A stretch of 64,000 nucleotides of DNA from Crossiella sp. CA-258035 (GTDB taxonomy: Bacteria; Actinomycetota; Actinomycetes; Mycobacteriales; Pseudonocardiaceae). Within the stretch, counting starts at the first letter, position 1. The number at the start of each line of letters is the position of its first letter. Both the position numbers and the translations under genes were made by a program. The DNA lies in contig NZ_CP116413.1 in NCBI RefSeq assembly GCF_030064675.1, positions 1,087,001-1,151,000 of the forward strand, in the 5' to 3' direction. Shown piece by piece: positions 1 to 64,000 of this stretch. The notes under the pieces were generated by a model. That model was not told the origin of the DNA and searched no databases. It worked only from the letters and a program-made list of their open reading frames with translations.

Positions 1-18
1 GCACAGAGAGGTGCTGGG

Positions 19-2379
19 ATGGATGGTGCGGGCGAGGTGACCCGGCGCGGGCTGCTGGGCGGTGCGCTGGCCGGCGTGGCGGGTGTGGTGGCCGCACCCG
101 CCGCCCTGGGCGCACCTGGCCCGGCCGTCCCCGCCGAAGCCGTGGGCAGCGGCTCGGCAGGGGACGGCTGGGTCGGCGGCCCCGACGAGCGCGGCTGGAC
201 CGAGTTCCTGGCCGACAGCGACCTGCGCTGGCGCAGGCTGCCTGCCACCTGGGCCGAGGGCCCGTTCCTCGGCAACGGCTTCCTCGGCTCCGGCATCTAC
301 GCCCCGCCCGGCGGCAACAGCATCCGGTTCAACGTGCAGCACTCCGAGGTGCAGGACCACCGGCCCGAGTTCGGCGCGCTGTTCGGCCTGGCCCGCATCC
401 CGATCGGCCACCTCGCGCTCACCCCGGTCGGCGCGATCACCGGCGTGGACTGGCGGCTGGACCTGGGCAAGGCCGAGCTGCGCGGCACCATCACCACCGC
501 AGCGGGCAGCATCGCCCTGCGCGCTATCGTCCACAGTGGACGGTCGATCCTCGCGGTGGAGCTCGAACCCACCGCGGGTGAGCGCGAGCTGACCTGGACC
601 TTCCACCCGGCCAAGGCGATCAGCCCGCGCACCGACCCGCGCTTCAACAAACCCGCGCCGCCCGGCTTCTTGCCCAACCCGGACCCGGTGCTGGAGCAGC
701 ACGGCGACACCCGGCTCGCGGTGCAGCCGCTGCTGGCCGGCGGCGGCCACGTCACCGCCTGGCGCGAGGTGCGCAGGGGCAGCCGCCGCACCCTGTTCGC
801 CACCGTGGCCTGGGCGCACCCCGGCACGCCACCCAGGGCGAAGGCGCTGCACGCGGTCCGCGCGGTCAGCCCGTCCTTCGACGGCTTCGCCCGCGACCAC
901 CGGCGCTGGTGGCGGGCGTACTACCGCAAGAGCTTCCTGTCCGTGCCGGACGCCCGGTTGCAGAGCTTCTACTGGATCCAGCTCTACAAGATCGCCGCCG
1001 CGGCCCGCGCGGACGCCCCGGTGATGGCCACCACCGGCCCGTGGCTGGAACCGACGCCCTGGCCCGCCACCTGGTGGAACCTGAACGTGCAGCTGGAGTA
1101 CTGGCTGATCCACGGCTCCAACCACCTGGAGCTGGACGCGGTCACCCGCAGCCTGGACCGGCACCGGGACGCGCTGCGCGAGCAGGTGGACGCGGCCTAC
1201 CGGGACGGTTCCTACGGCGTGCCGCGCACCACGGACATGTTCCTGCGCAACGGCTCCGGCACCGGCACCGCGGGCTACGGCATCGGCGTGCCCGGCAGGG
1301 CCGAGCCGACGCCGGAGGTCGGCAACCTGGTGTGGGCGCTGCACAACGTGTGGCTGTCCTACCGGCACACCATGGACGAGCACCTGCTGCGCGAGGTGCT
1401 GTTCCCGCTGCTGCGCGGCGCGGTCCGGTACTACCTGCACTTCCTCACCCCCGGCCCGGACGGCAGGCTGCACCTGCCGTTCACCTTCTCCCCGGAGTAC
1501 GGGGTGAACGCGCCGGACTGCACCTACGACCTGGCCCTGCTGCGCTGGGGCTGCAAGACCCTGCTGGATGCGGCCAAGATCCTGCGGGTGGCCGATCCGA
1601 TGACCGGGCGCTGGCGGGAGGTGCTGGCCAAGCTGGCCGACTACCCGGTGGACGCCAACGGCTACATGATCGGCGCGGGCGCGCCGTTCGCGAAGTCGCA
1701 CCGGCACTACTCGCACCTGTTGCAGGTCTACCCGCTCTACGAGGTCACCTGGGAGCAGCCGGAGCACCGGAAGCTGATCGAGACCTCCCTGGAGCACTGG
1801 ATCAGCTTCGAGGGCGCGTTGCAGGGCTACAGCTTCACCGGCGCGGCCTCGATCTCCGCGCAGATGGGCCGCGGCGAGAAGGCCGAGTTCTACCTGGGTG
1901 AGCTGCTGCGCCGCTTCGTCAAGCCGAACACCATGTACGCCGAGTCCGGCCCGGTGATCGAGACGCCGCTGTCGGCGGCCCAGTCCCTGCACGACATGCT
2001 CTGCCAGAGCTGGGGCGGGGTGATCCGGGTGTTCCCCGCGGTCCCGGCCAGCTGGCGGGAGGCGGTGCTGCACGAGTTCCGCACCGAGGGCGCGTTCCTG
2101 TTGTCCGCCAAGCGATCCGGCGGGGCCACCCAGTGGGTGCGGCTGCGCAGCGAGGCCGGTGCGCCGTGCCTGCTGCGGCCGGGCATCGAGGGCGAACTGG
2201 TGGTCAGGGACCGCTGGGGCCTGCCCAGGCGCTGGCAGGACCTGGGCGGCGGCACCATCGAGATCCCGCTGCGCCGGGGTGAGGAGGTGCTGGTGCACCG
2301 CAAGGGCACGCGTCCGGATCTGGCCATCAGAGCGGTGACGCCCAACACACCGGCCGAACCCTGGGGGTTACCCGCATAA
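19..2379 (+). CDS. Tat-exported GH95-like glycoside hydrolase (alpha-L-fucosidase type)
   Basis: The 786-aa product starts with a twin-arginine signal (TRRGLLGG, then an Ala-rich stretch), so it is probably exported folded and acts on extracellular glycans. The N-terminal beta-sandwich (about residues 75-300) and (alpha/alpha)6 barrel read like family GH95, the alpha-1,2-L-fucosidase/galactosidase family. The paired Asn of that family are visible as WWNLN (N354, N356), the acid as SPE (E493), and the conserved HRHYSHL stretch follows. The ATG at 19 has a purine-rich ribosome site (GAGAGG) 8 nt upstream. It stands alone on this strand and converges with an inhibitor gene across a hairpin row. 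The family is fairly secure; substrate specificity is not readable. Confidence 0.8.
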   Translation: MDGAGEVTRRGLLGGALAGVAGVVAAPAALGAPGPAVPAEAVGSGSAGDGWVGGPDERGWTEFLADSDLRWRRLPATWAEGPFLGNGFLGSGIYAPPGGNSIRFNVQHSEVQDHRPEFGALFGLARIPIGHLALTPVGAITGVDWRLDLGKAELRGTITTAAGSIALRAIVHSGRSILAVELEPTAGERELTWTFHPAKAISPRTDPRFNKPAPPGFLPNPDPVLEQHGDTRLAVQPLLAGGGHVTAWREVRRGSRRTLFATVAWAHPGTPPRAKALHAVRAVSPSFDGFARDHRRWWRAYYRKSFLSVPDARLQSFYWIQLYKIAAAARADAPVMATTGPWLEPTPWPATWWNLNVQLEYWLIHGSNHLELDAVTRSLDRHRDALREQVDAAYRDGSYGVPRTTDMFLRNGSGTGTAGYGIGVPGRAEPTPEVGNLVWALHNVWLSYRHTMDEHLLREVLFPLLRGAVRYYLHFLTPGPDGRLHLPFTFSPEYGVNAPDCTYDLALLRWGCKTLLDAAKILRVADPMTGRWREVLAKLADYPVDANGYMIGAGAPFAKSHRHYSHLLQVYPLYEVTWEQPEHRKLIETSLEHWISFEGALQGYSFTGAASISAQMGRGEKAEFYLGELLRRFVKPNTMYAESGPVIETPLSAAQSLHDMLCQSWGGVIRVFPAVPASWREAVLHEFRTEGAFLLSAKRSGGATQWVRLRSEAGAPCLLRPGIEGELVVRDRWGLPRRWQDLGGGTIEIPLRRGEEVLVHRKGTRPDLAIRAVTPNTPAEPWGLPA

Positions 2380-2467
2380 CGAACCGATGCCGGGTTCACA
2401 GCTTTTTCTCAGACCGCTCACACCAACGCTTCAGCACGGGATGATTGATTGTGAAGTGCGGGGCGAT

Positions 2468-2621
2468 CGGGGCGCCCCGTCCAACTTCCTCCGGCAGCAG
2501 GGGCCGGAGGATGTGTGTCCGGCAGCAGGGGCCGGACACAGGTGCGAGCGGCTCACCTGCTCGCAGTACAGGTGAGCCGCCCGCGCGCGCGTTAGCTCCT
2601 GAGCGCCCGTGCGAACGGGCG
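2468..2621. repeat. Row of five perfect hairpins between convergent genes
   Basis: Five inverted repeats lie back to back: 2468-2479 (CGGGGCGCCCCG), 2487-2511 (9-bp stem TCCTCCGGC), 2515-2539 (9-bp stem GTGTCCGGC), 2548-2580 (12-bp stem GCGGCTCACCTG) and 2604-2621 (7-bp stem with a GCGA tetraloop). The second and third share core and loop (CCGGC, then AGCAGGG, then GCCGG) but differ in the outer stem, with both arms changed together. None has a T-run. They probably end transcription from both flanking genes, but the copy-like structure suggests a mobile or REP-like hairpin family. Confidence 0.75.
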
Positions 2622-2631
2622 GGTGTGCGGG

Positions 2632-3069
2632 TTACGGCAGCGGCAGACCTCGGCCGTCGGCGAAGGTGAACAGGTCACCGGTCTCGGCGAGCATGGTGCA
2701 GCTGTTGGGGAACTTGCCCTGCCAGCTCAGCTCCTTGCCGCGGTAGGTGCCCTTGGCGGTCACCGTGCGCGGGTGGTAGTCGAGCGTGCAGGCGTAGCCG
2801 TCCTTCGGCGCGAGCTTGGCGATGTCGCCGTGCGCGCGGGCCAGCGAACGGCAGGCGCGGGTCGGGCTCGGGTGCGTGCCGAGCGCCGGGTTGCAGCCCA
2901 GGACCGCGGTCTCGTCCGGCAGCAGGGAGTCCTGCTCGCCGTAGGCCACCGACAGCGTCATCGCCGTGACGTCCAGACCGGAGTTGGTCGCCGCGGTGGC
3001 GGCGGGGGTCATCGCGAACAGCGCGGCTGCGGTCAGCGCCGTGCTGGCGAGTAGGTGTGAGGTACGCAT
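2632..3069 (-). CDS. Subtilisin inhibitor-like secreted protein (SSI family, I16)
   Basis: This 145-aa precursor has a Sec signal peptide (MRTSHLLASTALTAAALF, cleavage near ATAA) and the SSI fold signature: LSVAYGE, a CNP..GTHP..AC stretch, ACTLDY, and WQGKFPNSC. All four cysteines of the two SSI disulfides are present. By alignment with CPMVYDP of Streptomyces SSI, the reactive loop is CTLDYHP with Leu at P1, which fits inhibition of subtilisin- or chymotrypsin-like proteases outside the cell. I chose the ATG at 3069 over an upstream in-frame start because the signal peptide begins there. It lies 89 nt downstream of a paralogue on the same strand. Confidence 0.85.
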   Translation of the reverse strand: MRTSHLLASTALTAAALFAMTPAATAATNSGLDVTAMTLSVAYGEQDSLLPDETAVLGCNPALGTHPSPTRACRSLARAHGDIAKLAPKDGYACTLDYHPRTVTAKGTYRGKELSWQGKFPNSCTMLAETGDLFTFADGRGLPLP

Positions 3070-3158
3070 AGTGCGAACCGGTCTACCGGAGTCGCGCCCG
3101 CCCGCCGAGGTCTGCACTGCCGGGTCCGCCGGATCGCGTGACACCCGGTCGTGGATGT

Positions 3159-3548
3159 TCACTCTCCGTTGATGCGGAACAGGTGTCCCGCGCGGGTCGC
3201 GAACTCACAGGGATTGCCGAAGAAGACCTCTTCGTTCACCGGGCGGCCCTGCCAGTGCCCGCGCGCGGTGGCCTTCTTCGGGCTCTCGATGTGGTCGGTG
3301 CAGGCGATCTCGGTGTCGCCGACCTTGCGCACGTCGCCACCGGCCTTGGCCAGCTCGGCGCAGGCGAGTCCGGGCGTGGGGTGCGTGCCCTCGTCCGGGT
3401 TGCAGGTCAGGGTGGCCACGTCCAGCGCGTTCGCGGTCTCGGCGTGCTCCAGGGTCAGCGTGAGCGAGCTCTGCGGCGGCGGGGTGAGCAGGCCGGGGAC
3501 CAGCAGGCCGGTGGCCGCCAGCACGGGCAGGAAGGTGGGGAGGGGCAT
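3159..3548 (-). CDS. Divergent SSI-family protein with abnormal reactive loop
   Basis: This 129-aa precursor has a signal peptide (PVLAATGLLVPGLL) and the same four-cysteine SSI pattern as its neighbour (LTLTLEHAE, CNPDEGTHPTPGLAC, GHWQGRPVNEEVF, NPCEF). The segment where SSI carries its P1 residue reads CTDHIESP, which puts Asp near P1 and adds a residue to the loop. A classical subtilisin inhibitor would not be expected with Asp there. The pair looks like a tandem duplication in which this copy changed specificity or function. The start at ATG 3548 is chosen for its signal peptide; its GAAGG ribosome site is unusually close. Confidence 0.72.
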   Translation of the reverse strand: MPLPTFLPVLAATGLLVPGLLTPPPQSSLTLTLEHAETANALDVATLTCNPDEGTHPTPGLACAELAKAGGDVRKVGDTEIACTDHIESPKKATARGHWQGRPVNEEVFFGNPCEFATRAGHLFRINGE

Positions 3549-3621
3549 GCCTTCGATGGTGCCGCGCCGGGGGTGGCGAAACGCCGCTTCCCCGGCGGGA
3601 CCACCGGATCGTGCCTCGACT

Positions 3622-4377
3622 TCAGTCCACAGTGGACGCGTGGTCACCCAGGGTCGCCACCGCGTCCTTGATGGCCCGCTGAGCCACCGCGAACAGCCCA
3701 GCGCCAAGGGAGATCCGGGCCACGCCGAGCGCGGCCAGCTCCGGCACGGACGGGCCGTCGAAGTAGTAGTGCACGTTCACCGGGCCGGGCACCGCCGAGG
3801 TGAACTCCTTGATCTGCGCGGGATCCCGCAGGCCGATCGGGTATACGCAGTCCGCGCCCGCGGCCAGGTAGGCCCGCCCGCGTTCGATCCCCTCGGCCAG
3901 TTTATCCTGCGGCGCAACGGAATCCCGGATGAAGCAGTCGATCCGGGCGTTCAGCACGAACGGCCGGCCAACGGACTTGACCGCGGTCAGCCACTCGACC
4001 TGCTCGGCCAGCGGCCTGAGCCCGCCGCGGTGGTCGCCGTCCTCCAGGTTGCAGCCGACCGCGCCCGCCGCCAACAGCGCCGAGGTGAACTCCGCGGCGG
4101 AGAGGCCGTAGCCCGCCTCCAGGTCCGCGGTCACCGGCGCGGTGGTGGCGGCCGCGATCGCGGCCACCCCGGCGAAGGCGACCGCGGGCGGCATCGAGTT
4201 GTCATCCGGGTACCCGGCGGCCGCGGCCACGGCGTAGCTCGAGGTGGCGACCACCGGGAAACCCAGGCCCTCAACCAGTCGCGCGGTGGCCGCGTCCCAG
4301 GAGTTGGGCAGCACCAGCGGTTTCCCCGGCACGTGCAGCGACTTCAGCAGCGCGGCCTGCGCGGTGAGGTCACGCAT
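3622..4377 (-). CDS. Isocitrate lyase/PEP mutase family enzyme
   Basis: The 251-aa protein has the PEP mutase/isocitrate lyase TIM-barrel signatures: NSWDAATARLVEGLG near the N terminus, DLEAGYG (metal-binding Asp), NLEDGD, and NARIDCF. The KKCGH active-site loop of true isocitrate lyase is absent, so it is a member of the broad family that makes or breaks C-C or C-P bonds next to a 2-oxoacid. The exact substrate cannot be read. It overlaps the 3' end of the upstream AhpD-like gene by 8 nt, so the two are probably cotranscribed and under the divergent MocR regulator. Confidence 0.8.
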   Translation of the reverse strand: MRDLTAQAALLKSLHVPGKPLVLPNSWDAATARLVEGLGFPVVATSSYAVAAAAGYPDDNSMPPAVAFAGVAAIAAATTAPVTADLEAGYGLSAAEFTSALLAAGAVGCNLEDGDHRGGLRPLAEQVEWLTAVKSVGRPFVLNARIDCFIRDSVAPQDKLAEGIERGRAYLAAGADCVYPIGLRDPAQIKEFTSAVPGPVNVHYYFDGPSVPELAALGVARISLGAGLFAVAQRAIKDAVATLGDHASTVD

Positions 4378-4834
4378 GCGGGTGCTCCACCTTGAACGGC
4401 AGCTCCTGGGTCACGTTCAGCATGTTCCAGGCGTTGATCACCACGATCGCGTACACCACCTTGGCCAGGGTCTCCTCACCGAAGACCCGCAGCGCCTCGG
4501 CGTAGACCTCCTGCGGCACACCGGCGTGGTTGTTGATGCCGGTGACCGCCTCGGTCAGCGCCAGCGCGGCCCGCTCGGCCTCGGTGAACACGCCCGCGGC
4601 CTCCCGCCAGGCGGCCACCAGGCCGAGCCGCTGCTGGGTCTCGCCCATCGCGACCGCGTCCCTGACGTGCATGTCCAGGCAGAAGGCGCAGCCGTTGAGC
4701 TGCGAGGCGCGGATCTTGATCAGCTCGCCGATGGTCTTGTCCAGGCCGGAGTCGGCCACGGTCTGGTTGAAGGCCAGCATGGCCTTGTACCCCGCTGGCC
4801 AGGACTTCCCGAAGAGTGCTCTGTTGTTGCTCAC
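4370..4834 (-). CDS. AhpD-like carboxymuconolactone decarboxylase family protein
   Basis: This 154-aa protein carries the AhpD redox signature GCAFCLDMH (CxxC plus His) within a carboxymuconolactone-decarboxylase fold, so it probably acts as a small thiol peroxidase or alkylhydroperoxide-handling protein. I place the start at GTG 4834 (VSNNRALF). A -10-like TAGGCT at 4842-4847 lies 7 nt upstream and there is no Shine-Dalgarno, which suggests a leaderless mRNA. The longer reading frame to 4963 would run through the operator region and into the divergent regulator. Downstream it overlaps the PEP-mutase-like gene by 8 nt. Confidence 0.8.
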   Translation of the reverse strand: MSNNRALFGKSWPAGYKAMLAFNQTVADSGLDKTIGELIKIRASQLNGCAFCLDMHVRDAVAMGETQQRLGLVAAWREAAGVFTEAERAALALTEAVTGINNHAGVPQEVYAEALRVFGEETLAKVVYAIVVINAWNMLNVTQELPFKVEHPHA

Positions 4835-4841
4835 GGAGATC

Positions 4842-4903
4842 AGCCTAGGTGGAACTGGTCCACAAAACTGGACCAGTGAACGGCAAGTAATCTGGACCAG
4901 TGG
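4842..4903. promoter_or_regulatory. Divergent leaderless promoters with a repeated MocR-type operator
   Basis: The 65 bp between the two divergent starts hold CTGGACCAGTG at 4868-4878, the same sequence again at 4892-4902 (24-bp period), and an inverted half copy AACTGGTCCA at 4853-4862. The second copy overlaps both TAATCT (4888-4893, -10 of the + gene) and its GTG start at 4900. TAGGCT (4842-4847) is the probable -10 of the minus gene. The repeats are visible directly. Binding by the adjacent MocR protein is inferred from position and from how this family autoregulates. Confidence 0.7.
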
Positions 4904-6255
4904 CCGAGCTCCATCTGGACCTGGAACCCGGGCTGACCCGGCACACCGCCATCGGCCGGGCACTGCGCGCGGCGATCAGGGACGGCAGGCTGCGCCCCGG
5001 CGACCCGCTGCCCTCCACCAGGGTGCTGGCCGCCCAGCTCGGTGTGGCCAGGGGCACCGTGGTGGAGGCGTACGCGCAGCTCACCGCCGAGGGCTGGCTG
5101 CGCAGCCGCCAGGGCGCGCCGACCGTGGTGGCCGCCGCCCCCGCCCTGGACCCGCCGACCACGCACCGGCCCGCCGAGCAGGGCCCGCGCTGGGACTTCC
5201 GGCCGGGCGAGCCGGACACCTCGCTGTTCCCCGGCGCCGCCTGGCTGGCCGCGCTGCGCACGGTGCTGCGCAGCGCGCCGGCGGAGGTCTTCCGCTACGG
5301 CGACCAGCGCGGCCGGATCGAGCTGCGCACCGCGCTGGCCGGGTACCTGGCCCGCGCGCGCAAGGTGCTCTGCCCGCCGGAGCGGATCGTGGTCTTCAGC
5401 GGCTTCTCCCCGGCGCTGCGGGTGCTGTGCGAGACCTTCCAGCAGCTCGGCATCGGCGAGCTGCACATGGAGGAGCCCTGCCTGTACCGGCACCGGGACG
5501 TGGTGACCAAGACAGGAATGGGCATCCGGACTGCCCCGGTGGACGGCGAGGGCCTGACGGTGAGCGCGCTGACCGGCCGCGCCGCGCTGGTCACCCCCGC
5601 GCACCAGTACCCGCTGGGCTACACGCTGAGTCCGTTGCGGCGCAAGCAGATCGTGGACTGGGCCCGGCGGGTGGACGGGTACGTGGTGGAGGACGACTAC
5701 GACGGCGAGTACCGGTTCGACCGGCAGCCGGTGGGCGCGCTGCACGAGCTGGACCCGTCCAGGGTGATCTACGGCGGCACCACCTCGAAGCTGCTCGCCC
5801 CCGGCATGCGGCTGGGCTGGCTGGCGCTGCCGGCCCGGCTGGTCGACCCGGTGGTGGACGTGCTGACCAACCAGACCGTGCCCGCGCTGGACCAGCTCGC
5901 GCTGGCCGAGCTGATCACCAGCGGCCGGTTCGACGCGCACATCCGGCGCACCCGCACCGCCTACCGCCGCCGCCGCGAACACCTGGTGACCACCCTGGCC
6001 GACCTGCCCGTCGGCGCGGGCCTGACCGGCATCTCCGCCGGTCTGCACGCGGTCCTGGAGCTGCCGGAAGGCCTGGCCCTGGAGCGGGAGCTGGTCGCCA
6101 GGGGCGCCCGGCGCGGCATCGCGCTGGAGGGCCTGGAGCCGTACTGGCACGGCGAGCCGAGGCGGACGGGCCTGGTGCTGGCCTACAGCCGGGTCCCGGC
6201 CGCCCAGGCCCGCCGCTCGGTGGAAGCCCTGAACAAGCTGCTGCGCGGGAGCTAG
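4900..6255 (+). CDS. MocR-type GntR/aminotransferase fusion regulator
   Basis: The 451-aa protein has an N-terminal winged helix of GntR type (about residues 10-75, with PLPSTRVLAAQLGVARGTV) and a fold-type I aminotransferase domain (about 110-450). The PLP lysine is K297 in GGTTSKLLAPGMRLGW, and the PLP-nitrogen Asp is in EDDYDGEYRF. MocR proteins sense PLP or an amine adduct and usually control a divergent gene; here that is the AhpD-like/PEP-mutase-like operon. The GTG at 4900 is 6 nt after TAATCT with no ribosome site, so it is probably leaderless. Its stop overlaps the stop of the convergent oxidoreductase by 4 nt. Confidence 0.88.
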   Translation: MAELHLDLEPGLTRHTAIGRALRAAIRDGRLRPGDPLPSTRVLAAQLGVARGTVVEAYAQLTAEGWLRSRQGAPTVVAAAPALDPPTTHRPAEQGPRWDFRPGEPDTSLFPGAAWLAALRTVLRSAPAEVFRYGDQRGRIELRTALAGYLARARKVLCPPERIVVFSGFSPALRVLCETFQQLGIGELHMEEPCLYRHRDVVTKTGMGIRTAPVDGEGLTVSALTGRAALVTPAHQYPLGYTLSPLRRKQIVDWARRVDGYVVEDDYDGEYRFDRQPVGALHELDPSRVIYGGTTSKLLAPGMRLGWLALPARLVDPVVDVLTNQTVPALDQLALAELITSGRFDAHIRRTRTAYRRRREHLVTTLADLPVGAGLTGISAGLHAVLELPEGLALERELVARGARRGIALEGLEPYWHGEPRRTGLVLAYSRVPAAQARRSVEALNKLLRGS

Positions 6256-7307
6256 ATCTCGATCACCTGGCCCGAGCGGCTGGAGGCGTAGGCGGCCTCG
6301 ATGATCTCCGCCGTGGTCACTCCGTCCAGCGCGCTCACCGGCGGCGGCGCGCCCTCGGTGAGCGCCTTCACGATGCCCGCGTAGTAGTGCTGGTAGCCGC
6401 CGGGCTCGGTGCGCACCGGCTGGAAGTCGCCGACCGAGCCCACCCGGCCCCAGGCTTCCTCCGGCTCCTCGCCCCAGCCGGGGCCGCCCGGGGTCGCGCC
6501 CTGTTTGAGCAGCTCCTCCTGCGGGTCCATGCCGTGCTTGACGTAGGCGCCGGCGTCGCCGAGCACCCGGAACCGCGGGCCCAGGTCGGCGGCCAGCGCG
6601 CTCATCCACAGCTGGGAGCGCACCCCGCCGTGGTGGGTGAGGGCGAGGAAGGCGTCGTCGTCGGCGACCGCGCCGGCGCGGCGCACGCCGATCTCGGCGT
6701 AGACGTGGACCGGCCGCCCGAACAGCGCCACCGCCTGGTCGATCAGGTGGCTGCCCAGGTCGTGCGTGATGCCGCCGGCGTCGGCCGGGTCCGCGCTTTC
6801 CTTCCAGGCTTTCCAGCTGGTGCTGGGATCGGGCCGCCAGCGTTCGAACCGGGATTCGAACCGGGTCGGATTTCCGATTGCTCCCTCAGTGAGAATTCGC
6901 CGTACGGTAAGGAAATCCCCGTCGTAACGCCGGTTGTGGAACGGCGCGGCCAGCAGCCCCCGGCTCGCGGCCAGGTCGGCCAGCGCGGCGGCATCGGCCG
7001 CGGTGGCCGAGAACGGCTTGTCCACCACCACCGGCAGCCCGTGCCGGAGCGCGGCCGAGGCGTTGGCGTAGTGCTCCCGGTTCGGCGTGGAGATCACCGC
7101 GAGGTCGAACTCGTCGTGGCGTACCAGCAGGTCATCCAGGCTGCGGATGATCTCGGTGTCCGGATACCGCTCGCGCACCGCCTGCTGCCGCTGTGGGTTG
7201 CCGGTGACCACCGCGGCCAGCCGCAGGCCGGGGGTGCTGTCCAGGAAGGGGGCGTGGAAGGCCGAGCCACCCAGCCCGTAACCCACCAAAGCCGCGCGCA
7301 CAGTCAT
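6252..7307 (-). CDS. Gfo/Idh/MocA family NAD(P)-dependent oxidoreductase
   Basis: This 351-aa protein has an N-terminal Rossmann fold (AALVGYGLGGSAFHAPFL, GxGxxG-like), the family motif VDKPFSATAADA (Lys of EKP), and a C-terminal alpha/beta domain with GGITHDLGSHLIDQ, where the family's active-site His lies. Such enzymes oxidise or reduce sugars, inositols or related polyols. A locally AT-richer stretch at about 6840-6930 lies inside the gene without breaking the frame. The start at ATG 7307 lies 6 nt after TAGGCT (7314-7319 on the opposite strand), again suggesting a leaderless transcript. It is monocistronic between convergent and divergent neighbours. Confidence 0.85.
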   Translation of the reverse strand: MTVRAALVGYGLGGSAFHAPFLDSTPGLRLAAVVTGNPQRQQAVRERYPDTEIIRSLDDLLVRHDEFDLAVISTPNREHYANASAALRHGLPVVVDKPFSATAADAAALADLAASRGLLAAPFHNRRYDGDFLTVRRILTEGAIGNPTRFESRFERWRPDPSTSWKAWKESADPADAGGITHDLGSHLIDQAVALFGRPVHVYAEIGVRRAGAVADDDAFLALTHHGGVRSQLWMSALAADLGPRFRVLGDAGAYVKHGMDPQEELLKQGATPGGPGWGEEPEEAWGRVGSVGDFQPVRTEPGGYQHYYAGIVKALTEGAPPPVSALDGVTTAEIIEAAYASSRSGQVIEI

Positions 7308-7313
7308 GTGATC

Positions 7314-7319
7314 AGCCTA
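7314..7319 (-). promoter_or_regulatory. -10 box TAGGCT for leaderless oxidoreductase gene
   Basis: TAGGCT on the minus strand is followed by 6 nt and then the ATG at 7307, with no Shine-Dalgarno between. This matches the TANNNT-gap-start pattern seen repeatedly in this window. Confidence 0.55.
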
Positions 7320-7388
7320 GGAGCCCACGCGTGCCCGCGCCCGCGCGCGGAGAACACGGCTGGTGGTAGGGGCAGGTTTTCTTTCATG

Positions 7389-7410
7389 GGGGAGTTACCT
7401 CCCCTCTTTT
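7389..7410 (+). terminator. Short hairpin with T-run upstream of desaturase
   Basis: GGGGAG (7389-7394), a TTAC loop and CTCCCC (7399-7404) are followed by TCTTTT. This resembles a small intrinsic terminator. It sits between divergently transcribed genes, just before the desaturase promoter, so it may insulate that promoter or attenuate a longer transcript. Confidence 0.45.
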
Positions 7411-7443
7411 GCCCCAGCCCTGGCTTTGCCCAAAATCCCGACC

Positions 7444-7449
7444 TAGCGT
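7444..7449 (+). promoter_or_regulatory. -10 box TAGCGT for desaturase
   Basis: TAGCGT is followed after 7 nt by an in-frame GTG at 7457. The ATG at 7451 is only 1 nt downstream and would lie outside a transcript started from this box. This decides the annotated start. Confidence 0.5.
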
Positions 7450-7456
7450 CATGGTT

Positions 7457-8407
7457 GTGACAGCAACTCTTGAATCCCCGGTGCAGCCCAGTGCCCCCAA
7501 GCCGATGCTCGACGGTGAACGCTCAGCTGCCTCCTACCTGGGCGTCAAGATCTTCGTCATCCTTCCCTTCCTCGCCCTCATCGCCGCGGTCCCGCTGGCC
7601 TGGGGCTGGGGCCTGAGCTGGCTGGACATCGGCCTGGCCATCGGGTTCTACGCGATCAGCGGCCTCGGCGTCACGGTCGGCTACCACCGGCTGTTCACCC
7701 ACGGCTCCTTCCGGGCCAACAAGCCGCTGCGGGTGGCGCTCGCGGTCGCGGGCACCATGGCCGTGCAGGGCTCGCCCACCGACTGGGTGGCCGACCACCG
7801 GCGGCACCACGCCTTCTCCGACAAGGAGGGCGACCCGCACTCGCCGTGGCTCTACGGTGACTCCCCGCTGGCACTGGCCAAGGGCTTCTGGCACGCGCAC
7901 ATGGGCTGGATGTTCGAGCGGGAGAAGACCAACCTGGACCGGTTCGCACCGGACCTGATGGCGGACAAGAGCATCCGCGCGGTCGACCGCCTGCTGGTGC
8001 CGATCACCACGGCCAGCTTCATCCTGCCCGGCATCCTCGGTGGCCTGATCACCTGGTCCTGGTGGGGCGCGCTGACCGCGCTGTTCTGGGCCGGGTTCGT
8101 CCGGGTGTCGTTCCTGCACCACGTGACCTGGTCGGTGAACTCGATCTGCCACATGATCGGCGACCGCCCGTTCAAGTCCAAGGACAAGGCGGCCAACTTC
8201 TGGCCGCTGGCCATCCTCAGCTTCGGCGAGTCCTGGCACAACCTGCACCACGCCGACCCGACCTGCGCCCGCCACGGCGTGCTGCGCGGTCAGCTCGACA
8301 TCTCGGCCCGCACGATCTGGATCTTCGAGAAGCTGGGCTGGGCCACCCAGGTCCGGTGGCCCACCCCGCGCCGCCTGGCCCGGATCACCAAGGGTCAGGA
8401 CGACTGA
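7457..8407 (+). CDS. Membrane acyl-CoA/acyl-lipid delta-9-type fatty acid desaturase
   Basis: The 316-aa integral membrane protein has the three histidine clusters of di-iron desaturases: HRLFTH, HRRHHAFSD and HNLHHAD, spaced as in stearoyl-CoA desaturase-like enzymes. Hydrophobic segments at about residues 30-75 and 185-225 anchor it. It should introduce a double bond into saturated membrane acyl chains using O2 and an electron donor. The GTG start is chosen from the -10 spacing; ATG 7451 adds two residues and remains possible. Its last 23 nt overlap the convergent monooxygenase gene. Confidence 0.88.
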   Translation: MTATLESPVQPSAPKPMLDGERSAASYLGVKIFVILPFLALIAAVPLAWGWGLSWLDIGLAIGFYAISGLGVTVGYHRLFTHGSFRANKPLRVALAVAGTMAVQGSPTDWVADHRRHHAFSDKEGDPHSPWLYGDSPLALAKGFWHAHMGWMFEREKTNLDRFAPDLMADKSIRAVDRLLVPITTASFILPGILGGLITWSWWGALTALFWAGFVRVSFLHHVTWSVNSICHMIGDRPFKSKDKAANFWPLAILSFGESWHNLHHADPTCARHGVLRGQLDISARTIWIFEKLGWATQVRWPTPRRLARITKGQDD

Positions 8408-9833
8408 ACCACAGCTCCACCGCCTCAGCTGGGCCGTCGGCTCCTTCGGGACCGGCGGCCCACGCTATGTGTCCGTCCGGCCGGATCAGCAGCGCCGCGG
8501 CCGGCGGGTTCTCGGTCTTGGCCGAGACCACCGGCACGCCCTCGGCCCGGAACTCCTGCTCGCCGAGGTTGAGCAGCAGGCCCTTGCCGGGCCGGAGCAG
8601 CTCGGCCAGCCGGACCGGTTCGCCGTCCACCGCCAGCGGCAGGTCGGCGAGGAAGGTGCCGGTCAGCGGATGCGCGCCGGGCAGGTCGTAGGACAGCGTG
8701 GTGCTGGTGGTGATCGCGGCCAGCCGGTCGTTGACCTCCGGGATGTCCAGCAGGCCGTCCAGCAGCTCGCGCAGCGCGGTGACCTGCTCACCCGGCCTGG
8801 ACAGCGCGAACTGGGCCCTGGTGTTGGTCAGCACCCGCTCGGCGACCGGCCTGCGCTCCCGCTCGTAGGTCTCGAGCAGGTCCTCCCGGCCGCGCAGGGC
8901 GGCGAGGAGCTTCCAGCCGAGGTTCATCGCGTCGCCGAAGCCCAGGTTGAGGCCCTGGCCGCCGAAGGGCGCGTGCACGTGCGCGGCATCGCCGGCCAGC
9001 AGCACCCGGCCGCAGCGGTAGCTCTCGGCGATCCGGCTGTTGTCCCGGAACCGGGACAGCCAGCGCGGGGAGTGCGCGCCGAGGTCGGTGCCGATCACCA
9101 CGCGCAGGGCCGCCCGCAGCTCCTCCAGGGTCGGCTCGCCGTGCTCGGGTCCCGGTTCGTCGAACAGCGTGGGCACCACCCGGTGCAGGCCGTCGCCGAG
9201 CGGGCCGATGAAGATCATGCCGGTGTCGGTGCGGGTCATGCCGGTCCGCGGCGGCTCCTCGGTGAGCACCACGTCGCCGAGCAGGCTGGCGGTCTCACCG
9301 GTGCTGCCGGGGAAGCCGATCCCGGCCAGCTTGCGCACGGTGCTGCGGCCGCCGTCGCAGCCGATGAGGTAGTCCGCGGTCGCCGTGTACGTCCCTTGTG
9401 GACTGTCCACAGTGACCTGAACGCGGTCGGCGTCCTGGGCGAGCGCGGTCACCGTGTGGCCGCGGCGCAGGTCGGCGCCGAGCCGGGTGGCGTGCCCGGC
9501 CAGCAGGAGTTCGGTCTCGTGCTGCGCGATCCGCAGCACGTACGGGTGCGCGGTGGGCAGGCGGTCGTAGGTCAGCCAGGTCGGCAGGCCGCTGAAGTGG
9601 CCCGCGCCCCAGCGGTGCGCGTCGGCGGGCAGGTGGTCCAGCAGGCCGCGCTGGTCGAACAGGTCGAGGGTGCGGCCGCCGATGCCGAAGGCCTTGGAGA
9701 AGGTGCTGGGCTCGGTGAGCCGTTCGAGCACGGTGACGGACGCGCCGCCCAGGCGCAGTTCGGCGGCCAGCAGCAGGCCGATCGGTCCGGCGCCGATGAC
9801 GAGCACGTCGGAGTGGGATTTCGCGAAGTTCAT
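8385..9833 (-). CDS. FAD-dependent aromatic hydroxylase/monooxygenase
   Basis: This 482-aa protein belongs to the class A flavoprotein monooxygenases (PHBH/MhpA/polyketide hydroxylase type). Visible motifs are the dinucleotide site VLVIGAGPIGLLLAAEL (about residues 10-26), the DG motif LIGCDGGRSTVR, and the second FAD motif LLAGDAAHVHAPFGGQGLN, followed by a thioredoxin-like C-terminal domain. It hydroxylates an aromatic or polyketide-like compound using NAD(P)H and O2; resistance enzymes for antibiotics share this family. The ATG at 9833 is preferred to an upstream in-frame GTG because the FAD motif then sits at the normal distance. It is divergent from ohrR. Confidence 0.82.
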   Translation of the reverse strand: MNFAKSHSDVLVIGAGPIGLLLAAELRLGGASVTVLERLTEPSTFSKAFGIGGRTLDLFDQRGLLDHLPADAHRWGAGHFSGLPTWLTYDRLPTAHPYVLRIAQHETELLLAGHATRLGADLRRGHTVTALAQDADRVQVTVDSPQGTYTATADYLIGCDGGRSTVRKLAGIGFPGSTGETASLLGDVVLTEEPPRTGMTRTDTGMIFIGPLGDGLHRVVPTLFDEPGPEHGEPTLEELRAALRVVIGTDLGAHSPRWLSRFRDNSRIAESYRCGRVLLAGDAAHVHAPFGGQGLNLGFGDAMNLGWKLLAALRGREDLLETYERERRPVAERVLTNTRAQFALSRPGEQVTALRELLDGLLDIPEVNDRLAAITTSTTLSYDLPGAHPLTGTFLADLPLAVDGEPVRLAELLRPGKGLLLNLGEQEFRAEGVPVVSAKTENPPAAALLIRPDGHIAWAAGPEGADGPAEAVELWFSRPDPW

Positions 9834-9943
9834 GTGGTTTCCCCAGAGGTGATCCCTCGGCCGGGCGCTCAGATGGCCGGGCCGGGTGCTGCGGACCAAG
9901 CTAGCCCGAGGGGGGAGCGGGCGACACCGAATTACCGGTTAGA

Positions 9944-9961
9944 TTGTGCACAACTCAATTG
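9944..9961. promoter_or_regulatory. OhrR-type operator
   Basis: TTGTGCACAA (9944-9953) is a perfect palindrome and is followed by CAATTG at 9956-9961, giving two spaced ATTGTGC-like half sites about 50 nt before ohrR. OhrR proteins bind AT-rich palindromes in exactly this position; the assignment to the adjacent regulator is inference. Confidence 0.55.
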
Positions 9962-10008
9962 TGCGCTACTGTTGCTCTCAGAACGACGACGGAGCGAGGT
10001 GGAACGAG

Positions 10009-10464
10009 ATGGCGGGACAGGATCCGCTGGCGCTGGACTCCCAGCTGTGCTTCTCGCTGTACGCCGCCTCGCGGGCGGTCACCGCGCTGTACCGGCCGAT
10101 GCTGGACGAACTGGGCCTGACCTATCCGCAGTACCTGGTGCTGCTGGTGCTCTGGGAACGCGGCCCGGTCTCGGTGAAGGAACTGGGCGAAGCGCTGCAC
10201 CTGGACTCCGGCACGCTCTCCCCGCTGCTCAAGCGGATGGAGTCGGCGGGCCTGCTCCAGCGGCGGCGCAGCGCCGAGGACGAGCGCAGTGTCCTCATCG
10301 AGCCGACCGGGAAGGGCAGCGACCTCCGGGCGAGGGCGCGCGAGATCCCGGAACGGCTGACCTGCGGTATGGGACTGCCCCTTGACGAGCTGACCGAGCT
10401 GCACACGCGGCTGCGGCGGCTGAACGACTCGATGTCAGCAGTACGAGAGAAAGAAGGCCAGTGA
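10009..10464 (+). CDS. ohrR: Organic peroxide sensor, MarR family (OhrR)
   Basis: The 151-aa MarR protein has the OhrR-specific reactive cysteine near the N terminus (C14 in [10 protein letters not shown]), a winged helix with [24 protein letters not shown], and the wing residues DERSV. OhrR represses ohr until an organic hydroperoxide oxidises the Cys. The ATG at 10009 has GAGGTGG upstream; the longer GTG start at 9946 would lie inside the operator. Its stop and the ohr start share one base (TGATG), so the pair is translationally coupled. Confidence 0.92.
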
Positions 10465-10883
10465 TGAGCGTGCTCTACACCGCGGAAGCCACCGCGACCG
10501 GCAGCGGCCGGGGCGGCGAGATCGTCTCCTCCGACGGCGTGCTGGACGAGAGCCTGGCGGTGCCGAAGGAGCTCGGCGGCGCGGGCGGCGAAGGCACCAA
10601 CCCGGAGCAGCTGTTCGCCGCGGGTTACGCCGCCTGCTTCAACGGCGCCCTGCAGCTGGTGGCCCGCAACAACAAGACCCCGGTCGACGGCTCCTCGGTC
10701 AACGCCAAGGTCGGCATCGGCCCGAACGGCAACGGCGGCTTCCAGCTGACCGTGGCCCTCGCGGTCACCGTGCCGGGGGTCGAAAGGGCAGTCGCGGAGG
10801 ACCTCGTGGCCAAGGCGCACCAGGTCTGCCCCTACTCCAACGCCACCCGTGGCAACATCGACGTGCAGGTCACGGTCGTCTGA
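10464..10883 (+). CDS. ohr: Organic hydroperoxide resistance protein (Ohr)
   Basis: This 139-aa thiol peroxidase of the Ohr/OsmC fold has both catalytic cysteines, C58 in [12 protein letters not shown] and C122 in [12 protein letters not shown], plus the conserved [21 protein letters not shown]-type helix region around them. It reduces lipid and organic hydroperoxides in the cytoplasm using lipoylated donors. It is cotranscribed with ohrR and is followed directly by a strong intrinsic terminator. Confidence 0.95.
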
Positions 10884-10897
10884 CCAACCCGCACGCA

Positions 10898-10940
10898 GAC
10901 CCACTCACCGCGACCCCCAGGCGGTGAGTGGGTCTTTTTT
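10898..10940 (+). terminator. Intrinsic terminator of ohrR-ohr
   Basis: A perfect 14-bp stem (GACCCACTCACCGC at 10898-10911 with its complement at 10921-10934), a 9-nt loop and six T residues (10935-10940) lie 14 nt after the ohr stop. The T-run touches the stop of the convergent PPE-like gene. Confidence 0.95.
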
Positions 10941-12184
10941 CACGACTCGCCGATCACCGGCGGTGAGGCCGACCGGCTGTCCCCGAAGAGGTCCTCGGTC
11001 TCCAGCAGGTAGGTGGGCCGCTCGTGCTCCAGGTCCTCCTCACGGGGCGCACCGGCCGCCAGCGGCATGCCGTGCACCGCCGCCGCGCCGGGACGAGCCC
11101 CGCTGGTCCCGGCCGAACCGGCCCCCGGCCCACCGCCCCGCCCGACTCCGGCCGCCCCACCGGGCCTGCCTGCGCCAGGCGTACCCGACCCGCTCCCGCC
11201 CGGCCCGAAACCCCGACCCGCCGGGGCCGCCCCGAACCCAGCCCCGAGCCCGCCCGGTCCAGCACCGGTTGCGCCTGGCCCAGCGCCAGCCTGGCCACCC
11301 CCGAGCCCGGCTCCGCCACCAGCCCCGGCCCCACCAGCCCCGGCCCCACCGGCTGGCCCGACGCCGGTCCCACCAGCCGGACCTCCTTGCGGCGCAACCC
11401 AACCGGCCGGATCAGTGCGGTCACCACCCGGCACCACGGGGCCAGGACCGGTCCCGCCACCAGAGCCAGGACCGGTCCCGCCGCCGGGGCCGTCAACTCC
11501 CCGGCCGTACCCGCCGCCGGTCCGCCCGCCGCCGGGCCTGCCGCGGCCACCGTCGCGCCCGCCACCACCGGGCCGGACCACCGACACGTCACCGCCCGCC
11601 TCCTGCGGAGTGGTCCAGTTCGGCAACTTGGTCACGTTGTCGTTCTTGCGCTCGCCGTACCCGGCGAGCACCAGCTGGTTGTCCGCGGTGCCCGCGCGGA
11701 ACTGCTCGATCTGCCGGTCCAGGTCGGTGGTGTAGGGCTGGATCTTGTTCAGCAGGTTGTCCTGCGGGGGATCGGCAGGCACCGGCTTGAGCCGGTTCTT
11801 GCAGCCGTACCAGTCGGTGGTCTGCTGGGCGACGGCCTTCGCGGTGCCCTCGGCCATGGTCCGCGCGGTGTCGGCATAACCGGCCAGCGGACTGAGCTGC
11901 CGCCGCGCGGCCTCAGCCGCCTCGCCCTGCCAGACCCCGCGCGAGGCCGTGATCACCTTCTCGATGTGCTCGCTGATGAGCCCGTAGTCCTTGGCCGCCT
12001 TGGCCCAGGTCTGCTCGATCGGGACCAGTCCGGCGGTCGGGGTCTTGGCCTCCACGTGGAACCACCGGTAGATCTGGTCCCCGCTGTGGCCTTCCGGACG
12101 GGGAGTGTCCACGGTGATGAGACCGGCCGCGGTCAGTCCGCCCGCGGTCGCGCCCGCGGCGAGCAGGAGGAGTGGCAGAGGCAT
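10940..12184 (-). CDS. PPE-like type VII secretion substrate with Gly/Pro-rich linker
   Basis: The 414-aa protein has an N-terminal helical part (about residues 30-200: YRWFHVE, a long heptad-like region, WQGEAAEAARRQ) resembling PPE/WXG100-superfamily proteins. Next comes a roughly 150-residue low-complexity Gly-rich region, then a conserved-looking tail (HERPTYLLETEDLFG ... PPVIG). Tails of this kind recur in actinomycete ESX-like substrates, and PVIG-like endings recur in the second PPE-like gene of this window. It overlaps the upstream DUF3558 gene at a TGATG junction. Function on secretion is unknown; the Gly-rich repeats could also reflect a cell-wall-spanning spacer. Confidence 0.7.
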   Translation of the reverse strand: MPLPLLLLAAGATAGGLTAAGLITVDTPRPEGHSGDQIYRWFHVEAKTPTAGLVPIEQTWAKAAKDYGLISEHIEKVITASRGVWQGEAAEAARRQLSPLAGYADTARTMAEGTAKAVAQQTTDWYGCKNRLKPVPADPPQDNLLNKIQPYTTDLDRQIEQFRAGTADNQLVLAGYGERKNDNVTKLPNWTTPQEAGGDVSVVRPGGGGRDGGRGRPGGGRTGGGYGRGVDGPGGGTGPGSGGGTGPGPVVPGGDRTDPAGWVAPQGGPAGGTGVGPAGGAGAGGAGAGGGAGLGGGQAGAGPGATGAGPGGLGAGFGAAPAGRGFGPGGSGSGTPGAGRPGGAAGVGRGGGPGAGSAGTSGARPGAAAVHGMPLAAGAPREEDLEHERPTYLLETEDLFGDSRSASPPVIGES

Positions 12185-12783
12185 CAGCGGCCACCTTTCA
12201 GCGTGCTGACCACCTGTTCGAGGATCTTGACGCCCCGGGGACAGGGATCGGCGAAGTCAGCGGGCTGGTCCGCGCCGCTCTTCAACTGGAGACCGACCGG
12301 GACCAGGACGGTGTTGGACACCGCCACGTTGACCTGGCACTCACCGGACTTCTGGTCATCGTCGTCGGCGATCACCGCTGGATAGCCGGACACTTCCAGC
12401 GGTTGCCACAGCGCGAAGGCGTTCCGGCGGCCGTAGAGCCGGTCGAGGCCACCGAGCTGGGTGTTGATGGCGAGCGAGAAGTCGATCCTGGCCGGGGTGT
12501 CGGTGGCGATCCAGCGGCAGGTCTTGCCGAGCGGACTGTCCTCGGGCTTGCCCGGCACGGCGACGCCGAGCTGGGCGAGCTGGGGTTCGGCGAGCAGGCG
12601 GCAGGGATCGGGCACGAACGGCGCGGTGTCCAGCTCGGGCTGGGCCAGCGGTGGCGCACCGTGCTGGTTCGCGCTGCTGGAGGTGGTCGGGGTGCCGGGG
12701 ACGGCGGCGCATCCGGTGAGCACCAGCGCGGCGCAGAGTCCGCCCACGACAAGCGGGTGGAGACGGTTGGCAGTCACGTTCAT
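12184..12783 (-). CDS. DUF3558-type lipoprotein
   Basis: This 199-aa protein has a signal peptide ending in a lipobox (LVLTGCAAVPG), so it should be lipidated and anchored outside the membrane. The body fits DUF3558, with PDPCRLLAEPQL near the start, CRW and C-x-V motifs. The family is frequent beside ESX-like genes in Pseudonocardiaceae and has no known activity. Both ends overlap neighbours through start/stop junctions, which ties it tightly into a three-gene operon. Confidence 0.82.
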   Translation of the reverse strand: MNVTANRLHPLVVGGLCAALVLTGCAAVPGTPTTSSSANQHGAPPLAQPELDTAPFVPDPCRLLAEPQLAQLGVAVPGKPEDSPLGKTCRWIATDTPARIDFSLAINTQLGGLDRLYGRRNAFALWQPLEVSGYPAVIADDDDQKSGECQVNVAVSNTVLVPVGLQLKSGADQPADFADPCPRGVKILEQVVSTLKGGR

Positions 12784-13148
12784 CCCTCGCGCTTGATGAT
12801 GGACCGGTTGACGCCTTCGGCGCTCGCGTACTGCTTCTTGGCCGCGATCAACTTGTCCAGCATGCTTTGCACCGCGGCTCGATAGGCAAGGTTGGCAGAT
12901 GAATGCGTGCCCGGAGCCATGTCCAGGGTGCGTTCGATGATCTTTTCCATGCCGTCAGGGCTGTATGGATCTTGGCTGGGCGGAATCGCCATTTGCCGAG
13001 TCCACTTGACGTCTGCATTGATCTTCACGATCGCGTCCCTGGCCTCCATGAGGCCGTTGATCAGGGCATCTAGCTGCCCCACATCGACCACGAACCGGCT
13101 GCCCCCGCCGAAGTCGATCGACACCTTCGTATCGCGTGGAACCCCCAC
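12780..13148 (-). CDS. Small helical PE/WXG100-like protein
   Basis: The 122-aa protein begins with a short beta-like segment (TKVSIDFGGGSRFVVDV) followed by two long predicted helices (about residues 25-60 and 85-115), the size and shape of the small partner that pairs with a PPE-like protein in type VII secretion. No WXG motif is visible. The GTG at 13148 has a GGGGGA ribosome site 7 nt upstream and is the first gene of the operon. The pairing role is inferred from order (small helical gene, then PPE-like gene), which is repeated at 54.7-56.9 kb. Confidence 0.6.
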   Translation of the reverse strand: MGVPRDTKVSIDFGGGSRFVVDVGQLDALINGLMEARDAIVKINADVKWTRQMAIPPSQDPYSPDGMEKIIERTLDMAPGTHSSANLAYRAAVQSMLDKLIAAKKQYASAEGVNRSIIKREG

Positions 13149-13267
13149 CGAATTTTCCCCCGTCCCCTGGCAAATCGCCTACAGGAAGAGTTATCGGCGG
13201 TTAGGACGAGAATGCGTCCGGATCAGTTCCGGTCCACCCGAAAGGCGTATCGGAACACCTAGAGAAA

Positions 13268-14497
13268 TCAAATCGTTCGGGGCGTGAATTCCACCGGAAG
13301 TTCGTACACCCCGCGCATGATCGCGCTCGGCCACCAGCGCAGCTCCTCCACCGGCACCGCCAGGCGCAGGTCCGGCAGGTAGCGCAGCACCGTGCTGATC
13401 GCGACCTCGCCCAGCACCCTGGACATCGACTGGCCGACGCACACGTGTGGGCCGTGGCCGAAGGCGATGTGGTGGCTGCCGCGGCGGTAGGGGTCGAACT
13501 CGGCTGGCGAGTCGAAGACCTCGGGGTCGTGGTTGGCCGACAGCAGGGAGACCAGCACCGGTTCGCCGGTCTGCACGAGCTGGCCGCCGATGGTGACCGG
13601 CTCGATGGCGAAGCGCCAGGTGGCGTTGCGCACCGGGCCCGCGTAGCGCAGCACCTCCTCGACGATCGCGCCGAGGGTGCTCGGGTCGGTGCGGGCCAGC
13701 TCGGCGTACTTGGGCTGGCGGAGCAGGGTGAGCAGGCCGTTGCCGATCAGGGCGACCGTGGTCTCGTGGCCGGAGATCATCAGCAGGAAGACCATCGAGG
13801 TGACCTCGTCGGCGCTGAGGATCTTCTTGTCCTGCAGGCCGACCAGCGCGGTCACCAGGTCGTCGGCCGGCTGCTCGCGCTTCATCGCGACCAGGCCGTG
13901 CACGTAGCGCTCCAGCGAGTCGGTGACGCCCCAGACCTCGTCGATCGCGGCGACCTCGGAGGAGTCGATCACCGCGGCCCAGCGGTGGTAGTTGGCGCGG
14001 TCCTCCTGCGGCATGCCGAGCAGGTCGCAGATGATGGTCACCGGCAGCGGGTAGGCCAGCTCGGCGATCAGGTCCGCCTTGCCGTTGCGGGAGAACTCGC
14101 GCAGCGCCTGCTCGGTCAGCCTGCGGCAGCGCTCGCGCAACCGTTCCATCCGCTGGGCGCTGAACAGCGCGCTGACCGCCTGGCGCTGGCGGGCGTGGTC
14201 CGGCGGGTCCGAGTTGAGCATGTTGCGGGCCAGGGTCGGGCGGTGGTCGAAGGGCAGGCCCATGCCGGAGCGCTGCCACACCACGTTCGCCTTGGCCGGG
14301 CTCTTGTGCAGCTTCGGGTGGCCCAGCGCCTCCAGCGCGTCCTCGTACCGGGTCACCAGCCAGGCCCAGGCCCCGCCGGGCAGGTCGATCCGGTGCACCG
14401 GCGAGTGCTTGCGCAGCCAGTCGTAGGCCGGGTACGGGTTGGCGTCGAACTCCGCGCCGTGCAGGCGCGGGCACACGCCGGGTTCCTCAGTGGCCAC
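13268..14497 (-). CDS. Cytochrome P450
   Basis: This 409-aa soluble bacterial P450 has the I-helix motif ISGHETT, the K-helix ExxR (EEVLR), and the heme loop FGHGPHVCVGQ with C353 as axial thiolate. It would use ferredoxin and O2 to hydroxylate a small molecule; the substrate is unknown. I chose GTG 14497 because GGTGAG lies just upstream and the usual P450 N terminus follows; the 40 extra residues of the longer frame are unlike P450. It may belong with the biosynthetic-looking genes at 14.6-19.9 kb, but strand and spacing do not prove it. Confidence 0.9.
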   Translation of the reverse strand: MATEEPGVCPRLHGAEFDANPYPAYDWLRKHSPVHRIDLPGGAWAWLVTRYEDALEALGHPKLHKSPAKANVVWQRSGMGLPFDHRPTLARNMLNSDPPDHARQRQAVSALFSAQRMERLRERCRRLTEQALREFSRNGKADLIAELAYPLPVTIICDLLGMPQEDRANYHRWAAVIDSSEVAAIDEVWGVTDSLERYVHGLVAMKREQPADDLVTALVGLQDKKILSADEVTSMVFLLMISGHETTVALIGNGLLTLLRQPKYAELARTDPSTLGAIVEEVLRYAGPVRNATWRFAIEPVTIGGQLVQTGEPVLVSLLSANHDPEVFDSPAEFDPYRRGSHHIAFGHGPHVCVGQSMSRVLGEVAISTVLRYLPDLRLAVPVEELRWWPSAIMRGVYELPVEFTPRTI

Positions 14498-14638
14498 GTT
14501 CTCACCATGCCAGACCGGGGGGTGGTGAATCTCCCGCCGCTCGGTGGGCACCGGGCTCACCAGCGGATGAACCGGGTGTGATGTTGCTGTCACCGGCTGC
14601 TGCGGGGGCTCCACCACTCCCCGGACACTGACAGCCGC

Positions 14639-15712
14639 TCAGCCCAGCCGCAACCTCGCGACCCTGCCTTTCTCCCCCGCGGCCCAGCAGGACAGGTCCG
14701 GCGTGCAGTCCACGGTGTCGAAGCTGCCCGCGTCGAACTGCCGCCAGTGCCGCCCGCCGTCCAGGCTCAGGTCGCTGCCGGAGGGCCCGACCGCGAGCAC
14801 GCCGACCATGGAGTGCGGCAGCCAGGTCGCGCCGGACCGGTAGCCGGCCGGGGCCTGCGGCGGCACCTGCCAGCCGCGGCCGCCGTCACCGGTGCGGGCC
14901 AGCGCGTCCTTGGCCGTGTTCGGGTTCTCGAAGTCACCGCCGATGGCGATGCCGGTGCGCCGGTCGCGGAAGGCCAGCGCGAACACGCCCGCGGTGGGCT
15001 TGCTGGCCAGCGGGGTGTCGCTGACCGACCAGGTGCGGCCGCGGTCGCTGGTGTGGAAGACCCTGGCCCTGGCGCCGCCGCCGGTGGCGATCCAGGCGTC
15101 GCGGGGGCCCGAGGTGACCAGGCACTGGCCGCTGGCGGCGAACCCGGCCTCGCCGGGCAGCGCGTCCGGCATGCCCGCGCTGGGCAGCACGGTCCAGCTG
15201 CGGCCGCCGTCCTCGGTGGAGAGCACCCGGACCTTGCCGTCCACCGGGTCGCTCATGGCCAGGCCGTGCCGCCGGTCGAAGAAGCCGACGCAGTCGTAGA
15301 AGGCCTTGGGGTCGGTGTTGCGGAAGGACTCGGTCCAGCTCCGGCCGCCGTCGCTGGTCCGGTAGATCCGGGACTGCTCGCCCTCGCCGATGGTCAGCGC
15401 CACCGCGGTGCGCGCGTCGAATGCCTCGATGTCACGGAACTGGAGCTCGGCCGCGCCGGGCGGGCTCACGTCCTGCCAGCTGCGCCCGCCGTCCACGGTG
15501 CGCAGCACGGTGCCCTTGCTGCCGCCCAGCCAGGCCACCTCCCGGTTCACCGCGGCCAGGCCGCGGAAGCGGGCGTCGGTGCCACTGGGCTGGAGTTCCC
15601 AGTGGAGTTTCGTGGCCGAGGTCACCTCGGCGGTCGTCGCCGCGGCGGGAACGGCGGCGGAGCAGGTCAGCACGGCCGCGACACACGGCCCGATCAGGGC
15701 GAACCACCTCAT
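14639..15712 (-). CDS. Secreted BNR/Ycf48-like beta-propeller protein
   Basis: The 357-aa precursor has a Sec signal peptide (ALIGPCVAAVLTCSAAVPAAA). The rest is built of repeating blades, each with a BNR/Asp-box motif (TVDGGRSWQD, TSDGGRSWTE, TEDGGRSWTV, TSDRGRTWSV, TGDGGRGWQV, SLDGGRHWRQ), as in sialidase-like and photosystem-II-assembly (Ycf48-like) propellers. No sialidase catalytic Arg triad could be assigned, so a binding role outside the cell is more likely than glycosidase activity. It is transcribed away from the PLP enzyme gene across a 347-nt structured gap. Confidence 0.75.
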   Translation of the reverse strand: MRWFALIGPCVAAVLTCSAAVPAAATTAEVTSATKLHWELQPSGTDARFRGLAAVNREVAWLGGSKGTVLRTVDGGRSWQDVSPPGAAELQFRDIEAFDARTAVALTIGEGEQSRIYRTSDGGRSWTESFRNTDPKAFYDCVGFFDRRHGLAMSDPVDGKVRVLSTEDGGRSWTVLPSAGMPDALPGEAGFAASGQCLVTSGPRDAWIATGGGARARVFHTSDRGRTWSVSDTPLASKPTAGVFALAFRDRRTGIAIGGDFENPNTAKDALARTGDGGRGWQVPPQAPAGYRSGATWLPHSMVGVLAVGPSGSDLSLDGGRHWRQFDAGSFDTVDCTPDLSCWAAGEKGRVARLRLG

Positions 15713-16059
15713 GACGGCGGAAACTACCCGCTCTACCGCGCCTGTGGCAGGGGTCCAGGCGATGCAAAGTCTTTGCCGCCGGTTCGCACGATCGGCCTAG
15801 TCCAGCGCGCTGTTGGCGGCTAGATTCCGGACAGACCCGGCGCACCGGCCACACCGGCCGCAGGCGGCGGGTGCGGGTAAAAGCGCTGGTGACAGCGTCA
15901 AGTGGGAAAAGTGTGGCGGCTACCGGAGGAACCAACCGGCAGTTTTAGCCACATAATCGGTCAGCTGTATTTCTTCGTGGTCTGCGGCTCGCCGGTCTGG
16001 GTTACTGATTAACAGACAACCCAGCAGAGTCCCGGCTCTATGCGCAGGAGTAGAAAAAC
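15713..16059 (+). other. 347-nt intergenic leader with RNA-like structure
   Basis: No coding frame is convincing here. Three structures are visible on the + strand: CGCTG-GTGA-CAGCG (15884-15897, a GNRA tetraloop hairpin), GGCTACCGG pairing with CCGG and TAGCC across 15918-15950, and CTGGGTT/AACCCAG (15997-16003 with 16018-16024). The ribosome site AGGAG lies about 9 nt before the ATG at 16060. The stretch is richer in A/T than the genes. It could be a structured 5' leader of the PLP enzyme gene; it matches no riboswitch consensus I can recall. Confidence 0.4.
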
Positions 16060-17289
16060 ATGACGACAGCCCTCGCGCCGACCGCTAATTGGCCCTTCGC
16101 CGATCTTCTGGCCGTGGCCGAGTCCGTCAATGCGAAGGTCGATCCGCCCGTGGTGGACGGCGTGGTCGGCCCGACCATCGTCCAGAACGGCCGGGAGCTG
16201 GTGAACTTCGCGAGCATCAACTTCCTCAACCTGCACCAGCGGCCCGATATCCGCGACTACTTCATCAATGCGTCGAAGGCACACGGGCTGACCACCGGCG
16301 GTTCCCGCATGACCCAGGGGATCAGCCGCCCGCACCTGGAGATGGAGCAGGCGGTCTGCCGGGTCACCGGCAAGGAACGCACCATTTCTTTCGCCACCGG
16401 GCTGCTCGCGAACTTCGGATTCCTCAATGCGATGACGAAGTATTTCGACTTCGGTGACGGCCTCAAGTGCGACAACACCGACTCCGTCATCGTCATGGAC
16501 CGGCACGCGCACTGGAGCCTGCTCAAGGCGGCCGAGCACCTGGAGCACGGCAAGCGGCTGCACACCTTCCGGCACAACTCGCCGGAGGACCTGGAGAAGG
16601 TGCTCAAGCGCATCGACTCGCCCAAGGTCGTCGTGGTCATCGAGAGCGTGTACTCCGCTGACGGCAGCATCGCGCCGATGGGCCAGCTGATCGACATCTG
16701 CGAGAAGTACGGCGCGCTCAGCTTCGTCGACGACGCCAACGGCTTCATGCTCTACGGCACCGAGAACCGCCCGTTCCACGAGGAGTTCGCCGCGATGCGG
16801 CGGGCCACCTTCATCATGATGTCCTTCTCCAAGGCCATCGGCATCGAGGGCGGGGCGATCGCCGGACCGGCGGATGCCATCAACGCCTTCGAGATCACCT
16901 CGGGCACCTCGATGTTCACCGCGGCCATGCAGCCGCCCACCGCGGCCACCGTGGGCCACCTGATCAACATGCTGGACGCCGATCCGTCCATTGTGGACAA
17001 CTACCTGGCCAGGGTGGAGCGCTTCCGCGCCCGGCTGACCGAGATCGGCGCGCCGCCGTTCGAGACGCCCAGCTACATCACCTCGGTGCTGGTCGGCAAG
17101 GACGAGACCGCGGACCTGGTGAAGGAGGCCTTCGTGGAGAAGGGCTTCCTCATCCCGATGTTCATGTTCCCCGCGGTCAAGCGCAACCAGGCGGTCATGC
17201 GCCTGATCATCAACAACGACCACACCGACGAGCAGCTGGAGTACTTCCTCAGCACGCTCGCCGAGCTGAAGGACAAGTACAACTTCTGA
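16060..17289 (+). CDS. Alpha-oxoamine-synthase-like PLP enzyme (SPT/KBL/AONS family)
   Basis: The 409-aa fold-type I PLP enzyme resembles serine palmitoyltransferase, KBL and AONS, which condense an amino acid with an acyl-CoA or acyl-ACP and release CO2. Visible are the Gly-rich GGSRMTQG segment, the substrate loop DRHAHWSLL, the PLP-nitrogen Asp D224, and the Schiff-base lysine K258 (MMSFSKAIG). The usual DEAH is VDDAN here, so the His that contacts PLP O3' is Asn227, which is atypical. A terminator follows at once. With the adjacent N-acyltransferase-like, flavin-binding and methyltransferase genes it suggests a small biosynthetic locus. Product unknown. Confidence 0.78.
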   Translation: MTTALAPTANWPFADLLAVAESVNAKVDPPVVDGVVGPTIVQNGRELVNFASINFLNLHQRPDIRDYFINASKAHGLTTGGSRMTQGISRPHLEMEQAVCRVTGKERTISFATGLLANFGFLNAMTKYFDFGDGLKCDNTDSVIVMDRHAHWSLLKAAEHLEHGKRLHTFRHNSPEDLEKVLKRIDSPKVVVVIESVYSADGSIAPMGQLIDICEKYGALSFVDDANGFMLYGTENRPFHEEFAAMRRATFIMMSFSKAIGIEGGAIAGPADAINAFEITSGTSMFTAAMQPPTAATVGHLINMLDADPSIVDNYLARVERFRARLTEIGAPPFETPSYITSVLVGKDETADLVKEAFVEKGFLIPMFMFPAVKRNQAVMRLIINNDHTDEQLEYFLSTLAELKDKYNF

Positions 17290-17303
17290 GTCAGGGCAAC
17301 AAG

Positions 17304-17336
17304 AAGAGGCGGTCCCGGGTGGGGACCGCCTCTTTT
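17304..17336 (+). terminator. Intrinsic terminator after the PLP enzyme gene
   Basis: A 13-bp stem (AAGAGGCGGTCCC at 17304-17316 with its complement from 17322) and a 5-nt loop end in TTTT, 14 nt after the stop. The stem also faces the convergent acyltransferase gene ending at 17353, so it may act in both directions. Confidence 0.9.
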
Positions 17337-17352
17337 GCCGCGCCGGTGCTGG

Positions 17353-18459
17353 TCAGTCCTCGTCGGACTGCTGCTGCTTGGCCATCTCCTTCTGCAGCTC
17401 CGCGATGGGGTCCTGGTCGGGGAAGACCAGCTTGTCCAGGCGGGTCAGCTTGGCGAAGGGGGACAGCGGTTTGCTGTAGGCCCAGGCCACCCGCAGGTGA
17501 CAGCCCATCTTGATCTTCGCGGCCTCGTTGGACAGGCCGAAGTCGATCAGGGTGAAGCCGCCCTCGATGGCGTGCCGGATGATCTGGTGGCCCATGAACC
17601 GGTGCACCGGGGTGCTGCCGATCAGCTCGTAGTCGGCGCCGCTGTAGGTGGACTCCAGCAGGTGGCCGCGTTCGGAGAGCATGTCGAAGCAGGCCAGCTG
17701 GTCACCGTGCCAGGTGAGCAGCAGCACGCTCTCCGCCAGCGCCGGGACCTCGCGGAAGTACTCGCCGGGCAGCAGGATCTGGTCGGGGTCCTGGTACTTG
17801 TGGTACAGGTTCAGCCACAGGCGTTCCATGTCCGCGGCCAGCTTCGGGCTGGGCCGGCCGCGGTGGGTCTCGAACCGGAAGCCGGCCGCCTCCACCCGGC
17901 GCGCGTCCCGCTTGGCGGTCTTGCGCGCCTTGGTCGGCAGGTCTGCCAGCCAGCCGTCCACATCGGCCCACGGCACGTCCAGCACCGCGTCCGGGAACTG
18001 GGCCACCCGGCGGAACCCGAGTCCGGCGAACCTGGGCGCGAACTCCGCCTCCGGGCCGGGGGACCAGAAGTCGCGCATCAGCAGGACCTTGGCGCCCAGC
18101 GCCCTGGCCTCCGCGGTCATCGCCTCGGCCAGCAGCGGCAGTGCCTCATCGACCACGGTTTCGTCGCGGAAGAGGAAACCGCAGCCGAGGTTGGCCGGGG
18201 AACCGGCGACGAACAACGGGACTTTGATATTGCGCCACACCTGGTAACGCAGGAACGCGCCGAAGGCGGCGGCCACCGGGTGGCCATCGCGTTCGACGGT
18301 GAAGAATCGGAGGTCCCCGTCGATCTCCATCCCGGTCAGCAAGTCAAGGTAAGCCGCAGACCGGGGTGGTTCCGGCAGAGTTAGTTTTGCCCATTCTGCC
18401 GGATCGACATCAATTTTCTTACTGGTTCGAACACGGAGTGTGCCCGTCTCAGCCGGCAT
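17353..18459 (-). CDS. GNAT/FemAB-like N-acyltransferase
   Basis: This 368-aa protein has the double-GNAT layout of FemAB-like or COG3146-like acyltransferases. The N-terminal half (about 40-170) ends in the RRVAQFPDAVLDVPW region. The C-terminal half (about 190-340) holds LLLTWHGDQLACFDML, YELIGSTPVHRFMGHQIIRHAIEGG and FDLG-like FGLSNEAAKIKMG. Such proteins transfer acyl or aminoacyl groups to an amine. Bacterial ceramide synthases also fall in this superfamily, which is notable beside an SPT-like enzyme. The start overlaps the end of the upstream flavoprotein gene by 11 nt, and GAGG precedes the ATG. The substrate is unknown. Confidence 0.72.
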   Translation of the reverse strand: MPAETGTLRVRTSKKIDVDPAEWAKLTLPEPPRSAAYLDLLTGMEIDGDLRFFTVERDGHPVAAAFGAFLRYQVWRNIKVPLFVAGSPANLGCGFLFRDETVVDEALPLLAEAMTAEARALGAKVLLMRDFWSPGPEAEFAPRFAGLGFRRVAQFPDAVLDVPWADVDGWLADLPTKARKTAKRDARRVEAAGFRFETHRGRPSPKLAADMERLWLNLYHKYQDPDQILLPGEYFREVPALAESVLLLTWHGDQLACFDMLSERGHLLESTYSGADYELIGSTPVHRFMGHQIIRHAIEGGFTLIDFGLSNEAAKIKMGCHLRVAWAYSKPLSPFAKLTRLDKLVFPDQDPIAELQKEMAKQQQSDED

Positions 18460-18967
18460 AGCGGGCCTCGGTCTCGGCGAACAGCCGGGCCACGTTGACC
18501 TCCTCGCGCGCGTCCACCGCTTCCTCGATGTACCGCTTCTGGTCGAGCACGAAGGCCGCGTCCACGGTGATCCGGTACAGGGTGAGCCCCTCGGCCTGCT
18601 TGAAGAAGGCGAACTCCTCCTCCAGCGGGTCGATCAGCAGGTCGCCTGTCCGCTTGAGGAAGAGCAGAAGCTGCTGGTCATCGTCTTCTACGGCGGTCGC
18701 GGTGCCGCTGAACTGGACCCCGTCGGCCTCGTCGGAGGTGATCGTGGAGTTGTAGATCACCCCGGCCACCCTGGGGTCGCCGGCGATGGCCAGGCCGTGC
18801 CGGGAGTCGTTCTGGGAGGCGAAGTAGAGGTAGTTGGGCGCGGCGGGCGCGAAGGCCAGCGCGGCCGCCCACGGCCCGGCGGGGTCCACCGTGGCCAGCG
18901 TCACGTACCGGTTGTCCCGCAAAATCGAGATTGCCCGGTCCGTGGCTTCGGTGAATTCTTGACCCAC
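18449..18967 (-). CDS. Pyridoxamine 5'-phosphate oxidase-family flavin-binding protein
   Basis: The 172-aa protein has the split-barrel FMN/F420-binding fold, with the opening helix TEATDRAISIL, strand RYVTLATVDPAGPWAAALAF and YLYFASQNDSRHGLAI. Members reduce or oxidise small molecules with FMN or F420, or degrade heme. The start is GTG 18967, not the upstream ATG at 18988: CCAGGAGGGG lies a few nt before the GTG and nothing resembling a ribosome site precedes the ATG. It is the first gene of a two-gene operon with the acyltransferase and diverges from the methyltransferase gene. Confidence 0.75.
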   Translation of the reverse strand: MGQEFTEATDRAISILRDNRYVTLATVDPAGPWAAALAFAPAAPNYLYFASQNDSRHGLAIAGDPRVAGVIYNSTITSDEADGVQFSGTATAVEDDDQQLLLFLKRTGDLLIDPLEEEFAFFKQAEGLTLYRITVDAAFVLDQKRYIEEAVDAREEVNVARLFAETEARYAG

Positions 18968-19086
18968 AACCCCTCCTGGGAACTTCATGCGTGTTGATAA
19001 ACCGCGCGGATTTCGCTTGAATGCTACTGGGTTCAACACCGGCGCGCCAGGATCCCGGTGTATGTGATCACAACGGGAAGGTTGTC

Positions 19087-19926
19087 ATGACGGGTGTCTC
19101 CATTGATCGGGATGTGCTGGCCGGACTGGTGCCGCTGCTGCGGTGCCCGGCCTGCTCGAACGCGGCCCTGACGATGGCTTCTCGAGGCTTGGACTGCGAT
19201 TCCTGTGGGCACAAAGCCCCATTTGTCGATGGTGTTCTCGATCTCGTCGCTAATTCTTCTGGTCCTATCTCTGCCGGTGACAAACCGTACGAGGGCCTCA
19301 ACGCCAAGCTCTACGGCTGGCTGATGAGCAGCCCGACCAGGCAGCGGCTGGACTCCTGGCTGCTCGGCCTGGACGTCAAGCGCTACTACCGGGAGATGGC
19401 CGACCGCATCGCCGGTCTGCCGGACGGCCCGATCCTGGAGATCCCGGCAGGCAACGGCCCGCTGATCAAGCAGGCCGCCGGGTACCGCGACCGCGGCCCG
19501 TGGATCTTCGCCGACCTGTCCTGGCACCTGCTCAAGCAGCTGGCGGCCAAGCTGGAGGCGGTGGGCGCCAAGAAGCACCTGGTGATCCGCGCGGACGCGT
19601 GCGCGCTGCCGATCGCCGACGGCGCGATGGCCGGCGCGGTGTCGATGTTCGGCATCCACTGCTTCCACGACAAGCCCGCGGTCTTCGGCGAGCTGCGCCG
19701 GGTGGTCGCCGACGAGGGCCAGATCGCGGTCAGCACGCTGACCACCGACGGCCACAAGCTCTCGCAGTACTACCACCAGATGAGCCAGAAGGACGGCACC
19801 TTCGCGCCGGACAACTCCTGGGCCGAGATCTCCGGCGCCGCCCGCAGCCAGGGCCTCGAGCTGCACGGCACCACCGGGCTCGGTTCGGCCAGGGTGTTCA
19901 CCGCGCGCCCGAAGGTGCACAGCTAG
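19087..19926 (+). CDS. Zinc-ribbon class I SAM methyltransferase
   Basis: The 279-aa protein begins with a four-cysteine Trm112-like zinc ribbon (CPACSN ... CDSCGH, about residues 17-41) joined to a Rossmann methyltransferase. The SAM motif I is ILEIPAGNGPLI, motif II is FADLSWHLLKQL, and motif IV lies near MFGIHCFHDKPAV. The layout resembles RlmA-type and small-molecule methyltransferases. ATG 19087 has GGGAAGG upstream. It diverges from the flavoprotein/acyltransferase operon over a 119-nt gap that carries a GTGTTGA/TCAACAC pair, so joint regulation is plausible. Confidence 0.8.
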   Translation: MTGVSIDRDVLAGLVPLLRCPACSNAALTMASRGLDCDSCGHKAPFVDGVLDLVANSSGPISAGDKPYEGLNAKLYGWLMSSPTRQRLDSWLLGLDVKRYYREMADRIAGLPDGPILEIPAGNGPLIKQAAGYRDRGPWIFADLSWHLLKQLAAKLEAVGAKKHLVIRADACALPIADGAMAGAVSMFGIHCFHDKPAVFGELRRVVADEGQIAVSTLTTDGHKLSQYYHQMSQKDGTFAPDNSWAEISGAARSQGLELHGTTGLGSARVFTARPKVHS

Positions 19927-19968
19927 ACCCTCCTCCCCGGTGGCCCCGCCCAGCCACCCAAGAGAAAA

Positions 19969-20007
19969 AAGGGGCGTTCCCGTCATCGCCCGACGGGAAC
20001 GCCCCTT
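19969..20007. terminator. Bidirectional intrinsic terminator
   Basis: A perfect 16-bp stem (AAGGGGCGTTCCCGTC at 19969-19984 with its complement at 19992-20007) and a 7-nt loop lie between convergent genes. On the minus strand it is followed by TTTTTT, so it is strongest for the XRE-NB-ARC regulator gene; the + side ends in the weaker CTTCTCCT. Confidence 0.92.
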
Positions 20008-20043
20008 CTCCTGCTCAGCTAACCGCTACCACCCGGCCAACGG

Positions 20044-21819
20044 CTACGACGAGGCGTAGCGCTGGGCGGGAGCCGCCGCGTGCGCGATGTTGCCCAGCGC
20101 CGCCGCCTCTCCCATCCGGCTGCCGATCTCCCGGAACACCGCGGCCGACCGCAGGTAGTGGTCGACCCCTTCCTGGTGTCGCTGCAACCGCTCGTTGGCG
20201 GTGCCCAAGTAGAGCAGCACGTAGCCTTCCTTGCGCTTGTCACCGAGTCGCCTCGCCAGCACCAGCGCCTGGCGGAGCAGCCGGAGGGCGTGACCCTCCT
20301 GCGGCACCGAGGCGAGGTCCGGCCCGCTGACCTGCTCCTCGGGGGAGGGGCGCAGTTCCCTGGCGGCGAACCGCCCGGAGACCGTGGTCGGCTTGGGCTG
20401 TTCGTAGACGCTGCTGATGCTGATCGCGGTGTGGATCAGCCAGTCCAGCAGCCGGTTCTCCGCGGCGAACCGGGCGACGGGGTCACTTTCCTCCCGCAGC
20501 CGGTCCTCGGCGAAGGCCCGCACCACCTCGTGACAGGTGTAGTTCTCCGAGTCGCCGATCGGGGTGATCAGCCCACTCACCGCGAGCTCGTTGAGCAGCG
20601 CGGTGGCTTCGGTGGAGGTGCACTCGGTGAGCACGCTGGTCATCTCCGCGCAGTACCGGCTCTCCGGAGAGAGGGCCAGCCTGCGCAACGCCAGCTGGGC
20701 GGCGGGTCGCAGCAACCGGTACGCCACGGCGAGTGCCGCGTGCACCTGCACGCTGCCCCGCACGGTCGGTGCGATCCGCCTGCCCACCTCGAGCAGCCGC
20801 TTGCTCAGCTCGACGGCGGGCAGTTGGGGATGTGCGGCCAGCATGCCGCCGACCAACCGCAGTGCCAGGGGCAGTCGCCCGCACAGGCGGGCGAGGTGGC
20901 GAAGCTGCTCCTGCTGGGCGGTTGCCCGGTGCGGTCCCACGGCGCGGCCCAGCACGGCCATCGCCTCGTGTTCGGCCAGCGGTTCGACCTGCAGGCGCTG
21001 CACCGCGGTGAGTCCGGTCAGCGGCTGCCTGCTGGTGATCATCACCAGGCAGGTCGAGCTGACCGGGAGCAGTGGCTGGACCTGCGCTTCGCTGACCGCG
21101 TTGTCCAGCACGATCAGCGCCCGCCTGCCGTGCAGCAACGAGCGGTAGAGGCGCGCCCGCGCCTCCAGCTCGGTGGGGATCCCGTCCCTCGGCACACCGA
21201 GTGCGCCGAGCAGCATCCCCATGGCGGCCCCCGGGTGCAGCGGGCGATCGCTGTTGGCCCGGAGGTTGACGAAGAACTGACCACCAGGGAAGTCCCTGGT
21301 CAACTGCTTGGCCAAGGTGACGGCCAATGCGGTGGTGCCGACTCCGGTGGGTCCGGAGAGCACCACGGTCCTCGGCGCGGACGCGCGTGACGCCCTTGCC
21401 ATGGCTCGCAGCCAGTCCAGATCGGCGCTGCGGCCGGTCAGCTCCTCGGTGGTCTTCGGTAGTTCCAGGCTGCCGAACGCGGCACGTGCTACCCCAGAAG
21501 TGCCGTGCGCCGGCAGTACGGTCGGCCTGTCCCCATGACGGCTCAACCGGAAGCGTCCTGCCCTGGCGGCCCGCTCGAACTCCCTCAGCTCGTCGCCGGC
21601 CAACCGCAACGTCGCAGCCAGTGCCCCTACGGTGCGCTGTTGCGGTCCCCTCGCTCTCCCCCTCTCCAGATCACTGATCGTTCGTACGCTCAACCCCGAG
21701 CACATCGCCAGATCTTCCTGGGTCAGGCCGTTGGCTCGCCGGTGCCGCAGGAGCATTCCCCCGAAGTCTCCTGACGTTAAGCGAACCTCATCGGGTGTTG
21801 AATTTTGAACTGTTGACAT
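20044..21819 (-). CDS. XRE-NB-ARC-TPR regulator (AfsR-like architecture) with altered P-loop
   Basis: The 591-aa protein has an XRE helix-turn-helix (about 18-75, GLTQEDLAMCSGLSVRTISDLERG), an NB-ARC ATPase (about 120-430) and a C-terminal TPR-like part (from about 520). The P-loop is GPTGVGTTALA, with Thr162 where the Walker A lysine is expected; the codon (ACC) is clear in the sequence. The Walker B-like RRALIVLDNA and the LPLALRLVGG motif are intact. It probably controls the adjacent biosynthetic genes. GGAGGAAGG precedes ATG 21819, which fixes the start. The minus-strand terminator lies just after its stop. Confidence 0.82.
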   Translation of the reverse strand: MSTVQNSTPDEVRLTSGDFGGMLLRHRRANGLTQEDLAMCSGLSVRTISDLERGRARGPQQRTVGALAATLRLAGDELREFERAARAGRFRLSRHGDRPTVLPAHGTSGVARAAFGSLELPKTTEELTGRSADLDWLRAMARASRASAPRTVVLSGPTGVGTTALAVTLAKQLTRDFPGGQFFVNLRANSDRPLHPGAAMGMLLGALGVPRDGIPTELEARARLYRSLLHGRRALIVLDNAVSEAQVQPLLPVSSTCLVMITSRQPLTGLTAVQRLQVEPLAEHEAMAVLGRAVGPHRATAQQEQLRHLARLCGRLPLALRLVGGMLAAHPQLPAVELSKRLLEVGRRIAPTVRGSVQVHAALAVAYRLLRPAAQLALRRLALSPESRYCAEMTSVLTECTSTEATALLNELAVSGLITPIGDSENYTCHEVVRAFAEDRLREESDPVARFAAENRLLDWLIHTAISISSVYEQPKPTTVSGRFAARELRPSPEEQVSGPDLASVPQEGHALRLLRQALVLARRLGDKRKEGYVLLYLGTANERLQRHQEGVDHYLRSAAVFREIGSRMGEAAALGNIAHAAAPAQRYASS

Positions 21820-22181
21820 CCTTCCTCCCGGTGCGCGCTGCGGCAATCGGGCTGACGGGCACCCCGAACTGGTCGACCACCGGGCCCCGGTGGTGATCGA
21901 CCTGCCGCCCCATAGCCAGTCTGGACGCTGTGTCGCAACCCCCGCCAGTGCGTTGACAAAAGCTCAAATGAAGCTGCGCCGTCTCACCTGAATCACGTAA
22001 TCATGAACCCTGTCCTGTGACACAGGGTGACTCGCGAGCGTCTGACCGGCCGTAGTGCAGGTCCTGAGCGATCTTGCCTGGTGGCGGTTGCGGCTGATCA
22101 AGGCGTGGGCAAACGCTGGCGGTCCGGAAGTGGTCAGCCCGGGTCGCCCGTTTGGACGGACCGTTTGGCTGCACGATCGAG
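21820..22181. other. 362-nt gap between two regulator genes
   Basis: No supported gene was found. It carries the upstream region of the XRE-NB-ARC gene and, at 22007-22028, an inverted repeat ACCCTGT-(8 nt)-ACAGGGT that could be an operator or a weak terminator for the LuxR gene. A short direct repeat CCGTTTGG occurs twice near 22149-22170. A TTGACA-like element at 21954 has no convincing -10. Confidence 0.4.
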
Positions 22182-25076
22182 CTAACTCGGAAGATCCACC
22201 AGATCGGTCCGCGAGGCCAGACCGAGCTTGCGGAGCACCTTGGCCACGTGCTGCTCGACCGTGCGCGGGGACAGGAAGAGCACCTCGGCGATCTCCCGGT
22301 TGGTCCGGCCGTGGGTCAGCAGCCGGGCCACATCCCGCTCCCTCGGCGACAGCTCCGGCCCGTAGCCCCGCCTGCCCCGCCGGGCCTGCGCGGCGGGCGC
22401 GGGCGCGGTCAGGCCGTGTTCGCGCAGGTGGCGACGGCAGCTGGCGGCATCCCGCGCCGCGCCGAGCCGGTCGAAGGCGGCGGCGGCCTCGGTCAGCTCG
22501 TCCACCGCGGGCTCCCCGGCCACCAGCCGCAGCCGGGCGGCCTCCTGCCTGGCCTGCGCGGCCAGGTAGGGGTTGGGCAGCTCGGCGTAGGCGGCCGCGG
22601 CGGCGTTGAGCGCCTCGGCGCCCGCGGACAACCGGCCGCGGGCGCCCAGCAGCAGGCCCTGCCCGGCCAGCGCGGCCGCGGCGGCCAGCGGCGCGTCCTT
22701 GCCCTCGGTCTCGGCGGTGAAGGTGGCCAGCAGCTCCGCGGCCGCCGGGAGCTGGCCGGTGTTGATCCTGGCCTGCAGGGCGACCGGCAGGAGTTCGGCG
22801 GCCCAGAGCCAGACGCCCTTGCGGCGCACGATGGACAGGCCCAGCTCGGCGTGCGCCAGCGCGGCCTCGTGCTCGGCCCTGGACAGCTGCATCTGGGTGT
22901 AGGCGGCGGCCGCGACCATGATCACCGGGGTGAACGCGTCCTCCGGGGTGTCCAGCCCGGTGGCGCCCAGGTGCGCCTCGGCCTCCGGCCACTCGCCCCT
23001 GGCCACCGCGAGCTGGCCGAGCACCAGGGACAGCTCGGTGGCCACCGGCCGCAGGTCGCGGTAGTCCTCCAGCAGCCGGGCGCAGCGCTCGGCCAGGCCG
23101 TCCCAGCGGCCGGTGGAGAAGTCCAGCCTGGCCGCGGTGGCCCGGCCGACGCTGACGATGAACGGCAGGTTGACCTCGGTGGCCATCCGCAGCCCCGGGT
23201 CCAGCCAGGCGCGGGCCTCCCGGTAGTGGCCGGTGGTCGCGAACGAGTCGCCGAGGTTGCAGTAGGCCCTGGTCAGGTGCTGCTTCCCGGCCTCGGTGGC
23301 GGCCTGCCGGGGTAGCCGCTCCAGGTCCGGCCGGACTCCGCCGTCGCCGAGCAGGACCCGGGAGCCGAGCTGGTTGGCGAGCAGGTTGAGGGTGAGGTCC
23401 GGGTCGGTGGCCGTAGACCCGCTCGCGGGGTCGAGAGTTGACCCGGTCTCGATGACTTCTTGAACTTTCGCCATCCAGCGCAGGTTCTCCCGCACCGCGA
23501 CCGTGCCGCGGAATGGCTGGGCCAGCACGGACATCGCCTTGGCGCCCAGCGCGGAGCGCACGCCCACCTCCTCGATGGCCATCGCGATGTCCCGGCGCCC
23601 CTCCTCGAGGCCGCCGGCCTCGCGGACCAGCAGGAAACCCAGGTTCATCCGGGTGGCGCCGCGGGCGGCGGGGGACAGGCGCGGGTCGTCGAGCACCCGG
23701 CGCAGCACCGCGGTCACGTCCAGCTGCTCCACCCCGCGCACCGCGGCCGCGCCGAGCTTGCCGGCCAGCCGGTCCATGTCCGCGGTGGACAGCTCGGGCA
23801 GCTCGACCAGCTGCTGGTACAGCTCGGTGGCCAGCCCGGCCTCACCCACCGCGGCGGCGTGGTCCGCGGCCGCCTCGCAGTGCCGCCGCCAGCCCTCGCG
23901 GTCGCCGGACTCCTTGCTGTGCCTGGCCAGCTGCACCCACGGCGTGGGCTCGGCCGCGGCCAGCTGGGTGGCCGCGCGGGCGTGCAGCTGCCGCCGGTCC
24001 GGGCCGGGAATGGTGTCGTAGACGGCCTCCTGGGCCAGCGCGTGCCGGAAGCCGTAGCGGCGGCCGGGCAGCTCGTGCAGCACCACCCCGGCCAGCGCCT
24101 GCACCAGCGCGGTGCCCACCTCGGCAGGCGTCATCCCGGCGACCGCGGCCAGCAGGTCCTCCTCGGCGGGCACGCCGAGCACGGCGGCGGCGCGCACGAT
24201 CCGGGCGGCCAGCGGGTCCAGCGCGGCCAGCCGCTCGGTGGTGGCCTCGCGCAGCAGCACCGGCACCCGCAGGTGGTCCAGCAGGCGGCGCGCGGTCGCG
24301 GTGCGCACCTCGCCCGCGGTGTCCCGCAGCGCGTGCAGGGCCTCCTCCACCACGAACGGGATGCCCGCGGTGCGCTCGTGCAGCCGGGCGGCGAAGCCGG
24401 CCGCGGGCAGTGGGGTGCCAAGGATTGCGCTGGCCAGCTCGTGCACCCCGGCCACGTCCAGCGGGGCCAGCCGGAGCACCGCGGCGCTGACCCCGTGCGC
24501 GGGCCGGAACGCGCTGCCGAGCAGGGCGCCGCCCAGGTCCTCGCGGCGGTAGGTGACCACCAGGGACAGCTCCGGCGGCGGGCTGGCCACCAGGAACCGC
24601 AGCAGATCCCGGCTGCTGTCATCGCCCCAGTGCAGGTCCTCCAGCACCAGCAGGGTGGGCCCGGCCGCGATCAGCAGTTCGCGCACCGCGCGGAAGAGCC
24701 GGTGCCGCTCACCGGCGGGATCGCCCAGCGGCTCGGGCTGGGGCGGCAGCCGGTGCGCGATCTCCGGCAGCAGCGGTCGCAGCACCCCGGTGACCGGGTT
24801 GAGCCCGGTGCCGACCCGGTTGCCCAGCGCGCCGAGGGCCTCCAGCACCGGGCCGTACGGGAAGGGCTCGCGCAGCGGCTGGCAGTGTCCGAGCAGCACC
24901 GGGATCCGGCTGGTGGCCAGCAGTTCGCCGAGCAGCCGGGTCTTGCCGATGCCCGCCTCGCCCTCGACCAGCACCAGTGCCGGCGGCCTGGCCACCGCCT
25001 CGGCCAGGATGCCCAGCTCGCGGTGCCGGCCGACGAGCACCGGTGAGCTGGTGCGCAGGCCGTTGTCCCTCGCCAT
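22182..25076 (-). CDS. Large ATP-binding LuxR-family regulator (LAL)
   Basis: This 964-aa protein has an intact N-terminal AAA/STAND ATPase (LVGRHRELGILAEAV, Walker A EGEAGIGKTRLL, Walker B TLLVLEDLHWGDD, about residues 12-160). A long helical middle part follows, and then a C-terminal LuxR helix-turn-helix (LSPRERDVARLLTHGRTNREIAEVLFLSPRTVEQHV, split here only by the reader). LAL proteins are typical pathway-specific activators of actinomycete secondary metabolism. The start at ATG 25076 has GGGGAG upstream. It lies beside the XRE-NB-ARC regulator and may act on the locus at 16-20 kb. Confidence 0.9.
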   Translation of the reverse strand: MARDNGLRTSSPVLVGRHRELGILAEAVARPPALVLVEGEAGIGKTRLLGELLATSRIPVLLGHCQPLREPFPYGPVLEALGALGNRVGTGLNPVTGVLRPLLPEIAHRLPPQPEPLGDPAGERHRLFRAVRELLIAAGPTLLVLEDLHWGDDSSRDLLRFLVASPPPELSLVVTYRREDLGGALLGSAFRPAHGVSAAVLRLAPLDVAGVHELASAILGTPLPAAGFAARLHERTAGIPFVVEEALHALRDTAGEVRTATARRLLDHLRVPVLLREATTERLAALDPLAARIVRAAAVLGVPAEEDLLAAVAGMTPAEVGTALVQALAGVVLHELPGRRYGFRHALAQEAVYDTIPGPDRRQLHARAATQLAAAEPTPWVQLARHSKESGDREGWRRHCEAAADHAAAVGEAGLATELYQQLVELPELSTADMDRLAGKLGAAAVRGVEQLDVTAVLRRVLDDPRLSPAARGATRMNLGFLLVREAGGLEEGRRDIAMAIEEVGVRSALGAKAMSVLAQPFRGTVAVRENLRWMAKVQEVIETGSTLDPASGSTATDPDLTLNLLANQLGSRVLLGDGGVRPDLERLPRQAATEAGKQHLTRAYCNLGDSFATTGHYREARAWLDPGLRMATEVNLPFIVSVGRATAARLDFSTGRWDGLAERCARLLEDYRDLRPVATELSLVLGQLAVARGEWPEAEAHLGATGLDTPEDAFTPVIMVAAAAYTQMQLSRAEHEAALAHAELGLSIVRRKGVWLWAAELLPVALQARINTGQLPAAAELLATFTAETEGKDAPLAAAAALAGQGLLLGARGRLSAGAEALNAAAAAYAELPNPYLAAQARQEAARLRLVAGEPAVDELTEAAAAFDRLGAARDAASCRRHLREHGLTAPAPAAQARRGRRGYGPELSPRERDVARLLTHGRTNREIAEVLFLSPRTVEQHVAKVLRKLGLASRTDLVDLPS

Positions 25077-25266
25077 CGCACGCTCCCCAGGTGTGTGAAC
25101 CAATGGCTATCTTCGCTGGTCCGGCCCGTTCGTGCGTCCCTCCGGTCGACGGGTTTTCAGTGAGTACCGGCCGAAGGAAACTGAAACGGCTGTGAAGCCA
25201 TTGTTTCCGCTTACCCTGCGAATCGGTGGCCACCGACGATTTCCCTGCAATCGGAAGGCTGAGCAC

Positions 25267-26418
<1,152 letters not shown>

Positions 26419-26423
26419 AATTT

Positions 26424-26467
26424 CACTTCGCCGCGTTCGCCATTTCTTGGGCGAACGCGGCGAAGTG
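26424..26467. terminator. Long hairpin between convergent protease and XRE-like genes
   Basis: An 18-bp perfect stem (CACTTCGCCGCGTTCGCC at 26424-26441 pairing with 26450-26467) with an 8-nt loop starts 6 nt after the protease stop. It has no T-run, which is common for actinomycete bidirectional terminators. Confidence 0.75.
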
Positions 26468-26469
26468 GC

Positions 26470-27405
26470 TCAGTTCCATTCCCAGCGCAGCCCGACAATT
26501 CCGGCCGGCACGTCCAGCGCGACCAGGTGCGCGGTGCGGAAGGCCCCGATCCACACGTCCTGCCGTCCCACCTCGGCAGACCACAGACCGTGCCGATAGG
26601 TCTGGAAGCACCGGCTGGGCACCGCGTCCCGGTGGAACTCCACCTGGGCCACGTACTCCCGCACCGGCCGCCGGAACCGGTGCAGCCTGCTCGCCGATGC
26701 CTGCCCGGCGGGCCAGACCACCTCGTACTCCAGCACCGCGGTGTCCCCGGTGCGCAGCATCCGGTCCAGGATCAGCTCGGTGACCACCAGCTGGCCGTCC
26801 GGCCCGACCCGGTTGCGGCCCAGGCGGCAGGACCGCCGGGGCGCCACCACCGGGGCCGCGCCCTCGCCGAGGTAGGTCACCGCGCACCGGTCCACCCCGT
26901 CCACCTCGGCCCTGATCACCGCGCGCACCGTGCTGGCCCCGTCCACCCCGTGCTCGTCCACGGAGTGCGTCTCCTGCAGGCTCAGGTAGGTCAGCTGCTC
27001 CTCGGTGGGCGCGCCCAGCGTCTCCAGCAGCCCGGTCAGCGTGGCCGCGTCCTCCCACAGGGTGTCCAGCGGCCGCACCGGGAAGGTCCGGCTCAGCCAG
27101 CGCCCGCGCGGCCGGCGCGGCCCGAGCAGGCCGAGCAGGGTCTGCCGGGGCAGCCCGAGCACCTCCTCCAGCACGCCGACCGCGGCCAGCGACTCCCGCC
27201 GCTCCGGCTGGCTGCGGCCGCGCCGCCAGTAGCTGAGCGTGGACAGGCTGACCCGGACCCCTCGCTGGGCCAGCCTGCGTTGCAACGAGTCGAGACTGAG
27301 CCCGCTGCGCTCGATCGCGTCGTTCAGCGCGGCCGGGAAGTTCTCCAGCACGGTGGGGGCTTCACCGGCACGGGGGGCGGGCAGCGGGAACGAGCTCAGG
27401 CGCAT
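26470..27405 (-). CDS. XRE-like helix-turn-helix protein of unknown function
   Basis: The 311-aa protein has an N-terminal HTH (about residues 25-75, LSLDSLQRRLAQRGVRVSLSTLSYWRRGRSQPERRE) and a C-terminal region of about 220 residues that I do not recognise, rich in beta-like segments (VRAVIRAEVDGVDRCAVTYLGEG). It diverges from the iron-regulated isochorismate synthase operon. An in-frame GTG at 27414 is an alternative start; neither has a clear ribosome site. A regulatory role is likely from the HTH, but the target is unknown. Confidence 0.6.
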   Translation of the reverse strand: MRLSSFPLPAPRAGEAPTVLENFPAALNDAIERSGLSLDSLQRRLAQRGVRVSLSTLSYWRRGRSQPERRESLAAVGVLEEVLGLPRQTLLGLLGPRRPRGRWLSRTFPVRPLDTLWEDAATLTGLLETLGAPTEEQLTYLSLQETHSVDEHGVDGASTVRAVIRAEVDGVDRCAVTYLGEGAAPVVAPRRSCRLGRNRVGPDGQLVVTELILDRMLRTGDTAVLEYEVVWPAGQASASRLHRFRRPVREYVAQVEFHRDAVPSRCFQTYRHGLWSAEVGRQDVWIGAFRTAHLVALDVPAGIVGLRWEWN

Positions 27406-27547
27406 GGCCGTCACTGTCCGGCCGGGCCGGAGCGGCGAACAATCCGGAACCCACTAGGTAGGGGGTACGCGACTATTGCGCGCTCGTGATCAGTATCACC
27501 CAGACGGGTGGTAGTTGGGGCCGCTCAGCAGACTAGGTTCTACTAAC

Positions 27548-27566
27548 GAAGGTTAGCCTTCCCTTA
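27548..27566 (+). promoter_or_regulatory. IdeR/DmdR-type iron box
   Basis: GAAGGTTAGCCTTCCCTTA matches the actinobacterial iron-box consensus TTAGGTTAGGCTAACCTAA at roughly 13 to 14 of 19 positions, including the central GGTTAG core. It lies 27 nt before the isochorismate synthase start and just downstream of a TAGGTT -10-like element (27534-27539). Iron repression of the operon is inferred. Confidence 0.7.
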
Positions 27567-27592
27567 TCAGGCAGTTGACGAAGTGAGGACGC

Positions 27593-28762
27593 ATGACCAC
27601 GCGGCACGCCAGCACCGTGAGCCCGGTCGAGCTGCTGTCGGACTACCGCGCCGGATCCTCGTTCTTCTTCTCCTCCCCCCGCGGCGTGCTGCTCGCCGAG
27701 GGAACCGCGGCCACCGTGCCCGGCGTCGCCGCCCCGGGCGAGCTGGGCGCGCTGCCCGCCCGGGTGGCCGCGGTGCTCGCCGAGGCCGGACCCGGCGCGC
27801 TGGTGGTGGGCGCGGTGCCCTTCGACCACAACGCGGCGGCCAGCCTGGTGGTGCCCGAGGGAGTGCGCCGGGCCGAGGCGTTCCCGGCCGAGCTCCGGCT
27901 GCCGGAACTGAGCATGAACGTGCCGGAGTGGGAGATCACCCCGGTGCCCGAACCAGCGGCGTACGTGCGCTCGGTGCGCGCCGCGCTCACCCCGCTGCGT
28001 TCGGGCGAGCTGGACAAGGTGGTGCTGGCCCGCTCGCTGGAGCTGACCGCGCCCACCACGGTGGACCTCGGCCCGCTGCTGAACAACCTGATCCGCCGGG
28101 ACCCGGCCGGCTACACCTTCGCCGCCGACCTGCCCGGCCGCACCCTCATCGGCGCCAGCCCCGAGCTGCTGCTCTCCCGCCGGGGCACCAGCGTGGTCTC
28201 CAACCCGCTGGCCGGTTCCGCCGCGCGCAGTGCCGACCCGGAGGAGGACCGGCGCCGAGCCGAGGCCTTGCTGGTCTCGGCCAAGGACCGGCACGAGCAC
28301 GCGGTGGTGGTGGACGCGGTGGCCGCCGCGCTGCGCCCGTACTGCCGGACCCTGGACGTGCCTGCCGCCCCGGAGCTGGTGCGCACCGCGACCATGTGGC
28401 ACCTGTCCACCAGGGTCACCGGCGAGCTGGCGGACGAGCGGACCTCCGCGCTGGAGCTGGCCGCGGCGCTGCACCCGACCCCCGCGGTGTGCGGCACGCC
28501 GGTCGGCGCGGCCAGGGACAAGATCCGTGCGCTGGAACCCTTCGACCGCGGCTTCTACACCGGCATGGTGGGCTGGTGCGACGGCAACGGCGACGGCGAC
28601 TGGGTGGTCACCATCCGCTGTGCCGAGGCCGATGACCACTCGCTGCGGCTCTTCGCCGGGGCGGGCATCGTCGCGGACTCCAGCCCGGAGGCCGAACTGG
28701 CCGAGACCGCGGCGAAGTTCCGCACGCTGCTGCTGGCCATGGGCATCGAGCAGATCGCCTGA
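27593..28762 (+). CDS. dhbC: Isochorismate synthase
   Basis: The 389-aa protein belongs to the EntC/DhbC/MenF chorismate-binding family. Visible are [13 protein letters not shown] (general-base Lys), [31 protein letters not shown] and [12 protein letters not shown], plus the terminal [18 protein letters not shown]. It converts chorismate to isochorismate for 2,3-dihydroxybenzoate or salicylate siderophores. The iron box upstream favours the siderophore role over menaquinone. GTGAGGA precedes the ATG. A DAHP synthase gene follows after 14 nt, so the operon both raises and diverts shikimate flux. No DHB-AMP ligase, isochorismatase or NRPS gene is in this window. Confidence 0.88.
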
Positions 28763-28776
28763 GCTGGAGGACCTGG

Positions 28777-29961
28777 GTGCACACCGAGGCGGTCCGCGAC
28801 GCGCTCGCGGACGAGGAACTGGCGTACTGGCAGCTGCTGCCCGCGCGGCAGCAACCCAGCTGGACCGACCCGGCCCTGGCCGCGGCGCACCGCGCCGAGC
28901 TGGCCGCCCGGCCGGGCCTGGTGCACTGGGCTGAGGTGGACGGGCTGCACCGCTGGCTGGCCGAGGTGGCCGGCGGCAGCGCCAAGGTGGTGCAGGCCGG
29001 CGACTGCGCGGAGGACCCGGCGGAGTGCACGCCGGAGCACATCGCGCGCAAGGTGGCCATGCTGGACGCGCTGGCCGGGGTGGTCGGCGGGGCCAGCGGG
29101 CTGCCGGTGGCGCGGGTGGGCCGGTTCGCCGGTCAGTTCGCCAAGCCCCGCTCCAAGCCCTCGGAACGCTGCGGCGACCTGGAGCTGCCGTCCTACCGCG
29201 GCCACCTGGTCAACGGCCCGGAAGCCGACCTGACCGCCCGGCGACCGGACTCGGCCCGGCTGGTGTCCTGTTACGAGGCGGCCAGCGTCGCGGTGGGCGC
29301 GCTGCGCGGCGCGCGCAGGCCGTTCGGGCAGCCGGTGTGGACCTCGCACGAGGCGCTGGTGCTGGACTACGAGCTCCCGTTGCTGCGCAAGAACTCCGCA
29401 GGCCAGACCTTCCTGGCCTCCACGCACTGGCCGTGGATCGGCGACCGGACCCGCCAGCCCGATGGCGCGCACGTGCGCCTGCTCGCCTCGGTGGCCAACC
29501 CGGTGGCCTGCAAGGTCGGCCCGACCACCCCGCGCGCGGACCTGCTCAAGCTGTGCGAGGTGCTGGACCCGCACCGCACCCCCGGCCGGCTGACCCTGAT
29601 CGCCCGCTTCGGCGTGCGCCGGGCCGCTGAGCTGGCCCCGCTGGTGGCCGCGGTGCGCGCGGCAGGCCACCCGGTGGTCTGGCTGAGCGATCCCATGCAC
29701 GGCAACACGATCAGCGCCGCGGGCGGGGTCAAGACCCGGCTGCTGGCCGACCTGATCGCCGAGGTCAGCCAGTTCCTGCGGATCGTGCCCGAACAGGGCG
29801 GCGTCGCCGGCGGCCTGCACCTGGAGGCCACCCCCGACCCGGTCACCGAATGCCTCGGCGCGGGCGTGGAGGCCGACGACCTCGCCCGCTGCTACACCTC
29901 CCTGTGCGACCCCCGCCTCAACCAGCAACAAGCCATCACCCTGGCCGCCGCCTGGCGCTGA
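28777..29961 (+). CDS. Class II DAHP synthase (secondary-metabolism type)
   Basis: This 394-aa enzyme matches class II 3-deoxy-D-arabino-heptulosonate 7-phosphate synthases, with VVQAGDCAE, RVGRFAGQFAKPRS, WTSHEALVLDYE, WIGDRTRQPDGAHV, CKVGPT, and LSDPMHGNT for metal and substrate binding. It lacks the long N-terminal extension of the housekeeping AroG of mycobacteria, as do versions embedded in phenazine or siderophore clusters, so feedback control by aromatic amino acids may be absent. The GTG at 28777 has GGAGGA upstream. It is the second gene of the iron-box operon and supplies the first shikimate-pathway step. Confidence 0.9.
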   Translation: MHTEAVRDALADEELAYWQLLPARQQPSWTDPALAAAHRAELAARPGLVHWAEVDGLHRWLAEVAGGSAKVVQAGDCAEDPAECTPEHIARKVAMLDALAGVVGGASGLPVARVGRFAGQFAKPRSKPSERCGDLELPSYRGHLVNGPEADLTARRPDSARLVSCYEAASVAVGALRGARRPFGQPVWTSHEALVLDYELPLLRKNSAGQTFLASTHWPWIGDRTRQPDGAHVRLLASVANPVACKVGPTTPRADLLKLCEVLDPHRTPGRLTLIARFGVRRAAELAPLVAAVRAAGHPVVWLSDPMHGNTISAAGGVKTRLLADLIAEVSQFLRIVPEQGGVAGGLHLEATPDPVTECLGAGVEADDLARCYTSLCDPRLNQQQAITLAAAWR

Positions 29962-30103
29962 CCCACCCCGCGTGTTGGCCGTTGTCGTACGCAGTGTTGG
30001 CCGTTGTCGTACCTGGTGTTGGCCGTTGTCGTACGCCACGGGCCAACACGACGTACGACAACGGCCAAGACCCCGTACGACAACGGCCAACACGCGGGGT
30101 GGG
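29962..30103. repeat. Multi-lobed 22-bp-period palindromic array
   Basis: TGTTGGCCGTTGTCGTAC occurs three times in direct orientation (29973-29990, 29995-30012, 30017-30034, exact 22-bp period). Its complement GTACGACAACGGCCAACA occurs at 30075-30092, with a near copy at 30053-30070 (again 22 bp apart) and a partial copy GGCCAACA at 30041-30048. The outermost 30 bp (29962-29991 and 30074-30103) are perfectly complementary, so the block can fold into one long interrupted stem. It fills the gap between convergent genes and probably stops transcription both ways. No target-site duplication or encoded protein is seen. Confidence 0.9.
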
Positions 30104-30105
30104 GG

Positions 30106-30801
30106 TTAGCTTGCGGGGTGGACCAGGCCGGTTTCGTAGGCCAGCACGATCGCCTGGGCGCGGTCGCGCAGGGCGAGCTTGGCCAGGATGCGGTTGAGGT
30201 GGGTCTTCACGGTCTGCTCGGAGAGCACCAGCTCCACCGCGATCTCGGTGTTGGACAGGCCCCTGGCGACCAGGGTGAGCACCTCGGTCTCCCGGTTGGT
30301 CAGCACCTCCAGCCGCTCGGGGCGGGCCGCCGGGGCGGGGCGGCTGCGGACGAACTCGCTGATCAACCGGCGGGTCACGGTGGGCGCGAGCAGGGCGTCC
30401 CCGGCCGCGACCACCCGGATCGCGTTGACCAGCTCGGCGGCAGGCGCGTCCTTGAGCAGGAAGCCGCTGGCGCCGGCCCGCAGCGCCTCGAACACGTAGT
30501 CGTCCAGGTCGAAGGTGGTCAGCACGAGCACCCGCAACGGGTTCTCCGTCGTACCGTCCGAAGTGGACTCTCCGCCGAGCAGTCGCCGGGTGGTCTCCAG
30601 GCCGTCCAGGCGGGGCATCCGGATGTCCATCAGCACCACGTCCGGCCGCTGCCCGCGCGCGTCCAGCTCGGCGATGCCGGTCAGCGCCTCGATGCCGTCG
30701 CCCGCGGTGCCCACCACGGTCATGCCGTCCTGGGCGCCGAGCAGACCGGCGAAGCTCTCCCGCACCATCGCCTGGTCGTCGACCACGTAGACCCGGATCA
30801 C
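30106..30801 (-). CDS. NarL/LuxR-type response regulator
   Basis: The 231-aa protein has a receiver domain (IRVYVVDDQAMVRES, phosphoacceptor Asp in DVVLMDIRMPRLDG, conserved Lys in FLLKDAP) and a C-terminal LuxR HTH (LTNRETEVLTLVARGLSNTEIAVELVLSEQTVKTHL). Phosphorylation by the cognate kinase should alter DNA binding. Its start overlaps the upstream kinase stop by 4 nt (ATGA). The target genes are not evident. Confidence 0.93.
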   Translation of the reverse strand: MIRVYVVDDQAMVRESFAGLLGAQDGMTVVGTAGDGIEALTGIAELDARGQRPDVVLMDIRMPRLDGLETTRRLLGGESTSDGTTENPLRVLVLTTFDLDDYVFEALRAGASGFLLKDAPAAELVNAIRVVAAGDALLAPTVTRRLISEFVRSRPAPAARPERLEVLTNRETEVLTLVARGLSNTEIAVELVLSEQTVKTHLNRILAKLALRDRAQAIVLAYETGLVHPAS

Positions 30802-32063
30802 GCCGCCCCCTCGGTGTTGTCCGCCAACGGAATCCTCGCCCGCACGGTATACCCGCCGTCCGGCCGCGGCCCGGCCCGGAACTCGCCGCCGACGATGCCG
30901 ATCCGCTCCCGCATCCCGGTGATCCCGTTGCCCGGCCCGGACTCCCCGGCCGCCCGCAGGCCAGGATCGTTGTCCACCACCAGTTCCAGCTCACCCGGCA
31001 GGTACCGCAGCGCCACCCGGACCGCCGCGCCGGGCGCGTGCCGCCTGGCGTTGCTCAGCGCCTCCTGGGTCACCCGGTACACCGCCAGTCCGGCCGCCGA
31101 GGGCACCGGCCGCGCCGGGCCCTCGACGGCCAGCGCCACCGCCACCCCGGACCGCTCCGCCTCGGCCACCAGTTCCGGCAGCTCGGCCGGGGTGGGCTGG
31201 GGCGCGAGCTCCGGCTCGGCGTCCTCGGCCCGCAGCACCCCCAACAGGCCGCGGGTCTCGGACAGCGCCTGCCGGGCCGCATCTCCCAGCTGGACAAGCT
31301 CTTCGCGCACTCGATCGTCCGAAATGGACAGTCGGTAGGGCGCGCTGTCGGTGCGCACCGCGATCATCGACAGGTGGTGCGCGATGATGTCGTGCAGTTC
31401 CCTGGCGATCCGGGCGCGCTCGGCCAGCACCGCGGTCTTGGCCTGCTCGTCGGCCATGTCCCTGCGCACCCAGGCCAGTTCGGAGGTGGCCGCGTCCTCC
31501 CGGCTGCGCGACACCCCGACCACCACCGCGACCAGCGCGAACACCACGGCGAACGGCGAGTCGGGGAACCCGCCCAGCGGCAGCGCGGCGGCCAGGTAGG
31601 TCAGCAGCACGGACAGCACGCCGACGGTCACCCGGTCCCGGTGCGGCGCGCGGGCCACCGCCGCGAAGACCGCGGGGATGAGGGCCAGCGCGCCGATCGA
31701 CCACGGCCGCTCGATCGCGGGCACCCCCGGCAGCACCCTGGGGAAATCGATCAGCAGCGGCGCCACCGCCAGCGTGGCCAGCAGGCCCATCGCCAGCCGC
31801 CAGGCGGTCACCGGCGACCGGTTGCTCAGCAGCCAGGGCAGCAGGTGCGCCAGGGTGAGCAGCGCGCCGGCCACCGGGTTGAACGCCGTGAACCAGGTGA
31901 CCCCGTTGGCCACGGCCAGCAGTCCGAACAGCAGCACCGCGGTCTTGCGGCGCACCCACCGCGGACCCGGCAGCCAGGTCACCGGTGGTCCCCAGTCGGC
32001 GTCCCGCGCGGTGACCAGCATCCGCCAGGTCGCCCGCAACCCGGTTCCGAGGTGTGTCAGCAT
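30798..32063 (-). CDS. HisKA_3-type sensor histidine kinase
   Basis: The 421-aa membrane kinase has about six hydrophobic segments in the first 190 residues, then the HisKA_3 motif ERARIARELHDIIAHHLSMI with the phosphoacceptor His, and an HATPase domain (RVTQEALSNARRHAPGA, GNGITGMRERIG). It pairs with the overlapping NarL-type regulator. I take ATG 32063 rather than an upstream in-frame start because TAGCGT lies 7 nt before it, which fits a leaderless transcript. No large extracellular sensor is present, so it probably senses a membrane or small-molecule signal. Confidence 0.9.
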   Translation of the reverse strand: MLTHLGTGLRATWRMLVTARDADWGPPVTWLPGPRWVRRKTAVLLFGLLAVANGVTWFTAFNPVAGALLTLAHLLPWLLSNRSPVTAWRLAMGLLATLAVAPLLIDFPRVLPGVPAIERPWSIGALALIPAVFAAVARAPHRDRVTVGVLSVLLTYLAAALPLGGFPDSPFAVVFALVAVVVGVSRSREDAATSELAWVRRDMADEQAKTAVLAERARIARELHDIIAHHLSMIAVRTDSAPYRLSISDDRVREELVQLGDAARQALSETRGLLGVLRAEDAEPELAPQPTPAELPELVAEAERSGVAVALAVEGPARPVPSAAGLAVYRVTQEALSNARRHAPGAAVRVALRYLPGELELVVDNDPGLRAAGESGPGNGITGMRERIGIVGGEFRAGPRPDGGYTVRARIPLADNTEGAA

Positions 32064-32070
32064 GCCGCCG

Positions 32071-32076
32071 ACGCTA
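32071..32076 (-). promoter_or_regulatory. -10 box TAGCGT for leaderless kinase gene
   Basis: TAGCGT on the minus strand is followed by 7 nt and the ATG at 32063; no Shine-Dalgarno is present. Confidence 0.6.
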
Positions 32077-32175
32077 GTCAGAGCCACGCCGCCGATCGTC
32101 ACACGCTGGTACCGCTTCCGGAGTCAAACCACGGGGTGACGACGAGACGGAAACGGCCCGGCCAGTCTCGGTCGC

Positions 32176-32880
32176 ATGGATCCCACCCTCCGGCTGATCA
32201 CCCGGTTGCTGGCCACCTCCGCGCTGTGCTGGCTGGCCTGCGCGGTCGTGGTGGCCGTCTTCGTCGACTTCGTCTACTTCGGACAGTTGGACCCGTTCCG
32301 GTCCACCTTCAGCGAGTTCATCTTCACCGAGCAGGGCGCCCGGCTGGTCGGGGTCAGCATGCTGGCCACCGCGTTCGGCTCGCTGGTCCTGGGCGGCGCG
32401 CTGATCAGCGCGGGCGCGCCCGGCGGGCGGCGGGCGGCCTGGCTGATCGCGGTGTGGGCGCTGGGCCTCGGCGTGGCCGCGGTGTTCCCGATGGAGCCGG
32501 TGCACGAGCCACTCACCCCCTACGGCGCGGTGCACCGCTACGCCGCGCTGACCGGGTTCATCACCCTGCCGCTGGCCGGTCTGCTGCTGGCCGCCCGGTT
32601 CCGCGGCCATCCGCAGTGGTCGGCGCTGTGCCGGCCGCTGCGGGTGGTCTCGGTGCTCGGCCTGATCGGCGTGCTGGCCTTCCTGGCCACCTTCCTGCCG
32701 TTGGACCGGCCGATGTGGTTGCTCGGTGAACGTGGTTACAGCGGTGCGGCCGAACGGTTGTTGCTGGCCGCCCATGTGGTGCTGTTGCTGCTGCTGGCCT
32801 GGCGGGTCCGTCGGCACACAACGCAGCCGAAGATCACCCCGAAGCGGGAACCCGGACTCGTCCGTGTCGAACGCTGTTGA
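32176..32880 (+). CDS. DUF998-like multi-pass membrane protein
   Basis: This 234-aa protein has about six transmembrane segments (near residues 12-34, 58-80, 88-106, 120-140, 152-172, 190-207) and the FGQLDPFRSTFSEF loop after the first helix, as in DUF998 proteins. That family has no established function. It lies between the two-component system and a small secreted-protein gene. The ATG at 32176 has no obvious ribosome site. Confidence 0.65.
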   Translation: MDPTLRLITRLLATSALCWLACAVVVAVFVDFVYFGQLDPFRSTFSEFIFTEQGARLVGVSMLATAFGSLVLGGALISAGAPGGRRAAWLIAVWALGLGVAAVFPMEPVHEPLTPYGAVHRYAALTGFITLPLAGLLLAARFRGHPQWSALCRPLRVVSVLGLIGVLAFLATFLPLDRPMWLLGERGYSGAAERLLLAAHVVLLLLLAWRVRRHTTQPKITPKREPGLVRVERC

Positions 32881-32897
32881 TGTCCACAGTGGACACC

Positions 32898-32903
32898 TAG
32901 CGT
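32898..32903 (+). promoter_or_regulatory. -10 box TAGCGT for leaderless secreted-protein gene
   Basis: TAGCGT, a 6-nt gap and the ATG at 32910. The intervening GAGGGG touches the ATG and is too close to serve as a ribosome site. Confidence 0.6.
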
Positions 32904-32909
32904 GAGGGG

Positions 32910-33359
32910 ATGCGCCGAACCGCCGCCCTGGCCGCCCTGCTCGCGGCCGTCGCCGCCGTCCCAGCCGCCGCCGCGGCCCCCGGCACCAAGCTGGAGCTCA
33001 CCGCCACCCGCAAGCTGATCACCCTGCCCGCGGTGCCGCTGCCCGGCATCGCCTACGCGGTCCAGTCCGACCTGGCCAACGCCGACGGCTCGGCCGCGGG
33101 CAAGCTGACCATCAGCTGCACCGTGGTCGGCCTGACCCCCGAGCTGCACATCGAGGCGCAGTGCCTGCACATCTACCGCTTCCAGGACGCCGCGGAGCTG
33201 CACACCACCGCGCGGGTGACCAGGAAGCTGGCCAGCGAGGACAAGCACCAGCAGGTCATCGTCGGCGGCACCGGCCGCTTCCGCGGCGCGAAGGGCGAGG
33301 GCAGCATCGTCTTCGACACCGACAAGACGGTGAAGTACACGCTGGACTACGACCTCTAG
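32910..33359 (+). CDS. Secreted allene-oxide-cyclase-barrel-like protein
   Basis: The 149-aa precursor has a clear signal peptide (AALAALLAAVAAVPAAAAA). The mature part ends with IVGGTGRFRGAKGEGSIVFD, the signature of the small AOC/dirigent-like beta-barrel family found as secreted proteins in actinomycetes. No enzymatic residues can be assigned. It converges closely with the TetR gene, leaving only 5 nt between stops. Confidence 0.65.
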   Translation: MRRTAALAALLAAVAAVPAAAAAPGTKLELTATRKLITLPAVPLPGIAYAVQSDLANADGSAAGKLTISCTVVGLTPELHIEAQCLHIYRFQDAAELHTTARVTRKLASEDKHQQVIVGGTGRFRGAKGEGSIVFDTDKTVKYTLDYDL

Positions 33360-33364
33360 GCCGA

Positions 33365-34006
33365 TCAGGGCACCGTGATCGCGGCGACCATCAGGTGCCG
33401 CATGGTCGCGGTCACCTCGGCCGAGGGCAGCGGCCGCTCGGCCGCCTGCCACTCGCGCAGCAGCCCGGTCACCGCGCCCACCAGCGCGGTCGCGATCAGG
33501 TGGTAGTCCCGGACCGGGGCCTGCCCGCGCTGGGCCGCCCTGGTGGCCTCGCCCTCGATCAGCGTGCTCCACTCCGCCACCCAGCGCTGGTGCTGGCGCT
33601 CCATCGCCGGGCTCACCCCGACCGCCTCCACGTAGGCCAGCCGGGGGCGGCGCGGGTCGGCGGTGATGTCGGCCATGAACACGTTCAGCAGGGTGCCGAT
33701 CCGCTCCGGCGCGTCGGCGGAGTCCGGCAGCGTGCGCAGCGCGCTGACCACGTGGTGCAGGGCGACCGCGTTGATGTCGTTGTGCAGGCTCAGCAGCAGG
33801 GCCTCCTTGTTCGCGAACTCCTCGTAGAAGTTCCGCGTGGAGACCCCGGCGTGCGTGCACAGTTGCTCGATGCGGGTGCCGTGGTAGCCGGCGGTGGTGA
33901 ACAGCTCCAGCGCGGCCTCGACCAGCCGGGCCCGGCGGTCGGCCTTGCGCTGTTCGGGACGCATGCCGCGGTAGATGCGCGCGGTTGTCCCCGTCTCCTG
34001 GGCCAT
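33365..34006 (-). CDS. TetR-family repressor, probably of the divergent lipase
   Basis: The 213-aa protein has an N-terminal TetR HTH (RARLVEAALELFTTAGYHGTRIEQLCTHAGVSTRNFYEEFANKEALL, about residues 25-70) and a variable ligand domain. ATG 34006 is preferred because TACGCT lies exactly 6 nt upstream; the adjoining GGAGGT is too close to act as a ribosome site. It diverges from a secreted lipase gene, and a perfect palindrome sits between them, so it probably represses the lipase and itself. Confidence 0.82.
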   Translation of the reverse strand: MAQETGTTARIYRGMRPEQRKADRRARLVEAALELFTTAGYHGTRIEQLCTHAGVSTRNFYEEFANKEALLLSLHNDINAVALHHVVSALRTLPDSADAPERIGTLLNVFMADITADPRRPRLAYVEAVGVSPAMERQHQRWVAEWSTLIEGEATRAAQRGQAPVRDYHLIATALVGAVTGLLREWQAAERPLPSAEVTATMRHLMVAAITVP

Positions 34007-34012
34007 ACCTCC

Positions 34013-34018
34013 AGCGTA
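34013..34018 (-). promoter_or_regulatory. -10 box TACGCT for leaderless TetR gene
   Basis: TACGCT on the minus strand, a 6-nt gap and the ATG at 34006. Confidence 0.55.
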
Positions 34019-34047
34019 GATCGTTCGGGGGGTGTGCACCGGTCAAG

Positions 34048-34059
34048 TGGTCATGACCA
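34048..34059. promoter_or_regulatory. Perfect palindrome, candidate TetR operator
   Basis: TGGTCATGACCA is a perfect 12-bp palindrome in the gap between the divergent TetR and lipase genes, about 25 bp upstream of the lipase TAGCGT -10 box (34084-34089). Binding by the TetR protein is inferred. Confidence 0.55.
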
Positions 34060-34134
34060 TTGCCACATCTGGGCCGGACGGCCTAGCGTGTGAAAATCTC
34101 GATTACCACAGCGAGCGTCCCAAGGAGGTCGCCC

Positions 34135-35346
34135 GTGTCGCCGTCCCCCCGACTCCGACTGCTCGGCGCATGTCTGCTGACCGCGTTAGCGCTGACCACC
34201 CTGCCCGGCACCGCCACCGCCGCGCCCGCCGCGGTCCCCCTGCCCTCCGCGGACCCCTTCTACCAGCCGCCGAACCCGCTGCCCCCCGGCAAGCCCGGTG
34301 ACCTGCTGCGTTCCCGCCAGGTCAAGGTCACCGTGCTCGGCCTGGAGGTCCCGGTCTCGGCCTGGCAGATCCTCTACCGCTCCACCGCGGCCACCGGCGC
34401 GCCGATGGCGGTCTCCGGCACCATCCTGGTCCCGCAGACTCCGTCCACCGGCAAGCCGCGTCAGCTGGTGAGCTACGCGGTCGGCGCGCACGGCCTGCAC
34501 GAGACCTGCGCGCCCTCCTACAAGATGCGCACCGGCACCGAGAACGAGGTGGCCCTGATCGGCCAGTTCCTGCTCGCCGGGTTCGCCGTGGTGATCACCG
34601 ACTACCAGGGCCTCGGCACGCCGGGACCGCACACCATGGCGGTCGGCCCGGCCGCCGGGCACGCCATGCTGGACGCGGTGCGGGCCGCGCAGAAGACGCC
34701 CGGACCGGAGCTCGGGGTCGGCCCGGTCGGCATCTACGGCTACTCCCAGGGCGGCCAGGCCGCCAGCCACGCCGGTGAGCTCCAGCCGACCTATGCCCCT
34801 GAGCTCCAGGTGGCCGGGGTGGTCGCCGGTGGCATCCCGCGCGACCTGCGCGAGCTGTTCCCGGTGATCGACGGCGGCCCGTTCTCCGCGCTGATGATCG
34901 GCGCGGTCTCCGGCCACATGGGCGCCTACCCGGACCTGCCGGAGGAGTTCATCAACGAGGCCGGGAAGAAGCTGATCGCCAAGCAGCGCACCGAGTGCAT
35001 CGTCGGCACCATGCTGCTCACCGGCGCGTTCAAGCGGCTCAAGGACCTGACCACGGTGCCGGATGCGATCAAGGACCCGCGCTGGCAGGCCCGGCTGGCC
35101 GCGGACGTGCCGGGCAGCCGCAAGCCGACCGCGCCGGTGCTGCTCTTCCACGGTGACTTCGACGAGGTCATCCCGTTCAAGGTGGCCAAGCCGCTGCTGG
35201 CCGACTACTGCGCGCGGGGCGCGACCGTGGAGTGGCGGACCACCCACCTCACCGAGCACATCCTGGGCAACATCGCCGGGGTGCCGATGGCGGTGTCCTG
35301 GCTGAAGGCCCGGTTCGCCGGGGTGCCCGCCGCCACCTCCTGCTGA
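34135..35346 (+). CDS. Secretory (LIP-family) lipase/esterase
   Basis: This 403-aa exported alpha/beta hydrolase has a signal peptide and the secretory-lipase motif GIYGYSQGGQAA (nucleophile Ser in GYSQG). Its LLFHGDFDEVIPF carries the Asp, and TTHLTEH the His. The family hydrolyses triacylglycerols or other esters outside the cell. An in-frame GTG at 34090 lies directly after the -10 box, so I reject it. GTG 34135 has a near-perfect AAGGAGG 6 nt upstream, giving a leader of about 40 nt. It diverges from the TetR gene. Confidence 0.85.
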   Translation: MSPSPRLRLLGACLLTALALTTLPGTATAAPAAVPLPSADPFYQPPNPLPPGKPGDLLRSRQVKVTVLGLEVPVSAWQILYRSTAATGAPMAVSGTILVPQTPSTGKPRQLVSYAVGAHGLHETCAPSYKMRTGTENEVALIGQFLLAGFAVVITDYQGLGTPGPHTMAVGPAAGHAMLDAVRAAQKTPGPELGVGPVGIYGYSQGGQAASHAGELQPTYAPELQVAGVVAGGIPRDLRELFPVIDGGPFSALMIGAVSGHMGAYPDLPEEFINEAGKKLIAKQRTECIVGTMLLTGAFKRLKDLTTVPDAIKDPRWQARLAADVPGSRKPTAPVLLFHGDFDEVIPFKVAKPLLADYCARGATVEWRTTHLTEHILGNIAGVPMAVSWLKARFAGVPAATSC

Positions 35347-35352
35347 GCAACG

Positions 35353-35387
35353 ACAGCGGGGCCGCCCGATCCGGACGGCCCCGCTGT
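35353..35387. terminator. Bidirectional hairpin between lipase and siderophore-binding genes
   Basis: A perfect 12-bp stem (ACAGCGGGGCCG at 35353-35364 with its complement at 35376-35387) with an 11-nt loop lies between convergent stops. It has no T-run. Confidence 0.75.
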
Positions 35388-35398
35388 GCGGCCAGGAC

Positions 35399-36376
35399 TC
35401 AGCTCACCACGTCCGTGCGGGACCGGCGGACCAGCTCGGCCAGGTCGTTCATCACCTTGGTGAAGGACTGGTAGCTCATCGGCGCGGCCGCGAACCACGG
35501 CCCGACCTGGTCGGCCTGCACCGCGGGGTGCAGCTTCCAGGTGGCCACCTCGGCCATCTGGGCCGGCGTCAGCGCCTGGGCCTCCCGGTTGTCCACCAGC
35601 ACCAGGTCGGCCGGGTACTCCCGGACCTGCTCCCAGCTGATCTTCTGGAAGTACGCCTCGCCCTGGGCGGGCTCATAGACGTCCAGGCCCAGCGAGCGGA
35701 AGTACTTCAGGTCGCCGGACTCCTGCGGACGCACCAGGTACAGGTCGTTCTTGGTCGCGCTGACCACCAGCACCTTCAAGCCGGGCTTGCTCTTGGCCGC
35801 CTCGCGCAGGTTGTTCTCCGCCTTGGCGAACTCGGCCTTGGCCGTGGCCACCGCGCCGCCCTTGACGTCCGCGCCCAGCGCGCTGGCCAGGGTCTCGAAC
35901 CGGGCCAGCGCCTCGGGGATCGGCTTGCCGCCGATCTTGATCCCGGCGGTCGGCTTGACCTTGTCCTTGGCGGTGTCCGGGATGTACCAGAGCGTGTCGT
36001 CGTACATCGTGGTGATGGTCAGCTCCGGCCGCAGCGAGGCGAACTTCTCCAGGTTGAACTCGCCGTAGGTGGTGCCGACCGACTGGACCGCGCCGAGGTC
36101 CACGTTGCCGATCTGCGGGTCCGGTCGGCCGTCGGCGAGCTTCTGCGGGCCGAACACGCCGGTGACCTTGACGCCGAAGTCCCACAGCGTGCCCGCGGCC
36201 GCGGACTGGGCCACGATCCGGGTCGGCTTGGCGGGCAGGCTGATCTTCTCGCCGCGGTCGTCGGTGAACTCCCACGGGCCGCCGCCGGTGGGGCCGGTGG
36301 CGGAGCAGGCGGCGAGCAGTCCGGCGGTGGCCAGCACGGCCCCCGCGCGGAGCAGTCGGCGGGTGGATCCCAGCAT
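35399..36376 (-). CDS. Iron-siderophore ABC transporter substrate-binding lipoprotein
   Basis: The 325-aa lipoprotein has a lipobox (GLLAACSATG) and a FecB/FepB-like type III periplasmic-binding fold, with WEFTDDRGEKISLPAKPTRIVAQ, VGTTYGEFNLEKFASLRPELTIT and PADLVLVDNREAQALTPAQM. It should capture a ferric siderophore outside the membrane and deliver it to the two permeases encoded just upstream. AAAGGAAAG precedes ATG 36376, with 11 nt between it and the permease stop. It is the last gene of an iron-box operon. Confidence 0.9.
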   Translation of the reverse strand: MLGSTRRLLRAGAVLATAGLLAACSATGPTGGGPWEFTDDRGEKISLPAKPTRIVAQSAAAGTLWDFGVKVTGVFGPQKLADGRPDPQIGNVDLGAVQSVGTTYGEFNLEKFASLRPELTITTMYDDTLWYIPDTAKDKVKPTAGIKIGGKPIPEALARFETLASALGADVKGGAVATAKAEFAKAENNLREAAKSKPGLKVLVVSATKNDLYLVRPQESGDLKYFRSLGLDVYEPAQGEAYFQKISWEQVREYPADLVLVDNREAQALTPAQMAEVATWKLHPAVQADQVGPWFAAAPMSYQSFTKVMNDLAELVRRSRTDVVS

Positions 36377-36387
36377 GTTCTTTCCTT

Positions 36388-37401
36388 TCAGCCGGCGTTG
36401 GCTCGGTTGGCCCTGGCCAGCAACCACAACAGGAACGGCGCCCCGATCACGCCGGTCACCACGCCGACCGGGAGCTCGGCCGGTAGCAGGGTCCGCGCGA
36501 TCAGGTCGCTGACGAGCAGGAGCAGGGACCCGGCCAGCCCGGAGGCCAGCACGGGCGGGGTGGCCGACCGGCACAGCCGCAGCGCGAGCTGCGGGGAGAC
36601 CAGTGCGACGAAGACGATCGGCCCGGCCGCCGCGGTGGCGACCGCGGCCAGCCCGACCGCGACCAGGCCGAGGGACAGCCTGGCCCGCTGCACCGGGATG
36701 CCGAGTCCGGTGGCGGTGTCGTCGTTGAACTGCAAGGCATCCAGCCAGCCGCGCAGCAGCAGGGTGAGCGGCAGCAGCAGCACCACGGCCACCGCGATCC
36801 AGGTGACGTGGCCGAAGTTGCGGGCGTTGAGCGTGCCGGTGAGCCAGACCATCGCGCCCTGCGCGTCGTAGACACCCAGGCGCAGCAACAGATAACTGGT
36901 CGCGCCGGTGCACAGCGCCTGCACGCCGATGCCGACCAGCACGATCCGGTAGCCGGTGCTGCCTTGCTTCCAGGCGAGTGTGTACACGGCGAAGGCTGAG
37001 GCCAGCGAGCCGAGCAGGGCCAGCAGCGGCACGCCGAGCCCGCCGCCGACGCCGAGCGCGGTGCCCGCGACCACCACCACGTTCGCGCCGCCGGTGATGC
37101 CGATCAGGTCCGGGCTGGCCAGCGGGTTGCGGGTGAGGGACTGGAACAGCGCGCCCGCGACGCCGAAGGCCAAACCCACCAGCAGGCCGACCAGCGCGCG
37201 CGGCAGCCGGAGCTCCCGCACCACCAGCAGGGTGGAGTAGTCGCCGATGCCGCCGAGTGCGGCCACCACCTCGTCCAGGCCGAGCTGGAACTCGCCGGTG
37301 GCCAGACTGACGCAGAACATCAGCAGGGTCAGCGCGGCCAGCAGCACCGACACCGCGCTCACGCGGGCCCGGTTGCCGAGTTTCACAGGGGTAGTGGTCA
37401 C
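36388..37401 (-). CDS. FecCD-family iron-siderophore permease (second subunit)
   Basis: The 337-aa protein has about nine or ten hydrophobic segments and the FecCD signatures ALFQSLTRNPLASPDLIGITGGAN and AAGPIVFVALVSPQLALRL. It forms the membrane channel with the other permease. Its start follows the upstream permease stop by only 3 nt. An ATP-binding subunit is not encoded next to it. Confidence 0.92.
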   Translation of the reverse strand: MTTTPVKLGNRARVSAVSVLLAALTLLMFCVSLATGEFQLGLDEVVAALGGIGDYSTLLVVRELRLPRALVGLLVGLAFGVAGALFQSLTRNPLASPDLIGITGGANVVVVAGTALGVGGGLGVPLLALLGSLASAFAVYTLAWKQGSTGYRIVLVGIGVQALCTGATSYLLLRLGVYDAQGAMVWLTGTLNARNFGHVTWIAVAVVLLLPLTLLLRGWLDALQFNDDTATGLGIPVQRARLSLGLVAVGLAAVATAAAGPIVFVALVSPQLALRLCRSATPPVLASGLAGSLLLLVSDLIARTLLPAELPVGVVTGVIGAPFLLWLLARANRANAG

Positions 37402-37404
37402 CGA

Positions 37405-38451
37405 TCACAGCTCCGGGAGGCGCTGGCGGCGGACCAGCGCGATGAAGAAGGGCGCGCCGAGGAAGGCGACGATGATGCCGACCTGGAGCTCCTCCGGCCT
37501 GGCCAGCACCCGGCCGAGGATGTCCGCGCCCAGCAACAGGATCGGCGCGATCACCGCCGAGTAGACCAGCACCCAGCGGTGGTCGGGGCCGGTGATGATC
37601 CGGGCCATGTGCGGCACCACCAGGCCGATGAACACCATCGGCCCGCAGGCGGCCGCGGCCGATCCGGCGAGCAGGGTGATCGCGAGCACCGAGACCAGCC
37701 GGATTCGGCCGACGTTGCGGCCCAGCGCCCTGGCCACGTCCTCGCCGAGGGCCAGGCTGTTCAGCGCCGGGCTGACCGCGAGCGCGAGCACCGCGCCGAC
37801 GAGCAGGAACGGCAGCAGTTGGTAGAGCACCCTCGGGTCCTGGCCGTTGATCGCGCCGACCGCCCAGAACCGGTAGCGGTCCAGGGTGGCCGCGTCCAGC
37901 AGCAGCACCGCGGAGACCATCGAGTTGAGCATCGCCGAGACCGCGGCCCCGGCCAGCGCGAGCTTGGCCGGGCGGGCGCCGTCCCGGCCCAGGCTGCCCA
38001 GGCCGAAGACCACCACGGTGGCCACCAGCGCGCCCGCGAAGGCGAACCAGACGTAGCCGTAGAAGGAGGCGATCCCGCCGAAGAGCGCGGACAGCGTCAC
38101 GCCGAAGGCCGCGCCCGAGGTGACGCCGAGGATTCCCGGGTCCGCCAACGGGTTGCGGGTCACGCCCTGCATCAGCGCGCCGGCCAGGCCGAGCGCCGCG
38201 CCGACCGCGAGACCGAAGCCGGTGCGCGGCATCCGCAGCCCGCGCACGATCGCCTCGGCCTCCGGGCTCTCCGGCCGGAACACCGCGGTGAACACCTCGC
38301 CGAAGCCCAGGTCGGTGGTGCCCACCATGATGGACAGCACGCACACCAGCAGCAGCACACCGAGGGCGAGGAGCAACCCGAGTGGGCGCGACAGACCGGC
38401 CCCTGACGACCGCCCGGTCGCCACGGGCTGCCGCTTTTCGACCGTGGTCAC
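37405..38451 (-). CDS. FecCD-family iron-siderophore permease (first subunit)
   Basis: This 348-aa protein has the family motifs ALMQGVTRNPLADPGILGVTSGAAFG and ACGPMVFIGLVVPHMAR and about nine or ten transmembrane segments. I place the start at GTG 38451: TATCCT lies exactly 6 nt upstream with no ribosome site, and the longer frame to 38733 runs across the iron box and the opposite RNHCP gene. It is the first gene of the uptake operon and is the gene most directly controlled by the iron box. Confidence 0.9.
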   Translation of the reverse strand: MTTVEKRQPVATGRSSGAGLSRPLGLLLALGVLLLVCVLSIMVGTTDLGFGEVFTAVFRPESPEAEAIVRGLRMPRTGFGLAVGAALGLAGALMQGVTRNPLADPGILGVTSGAAFGVTLSALFGGIASFYGYVWFAFAGALVATVVVFGLGSLGRDGARPAKLALAGAAVSAMLNSMVSAVLLLDAATLDRYRFWAVGAINGQDPRVLYQLLPFLLVGAVLALAVSPALNSLALGEDVARALGRNVGRIRLVSVLAITLLAGSAAAACGPMVFIGLVVPHMARIITGPDHRWVLVYSAVIAPILLLGADILGRVLARPEELQVGIIVAFLGAPFFIALVRRQRLPEL

Positions 38452-38455
38452 CCGG

Positions 38456-38474
38456 TGAGGATAGCCATGCCTAA
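38456..38474. promoter_or_regulatory. Iron box overlapping divergent starts
   Basis: Read on the minus strand, TTAGGCATGGCTATCCTCA matches the iron-box consensus TTAGGTTAGGCTAACCTAA at about 14 of 19 positions. It covers the -10 box TATCCT (38463-38458) of the permease operon and the ATG (38467) of the divergent RNHCP gene. An iron-loaded IdeR/DmdR protein bound here would block the permease promoter. Confidence 0.72.
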
Positions 38475-38811
38475 CTACCGCGACGCGTCCGAAACCGGCG
38501 GCGAGGCCGCCCGGTTCACCCGGCGGATCGAGGACTTCACCTGCGGTCACTGCGAACGCACGGTCCGTGGCAACGGCTACACCAACCACTGCCCGCACTG
38601 CCTGTGGTCCCGGCACGTCGACATCAACCCCGGTGACCGGGCCGCGACCTGCGGCGGACTGATGCCGCCGGTGGCCGCCGGCATCCACAAGGACGCCTAC
38701 TTCGTGGTCCAGCGCTGCGAGAAGTGCGGCCATCAGCGGCGCAACAAGACCTCCCCGAGGGACAGCAGGGAGACGATCCTCACGTACTTCGGCCGACCCA
38801 TCCCGGGCTGA
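38467..38811 (+). CDS. RNHCP-domain zinc-binding protein
   Basis: The 114-aa protein carries the RNHCP-type motif YTNHCPHCLWSRHVD with further CxxC pairs (TCGHCERTV, QRCEKCGHQRRN), so it probably binds zinc and nucleic acid. The family is widespread in bacteria and has no established function. The ATG lies inside the iron box of the divergent uptake operon, so its expression may also depend on iron. Its last 32 nt overlap the convergent FUSC gene. Confidence 0.75.
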   Translation: MPNYRDASETGGEAARFTRRIEDFTCGHCERTVRGNGYTNHCPHCLWSRHVDINPGDRAATCGGLMPPVAAGIHKDAYFVVQRCEKCGHQRRNKTSPRDSRETILTYFGRPIPG

Positions 38812-40657
38812 GCGCGGCGGTCGCGCTGCGCAGGCTGACCACGTCCGCGGCCAGGCTGTCGATCAGCAGCCGCTGCTCCTCGGTGCGCGGCTCTGGCGGT
38901 TCCGCGACCTCGGTGCTGTCGCTGAGCGCGCGCACCAGCCAGTCCAGGGTGTCCCTGGTCAGCGCCACGTCCCCGCCGTGCATGAGCAGTCCCGCGGTGC
39001 CGCTGCGCAGCCCGCGCAGCGCGTCGTCGGCCTGGGCCAGCGCGGCCCGGTTGGCCTCGGTGTCGTCCCGGCCCTTGAGCTGGCCGCCGAGCAGCTCGTG
39101 CAGCTGCGCCGAGGACCGCCGCTGCTGCCGGACCAGCCCGGGCACGTCGACCTCCGCCCGGCTGCGGCCCAGCTGCCCGGCGATCGAGGTCAGCCCGGCC
39201 CGCGCGCCCTCGGTGGCCCGGCGCAGCCGCTCCAGCGGGGCCGGGGTGCGCATACCGGGCACCACCGCGAAGCCGAACAGCAGTCCGATGCCGACCGCGA
39301 GCAGGATCAGCAGCACGTACTCCACCAGCACCGGTACCGGGTCCAGGTGCCGGGTGGTGGCGTTCATGCCGACCAGCATCAGCACCATGCAGGCGTTGAA
39401 GACGATCGGATAGCGCTGCTGGAAGCCGAACCCGACCAGCATGGTGACCAGTCCCAGCGGCATCAGCACCGCCTGCGGCAGCAGCCACAGCACGGCGGCC
39501 AGCGCGAGCGCGCCGAGCAGCGTGCCTGCCGCGCGCTGCCAGGCCTTGAGCGCGCTGGCCCGCCAGTCCGGCTGCATGATCATGAACACCGCCATCAGGA
39601 AGGACGGCATCAGCGGGTCGCCCGGTCGCTGGGCGGCGATGACCAGCGCGAGCAGCACACCGAGTGCGCAGCGCAGCGCGTGCCGGAACTGCGCGGACTG
39701 CCAGGAGATCGCCTCGGCCAGCCGCGCGCCCGGGTACTCCGCGCCGAGCCGGGAGTTCGCCGGGGTCCGGTCCCGCCCGGCCAGCGCGGCCCGCACCCGG
39801 TCCAGCCCGTCCCACAGCGTGTCCACCATCGCTGAGGTCGCCCCCGGCAGTTCAGCGGGAGTCGCGGGCCGCTCCGGCGCGGGCGCGTCTCCGCCGTCGA
39901 CCACCACCGCGGCCAGCGCGGCGGCCTCGGCCTTGGCCGCCTCCAGCACCGCGCGCAGCTCAGCCGCCACCGGCTCGGGCAGCTGCTCGGCCCGGTCGGT
40001 GAGCAGGAACAGCTTGGTGCGGTAGCGCAGCCCGCCGTCGAGCACCTGACCCAGCCAGGTGCGCTGCCGGTCGCCGCGCCAGGCCCGGATCGCCGCGTCC
40101 GGCCCGCGCGGCCCGGCCTCGGTGAGCACCCCGGCCACCGCGGTCCTGGTCGGCTTGTCCGGATCCCGCAGCCCGGCCAGCAACCGCAACAGGATCACCA
40201 CGCCCGAGCCCAGCGCGGGCGCGGCCACCACCTGCCAGAGGCTCGCGGTGCCGGTGGTCTGGAAGGCGTAGCCGAACAGCGCGCCCATGCCCAGCCCGAG
40301 CCCGACGGTGATGAACCGGGGCCCGAACGTGGGCAGCAGCGACACCGCGAACACGACCACGGTGAGCACCGCGATGGCCGCCACCACCGACACCTCGGCC
40401 AGCAGCCGCGGCCCGGCCACCACCAGCACCATCGCCGGGGCGAACACCGCGAGCAGCTTCAGATCCGGCCACAGCGCGCCGCCGAAGGCCGCGATCAGGC
40501 AGAACATCGCCGACAGCGCGCCGAGCACCGCGGCTGGCCCGAGCCCGGCCAGGAAGCCGAGCCCGGCCACCCCGCCGATGACCACGACCATCATCACCGG
40601 CAGCATCACGGGCGAAGGGCCGGACCGGGGTGCGCTGGTACTCACCCGGCCGATCAT
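38780..40657 (-). CDS. FUSC-family membrane protein
   Basis: The 625-aa protein has two hydrophobic blocks of about five or six segments each (about residues 15-165 and 335-455) and cytoplasmic helical regions after each, as in FUSC/aromatic-acid-exporter (AaeB/YccS-like) proteins. These are thought to export aromatic or toxic compounds. It lies 13 nt after the EccC-like gene on the same strand, so it is probably the third gene of that operon, which is an unusual partner for a type VII secretion ATPase. Confidence 0.8.
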   Translation of the reverse strand: MIGRVSTSAPRSGPSPVMLPVMMVVVIGGVAGLGFLAGLGPAAVLGALSAMFCLIAAFGGALWPDLKLLAVFAPAMVLVVAGPRLLAEVSVVAAIAVLTVVVFAVSLLPTFGPRFITVGLGLGMGALFGYAFQTTGTASLWQVVAAPALGSGVVILLRLLAGLRDPDKPTRTAVAGVLTEAGPRGPDAAIRAWRGDRQRTWLGQVLDGGLRYRTKLFLLTDRAEQLPEPVAAELRAVLEAAKAEAAALAAVVVDGGDAPAPERPATPAELPGATSAMVDTLWDGLDRVRAALAGRDRTPANSRLGAEYPGARLAEAISWQSAQFRHALRCALGVLLALVIAAQRPGDPLMPSFLMAVFMIMQPDWRASALKAWQRAAGTLLGALALAAVLWLLPQAVLMPLGLVTMLVGFGFQQRYPIVFNACMVLMLVGMNATTRHLDPVPVLVEYVLLILLAVGIGLLFGFAVVPGMRTPAPLERLRRATEGARAGLTSIAGQLGRSRAEVDVPGLVRQQRRSSAQLHELLGGQLKGRDDTEANRAALAQADDALRGLRSGTAGLLMHGGDVALTRDTLDWLVRALSDSTEVAEPPEPRTEEQRLLIDSLAADVVSLRSATAALSPGWVGRST

Positions 40658-40670
40658 GCCCCACCAGCGG

Positions 40671-42953
40671 CTACTCGACCGGCACCCAGCCCACCTGCAC
40701 CAGCTGCGTCGTCTGGTGGTCCCGCCACAGCTGCGCGCGCCCCGGCGGCGAGGCGTACGGCAGCAGCCCGGTGATCACGTCCGGGGTGTCCGGGTTGCCG
40801 TTGAGCAGCAGGGTCAGCGTGTCGTTGAAGTCCAGCGCGGACAGCAGCGGGTCGGTGCGGCGCAGGTAGCTGCCGGCCAGCACCAGGTGGAAGCCGATCC
40901 GCCGGGCGTCCGGCAGCAGGTCGGCCAGCACCTCCAGCACCCCGGCCTGCTGGGTGATCTCGTAGTCGTCGATCACCAGGTACACCTCGGGGCCGTTGCC
41001 CCTGCCCTCGTCCCGCCGCTTGACCAGGGACTCCCGGATCTCGTCGATCGGCACCGACATCTTGCTGGTCTGGGTCAGGTAGGTGAGCAGCCACTCGTTG
41101 GGCACCGAACCGAGCCAGTTGCGCTTGGGGTCGATCCCCGCCACCAGGGCCTGCTCCGGGGTGGTCGCGGCGGTGAGGTTGTGCAGCAGCGCGCGCAGCA
41201 CCGCGGTCCGCCCGCTGCCGTAGTCGCCGAAGCACAGCAGGTGCTGCTTCAGGCCGAGCCCGAAGCCGTTCAGCTCGCCCTCGATCACGCCCAGCGGCCA
41301 GCGCTCGTTCTTGGGCACCTCGGTCAGCGGCACCTCGGCGGGCAGCGGCAGCAGCTGCTTGGGTCGCGCGCCGGTCCAGGCCGCGTTGATGGCCGTCACC
41401 GGGTCCGGCTGGTCCTGGAACCGCGGCAGCGCGGCCAGGAAGTGCTCGCCCTGGTAGGTCAGCCCGTGCCCGATGCCCGGCAGCTCCTTGGCCTTGACCG
41501 GGTCCACCGCGGAGAAGTGCGGCGCGGACAGCCCCAGCTCCAGCCTGCTGCTGAACGCATCGGCCAGCGGCTGCTCCAGCTCGCTCCAGCGGTTGATGCC
41601 CAGCAGCACGTGCACGTTCACCCCCGGCCCTCGGTTGATGAGGTCGTACACCGCGTCGTAGGCGTGCGGGTAGCGGCGCAGGCCGTACCAGCCGTGCACC
41701 AGCACCACCACCGCGCCGGGCTCGGCCGCCCCGGTCCCGTCCCGCCTGGCCCGTTCCCGCCGGTCGATCAGCGCGTTGAGCTCGTTGGCCGCGTGCCAGA
41801 TGAGCGCGTAGTCCTGGTAGGCGGCGGCCACCCTGGTGTGCGGCAGGCCGCGCAGCGGCAGCAGCGACTCGCCCGCGAAGTCCAGCACGTACAGCTGGAG
41901 GTGCGCCGGCGTGTTGGCCAGGGCCAGGCTGAGCGCGGCGTTGTGCAGCACCTCGGCCACCCCGGCCGCCGGATCACCGACCACCAGCGCGTGACCGTCT
42001 CCTGTGGACAGTTCCAGCCGGTGCTGCTCCCGCCTTCGCTCCGCGGGCCGGTCCACCAGGCCGACGATGGGGGAGAGCCTCGGCTCGCCGGGGATGTGCA
42101 GGCCGAGCTGATCGTCGGTGGCCGTCGGCGGCAGCAGCACGTCCAGGCTCATCCGCTCGCGCAGCGGCGGCAGCAGCAGCGGTTCCGGGATGGCGGCCGT
42201 GCCGGTGAGCCCGGCCAGCGCCTCGGCCACCTGCGCGGCGGGCAGCGGCTGGCAGGTGACCGGGTCCTGGCCGGTGGCCCAGAGCACCAGGTCGCTGTCC
42301 CTGGTGTTGAGCTCGAAGCCGAAGTGCTTGGGCAGCCCCGAAGGCAGGTCGGTGACCTGGTCCAGCACCGCGACCAGGTGCACGCCCTGGTCCCGCCAAC
42401 CGGCCGCCTCGTCCCTGATCACCTCGACCAGTCCGGGCGCCAGCCGCTCCAGCCTGCTGAACCGGTTGAGCACCACGACCAGCGAGGTCATCGGGTCCAG
42501 CTCCGGGTCGTAGTGCCGGGCCCGCTCGTAGTCGTGCTGGGTGCGCATCTTGCGCTGCCGCAACAGCTCCGCCCGCCGAAGGCTCTCCGCGCGCAGCGCC
42601 TGCACCACGTGCCGGGCCGCGTCCGCGCCGGTGAGCAGGTGCGCCAGCTGCGGCGCCCGCTCGAACTCCTCGAACACCGCGCCGTGGCCCGCGTCCAGCA
42701 GGAACAGGTTCAACGTGTCCGGCGAGTGCGCCGTCACCAGGCCCAGCAACAGTTGGCGCACCGCGGCGTCCCGGTTGGCCTCACCGAAGCCGGTGACCAG
42801 CCCGTGCGCGCCGATCCCGCCCAGCGACGGCGGTTTCAGGTCCACCTCGACCGGCTGACCGTCCACAGTGGACCCAACCGCGACCCGCAGCCGCTGCCCG
42901 ACCGGCCGCACCGGCCAGCCCGCCTCCGTCACATCTCCCCCTACACCGTCCAT
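40671..42953 (-). CDS. Soluble EccC-like protein A, all three ATPase sites degenerate
   Basis: This 760-aa protein lacks the N-terminal membrane helices of EccC but aligns by motif with its three FtsK/SpoIIIE-type domains. D1 (about 20-240) has GGIGAHGLVTG followed by GFGEANRDA instead of a GSGKS loop. D2 (about 275-475) has VVGDPAAGVAE but keeps LYVLDF. D3 (about 545-760) has CFGDYGSGRTAVLR, where R582 replaces the P-loop Lys, and VYLVIDDYE. The tail PPGRAQL resembles the EccC D3 end. ATG 42953 is chosen to match the paralogue; GTG 42983 is possible. It overlaps the upstream paralogue by 13 nt. Confidence 0.72.
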   Translation of the reverse strand: MDGVGGDVTEAGWPVRPVGQRLRVAVGSTVDGQPVEVDLKPPSLGGIGAHGLVTGFGEANRDAAVRQLLLGLVTAHSPDTLNLFLLDAGHGAVFEEFERAPQLAHLLTGADAARHVVQALRAESLRRAELLRQRKMRTQHDYERARHYDPELDPMTSLVVVLNRFSRLERLAPGLVEVIRDEAAGWRDQGVHLVAVLDQVTDLPSGLPKHFGFELNTRDSDLVLWATGQDPVTCQPLPAAQVAEALAGLTGTAAIPEPLLLPPLRERMSLDVLLPPTATDDQLGLHIPGEPRLSPIVGLVDRPAERRREQHRLELSTGDGHALVVGDPAAGVAEVLHNAALSLALANTPAHLQLYVLDFAGESLLPLRGLPHTRVAAAYQDYALIWHAANELNALIDRRERARRDGTGAAEPGAVVVLVHGWYGLRRYPHAYDAVYDLINRGPGVNVHVLLGINRWSELEQPLADAFSSRLELGLSAPHFSAVDPVKAKELPGIGHGLTYQGEHFLAALPRFQDQPDPVTAINAAWTGARPKQLLPLPAEVPLTEVPKNERWPLGVIEGELNGFGLGLKQHLLCFGDYGSGRTAVLRALLHNLTAATTPEQALVAGIDPKRNWLGSVPNEWLLTYLTQTSKMSVPIDEIRESLVKRRDEGRGNGPEVYLVIDDYEITQQAGVLEVLADLLPDARRIGFHLVLAGSYLRRTDPLLSALDFNDTLTLLLNGNPDTPDVITGLLPYASPPGRAQLWRDHQTTQLVQVGWVPVE

Positions 42954-45184
42954 GTCAGCTGCACCGTCTCCTCCGCCGTCCACCGCCGCGTGATCGCCCG
43001 CCCCGGCGGCAGCACCCTGGGCCGCACCCCGCTCACCGGGGTGACGTGCCGGTCGGCCCCGCTGAGCGAGAGCACGGTGGTGTCCTTGGGATCAAGCCCG
43101 CGCAGCACCGGATCCGTCTTCGCCGGGTACCGGCCAGCCGCGATCAGGTGGAACCCGGTCTTGGCCGCATCGGCCACCAGCGGCGCCAGCTGGTCCCGTT
43201 GCGCGGCCGCGAGGTAGTCGTAGTCGTCGATCACCAGGTACAGGTCCGGCCCGCGCCACTGCCCCTCGTGGTTCCGGCGCGGGGCCAGCGCGGTGCCGAT
43301 GTCCCGGACCGCCTCGTCGAACTGCGTGGCGGTGCGCACGTAGGAGATCAGCAAGCCCTCGCAGTCAGCGTTGAACCAGGTCCGCCCGTAGTCCACGCCG
43401 ACCACCCTGGCCTCCTCCGGCGTGCGCAGCGCGACCAGCCCGCGGATGAAGGACCTGATCAGCGTGCTCTTGCCGCTTTCCGGGTCGCCGAAGCACACCA
43501 GGTGCCGGTGCTGGAAGGTGAACGGCAGGCCGGAGCCCTCGGTCAGGCCGAGCTTGAAGTCCCGGTCGCCGCCGCCGATGTCGGCGAAGTTCACCTTGTA
43601 CGGCAACGCTTTCAGCCGCTGCACCGGGTGCGGCCAGGCCGCCGCGAGGTCCGGGGCCAGGTCCCGGGCCCGGTGCCGGGGACCGGCCAGCATGAACAGC
43701 GTGCCGTCGCCGGTCCGGCCGCGCATCGAGCCCAGCTCCGGCGGCCTGCCCGGCAGCGGGGAGCTGTCCGGATCGGCCAGTGCCAGTTCCAGCCGGTGCC
43801 GGAAAGCGCCGTGCAGCGCGGGTTCCACATCCGCCCACCGGTCCAGGCCGAGCAGCACGTGCACGCCGACGGCCTGCCCGCGCAGCACCAGCTGCCGCAG
43901 CACCGCGGCCAGCCCCGGATGCAGCTCGGCGTCGGGCCAGCCGTGCACCAGCACGAAGATCGCGGCAGGCTCCCCGGCCTCGGCGCGATCGGTGCGGTCC
44001 GGCAGCCGGTGGTAGAGCTGCTCGCGGTGCTTGACCAGCCCGGCCAGCTCGTCCCTGGTCTTGTCCCGCAGGCTGTCGTCCGCGCCGCTGACCGCCACCC
44101 GCACGTGTGGCAGGCCGCCGGCCAGCTCGGGCAGCGAGCTGCCGTTGAGGTCGAGCAGGTAGAGCCGCGCCCGCTCCGGCGTCCGGTGCAGCGCGATGGA
44201 CAGCGCGAAGCCGCTCAGCGCCCAGGCCAGCCCGGTGCCGACCAGCAGCACCTGCCCCTGTTCCACCATGACCCGGAACGGCTCGCCCCGCTCCGCGCCC
44301 AGCAGCTCGCCGACCGGCAGCGCGCTCGTCTCGCGCACCGCCCGCAACCCGTGCTCCTCGGTCTGCCGGAGCTCGACCAGGTTGGTGAAGTCGATCGTCT
44401 CGCGTGGCAGGAACGAACCCTCGGTCACCTTGGGCATGGTGGCCACCAGCGCCTGCACGTCCGGCGCGGCCTGCGGGGTGAACGCGACCGGCTCCCGCCC
44501 GGGCACCCGCAGCTCGGCGGCGTGGTCGGAAACGGCCAGCTCGAAGCCGAAGTAGCCGTCCAGCGCCGCGGGCACATCGGCGAGCCGGTCCTCCACCAGC
44601 AGCAGGTGCACGCCGTGGTCCCGCCAGGCCGCGCAGTGCCCGCGCAGCAGCTCGGTCAGCTCCGGCGACTCCCGGTGCAGCAGGCTGAGCCGGTGCAGCA
44701 CCAGCACCAGCGGCACGATCGGCGGCAGCTCCGGCTGGTAGTGCCGGGCCCGGTCGTAGTCGTGCAGGGTGCGCATGCCGTGCGTGCGCAACAGCCGCCT
44801 GCGCTGCGCCGAGGTCGCGGCCAGGGCCTCGACCAACAGCGCGAGGCTCTGCGGCTCGCGCACCGCGTGCTGGGCCCGCTGGTAGTCCCGGAAGAGCTCC
44901 GCCCGCTCGCCGTCGACCAGGCAGAGCTGCACGGTCTCCGGCGCGTGCGTGTCCAGCAGCCCGCACAGCACCGCGTGCAGCAGCTCGGTCCTGGCTCCGG
45001 CCGCGATGCCGGTCAGCAGGCCGTGCGCGCCGATCCCGCCCAGCGGCGGTGGTTTCAGGTCCACCTCGACCGGCTGACAGTCCACAGTGGACCCCACCGT
45101 CACCCGCAACCGCTGTGCCGCCGGTCGCGCCTGCCACTCCCTCAACCCGCGCCCCCCGTGCTCGCCGATCTTCGCCGCCCCCAT
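42941..45184 (-). CDS. Soluble EccC-like protein B, only D3 keeps a P-loop
   Basis: The 747-aa paralogue of protein A has the same layout without membrane helices. D1 reads GGIGAHGLLTGIAAGARTE and D2 reads LLVGTGLAWALSG, both without Walker A. D3 has an intact CFGDPESGKSTLIRSF (K572) and Walker B YLVIDDYD (D653, D654), then PPGRAIT near the end. In classical EccC the first domain is the active one; here the pattern is reversed. ATG 45184 is chosen because it gives an N terminus like protein A; ATG 45307 would add 41 unlike residues. It is the first gene of the operon with protein A and FUSC. Confidence 0.72.
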   Translation of the reverse strand: MGAAKIGEHGGRGLREWQARPAAQRLRVTVGSTVDCQPVEVDLKPPPLGGIGAHGLLTGIAAGARTELLHAVLCGLLDTHAPETVQLCLVDGERAELFRDYQRAQHAVREPQSLALLVEALAATSAQRRRLLRTHGMRTLHDYDRARHYQPELPPIVPLVLVLHRLSLLHRESPELTELLRGHCAAWRDHGVHLLLVEDRLADVPAALDGYFGFELAVSDHAAELRVPGREPVAFTPQAAPDVQALVATMPKVTEGSFLPRETIDFTNLVELRQTEEHGLRAVRETSALPVGELLGAERGEPFRVMVEQGQVLLVGTGLAWALSGFALSIALHRTPERARLYLLDLNGSSLPELAGGLPHVRVAVSGADDSLRDKTRDELAGLVKHREQLYHRLPDRTDRAEAGEPAAIFVLVHGWPDAELHPGLAAVLRQLVLRGQAVGVHVLLGLDRWADVEPALHGAFRHRLELALADPDSSPLPGRPPELGSMRGRTGDGTLFMLAGPRHRARDLAPDLAAAWPHPVQRLKALPYKVNFADIGGGDRDFKLGLTEGSGLPFTFQHRHLVCFGDPESGKSTLIRSFIRGLVALRTPEEARVVGVDYGRTWFNADCEGLLISYVRTATQFDEAVRDIGTALAPRRNHEGQWRGPDLYLVIDDYDYLAAAQRDQLAPLVADAAKTGFHLIAAGRYPAKTDPVLRGLDPKDTTVLSLSGADRHVTPVSGVRPRVLPPGRAITRRWTAEETVQLTWTV

Positions 45185-45339
45185 CTTCGCGCACCGCCCT
45201 GGCCGAAGGACTGCCCCCGCTTGGCGGAGCCGGTATCGGTCGCTCTGCGGATGGTGCAGAACCGGCCACAGCGTCAGACTGTCACCAGCATCCCCCGTAT
45301 CCGCCATTCAGGGGCTGGTCACAGGTTCGAACGTGTGAA

Positions 45340-46401
45340 ATGGCGGAGGCCCCCTTGTTGTCGCAGCTCGACACCCGCATCGACGTCGACTGGGTCCGCG
45401 TGGCCCTGAGCAGGGGCTGGGGTGCGGAGTGGGCCCGCCGCCCGCTCAACCCGCGCACCGACTGGCTGGGCCGTCCGACCGGCGACTCCTGGTTGGTGCA
45501 CGCCAGCGCCCAGCCGCACGTGTTCACCATCCGGCTCGACCCGGCCGAGCGCGCGCCAGCCGCGCTGTTCCCGGTGCGGCAGAAGGTGCTGGCGCACTGC
45601 CGGCGGCAGGGCGTGCCCGCGCCCAACCCGGTGCGGACCACCGACGGCGGCACCGTGACCTGGCGCGGGGACCTGGCCTGCGAGCTGACCCCGGCGCTCA
45701 AGGGCGCGGTGCCGCACCACTTCGGCCCGAACCAGATCGCCGCCGTGGTGCGCGCCGGCCTGCTGCTGCGCGCCAGCCTGGACCAGGTGCCCGCGCCGGT
45801 GGTCAGCGCGCTGGCCGCGGTCGCCGTCCCGCCGCCGCCCTGCTGGCGCGCCGCGGTCGAGGCGGCCAGGAGCGACCTGCTGCCGCTGGCCGAGCGCCGC
45901 ACCGACGACTGGGGCCGGGCCTGCGCGGCGATGCTGCGCGGCGTGCTGGCCGCCGAACCGCTGATGGACGCGCTGCGGCCGCGCACGGCGCGCGCGGTGG
46001 TGCACGGCAGCCTGTGCGGCAAGCAGTTCGTGCTCTCCGGCGGCCGGGACCCGCAGGTGCTCGGCGTGCTGGACTTCGGCGCGCTGCACGTGGGCGACCC
46101 GCTGCTGGACCTGGCCGCGCTGGCCGACACCGCGGCCAGGGTCCGGGTCGGCGAGACCGCCCAGCGCCGCGCCCTGGCCTCGTTCCAGGACCTGGCGGCC
46201 CGCGGCTACCTGCTCGCCGACGGCCAGGAACAGCTGCTGATGCCGTTGCTGCTGACCAGAACCGTGCCGCCGCTGGTCGAGCTGGTCCGCGCGGTCCTGC
46301 TGGTCGGCCGCCGGGGACCAGGTGTGATCGAGCGGTTCGACCGCTACGACCCGATGCACAAGGCGAACGTGCACCGCCTGCTCACCGGACCGGCCTGGTG
46401 A
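45340..46401 (+). CDS. Aminoglycoside phosphotransferase-fold protein, probable pseudokinase
   Basis: This 353-aa protein has the C-terminal lobe of APH/choline-kinase-like enzymes: the catalytic-loop equivalent VVHGSLCGKQFVLSG and VLGVLDFGALHVGDPLLDLAAL. In active members the loop reads HGDLHxxN. Here the catalytic Asp is Ser224 and the metal-binding Asn is Gln229, while the DFG-like Asp245 and GDP..DLA remain. Phosphotransfer is therefore doubtful. It diverges from the EccC-like operon with about 150 nt between starts and may be a partner or sensor for that system. The start at ATG 45340 has no clear ribosome site. Confidence 0.7.
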   Translation: MAEAPLLSQLDTRIDVDWVRVALSRGWGAEWARRPLNPRTDWLGRPTGDSWLVHASAQPHVFTIRLDPAERAPAALFPVRQKVLAHCRRQGVPAPNPVRTTDGGTVTWRGDLACELTPALKGAVPHHFGPNQIAAVVRAGLLLRASLDQVPAPVVSALAAVAVPPPPCWRAAVEAARSDLLPLAERRTDDWGRACAAMLRGVLAAEPLMDALRPRTARAVVHGSLCGKQFVLSGGRDPQVLGVLDFGALHVGDPLLDLAALADTAARVRVGETAQRRALASFQDLAARGYLLADGQEQLLMPLLLTRTVPPLVELVRAVLLVGRRGPGVIERFDRYDPMHKANVHRLLTGPAW

Positions 46402-46404
46402 GAC

Positions 46405-46833
46405 TCAGATCCTGGTCAGCACCACCACCGGGATCTGCCGGGTGGTCCTGGTCTGGTACTGGTCGTAGTCCGGCCAGGCCGCGGTCATCACCGGCCACAG
46501 CCTGGCCCGCTCGGCCTCGTCGGCGGGGCGCGCCCGCGCGGTGAACCGGTCCCCGGCCACCTGCACCTGGACCTCCGGCCGCTCCCGCAGGTTCAGGTAC
46601 CAGGCCGGGTGCGTGGGCGCGCCGCCCTGGGAGGCCACCACCACGTAGTCCTCGCCGACCCGCTGGTAGATCAGCGCGGTCCGCCTCGGCTCCCCGCTGC
46701 GGCGGCCGGTGGTGGTCAGCAGCAGCGTGGTGGTGCCGTTCCACTCGTGGCCCTCGGCGCCGTCGGTGGCGACGTAGCGGTCGATGTGCTCCCTGACCCA
46801 GTCCCTCGGGCTGTCGATCGGCGTAGCGCTCAC
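46405..46833 (-). CDS. F420-dependent nitroreductase-family (Ddn/FDOR) protein
   Basis: The 142-aa split-barrel protein has the deazaflavin-dependent nitroreductase pattern: LLLTTTGRRSGEPRRTALIY, DYVVVASQGGAPTHPAWYLNL and VQVAGDRFTARAR. Such enzymes use reduced F420 to reduce nitro groups, quinones or other substrates. Its GTG start lies 10 nt after the TetR stop, so the two form an operon. It ends only 3 nt from the convergent pseudokinase gene. Confidence 0.85.
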   Translation of the reverse strand: MSATPIDSPRDWVREHIDRYVATDGAEGHEWNGTTTLLLTTTGRRSGEPRRTALIYQRVGEDYVVVASQGGAPTHPAWYLNLRERPEVQVQVAGDRFTARARPADEAERARLWPVMTAAWPDYDQYQTRTTRQIPVVVLTRI

Positions 46834-46843
46834 CCTCGGCTCC

Positions 46844-47467
46844 TCACTCCGGTTCCTCCAGCGTCAACGCCGGTGCGCGCACGGAAAGTCCGCGCAGCAG
46901 GAACTCCACCACCGACTCCAGGTAGTGATCTTCCTGCGGCGCGCGCCTGGCCACGACCCGCCAGTACACCGGCGCGGCCAGAAGGTCCAGCGCCAGCTCC
47001 AGATCGGTGTCCGGCGGCAGCTCGCCCCGCTCGATCGCCCGGCGCAGCGCGGTCGCGCCCCTGGCCCGTCGGGGCTCGCCGATCAGCTCGGCCATCGCCG
47101 TGGCCAGCTCGGGACTGCGGCCGGACTCGGCGATCAGGTCCGGCAGGATCCGGGCCACCCTCGGGTGGGTCAGCCAGTCCTGGACCGCGGTCAGCACGAC
47201 CCGCAGGTCACCGCGCAGCGAACCGGTGTCCGGGGCCGGCGCCATCGGCACGCTGAGTTCGGCCATCGCCGCCAGCACCATGTCCTGCTTGGCCGGCCAG
47301 CGCCGGTACAGCGCGCTCTTGCCCACCCCGGCCCGCTTGGCCACCGCCTCCATGGACAGCCTGCCGTAGCCGGACCCGGCCAGCTCGTCCAGCACCGCCT
47401 CGGTGATCGCGGCGGTGACCTGCGGCTGGAGCACGGCGGCTCCGGTGGGAGTGCGTCGGGCGGACAT
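46844..47467 (-). CDS. TetR-family regulator
   Basis: The 207-aa protein has a standard TetR HTH (ITEAVLDELAGSGYGRLSMEAVAKRAGVGKSALYRRWPAKQDMV) and a C-terminal domain of the SACE-like type. ATG 47467 follows TACCGT (47475-47480, minus strand) by 7 nt, so the mRNA is probably leaderless, and the -10 box lies inside one of two mirror-image operators. It probably represses its own operon and the divergent SnoaL/NmrA pair. Confidence 0.85.
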   Translation of the reverse strand: MSARRTPTGAAVLQPQVTAAITEAVLDELAGSGYGRLSMEAVAKRAGVGKSALYRRWPAKQDMVLAAMAELSVPMAPAPDTGSLRGDLRVVLTAVQDWLTHPRVARILPDLIAESGRSPELATAMAELIGEPRRARGATALRRAIERGELPPDTDLELALDLLAAPVYWRVVARRAPQEDHYLESVVEFLLRGLSVRAPALTLEEPE

Positions 47468-47523
47468 GGACGGAACGGTACCGTCCCATCCTGTGTTAAC
47501 GTCGGGACGGTACCGTTCCGTCC
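47468..47523. promoter_or_regulatory. Two mirror-image 20-bp TetR operators
   Basis: GGACGGAACGGTACCGTCCC (47468-47487) and its exact reverse complement (47504-47523) flank a 16-bp centre containing TTAACGT. Each has the core palindrome ACGGTACCGT, with centres 32 bp apart, about three helical turns. One covers the -10 of the TetR gene and the other the start region of the divergent mRNA. Cooperative binding on one DNA face is the likely arrangement. Confidence 0.8.
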
Positions 47524-47539
47524 AATCGAAGGAGCAGGC

Positions 47540-47968
47540 ATGCGGACCCCACGACAGGTCTTCGAGCACGCGCTGGAGCTGTTGCTGGCCAAGGACATGG
47601 ACGGCTTCGCCGGCCTGTGGGCCGAGCAGGGCGTGCTGGAGTTCCCCTTCGCCGCGCCCGGCGCGCCGACCCGGCTGGCCGGGCGGGCCGCGGTGCACGA
47701 GTACGTCCGGGACTACCCGTCGATCCTGGACATCCGGTCGTTCCCGGAGGTCCGGGTGCACGAGACCGCCGACCCCGAGGTGCTGGTGGCCGAGTTCGAG
47801 GCCGAGGGCGTGGTGGTGCGTTCCGGCAGGCCCTACCGGCTGCGCTACGCCGCCGTGCTCACCATCAGGGACGGCGAGATCCACACCTACCGCGACTACT
47901 GGAGCCCGGCCGCGGTGGCCGAGCTGCTCGACGGTGCGGTGAGCCTGCCGGCGGTCTCGCGTGACTGA
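47540..47968 (+). CDS. SnoaL/NTF2-like protein
   Basis: This 142-aa protein has the NTF2-like cone fold typical of SnoaL-type proteins: AKDMDGFAGLWAEQGVLEFPFAAPG, LAGRAAVHEYVRDYP and RDGEIHTYRDYWSPAAV. Members are ketosteroid-isomerase-like enzymes or ligand binders. GAAGGAG lies 6 nt before ATG 47540. It overlaps the NmrA-like gene by 8 nt and is divergent from the TetR gene. Confidence 0.85.
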   Translation: MRTPRQVFEHALELLLAKDMDGFAGLWAEQGVLEFPFAAPGAPTRLAGRAAVHEYVRDYPSILDIRSFPEVRVHETADPEVLVAEFEAEGVVVRSGRPYRLRYAAVLTIRDGEIHTYRDYWSPAAVAELLDGAVSLPAVSRD

Positions 47969-48806
47969 GCCGATCCTGGTCACCGGAGCCACCGGGACCA
48001 CCGGCAGCAGGCTGGTCCGGCGGCTGGCCGCGGCCGGTCACCCGGTGCGCGCGGCCAGCCGGAAACCCAGCGCCGCCAACCAGATCCGCTTCGACTGGGG
48101 CGACCCGGGCACGTACCCGGCCGCCGTCGCGGGGGTGCGCCGGATGTACCTGGTCGCGCCGGTCGGACAGGCCGATCCGCTGCCCCAGGTCGAGGCGTTC
48201 CTGGACACCGCGCTGGCCGCCGGGCTGCGCAGGGTGGTGCTGCTCAGCTCCTCCGCGGTGCCCGAGGGCGCGCCGGCGCTGGGGGAGCTGCACGCGCTGG
48301 TCCGCCGCGAGTGTCCAGAGTGGACAGTGCTGCGGCCGTCCTGGTTCATGCAGAACTTCCTCGGTGATCACCCGCTTGCCGTGGCACTGCGCGAAACGGG
48401 TGAACTGGTCACGGCCACCGGCAACGGGCGGGTCGGCTTCGTGGACGCCGGTGACATCGCCGCGGTGGCCGAGCGCGCGCTGCTCGCCGAGCCCCCGTTG
48501 AACGAAGAACTGGTGATCACCGGGCCGGCCGCGCTGAGCTATGCCGACGCGGCCGCGGTCCTGACCGGACTGGGGGTCCCGGCCAGGCACCGCGCGGTCT
48601 CGGTGACCGAGCTCACCCAGCGTCACATCGCCGCTGGTTACCCACCGGATTTCGCCGCCCTGCTGGCCGGACTGGACGAGGGCATCCGGCAGGGCGCGGA
48701 AGACCGGGTCACCGACACCGTGCTACGGCTGACCGGGCGGCCGCCCTGCTCCCTTCGCGCGGTCCTGCTGGGCGTTATGGCGGGTCCGGTACCGACAATC
48801 GGGTGA
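47961..48806 (+). CDS. NmrA-like NAD(P)-binding protein
   Basis: The 281-aa protein is an atypical short-chain dehydrogenase of the NmrA/YtfG type, with ILVTGATGTTGSRLVRRLAAAG for the dinucleotide, VLLSSSAVPEG, WTVLRPSWFMQNFL and FVDAGDIAAVAE. It may act as a quinone or carbonyl reductase, or as a redox sensor. It is translationally linked to the SnoaL-like gene and shares its TetR control. Confidence 0.85.
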   Translation: MTEPILVTGATGTTGSRLVRRLAAAGHPVRAASRKPSAANQIRFDWGDPGTYPAAVAGVRRMYLVAPVGQADPLPQVEAFLDTALAAGLRRVVLLSSSAVPEGAPALGELHALVRRECPEWTVLRPSWFMQNFLGDHPLAVALRETGELVTATGNGRVGFVDAGDIAAVAERALLAEPPLNEELVITGPAALSYADAAAVLTGLGVPARHRAVSVTELTQRHIAAGYPPDFAALLAGLDEGIRQGAEDRVTDTVLRLTGRPPCSLRAVLLGVMAGPVPTIG

Positions 48807-48983
48807 CGCGGTGTGGCAAATTGCTTGCTTAGGGTAATAGTTGCCGGGTGACGAGCCAGCCGATCAGGCACGGACCGTAGCTAGCCGACTTCGGGCTGGC
48901 GTCGGTAGGCTTCCCTGTCGCCGTGCCTTGCACTCCCGGCGTGCTCGTGGACCCCCGACCCTCCTCGTGCTCCCCAGGCAGAC

Positions 48984-51140
48984 ATGACAGTGCCACTTCC
49001 GGAAGACCTCCCGGCGCCGCGGCGCCCGGTCTCGGCCCACCAGGGCGGCTCCACGGCCGACAACCCTCGTGAGCGGGAGAAGCTCGCCCGGAAGTGGGCG
49101 TACCTGGTCAGCACCACCGCCTACATACCGCTCTCGCACCCCGAGGTGGAGCAGCGGCTGCTGGCACTGGTGGACATCCTGGTGAACGCGGTGTGCGCCG
49201 AACCGTTCGTCTCCTCGGCGGCCGGGCAGGTGGGCGCGGAGCTGGTGCGGCTCAACTGCGTCGGCCCGGAGAGCCTGGAGCGCAGCGTGGACGTGCTGGG
49301 CCGGGCGCTGCTCGGCCTGCCCAGCCTGCGCCGGGTGAACAAGCTGACCGACCGCGTGGTGATGGTGCTGGCCGCGCTCACCTCCGGCTACCTGGAAGCC
49401 TTCCGCGCCTTCATCTTCCAGCAGCAGGAGGCGCTGAACCGGGCGCTGTTCAAGGCGGCCAACGACGCCGAGCGGCAGCGCAAGGACAGCGACGCCCGGC
49501 TGGAGGAGGTCTTCCGCTGCTCGGCCAGCGGCATCGCCATCACCGACCTGGACGGCGCCTTCCTCAAGACCAACGCCGCCGTGCACGAGCTGCTCGGCTA
49601 CACCGCCGACGAGCTCACCGAGCTGACCCTGTTCGACCTGGTCGCCGAGGACGAGCGCAGGTCGCTGCGCAAGGCCTGCGAGGACCTGCGCGAGGGCCGG
49701 GTGGACCGGTTGCGGCAGCAGCGGAAACGCATGCTGCACAAGGAAGACGAGCCGCTGTGGGCGCTGCTGAGCGTCTCCCTGCAACCGGGCAGCGACGGCG
49801 AGCCCGGCAGGCTGGTCACGGTGATCGCGGACGACACCCAGGTCACCGCGCTGCAGGCCACGCTGAACCGGCAGTCGCTGCACGACATGGTGACCAGGCT
49901 GCCCAACCGGCAGTACTTCAGCACCGCCACCGAGACCATGCTCCGCCGCGCCGACCCCGAACACGGCGTCACCCTGTACCACCTCGACCTGGACGCCTTC
50001 GCCGCGGTGAACAACGGCTACGGCTGTGAGGTCGGCGACCGGCTGCTGCGCGTCGTCGCGGACCGGCTGTTCACCATCTTCGAGGGCGAGGACACCATCA
50101 TCGCCCGGCTCGGCGGCGACGAGTTCGCGGTGCTGGTGCGCAACTCGCCGACCACCCCGCCGGTGCTGACCATGGTGCAGCGCATCGACCACGACCTGTC
50201 CGAGGCGGTCTACCTCAACGAGAGCACCGGCATCGCGGTCTCGGCCACCATCGGCGTGGTGGACCGTCCGAGGCTGACCATCGGCGCCACCGAGCTGATG
50301 CGCGCCGCCGACCTGACCCTGCGCCGCGTCAAGCGCACCGGCCGCCGCCAGTGGGGCCTGTTCGACCAGCGCCAGGACACCGAGGACAGCGACGCCTTCC
50401 GCATCGCCGCGGCCATGGCAGGCGCCTGGGAGAACGGCGAGATCCAGCTCCGGCACCGCCCGGTGGTCCACCTGGCCGACCACGAGCTGCTCGGCATGGA
50501 AGGCCTGTTGTGCTGGCCAAGCCAGGAGTTCGGCCCCCAGGACCACGACCGCTGCCGCGACCTGGCCGAGTCAACCGGCCTGATCATCCCGCTGGGCGCC
50601 TGGCTGATGCTGGCCGCCGCCGAACGCAACCGCCGCCGGGTACAGCGCTCCGGCCAGGAACAACCACTCCTGCTCAGCCTCACCCCGACCCAGGCCGTCG
50701 AGCCGGACCTCACCTGCGTGGTCCACCGGGTGGTCACCGACACCGGCCTGCCCCCAGCGCAGCTCCGCCTGGGCTTCCCGGTCCAGACCCTGACCCAGCG
50801 CATGGCCGTCGACAACCTCACCGACCTGGCCGACACCGGCGTCCACATCACCCTGGACGACTTCGGCTCCACCACCGCCGAAATCGAACACCTGGAAGAC
50901 CTGCCGATCAGCACGGTCCGCGTGGCCAAACCCCTGGTCGCCCGCCAAGCAGCCCAGCCCACTTCGCTGACCAGCAAAACCCTCCGCGAACTGGTCGCCA
51001 CAGCGCAGCTGGCAGGAGCCACGGTCCTGGTCGACGGCGTGCACACCCAGGAACAGGCGGACTGGTGGCGCGCGGTCGGCGCGGAATCCGCCACCGGCGA
51101 CCTGTTCACCGCGGACCCGGGCACCGACCCCACCGACTGA
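48984..51140 (+). CDS. PAS-GGDEF-EAL c-di-GMP protein with degenerate EAL
   Basis: The 718-aa cytoplasmic protein has an N-terminal helical region (1-150), a PAS domain (about 165-280), a GGDEF domain (about 290-445) with intact RLGGDEF, and an EAL-type domain (about 470-705). The EAL part keeps DDFG, but ExL reads MEGLLCW, NLSP is SLTP, KID is lost (TVRVAK), EiTE is LGF, and EGVE is DGVH. It therefore probably makes c-di-GMP but does not degrade it. Similar proteins govern development in Streptomyces. It has no signal peptide and stands alone. Confidence 0.87.
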   Translation: MTVPLPEDLPAPRRPVSAHQGGSTADNPREREKLARKWAYLVSTTAYIPLSHPEVEQRLLALVDILVNAVCAEPFVSSAAGQVGAELVRLNCVGPESLERSVDVLGRALLGLPSLRRVNKLTDRVVMVLAALTSGYLEAFRAFIFQQQEALNRALFKAANDAERQRKDSDARLEEVFRCSASGIAITDLDGAFLKTNAAVHELLGYTADELTELTLFDLVAEDERRSLRKACEDLREGRVDRLRQQRKRMLHKEDEPLWALLSVSLQPGSDGEPGRLVTVIADDTQVTALQATLNRQSLHDMVTRLPNRQYFSTATETMLRRADPEHGVTLYHLDLDAFAAVNNGYGCEVGDRLLRVVADRLFTIFEGEDTIIARLGGDEFAVLVRNSPTTPPVLTMVQRIDHDLSEAVYLNESTGIAVSATIGVVDRPRLTIGATELMRAADLTLRRVKRTGRRQWGLFDQRQDTEDSDAFRIAAAMAGAWENGEIQLRHRPVVHLADHELLGMEGLLCWPSQEFGPQDHDRCRDLAESTGLIIPLGAWLMLAAAERNRRRVQRSGQEQPLLLSLTPTQAVEPDLTCVVHRVVTDTGLPPAQLRLGFPVQTLTQRMAVDNLTDLADTGVHITLDDFGSTTAEIEHLEDLPISTVRVAKPLVARQAAQPTSLTSKTLRELVATAQLAGATVLVDGVHTQEQADWWRAVGAESATGDLFTADPGTDPTD

Positions 51141-51207
51141 CCACTCCGCGCCCGCCCCGCCCCCACCCCCTCCTTCTCCGCCGTTCGGCCCTGCCCACCC
51201 CGCCCGA

Positions 51208-51215
51208 AAACGTTT
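51208..51215. promoter_or_regulatory. LacI-type operator candidate upstream of pectinase
   Basis: GAAAACGTTTAC contains the AAACGTTT palindrome typical of LacI/CcpA-family sugar regulators and lies about 55 nt before the GH28 start. No LacI gene is in the window, so the assignment is tentative. Confidence 0.4.
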
Positions 51216-51269
51216 ACGGTCAACCGGGCCGCCACCGCCACCCCTTCGTTCGACGCGGAAGAAGGAGTC

Positions 51270-52724
51270 ATGGAAGGCAGGATCACCCGCCGGACGCTGA
51301 TCACCGGCCTCACCGCCGCCGCGGCCCTCGCACCCAGCACCGCCCAAGCCACCCCGGCCTCCCCGCCCCAACCCGCAACCCCGGCCCCGCCGGTTGGCCC
51401 CGCCGCCCCGGCCCATGGCACCGTCGCCGCCCCCCACCTCGCCCGCCCCGCCGTCCCCACCCTCCCGTGGCTCGAGGCCAACAAGATCGTCGCCGACACC
51501 ACCCTCCCCACCTTCCCGGACCGCCTCTTCAAAGCCGCCGACTACGGCGCCAAGCCCGACGGCAAGACCGACAACACCGCCGCCTTCGCCAAGGCCATCG
51601 AAGCCTGCGCCAAGGCAGGCGGCGGGCACGTCACGGTGGCCAAGGGCACCTACCTCACCGGCGCGATCCGCTTGCGCGGCAACGTGCACCTGCACCTGGA
51701 GACCGGCGTCGTGCTCAAGTTCAGCGGCGACGGCACGAAGTTCCCTGCCGTGCTCACCCGGTACGAGGGCATCGAGTGCATGAACCGCTCGCCGATGATC
51801 TACGCCTACGGCGAGAAGAACATCGCCCTCACCGGCAAGGCCGTCCTGGACGCGGGCGGCACCTCGCCGTGGAACAAGGGCAACGACCGCGCCTACCTGG
51901 AATCGTTGGTGGCCAAGGGAGTTCCGCCGGAGAAGCGGATCGTCCCCGGCTCGGGGCACACCATGCGCTCCACCTTCATCGAGCCGTACAGGTGCGAGAA
52001 CGTGCTGATCCAGGGCATCACGCTGAAGAACCCCAAGTTCTGGCAGATCCACCCGACCCTGTGCCGCAACGTCACCATCGACGGAGTCAGCACCGACCCG
52101 AGCACCGCGGCCAGCAACACCGACGGCGTGGACCCGGAGTCCTGCGACCACGTGGTGATCGTCAACTGCGACCTGGGCGCGCACGACGACAACATCGCGA
52201 TCAAGTCCGGCCGGGACGCCGACGGCCGCCGGATCAACGTGCCCTGTCAGAACATCGTGGTCGCGGACTGCCGGATGAACGGCAACTGGGGCGCGATCAC
52301 CTGCGGCAGCGAGCAGACCGGTGGCATCCGCAACGTCTACGCCTACCGGCTGAACGTGGTGGGGGAGACCAAGTTCGCGCTCTACGTCAAGTCCAACACC
52401 CAGCGCGGCGGCTTCTCCACCAACATCAACCTGGACTCGGTCACCGGCGCCTACGTCCGCTCGGTGGTCTTCGTCAACTCCACCTACAACAACCAGACCG
52501 GCAGCACGCCACCGGTCTTCGGTCCCTTCCGCCTGACCAACTGCGGCAGCACCAAGGCCGCCTCGGTGCTTAACGTCAGCGGCCTGCCCGAGTCGCACGT
52601 CAGGGGCCTCGAGCTGACCGACTGCAAGTTCGACGGGGTGGCCAGCACCGCGAACACCATCAAGTTCGTGGACAACCTCAAGATCACCGGCACCACGGTG
52701 AACGGCAAACCCATGCGACCCTGA
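51270..52724 (+). CDS. Tat-exported GH28 polygalacturonase-like pectinase
   Basis: This 484-aa protein has a twin-arginine signal (ITRRTLITGLTAAAAL), a Pro/Ala-rich linker, and a right-handed beta-helix with the GH28 signatures SNTDGVDP and AHDDNIAIKSG (catalytic Asp residues). GSEQTGG stands where GHG is common, and LYVKSN stands where RIK is common. These changes are also seen in exo-acting members. It should hydrolyse pectin-like galacturonans outside the cell. GAAGGAG precedes the ATG. It is monocistronic. Confidence 0.88.
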   Translation: MEGRITRRTLITGLTAAAALAPSTAQATPASPPQPATPAPPVGPAAPAHGTVAAPHLARPAVPTLPWLEANKIVADTTLPTFPDRLFKAADYGAKPDGKTDNTAAFAKAIEACAKAGGGHVTVAKGTYLTGAIRLRGNVHLHLETGVVLKFSGDGTKFPAVLTRYEGIECMNRSPMIYAYGEKNIALTGKAVLDAGGTSPWNKGNDRAYLESLVAKGVPPEKRIVPGSGHTMRSTFIEPYRCENVLIQGITLKNPKFWQIHPTLCRNVTIDGVSTDPSTAASNTDGVDPESCDHVVIVNCDLGAHDDNIAIKSGRDADGRRINVPCQNIVVADCRMNGNWGAITCGSEQTGGIRNVYAYRLNVVGETKFALYVKSNTQRGGFSTNINLDSVTGAYVRSVVFVNSTYNNQTGSTPPVFGPFRLTNCGSTKAASVLNVSGLPESHVRGLELTDCKFDGVASTANTIKFVDNLKITGTTVNGKPMRP

Positions 52725-52780
52725 CCCCGCCCGCGAGGTGGATGTCGGATTCTCGCTAGCGCGGGCGCGGGCAAGCGGTG

Positions 52781-54262
52781 ATGCTGGTCGGTGTGCACGA
52801 GGACTTCGAGCGGTGCCTGCGGGCGGTCCAGGCCAAGGACGAGCGGTTCGACGGCTGGTTCTTCACCGCGGTGCGCACCACCGGCATCTACTGCCGGCCC
52901 AGTTGCCCGGTGCGGCCGCCCAAGCCGCGCAACATGACCTTCTACCCCAGCGCGGCCGCCGCCCAGCAGGCCGGCTACCGCGCCTGCAAGCGCTGCCGCC
53001 CGGACGCCAGCCCCGGCTCGCCGGAGTGGAACCACCGCGCCGACGCGGTCGCCAGGGCCATGCGCCTGATCGCCGAGGGCGTGGTGGACCGCGAGGGCGT
53101 GCCGGGACTGGCCGCGCACCTCGGCTACAGCACCCGCCAGGTGGAGCGCCAGCTCAACGCCGAGCTCGGCGCCGGACCGCTGGCGCTGGCCAGGGCGCAG
53201 CGCGCGCAAACCGCCCGGCTGCTCATCGAGACCAGCGCGCTGAGCATGACCGACATCGCGCTGGCCGCCGGGTTCGGCAGCGTGCGCACCTTCAACGACA
53301 CCGTGCGCGAGGTGTTCGCACTCTCGCCCAGCGAGCTCCGCGCCCGCGCCGGCCGCGGCATCCCGGCGGCCACCACCGGCGCGGTGCTGCTGCGGCTGCC
53401 CTTCCGCAAACCGCTCTGCCCGGACAACCTGTTCGGCCACCTCGCCGCCACCGCGGTGCCCGGGGTGGAGGAGTGGCGGGACGGCGCCTACCGCCGCACC
53501 CTGCGCCTGCCGCACGGCCACGGCATCGTCGAGCTGTGGCCACAGCCCGACCACATCGGCTGCCGGCTGTCCCTCACCGACGTGCGCGACCTGCCGGTGG
53601 CCATCAGCCGCTGCCGGGTGCTGCTCGACCTGGACGCCGACCCGGCCGCCGTCGACGAGCAGCTGAGCGCTGACCCGGTGCTGAAACCGTTGGTGGAGAA
53701 GAACCCTGGCCGCCGGGTGCCACACACCGTGGACCCGGCCGAGTTCGCCGTGCGCGCGGTGCTCGGCCAGCAGGTCTCCACCGCGGCCGCCCGCACGCAC
53801 GCCGGCCGCCTGGTCGCCGCGCACGGCCAGCCGATCGAGGACCCGGACGGCGGTCTCACCCACCTCTTCCCGGCCCCGCAGGCGCTGGCCGGGCTGGACC
53901 CCGCCGCACTGGCCATGCCGGAGTCCCGCCGCCGCACCCTGCTCGCTCTGATCGACGCGCTGGCCAACGAGGACCTGGACCTCGGCCCCGGCAGCGACTG
54001 GACCGCGGCCCGCGCCCAGCTCGCCGCCCTGCCCGGGTTCGGCCCGTGGACGGTGGAGACCATCGCCATGCGCGCCCTCGGCGACCCGGACGCGTTCATC
54101 CCCACCGACCTCGGCGTCCGCCTGGCCGCGCAAACCCTTGGCCTGCCGAGCACACCGGCCGCGCTGACCCGGCACGCCGCGCTGTGGCGGCCCTGGCGCG
54201 CCTACGCGGTCCAGCACCTCTGGGCCACCGGCGACCATCCGATCAACCTGCTCCCCGCGTGA
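52781..54262 (+). CDS. Ada-AlkA fusion: alkylation-response regulator and 3-methyladenine glycosylase
   Basis: The 493-aa protein joins an Ada methyl-phosphotriester domain (zinc Cys38, Cys42, Cys69, Cys72), an AraC-type HTH (about 90-190) and an AlkA/HhH-GPD glycosylase (about 205-490, with LPGFGPWTVETIAMRALGDPDAFIPTDLG holding the catalytic Asp). It senses methylated DNA, activates repair genes and removes alkylated bases. The true start may be ATG 52781, GTG 52778 or GTG 52793; none has a clear ribosome site. The ogt gene follows after 8 nt. Confidence 0.92.
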   Translation: MLVGVHEDFERCLRAVQAKDERFDGWFFTAVRTTGIYCRPSCPVRPPKPRNMTFYPSAAAAQQAGYRACKRCRPDASPGSPEWNHRADAVARAMRLIAEGVVDREGVPGLAAHLGYSTRQVERQLNAELGAGPLALARAQRAQTARLLIETSALSMTDIALAAGFGSVRTFNDTVREVFALSPSELRARAGRGIPAATTGAVLLRLPFRKPLCPDNLFGHLAATAVPGVEEWRDGAYRRTLRLPHGHGIVELWPQPDHIGCRLSLTDVRDLPVAISRCRVLLDLDADPAAVDEQLSADPVLKPLVEKNPGRRVPHTVDPAEFAVRAVLGQQVSTAAARTHAGRLVAAHGQPIEDPDGGLTHLFPAPQALAGLDPAALAMPESRRRTLLALIDALANEDLDLGPGSDWTAARAQLAALPGFGPWTVETIAMRALGDPDAFIPTDLGVRLAAQTLGLPSTPAALTRHAALWRPWRAYAVQHLWATGDHPINLLPA

Positions 54263-54270
54263 GGAAACCC

Positions 54271-54762
54271 ATGCGCACCAACACTGTTGTCGACAGCCCG
54301 TACGGCCCGCTGACCCTGGTCGCCCAGGACGGCGCGCTGGCCGGGATCTACATGGAACAGCAGCGCCACCTCCCGCCGAGGGAGAGCTTCGGCGAACCGG
54401 ACCCCTCGGCGTTCGGCCAGGCGATCGAGCAGCTCAACGCCTACTTCGCCGGCGAGCTGCGCCGCTTCGACCTGCCGATGACGTTGCTGGGCACACAGTT
54501 CCAGCGTTCGGTGTGGCGGCTGCTGCTGGAGATCCCCTACGGCGAGACCGCCACCTACGGCGAGCTCGCGCAACGGCTGGGCAACCCCGCCGCGGCCCGC
54601 GCGGTCGGCCTGGCCAACGGCAAGAACCCGATCAGCATCATCGTGCCCTGCCACCGGGTGATCGGGTCCACCGGCAACCTCACCGGATATGGGGGAGGAC
54701 TGGCGAAGAAGCGGCAGCTGCTGGACTTCGAGCGAGGTCGAGATCAGCTGTCAGTGTGGTGA
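54271..54762 (+). CDS. ogt: Methylated-DNA-protein-cysteine methyltransferase
   Basis: The 163-aa O6-alkylguanine transferase has the acceptor motif IIVPCHRVIG with Cys127 and the winged-helix segment TATYGELAQRLGNPAAARAVG. It transfers the methyl group from O6-methylguanine to itself. It forms an adaptive-response operon with the Ada-AlkA gene. Its last 83 nt overlap the convergent EspG-like gene, a large overlap for two protein-coding genes. Confidence 0.95.
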   Translation: MRTNTVVDSPYGPLTLVAQDGALAGIYMEQQRHLPPRESFGEPDPSAFGQAIEQLNAYFAGELRRFDLPMTLLGTQFQRSVWRLLLEIPYGETATYGELAQRLGNPAAARAVGLANGKNPISIIVPCHRVIGSTGNLTGYGGGLAKKRQLLDFERGRDQLSVW

Positions 54763-55492
54763 GCTGGCCGTGCAGCCGCCTGCCGTCGGCCGGGCTGACC
54801 GTGGTCCACGCGGTGCCGTCGCTGGCCCGGTGCTCCTCCACCAGGTAGCGCCCGTAGGCGGTGTCGTGGAAGGCCACCACCCGCTCGGCCCGGCGCCGCC
54901 GCCCGGTGGCATCCAGCGCGGCCGCGCCGAACTGTCCGTAGTCCACCGGCTCCCGGAACATCAGCGCCAGCGCCGCGGCCTGCGCGGCGGGCACCCCGTG
55001 CTCGCCGAGCGCCGCCTCGAACGCCTCCAGGTCCCCGGTGGCCGCGGCCGCGCTGAGCGTCGCGGAGCGCACCGACACGCTCTCGCCCGGCCCCGGTGGC
55101 CGCTCGGGCAGCGGCGAGAGGATCGCGTGCGTCAGCCCGGTCGGCTCCAGCACGGTGACCTGCCAGCGGTCCCCGGCCAGCACCACCAGCGCGGCCTGCT
55201 CACCCGCGGCGGCGGCCAGCGCGCGCACCGGCTGCTCCAGGAACAGCCGCGCGTCCAGCTCCCGCTCCGGCCGGGCCAGCATCCGCAGCAGCGCCACCAG
55301 TTCCGGGTGCACCCCGCCGCGCAGCACCAGTCCGGCCGCGGACAGCTCGGCGTCCACGGCCAGTGCCTGTTCGGCCCGCTCGGCCTCGGTGTGCGCCTGC
55401 GCCGGGACCCGGACCACCAGTGGCTGCGGCCCCAGTTCCAGCCGCTGCCACAACAGGTCCACCGCGGCGGCGGAGAGCGTGAACGCGGTCAC
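54680..55492 (-). CDS. EspG-like type VII secretion chaperone
   Basis: This 270-aa protein opens with TLSAAAVDLLWQRLELG and continues with the long alternating helices and strands of the ESX secretion-associated EspG family (LDARLFLEQPVRALAA, AALVVLAGDRWQVTVL, and a late GRYLVEEHRASDGTAWTTVSP). EspG proteins bind PPE substrates in the cytoplasm and keep them soluble. Its GTG start overlaps the stop of the PPE-like gene (GTGA). It ends inside the ogt gene. Confidence 0.82.
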   Translation of the reverse strand: MTAFTLSAAAVDLLWQRLELGPQPLVVRVPAQAHTEAERAEQALAVDAELSAAGLVLRGGVHPELVALLRMLARPERELDARLFLEQPVRALAAAAGEQAALVVLAGDRWQVTVLEPTGLTHAILSPLPERPPGPGESVSVRSATLSAAAATGDLEAFEAALGEHGVPAAQAAALALMFREPVDYGQFGAAALDATGRRRRAERVVAFHDTAYGRYLVEEHRASDGTAWTTVSPADGRRLHGQLTTLTADLDLARSPAAAASSPVLPHIR

Positions 55493-56505
55493 GGCACGGG
55501 GGACTGGCCGATGACCGCGGGCGTCTCCTCCTCGGTCTCCAGCGGGGGCCGCGGCACCGGGTGGTAGCCCAGCACCCCGTTGCGCAGGCCGAGCCCGCCC
55601 TGCTCCTGATCCGTCTCCGAGCGCTTGCGGTCCACAGTGGACTTCTCAGTCCTCGGCTCCGGCACCGACCGCACCACCATGCTCGGTCGCGGCGGATTGT
55701 GCTGCTGCGTACGGTGATCGTCGGCCGGGTTGCCGTCTCCGGTCACCGACCACACCTGGGTGCGGTCCACAGTGGACGATCGCGGCACCGGGTGTTCCTG
55801 AGGCACCAGCGGCACCGGCGCGGGATCCGGCAGCGCCGGGTGCGCCACGGGCGCGTGCGGCGGCTGCGGGGCCGGCTGGGCGGCCCGGCTCACCGTGACC
55901 GAGGCGTTGAGCCCCAACGGGTTCTTCAGCGACAGCCCGGACAGCAGCGAGCCGGGTGCGACGATCTCGATGTCCAGCCGGGGCGGGTTCACCAGCGGCG
56001 GCAGCGTGGCCAGCGCGGTGTCCACCCGCTCCTCGTAGACCTCCATCGCCCGCGCCGCCTCCGCGTGCGCCGAATCGACCTGCACCTCCACCGGCTCGTA
56101 GTCGATCCGGTTGTCCACCAGCGCGGGCAGCCAGGCCACCGCGGTCACCGGCTTGGTCGGGAAGAACCGCGGCGGCGGCACCTGGTTGCGCGCGTCGGCG
56201 TAGGCGTCGGCGCACTCCTGGGTGGCGCCGGCCTCGGTGTCCATCGCGACCTTGGTCTCCGCGGCCCAGCCGGCCAGCGGGGTCAGCGCCTCGGCGGTGC
56301 CGGTGGCGGCCGCACCCTGCCAGCCGGTGCGCAGCTTGGCCAGCCGGTTGTGCAGGTTCTCATCGACCCGGTGCAGCGCCTCGGCGAGCTGCCGGTAGGT
56401 GGTCACCGCGGGCTCGGTCACGCCGACGCCGGGTCCACAGTGGAGGTCCAGGTAGATCTTGAGGTGCGGGACGGCCAGCCAGCAGCGTCCATGGGCGCCT
56501 CGCAT
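55489..56505 (-). CDS. PPE-like type VII secretion substrate
   Basis: The 338-aa protein has a helical N-terminal part (about 30-200: TYRQLAEALHRVDENLHNRLAKLRTGWQGAAATGTAEALTPLAGW), then a Pro-rich region, and it ends in ETPAVIGQSPVP, echoing the PPVIG tail of the PPE-like protein at 10.9 kb. ATG 56505 is chosen because GGGAAGG lies 7 nt upstream. It sits between a small helical gene and an EspG-like gene, the classic PE-PPE-EspG order, which supports the assignment despite weak sequence identity. It contains three copies or near copies of the 13-bp STVD-type repeat. Confidence 0.75.
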   Translation of the reverse strand: MRGAHGRCWLAVPHLKIYLDLHCGPGVGVTEPAVTTYRQLAEALHRVDENLHNRLAKLRTGWQGAAATGTAEALTPLAGWAAETKVAMDTEAGATQECADAYADARNQVPPPRFFPTKPVTAVAWLPALVDNRIDYEPVEVQVDSAHAEAARAMEVYEERVDTALATLPPLVNPPRLDIEIVAPGSLLSGLSLKNPLGLNASVTVSRAAQPAPQPPHAPVAHPALPDPAPVPLVPQEHPVPRSSTVDRTQVWSVTGDGNPADDHRTQQHNPPRPSMVVRSVPEPRTEKSTVDRKRSETDQEQGGLGLRNGVLGYHPVPRPPLETEEETPAVIGQSPVP

Positions 56506-56521
56506 GCCGGTCCTTCCCTTC

Positions 56522-56866
56522 TCAGACCCGAAAACCAGTGGTCGCACTCTGCTCGGCGGCGCGGTACTCGGCCGCGGCCGCGTCCAGCTGCTCGACCGCG
56601 TGGAACAGCTCGGCCAGGTACACCGTCAGCACGGCCAGCGCGGAGTCCTCGGACTGCACCCCGCGCCGGGTCTGCTCCCCGGCCGCCGCCCTGCTCACCT
56701 CGTCCGAGGCCGCGGGCCAGCTGATCAGGTTGTGCTGGGCCTGCCGCAACAGCGGGGCCAGTTCGTTGATCGCCTCGACGAAGGCGGCCCTGGTGGCCTC
56801 GATCTCCTCGGCGTCCACGAGCAGCCTGCCAGGCGCGTGCTGAACCGGGGCGGCGGTAGTGAACAC
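56522..56866 (-). CDS. Small helical PE-like protein
   Basis: The 114-aa protein is almost entirely helical (about residues 15-50 and 65-105) and carries no signal peptide, as expected for the small partner of a PPE-like substrate. GTG 56866 lies exactly 6 nt after TAGCGT (56878-56873), which makes this a leaderless first gene. The PPE-like gene begins 17 nt downstream. Sequence alone would not identify it; gene order does. Confidence 0.65.
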   Translation of the reverse strand: MFTTAAPVQHAPGRLLVDAEEIEATRAAFVEAINELAPLLRQAQHNLISWPAASDEVSRAAAGEQTRRGVQSEDSALAVLTVYLAELFHAVEQLDAAAAEYRAAEQSATTGFRV

Positions 56867-56872
56867 GCGCCG

Positions 56873-56878
56873 ACGCTA
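56873..56878 (-). promoter_or_regulatory. -10 box TAGCGT for the PE/PPE/EspG operon
   Basis: TAGCGT on the minus strand, a 6-nt gap and the GTG at 56866, with no ribosome site. Confidence 0.6.
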
Positions 56879-57062
56879 GATCACTCGGCGGTCCGCCGAA
56901 ACTGGCAAATCGGTTGTCCAACTGGGATTGTCGTGCGCGGATCATCGTGTCCGCAGGTGAACAAGGCTGTGTGCCGATCATCGGTCACTGGCCAGCCGGC
57001 GGAAATCACCTGTTCGGCCGCATGTGGCGCAAATCCACTGAATACCCGGCGAAAGTCGGTGG

Positions 57063-57632
57063 TCAACAACTTCCGGCCAGCACGCCGTCCACCAATCTGT
57101 CCACAGTGGACTGTACATCGGCGGGCTGGTCCAGGTAACCACCGGACATGATGCCGTCCCGCAGTAGCACCAGCGCGGTGGCCGCGTGGCCGGGGTCCGG
57201 GTGCCCCGCCTCGGTCAGCCGGTCGCGCAGCCCGTCGTGGAACCAGCCGCGGTGCTCTCGCACGACCGCCCGCACCGCGGACCGCGGGTCCGGGTACTCC
57301 GCGGCCGCGTTGAGGAAGGCGCAGCCCCGGAAGCCGGGGCCGCAGCTGGCCTTGGCGAACGCGCCGAGCATGGTGTGCACCGCCTCGACCGGCCTCTGGC
57401 CGGCCATGGCCGCCTCGACGCCGCCGCGGATCTGCTCGTCCTGCGCGCGCAGGTAGGCCACCACCAGGTCTTCCTTGGTGGGGAAGTGCCGGTAGAAGGT
57501 GGCCCTGGTCACCGAGGCGTCCTTGACCAGCCGGTCCACCCCGATGGCCTGGATGCCCTCGGCGTAGAACAGCTCGGAGGCGGTGGCCAGCAGCCGCTCC
57601 CGCGGCGCGGAGACCTTGGCGTCGGTGCTCAT
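57063..57632 (-). CDS. TetR-family regulator
   Basis: The 189-aa protein has a TetR HTH (RERLLATASELFYAEGIQAIGVDRLVKDASVTRATFYRHFPTKEDLV) and a C-terminal domain with FRGCAFLNAAAEYPDP, typical of the TetR_C_33/YxaF-like group. ATG 57632 follows TATGAT (57644-57639) by 6 nt, so it is probably leaderless. A palindrome overlapping its promoter suggests autoregulation. It diverges from another TetR gene 64 nt away. Confidence 0.85.
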   Translation of the reverse strand: MSTDAKVSAPRERLLATASELFYAEGIQAIGVDRLVKDASVTRATFYRHFPTKEDLVVAYLRAQDEQIRGGVEAAMAGQRPVEAVHTMLGAFAKASCGPGFRGCAFLNAAAEYPDPRSAVRAVVREHRGWFHDGLRDRLTEAGHPDPGHAATALVLLRDGIMSGGYLDQPADVQSTVDRLVDGVLAGSC

Positions 57633-57645
57633 GCCACCATCATAC

Positions 57646-57659
57646 AGAACGTTCGTTCT
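57646..57659. promoter_or_regulatory. Palindromic operator between two TetR genes
   Basis: AGAACGTTCGTTCT has 6-bp arms (AGAACG and CGTTCT) around TT. It lies just upstream of the TATGAT box of the minus-strand TetR gene, about 24 bp from the TAGCAT box of the divergent one. Confidence 0.6.
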
Positions 57660-57683
57660 ATCTGAAGAGGCTGATGAGCGGAC

Positions 57684-57689
57684 TAGCAT
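57684..57689 (+). promoter_or_regulatory. -10 box TAGCAT for leaderless TetR gene
   Basis: TAGCAT, a 7-nt gap and the ATG at 57697, with no ribosome site. Confidence 0.6.
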
Positions 57690-57696
57690 TCGGGGC

Positions 57697-58305
57697 ATGC
57701 CACGGCCGCGGAGCTTCGACGAAGACGAGGTGCTGGCCGCCGTCTGCGCCCAGTTCGAGCGCTCCGGCTACGCGGCCACCTCGCTGGATGACCTAATGCA
57801 CGCCACCGGCCTCGGCAAGGGCAGCCTGTACGGCGCCTTCGGCGACAAGCGGCGGCTGTTCCTGCGCGCGCTGGACATCAACCGCGAGCGCCAGGTCCGG
57901 GCGATCTGCGAGGGCCTGCGCGGAGACGGGCCCGCCCTGCGGAACCTGCGTGACCAGCTCGTCCGGCTGGTTGCCAAGCCGGGGGACAAGGACCGGTTCG
58001 GCTGCATGCTGGTCAACGGCGCGGCCGAGCTGGGCGAGGAGGACCCGGAGGTGCGGGAGCGCACCCGGGCCACCTTCCTCGCGCTCGAGGGCCTGGTCGC
58101 CGGTGCCCTGGATGCCGCGGTGACCGAGGGCGACCTGGCTTCCGACCTGGACACCACCACGGCGGCCCGGCTGCTGCTGGCCACCGTGCAGGGCGTGGAG
58201 CTCTTGCGCCGCAGCGGTTTGAGCGATGAGACCATCGGTGAGGTGGTGGCCGCCGCGGTCATGAACCTGCCGAAACCGGCAACCCCCGCTCCAGTAGCCG
58301 GATGA
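57697..58305 (+). CDS. TetR-family regulator
   Basis: The 202-aa protein has the HTH DEVLAAVCAQFERSGYAATSLDDLMHATGLGKGSLYGAFGDKRRLF and a C-terminal domain with DRFGCMLVNGAAELGEEDP, as in AcrR/YezE-like regulators. It is divergent from one TetR gene and convergent with another; its last 47 nt overlap the latter. The regulated gene is not obvious; the operator at 57646 may serve both divergent genes. Confidence 0.85.
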   Translation: MPRPRSFDEDEVLAAVCAQFERSGYAATSLDDLMHATGLGKGSLYGAFGDKRRLFLRALDINRERQVRAICEGLRGDGPALRNLRDQLVRLVAKPGDKDRFGCMLVNGAAELGEEDPEVRERTRATFLALEGLVAGALDAAVTEGDLASDLDTTTAARLLLATVQGVELLRRSGLSDETIGEVVAAAVMNLPKPATPAPVAG

Positions 58306-58843
58306 CCGACTCGGCCGCCTGGTGCTTGCCCATCAGGCCCTCGCCGGTGGCCTCGATCCCGGCGTAGACGTTCCACCACAGCACCTTGTAGATCCACTCC
58401 GGGTTCACCGCCGGGTCGAGGTAGCCCTCGGCCTGCGCGCGGGTGATCAGCCGCGCCACCGGCTTGTCGGCCTCCACGAAGGCCTCGGCCAGCCAGTCGT
58501 CGGCATGGCGCTGCTGCCCCTCGCTGCACACCTGGATCATCGCCGGGGTCAGCTCGAAGTAGGCGTGCACCGCCCGGCGCAGCGCCTCCGCCGGGGTGCC
58601 CTCGGCAAGCTTCGCCTCGGCCAGCGCGGACCGCAGCCGGTCCACGGTCATCCGGAAGATCGCGGTCATCAGCTCGGAGCGCTCCGGGAAGTAGCGGTGC
58701 AGCGTGCTGCGCCCGACCTCGGCGGCGTCGGCGATCTCGGCCATCGAGGCGGAGGACCGCTGGGCAAGGACCACCACGGCGGCGTCCAGGATGGCCCGGC
58801 GGGTCCGACTGCGGCTGGCTGACTCCCGAGTGGCGCTGGTCAT
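58259..58843 (-). CDS. TetR-family regulator, probably of the divergent ABC exporter
   Basis: The 194-aa protein has a TetR HTH (RRAILDAAVVVLAQRSSASMAEIADAAEVGRSTLHRYFPERSELM). ATG 58843 follows TAGAGT (58855-58850) by 6 nt, so it is leaderless by the same pattern. It diverges from an ABC exporter gene across 120 nt that contain a clear palindrome, the usual layout for a drug-responsive repressor and its pump. Confidence 0.86.
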   Translation of the reverse strand: MTSATRESASRSRTRRAILDAAVVVLAQRSSASMAEIADAAEVGRSTLHRYFPERSELMTAIFRMTVDRLRSALAEAKLAEGTPAEALRRAVHAYFELTPAMIQVCSEGQQRHADDWLAEAFVEADKPVARLITRAQAEGYLDPAVNPEWIYKVLWWNVYAGIEATGEGLMGKHQAAESVIRLLERGLPVSAGS

Positions 58844-58849
58844 ATCGAC

Positions 58850-58855
58850 ACTCTA
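58850..58855 (-). promoter_or_regulatory. -10 box TAGAGT for leaderless TetR gene
   Basis: TAGAGT on the minus strand, a 6-nt gap and the ATG at 58843. Confidence 0.55.
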
Positions 58856-58896
58856 GTACTCGGTAATCCCAGTTAGGAACTTTAGGTCACAAATTT

Positions 58897-58914
58897 TGGG
58901 ACAACTGTGTCCCA
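58897..58914. promoter_or_regulatory. TetR operator candidate before ABC exporter
   Basis: TGGGACA-ACTG-TGTCCCA is a perfect inverted repeat with 7-bp arms, 50 nt before the exporter start, in an AT-richer stretch. It is the best operator candidate for the divergent TetR protein. Confidence 0.65.
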
Positions 58915-58963
58915 CGGTGGTACGTTCTTGCTCGACCCAACCGAACTCCTTGGGGGCAAGGAC

Positions 58964-60718
58964 ATGCCGGAAGCCGAATCGCCACGCTGGCAGAACACCA
59001 AGGTGCTGTGGTCCTTCGTGCGACCACACCGCCGGACGCTGCTGCTCGGCCTGGTGCTGGGCCTTGGCACCACCGGGGCCACCCTGGCCACGCCGCTGGT
59101 CACCAAGTCGGTGCTGGACGGCCTGGCCACGGCCGCGCCGATCCTGCCCATGGTGGCGCTGCTGGTGGGCCTGCTGCTGCTCGGCGCCCTGCTCGGCCTG
59201 GCCCAGTGGATCCTGCTGGGCAAGCTGGCCGAGCGGATCGTGCTGGACGCCCGCAGCACCATGGTGCGCAGGCTGTTCCGGGTCCGGATCGGCGAGCTGA
59301 CCAACCGGTCCAGCGGCGAGCTGGTCACTCGGGTCACCTCGGACACCGTGCTGCTGCGCGAGGCCGCCACCGACAGCGTGGTCAACTTCGTCAACGGCGC
59401 GGTCGCACTGGCCGGCGCGCTGATCCTGATGGGCGTGCTGGACCTGGTGCTGTTCGGGGCCACCGTGGTGGTGCTCATCGTGGTCGGCATCGTGGTTGCG
59501 GTGCTGATGTCCCCGCTTGCCGCGGCCCAGCAGAACGCCCAGGCCGCGGTCGGCAGGCTCGGCGGCGTGCTGGAAGGCGCGCTGCGCGCCATCCGCACGG
59601 TCAAGGCCAGCCGCGCCGAGGCCAGGGAGAGCGGCCGGATCCTCACCGAGGCCCAGGAGTCCGCCAAGCAGAGCGTGCGCGCGGTGCGGATCGAGGCGGT
59701 GGCCTGGACCACCGCGAGCTGGGGCATCCAGCTGGCCATCCTGCTGATCCTGGCGCTGGGCGCCTGGCGGGTCAGCTCCGGCGCGCTGCCGGTGTCCAGC
59801 CTGGTCGCCTTCCTGCTCTACGCCTTCCAGGTCATGGAACCGGTCTCCACCCTGACCCGCACCTTCACCCAGCTCCAGTCCGGCCTGGCCGCCGCGGCCC
59901 GGATCAGGGAGATCGAGAACCTGTCCGTGGAGCAGAGCGAGCGCCTGCCCAAGGAGCCGGTGCCGGCCGCGCAGGCCCCGGTGCTCTCCTTCCGCGAGGT
60001 CACCGCCAGGTACGCGCCGGGCGCCCCGGCCGCGCTGGACGGCATCAGCCTGGACATCCCACGCACCGGGCACACCGCGATCGTCGGCCCGTCCGGCTCC
60101 GGCAAGACCACCATGTTCTCCCTGATGCTGCGCTTCCTGCAGCCCGAACGCGGCGAGCTCGCCCTGGACGGCGCCTCCTACGACGAGTGGTCGCTGGCCG
60201 AGGTGCGCCGGCGGATCGTCTACGTGGAGCAGGACACCCCGCTGGTGCCCGGCACGCTGCGGGAGAACCTGCGCTACACCCACACCGACGCCACCGACGA
60301 GGAGTTGTGGGCCGCGCTGGAGGCCGTCCGGCTGGCCGAGCGGGCCCGCGACCTGCCGGACGGACTGGACACGGTGCTCTCCGGTGCCGCGGTCTCCGGC
60401 GGCGAGCGCCAGCGGATCGCACTGGCCCGCGCCCTGGTCAGCGACCCGGAGATCCTGCTGCTGGACGAGGCCACCGCCCAGCTGGACGGCCTGACCGAGG
60501 CCGCGGTGCAGGACGTGATCAACCGGATCTCCGCCCGCGGCGCGGTGGTGACCATCGCGCACCGACTGTCCACTGTGCTCGACGCCGACCAGATCCTGTT
60601 GCTGGAGAAGGGAAAGCGCCGAGCCCTCGGTAACCACGCGGAGCTGCTCGCCACCGACGAGCTGTACCGGGACCTGGTGGCCGCGCTGCGCATCGCCCCG
60701 GCCACCAGCGCGGCCTGA
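58964..60718 (+). CDS. ABC exporter half-transporter (permease-ATPase fusion)
   Basis: The 584-aa protein has an N-terminal six-helix ABC exporter domain (about 20-310) and a nucleotide-binding domain with Walker A GPSGSGKTT, signature VSGGERQRIALARAL, Walker B EILLLDEAT and the switch His in IAHRLST. It should dimerise to export a drug, lipid or peptide. The ATG at 58964 has AAGG just upstream; an in-frame start at 58907 would lie on the operator palindrome. It is divergent from its probable TetR repressor. Confidence 0.9.
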   Translation: MPEAESPRWQNTKVLWSFVRPHRRTLLLGLVLGLGTTGATLATPLVTKSVLDGLATAAPILPMVALLVGLLLLGALLGLAQWILLGKLAERIVLDARSTMVRRLFRVRIGELTNRSSGELVTRVTSDTVLLREAATDSVVNFVNGAVALAGALILMGVLDLVLFGATVVVLIVVGIVVAVLMSPLAAAQQNAQAAVGRLGGVLEGALRAIRTVKASRAEARESGRILTEAQESAKQSVRAVRIEAVAWTTASWGIQLAILLILALGAWRVSSGALPVSSLVAFLLYAFQVMEPVSTLTRTFTQLQSGLAAAARIREIENLSVEQSERLPKEPVPAAQAPVLSFREVTARYAPGAPAALDGISLDIPRTGHTAIVGPSGSGKTTMFSLMLRFLQPERGELALDGASYDEWSLAEVRRRIVYVEQDTPLVPGTLRENLRYTHTDATDEELWAALEAVRLAERARDLPDGLDTVLSGAAVSGGERQRIALARALVSDPEILLLDEATAQLDGLTEAAVQDVINRISARGAVVTIAHRLSTVLDADQILLLEKGKRRALGNHAELLATDELYRDLVAALRIAPATSAA

Positions 60719-60725
60719 CCCCTGG

Positions 60726-61586
60726 TCATCGCGGGAGCTGGGACCCGGCGACGGCGTCAGCGAAGTCGGTGGACACCGCCAGCGCACGCACCTCCTCCAG
60801 CTCCCGCGCGACCTCGGCCAGGTGCGCCTCGATGTCCGCCACTGCGGAGCTGCCCAGCGGCAGCCTGGCCGGCAGCACCTCCCGGTCGGTCACCGCGATC
60901 ATCACCTCGGCCGCCTTCACCGGGTCGCCCTGCTGGCTGTGGTTGGTGTCGTCGGCCCAGTTCCGCATCACCCCACCGGTCGCCGCGTAGTCCTCGATCA
61001 CGGTGGCCGCGCGGACCAGCGAGGAGGAGTCGAGGAAGTCGGTGCGGAACGGCCCCGGCTGCACCGAGGTGACCTGCACGCCCAGTGGCGCCAGCTCCAG
61101 CCGCAGCGACTCGGAGAAGGCCTCCACCGCGAACTTGGTGCCGCAGTAGGCGCCCCAGCCGCCCCAGCTCACCACGCCGCCGACCGAGCTGATGTTGAGG
61201 ATCTTGCCCGCGCGCTGCGCCCGGAACACCGGCAGCACCGCGCGGGTGACCGACAGCAGCCCGAAGACGTTGGTGTCGAACACCGCCCGCACCTCGGCGT
61301 CGCTGAGCTCCTCCACGGTGCCGAGCAGCCCGCGCCCGGCGTTGTTGACCAGCACGTCGATCCGGCCGAACCGGGCCACCCCGTCCGCGACCGCCCGTGC
61401 CGCGGCCGCCTCGTCGGTGACGTCCAGCGGCACGGCCAGCAGCCGCTCGCCGTGACCGGGCAGCGCGGCCAGGACCGCCTTCGGATCGCGGGCGGTGGCG
61501 ATCACCGAGTCACCGCGGTCAAGCGCCTGCCGGGCGATCTCCAGGCCGAAGCCCCGCGACGCGCCGGTGATGAACCACGTGGTCAT
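60726..61586 (-). CDS. Short-chain dehydrogenase/reductase
   Basis: The 286-aa classical SDR has TGASRGFG for NAD(P), NNAG, the catalytic Ser in NISSVGG, and YCGTKFA (Tyr-xxx-Lys). It reduces or oxidises a carbonyl of unknown identity. GGGAG precedes ATG 61586. It ends 7 nt from the convergent ABC exporter gene and diverges from an XRE regulator across a repeat array, so it is probably that regulator's target. Confidence 0.92.
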   Translation of the reverse strand: MTTWFITGASRGFGLEIARQALDRGDSVIATARDPKAVLAALPGHGERLLAVPLDVTDEAAAARAVADGVARFGRIDVLVNNAGRGLLGTVEELSDAEVRAVFDTNVFGLLSVTRAVLPVFRAQRAGKILNISSVGGVVSWGGWGAYCGTKFAVEAFSESLRLELAPLGVQVTSVQPGPFRTDFLDSSSLVRAATVIEDYAATGGVMRNWADDTNHSQQGDPVKAAEVMIAVTDREVLPARLPLGSSAVADIEAHLAEVARELEEVRALAVSTDFADAVAGSQLPR

Positions 61587-61653
61587 GTGCTGACTCCCAG
61601 AAGTCGTTGGTCGCTGTTGTGCTGCCACCGACTCTCCCGCTCCCGCAGCCGCC

Positions 61654-61710
61654 CTACCAGGACCTCTCCGTCCCTGGGACGCCCCGTCCCTGGGACTGCC
61701 AGTACCAGGC
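61654..61710. promoter_or_regulatory. Four-site, 16-bp-period operator array
   Basis: Four related sites start exactly 16 bp apart: CTACCAGGAC (61654), GTCCCTGGGAC (61670), GTCCCTGGGAC (61686) and GTACCAGGC (61702). The two central ones are identical near-palindromes. The array fills the gap between the divergent SDR and XRE genes. Binding by the XRE protein is inferred from position. Confidence 0.7.
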
Positions 61711-61733
61711 AACCCCACGCCAACTCCGCCAGA

Positions 61734-62723
61734 ATGGCCCCCATGGACCGCACCCCACCCGCAGGCGCCGCACTCGGCGAGTACCTGCGCGCCTGCCGCT
61801 CGCGGGTGGACCCGGCCGACCGCGGCCTGCCCGAGGACGGCCGCAAACGCCGCGTCCCCGGCCTGCGCCGCGAGGAGCTGGCCCAGCTGGCCGGGGTGAG
61901 CGTCGACTACCTGGTGCGCCTGGAACAGGGCCGCACCCGCAACGTCTCCCGCGCCGTCCTGGACGCCCTCGCCCGCGCGCTCAACCTGCGCGAGGACGAA
62001 CACGCCTACCTGCTGCGCGTCGCCGAACCCGTCCGAGGCCAGACCTCCCGCACCCCGGCCACCTCAGTACGCCGCCAAACCCAGCAGCTGCTCGACGGCC
62101 TGTCCGGCCTACCGGCAATGGTGCTCGGCCGACGCATGGAGGTGCTGGCCTGGAACACCCTCGGCGCGGCCCTCTACCTCGACTTCGCCACGCTCCCGCC
62201 CGCGGACCGCAACCTGCTGCGGCTGACGTTCCTGGACCCGAGGGTGCGCCCGATGTTCCAGAACTGGGACCAGGTCGTCCGCGACTGCGTGGCCCACCTG
62301 CGCGAGGACGCCTCCCGCTACCCGGACGACCCCAAACTGGCCGCCCTGGTCGGCGAGCTCTCGGTGAAGGACCCGGACTTCCGTCACTGGTGGGCCGCCC
62401 ACCGAGTCCGCGCCCAGGAGTTCGGCCAAAAAACCCTGCTGCACCCCATCGCGGGCCCGATAACCCTGGACTACCAGACCATGGACCTACGCGACGCGGC
62501 GGACCAGAAGCTCGTGGTCTACACGGCCGAACCCAACTCCCGCTCCGCCGAAGCCCTGCACTTCCTGGCCAACTGGGCCAGCACAGCCACCCCGAGCCCA
62601 GACGTCGTGAACCGCGCACGCGGCCACCGCCCCCGGACCGCCCCTGCCGCCCCCGGACGCACCACCAGCGGCGGCCTGAACCCCGACGCACAAGCACAGG
62701 ACCCGTCACACCCACCTAGCTGA
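61734..62723 (+). CDS. XRE-type regulator with MmyB-like ligand domain
   Basis: This protein of about 329 aa has an N-terminal HTH (GLRREELAQLAGVSVDYLVRLEQGRTRNVSRAVL) and the MmyB-like PAS-type domain (AMVLGRRMEVLAWNTLGAALYLDF ... FRHWWAAHRV). Members often control a divergent oxidoreductase, here the SDR. ATG 61743, two residues into the frame after MAP, is an alternative start. The C-terminal 40 residues are Pro-rich and unstructured. A small ACCTAG/CTAGGT hairpin spans its stop codon. Confidence 0.88.
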   Translation: MAPMDRTPPAGAALGEYLRACRSRVDPADRGLPEDGRKRRVPGLRREELAQLAGVSVDYLVRLEQGRTRNVSRAVLDALARALNLREDEHAYLLRVAEPVRGQTSRTPATSVRRQTQQLLDGLSGLPAMVLGRRMEVLAWNTLGAALYLDFATLPPADRNLLRLTFLDPRVRPMFQNWDQVVRDCVAHLREDASRYPDDPKLAALVGELSVKDPDFRHWWAAHRVRAQEFGQKTLLHPIAGPITLDYQTMDLRDAADQKLVVYTAEPNSRSAEALHFLANWASTATPSPDVVNRARGHRPRTAPAAPGRTTSGGLNPDAQAQDPSHPPS

Positions 62724-62878
62724 CTAGGTCCCCGGTCCGGGCGGTGTCCACGGCTGCCTCACCAAACGCCGAGTGCGGCTGTCGCGCCCGAACTACCGCA
62801 ACCGCGCATCGCGCAGCGCGTCCAGGCCATGACCGCCGCCATCTAGACACAACCGCACAACCGGCAGGACTCACTCAC

Positions 62879-63418
62879 CTAGCGCAGGTACTCCGGCGGC
62901 ACCCGATCCGTCAGCCACACCCCATTGGCGCTGACGTAGAACCGGTACCCGGCAACGGACATCCGCGCCGCGTCCACCCGCAACACCACCGGCTTGCCCC
63001 GCCGCGCCCCCACCCGGACCGCGGTCTCCTCCGTGGCGGACAAGTGCACGTGATGCCGCCGCATCGGCCGCAACCCCTCCCGCCAGATGGCGTCCAAGGC
63101 GGCCCCCACCGTCCCGTGGAACAACACCTCCGGCGGCGCGGCCTCCGCCAGCCCCAGGTCCACCGCGACGGAGTGCCCCTGACTCGCCCGGATCAACGTC
63201 CCGGTCTCGTCAAAGGCGAACCGCCGCTTGTCATTGCGCTCCACCACCTCGTCCAGCTCGGCCCGGCTGACCCGGAAACCGTGCTGCCCCAAGCCTTTCA
63301 GCAACTCATCGACGGAAACCCAGCCCCCGTCGCCCAACTCGAGCCCGATCTCGCCGGGCGCATGCCGCAGGTGCCGCGAAAGCCGCTTGGACACCCGAAC
63401 CATCTTCTTCTCATCCAT
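62879..63418 (-). CDS. kptA: RNA 2'-phosphotransferase (Tpt1/KptA family)
   Basis: The 179-aa protein matches KptA/Tpt1, which in eukaryotes removes the 2'-phosphate left by tRNA splicing using NAD+. Visible are SKRLSRHLRHAPG, RFAFDETGTLIRASQGHS, LFHGTV, HHVHLSATEETA and VLRVDAARM, which together contain the conserved Arg-His-Arg-Arg catalytic set. Its role in bacteria, which lack such splicing, is unknown. ATG 63418 is used; a longer frame to 63442 has no better ribosome site. Confidence 0.92.
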   Translation of the reverse strand: MDEKKMVRVSKRLSRHLRHAPGEIGLELGDGGWVSVDELLKGLGQHGFRVSRAELDEVVERNDKRRFAFDETGTLIRASQGHSVAVDLGLAEAAPPEVLFHGTVGAALDAIWREGLRPMRRHHVHLSATEETAVRVGARRGKPVVLRVDAARMSVAGYRFYVSANGVWLTDRVPPEYLR

Positions 63419-63621
63419 CTCGGCCCCAGTGAACCCCGCCACCGGCCCCTAGCCCCACCGATTTATCGCCCAGCACTACCAAAAACCACAGCCACATCGG
63501 GATATATAAGACACCCTCCCCCGACCACGCCAGCCCTGCGACGATCAACAACCAGGTTCTCGGCCACGTGACCAGGAACCAGCCGCCGACCAGGACCCCA
63601 ACCCGGCTAGGAGATCCGCCA

Positions 63622-64000
63622 GTGCCCATGTCCGTGCAGGACCGCACCGACTTCCTCGCCGCCCCCCACGTCGCCATCCTGGCCGTCACCCGCGAGAACC
63701 GCGGCCCCCTCGCCGTCCCGGTCTGGTACGACTACCGGGACGGCGAGGTGCTGGTCTGGACCCGCGACAGCTCCCGCAAGGCGCAACTGGTCCGTGCCGC
63801 CGGCCGGTTCAGCCTGGCCGTCCAGCACGCCGAACCCCCGTACGGCTACGTCACCGTCGAGGGCCCGGTCACCTGGCAGTCCAACCCGCCACACGCGACC
63901 CTGCTCCGCATCGTCAGCCGCTACCTGCCCCCGGAAGCAGCAGCCGCCTTCGTCGAAGCGAACCAGACCCCGGACGCGGTCCTGCTCAGCATGCGCCCGG
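63622..64000 (+). CDS. PPOX-class flavin-dependent oxidoreductase, cut by window edge
   Basis: About 126 residues are present before the window ends: DFLAAPHVAILAVTRENRGPLAVPVWYDYRDGEVLVWTRDSSRKAQLV, then PYGYVTVEGPVTW. This is the N-terminal part of a pyridoxamine-phosphate-oxidase-like FMN or F420 split barrel. GTG 63622 has GGAG 8 nt upstream; ATG 63628 is two codons later. An AT-rich stretch with TATATA near 63505 precedes it and may hold the promoter. Confidence 0.8.
   Translation, partial: MPMSVQDRTDFLAAPHVAILAVTRENRGPLAVPVWYDYRDGEVLVWTRDSSRKAQLVRAAGRFSLAVQHAEPPYGYVTVEGPVTWQSNPPHATLLRIVSRYLPPEAAAAFVEANQTPDAVLLSMRP

What the first reader, a model, noticed from the sequence alone, without database searches (positions are those of the whole stretch)
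38780..46401. Orphan soluble EccC-like pair with reversed ATPase competence, FUSC partner and divergent pseudokinase
Seen: two adjacent paralogues (about 750 aa) carry all three EccC-type domains without membrane helices. D1 and D2 have lost Walker A in both. D3 has GDPESGKS in protein B but GDYGSGRT in protein A. In known EccC proteins the first domain is the one needed for secretion, so this is the opposite pattern. The operon continues into a FUSC transporter and faces an APH-fold protein lacking its catalytic Asp. No EccB, EccD, EccE or mycosin is nearby. Inference: this may be a type VII-derived apparatus with a new job, such as a heteromeric regulatory ATPase or a defence or export complex.
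Basis: partly seen in the sequence, partly recalled or inferred. Interest (0 to 1): 0.75.

Follow-up and report, generated by a model that had tools for sequence, protein, structure and literature searches.

The report
Soluble, catalytically dead EccC-like protein pair
A small genus of actinobacteria carries a pair of soluble relatives of the type VII secretion motor that have lost the sites expected to burn ATP and sit in an operon with a membrane transporter gene; what they do is untested.

Summary
A (window 40671-42953) and B (42941-45184) are soluble D1-D2-D3 EccC homologues in an operon with a FUSC membrane protein, divergent from an APH-fold pseudokinase. The genus is Crossiella. All four genes occur in 4 of 5 held genus genomes; the fifth has one A orthologue plus FUSC and APH. 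No A/B orthologue was recognised among 385 other family genomes, in order and class samples, or by a two-motif scan of 84,980 species. D1 and D2 have lost Walker A and B in 9 of 9 proteins. D3 keeps the EccC ATPase3 site, which published work describes as ATP-binding with little or no hydrolysis. So 'reversed ATPase competence' fails: no competent site remains, and the A/B Arg/Lys difference is not conserved. FUSC is common elsewhere without the pair. Most likely a nucleotide-binding, non-hydrolysing scaffold derived from EccC, acting at FUSC or on the cell's ESX systems; the partner is undecided.

The parts
42941..45184 (-). Protein B: soluble EccC-like D1-D2-D3; probable start TTG 45145
40671..42953 (-). 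Protein A: soluble EccC-like D1-D2-D3; probable start GTG 42932, 8 nt after the stop of B
38780..40657 (-). FUSC_2 membrane protein, 625 aa, two hydrophobic blocks (12-163 and 324-471); starts 13 nt after the stop of A
45340..46401 (+). APH-fold protein, 353 aa, catalytic Asp replaced by Ser; divergent from B
45273..45315 (.). 43-bp intergenic element, 36 of 43 bases invariant in 5 of 5 genus genomes; possible shared divergent promoter or operator
54680..56866 (-). EspG, PPE-family protein and a 114-aa PE-like protein (the PE label is my guess, no Pfam match): nearby type VII substrate/chaperone cassette, link to the pair unproven

Best explanation
A and B are paralogous EccC cytoplasmic regions (D1-D2-D3) that lack the membrane and DUF part and both Walker motifs of D1 and D2, while D3 keeps the ATPase3 site. 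I propose that they form a cytosolic homo- or hetero-oligomeric scaffold that binds ATP in D3 without hydrolysing it, ATP acting as a structural or sensing ligand and D1/D2 as protein-binding surfaces. Encoded in one operon with the FUSC membrane protein, they most likely dock on FUSC and gate, assemble or localise it, with the divergent APH-fold pseudokinase as a co-regulated ligand or partner binder. Shown here: homology, motif loss and retention, tight gene spacing, conserved intergenic element, restriction to the genus in what was searched. Inferred: co-transcription, ATP binding, absence of hydrolysis, oligomerisation, docking on FUSC, the role of the pseudokinase.
For: Walker A and B of D1 and D2 lost in 9 of 9 proteins; D3 GxxxxG[KR][ST], DD and PPG kept in 9 of 9, Dx[RK] in 7 of 9. 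In 38 canonical EccC rows D1 is intact in 38 of 38. In the model of A, the helix after the D1 Walker A strand starts at residue 58, three residues before the usual Lys position, while in D3 it starts at 582, at the Lys/Arg; PMC11154593 reports an extended helix where those glycines are lost (passages). Gaps B/A 8 nt and A/FUSC 13 nt; G002 keeps its single A orthologue 7 nt from FUSC with APH divergent. Element between B and APH conserved. D1 is the most conserved domain between A and B (49% against 37%) and among orthologues (79% A, 72% B against G001) although its site is dead, which fits a binding surface.
Against: FUSC relatives occur in 121 of 390 family genomes, and 12 such loci outside the genus show no A/B-like neighbour, so FUSC does not need the pair. 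The region around the block is syntenic over tens of kb in the genus, so linkage within the genus is not independent evidence. No complex could be modelled. The EspG/PPE cassette nearby fits the ESX rival better.
Confidence: 0.4

Rival explanations
1. The pair works with the cell's own four canonical ESX systems: D1-D3 bind WXG100/PPE-type substrates or canonical EccC and act as adaptor, store or brake for secretion.
For: EccC ancestry; D3 is the domain that binds EsxB C-termini in known EccC (PMC6954902, passages); four intact EccB/EccC loci in the same genome; an EspG/PPE cassette 8.3 kb away, in the same order near the block in G001, G003 and G002.
Against: No WXG100 or core gene beside the pair; 11 EspG matches in the genome give about a 2% chance of one so near by simple count, and the region is syntenic anyway; other ESX-bearing genera lack the pair; the D3 pocket is described as hypervariable (PMC6954902), so I could not test it.
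Confidence: 0.3
2. A component of a defence or conflict system in which EccC-like domains are sensors or effectors.
For: A, B and APH change faster than flanking transporter genes; a caspase-EccC fusion exists in another family genome, G248; active and inactive FtsK-type ATPases and aminoglycoside-kinase-like domains are listed as effectors of conflict systems (PMC8195603 and PMC7159879, passages).
Against: PADLOC matches of A and B are to FtsK-like parts only (mad8, SspH) and FUSC and APH match nothing (no canonical EccC was run as control); the G248 protein groups with canonical EccC, not with A/B; no effector-type domain was found on A, B, FUSC or APH.
Confidence: 0.12
3. Relaxed, decaying duplicates with no remaining function.
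For: dN/dS is higher than for the neighbours, and about 1.0 for A against G002, where the simple method is limited by GC bias; B is absent from G002.
Against: All nine genes are open over 716-760 codons as called; dN/dS 0.28-0.41 between the closest pair; D3 motifs kept in 9 of 9; the intergenic element is conserved.
Confidence: 0.1

Closest known systems
EccC, actinobacterial type VII secretion ATPase (T. curvata 4nh0; M. tuberculosis EccC5)
   Same: D1-D2-D3 order, fold (Foldseek E 7.7e-65) and the D3 nucleotide site
   Different: No membrane segment, D1 and D2 sites dead, no ESX core genes beside it
EccCb1, soluble half of the split ESX-1 EccC
   Same: Soluble; best matched by the EccCb model
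   Different: EccCb1 holds D2-D3 only and pairs with membrane EccCa1 (PMC6954902, passages); A and B hold D1-D2-D3 and no EccCa is beside them
EccC DUF domain, a degenerate ATPase-like domain
   Same: Lost Walker A glycines and Lys, with an early helix, as in D1 of A (PMC11154593, passages)
   Different: It is part of a membrane-bound EccC
Soluble EccC-like proteins of G247 (729 aa) and G248 (1,378 aa, caspase fusion)
   Same: EccC D1-D2-D3 without an N-terminal membrane segment
   Different: Walker A of D1 and D2 intact; no FUSC or APH homologue seen in the 20-kb loci; G248 groups with canonical EccC
FUSC/ArAE transporters and APH-type kinases
   Same: Pfam matches; APH fold of the model
   Different: This APH has Ser for the catalytic Asp and Gln for the following Asn; FUSC sits in an EccC-like operon here

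Membership tests
EccC (type VII secretion ATPase) | Three FtsK/SpoIIIE-type domains D1-D2-D3 in order | tested here: met
EccC (type VII secretion ATPase) | N-terminal membrane helices and DUF domain | tested here: not met
   Proteins start at D1; no N-terminal hydrophobic segment, present in two resident EccCs
EccC (type VII secretion ATPase) | Catalytically complete D1 (Walker A and hhhhDE) | tested here: not met
   Lost in 9 of 9; intact in 38 of 38 canonical rows
EccC (type VII secretion ATPase) | ATPase3-type nucleotide site in D3 | tested here: met
   Walker A [KR] form, DD and PPG in 9 of 9, Dx[RK] in 7 of 9
EccC (type VII secretion ATPase) | Encoded with EccB/EccD/MycP/WXG100 | tested here: not met
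   EccB and WXG100 not in the window; subtilase under the mycosin cut-off; EccD model absent from 20 neighbours
EccC (type VII secretion ATPase) | Drives secretion of WXG100/PPE-type substrates | not testable with these tools
   -
EccCb (NCBIfam TIGR03925) | Score at or above 346.55 bits | tested here: not met
   344.0 (A) and 227.8 (B) bits
FUSC transporter family | FUSC_2 domain over Pfam's cut-off and two membrane blocks | tested here: met
   41.5 bits against 25.6; hydropathy; transport itself not testable
APH kinase | APH fold | tested here: met
APH kinase | Catalytic Asp of the HGD motif | tested here: not met
   HGS in 5 of 5 orthologues (motif meaning recalled)
Known anti-phage defence system (PADLOC) | System-specific components | tested here: not met
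   FtsK-like matches only for A and B; none for FUSC and APH

The most novel reading that the evidence does not exclude
A type VII motor was stripped of its membrane part and its ATPase activity, duplicated, and rebuilt as an ATP-sensing ring that controls a FUSC exporter, with a pseudokinase as co-sensor: a secretion motor turned into a transporter regulator.
Probability: 0.2. Interest if true: 0.65.

Novelty: new variant of a known kind. Interest (0 to 1): 0.42.

Why it matters
If true, the EccC scaffold can leave secretion and live on as a non-hydrolysing binding module, and the pair is a natural test of what ATP binding in D3 does when D1 cannot fire. The narrow host range and the unknown partner limit its reach.

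Tried and rejected
Rejected: D3 as a new active ATPase. Its Walker B is hhhDD, as in the 38 canonical rows, and the A/B Arg/Lys contrast is not conserved. Against this stands that all 38 canonical rows sampled have Lys in D3, so Arg is unusual here although the published ATPase3 motif allows it.

Rejected: A and B as recent copies of a resident EccC. In the tree A, B and the G002 protein form one clade apart from the 38 canonical rows (support 100), with G002 on the A side (100), so the A/B duplication seems older than the genus split and G002 probably lost B. The first two trees held wrongly framed rows, because loci on the minus strand had not been turned; only one search is used.

Rejected: FUSC bound to A/B everywhere; the block inside an ESX locus.

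Led nowhere: B against plasmids gave 56 records, all under 60% identity; 3 of the 5 listed are annotated eccCa. The 43-bp element has no second copy within 3 mismatches. PADLOC.

Papers: none in the held library has both 'Crossiella' and 'type VII secretion'. 'EccC-like' occurs in one paper, on S. aureus, seen as a listing. The 12 listed of 212 papers for pseudo-ATPase/EccC/type VII terms have no occurrence of 'pseudo-ATPase'. FUSC/FtsK/APH terms gave 18 papers, 10 listed, seen as listings. Caspase/EccC terms: listings. PMC11217815 has no occurrence of 'soluble' or 'orphan' (passages). This does not show that the pair is absent from print. PMC7159879, PMC8195603, PMC11154593, PMC6954902 and PMC11217815 were read as passages only.

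Not tested: EccE; complexes; expression; true start codons; a structure model of B; frames of 854-972 aa in G192, G193 and G197.

Full report
What is there. The window lies in a complete 9.17 Mb genome. A motif scan returned two named loci, Crossiella sp. SN42 and S99.2, whose contig lengths equal those of G004 and G003, which share the window's genus. I therefore take the genus as Crossiella, Pseudonocardiaceae. B (42941-45184), A (40671-42953) and FUSC (38780-40657) run on the minus strand. A's probable GTG start lies 8 nt after the stop of B, and FUSC starts 13 nt after the stop of A. The APH-fold gene (45340-46401) diverges from B.

The pair. Both proteins match EccC D1-D2-D3. A model of A from 15 sequences has mean pLDDT 87.4 and pTM 0.71 and finds T. 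curvata EccC first (4nh0, E 7.7e-65, TM-score 0.67). Neither protein has an N-terminal membrane segment, while two resident EccCs measured the same way do.

Nucleotide sites. In nine proteins (four A, four B, one single from G002) Walker A of D1 is lost, and its Walker B Asp-Glu reads Asn or His plus Arg or Lys. D2 has lost the Walker A Lys, and its Walker B Asp is His, in 9 of 9. D3 keeps GxxxxG[KR][ST], DD and PPG in 9 of 9 and Dx[RK] in 7 of 9. In 38 canonical EccC rows D1 Walker A and B are intact, and D3 has Lys and DD, in 38 of 38. Published work gives ATPase3 as GXXXXG[K/R][T/S] with hhhhDD and finds intact ATP there, in a state called unfavourable for hydrolysis (PMC6954902, passages). 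D1 is reported active and D2/D3 poor or undetectable (PMC11154593, passages).

Distribution. All 5 held genus genomes have the block. Four have B and A; G002 has one 735-aa protein, 48% identical to A, with FUSC and APH. Of 390 family genomes searched with A at E<=1e-60, 116 match, five of them these. The best of the other 111 is E 7.7e-83 against 1.3e-191 for G002; most of the listed matches cover only D2-D3 on frames over 1,300 aa, as canonical EccC does. Exceptions are a soluble 729-aa protein (G247), a 1,378-aa fusion (G248), and frames of 854, 855 and 972 aa (G193, G192, G197) not examined further. B at E<=1e-45 finds, besides this genome, one long-frame EccC in 397 order genomes and none in 394 class genomes; these samples overlap. 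The 84,980-species scan used two short motifs and returned two Crossiella loci; it can miss divergent relatives. FUSC relatives at E<=1e-30 occur in 121 of 390 family genomes, and the 12 loci outside the genus that I opened show no A/B-like neighbour. APH relatives at E<=1e-15 occur in 6 of 390.

Selection. Against G004, dN/dS is 0.28 (A), 0.41 (B), 0.19 (FUSC), 0.46 (APH), 0.07 and 0.14 (two flanking transporter genes). Against G002 A reaches about 1.0, where a simple method is limited by GC bias. The genes look constrained but fast-changing.

Regulation. Between B and APH, 36 of 43 bases (45273-45315) are invariant in 5 of 5 genomes, against 31 of 88 in 45185-45272 and 3 of 24 in 45316-45339. 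The element is single-copy in the genome at up to 3 mismatches. I read it as a shared divergent promoter or operator.

Pseudokinase. HGD is HGS and the later Asn is Gln in 5 of 5, with the DFG Asp kept. A paralogue elsewhere, aligned from two of the four genomes where it scores 46-49% identity, has HGA and no DFG Asp; the more distant G002 and G373 relatives keep HAD. The model has an APH fold (mean pLDDT 86.8, best hit E 2.8e-9).

Neighbourhood. An EspG/PPE/114-aa cassette lies at 54680-56866. It has the same order in G001, G003 and G002, at 8.6, 15.5 and 12.8 kb from the APH gene; in G004 block and cassette each lie near a contig start, so distance is unknown. EspG matches number 11-17 per genome, so one this near by chance has a probability of about 2% by simple count, and the region is syntenic. 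This is weak evidence for an ESX link.

Judgement. Motif loss, solubility by sequence, isolation from ESX core genes and restriction to the genus in what was searched are shown. ATP binding, oligomerisation and the FUSC partnership are inferred, and the ESX-linked rival is close behind.

Noticed in passing
   Followed up: partly
L074:10085-14221: A 1,378-aa protein of another Pseudonocardiaceae genome (G248) joins a caspase domain, an extra P-loop stretch and EccC D1-D2-D3 with intact sites.
   Followed up: partly
L073:9632-11821: A soluble 729-aa D1-D2-D3 protein (G247) with intact Walker A in D1 and D2, outside any recognised ESX locus in the 20 kb seen.
   Followed up: partly
L079:7744-11455: In the window's genome, a 931-aa FtsK-type ATPase beside two small (83 and 86 aa) proteins without Pfam matches.
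   Followed up: no
L136:9570-11560: A second APH-fold pseudokinase in Crossiella (HGA, DFG Asp lost) next to a 317-aa protein with weak helix-turn-helix matches.
   Followed up: no
L129 and L130: In another genus, the FUSC gene lies near genes that look like ftsZ and divIVA (labels recalled from their sequence, no call).
   Followed up: no
window 27593-29961 and 35399-38451: Isochorismate synthase (DhbC model), a class II DAHP synthase match and FecCD-type iron-siderophore uptake genes lie on the FUSC side of the block.
   Followed up: no
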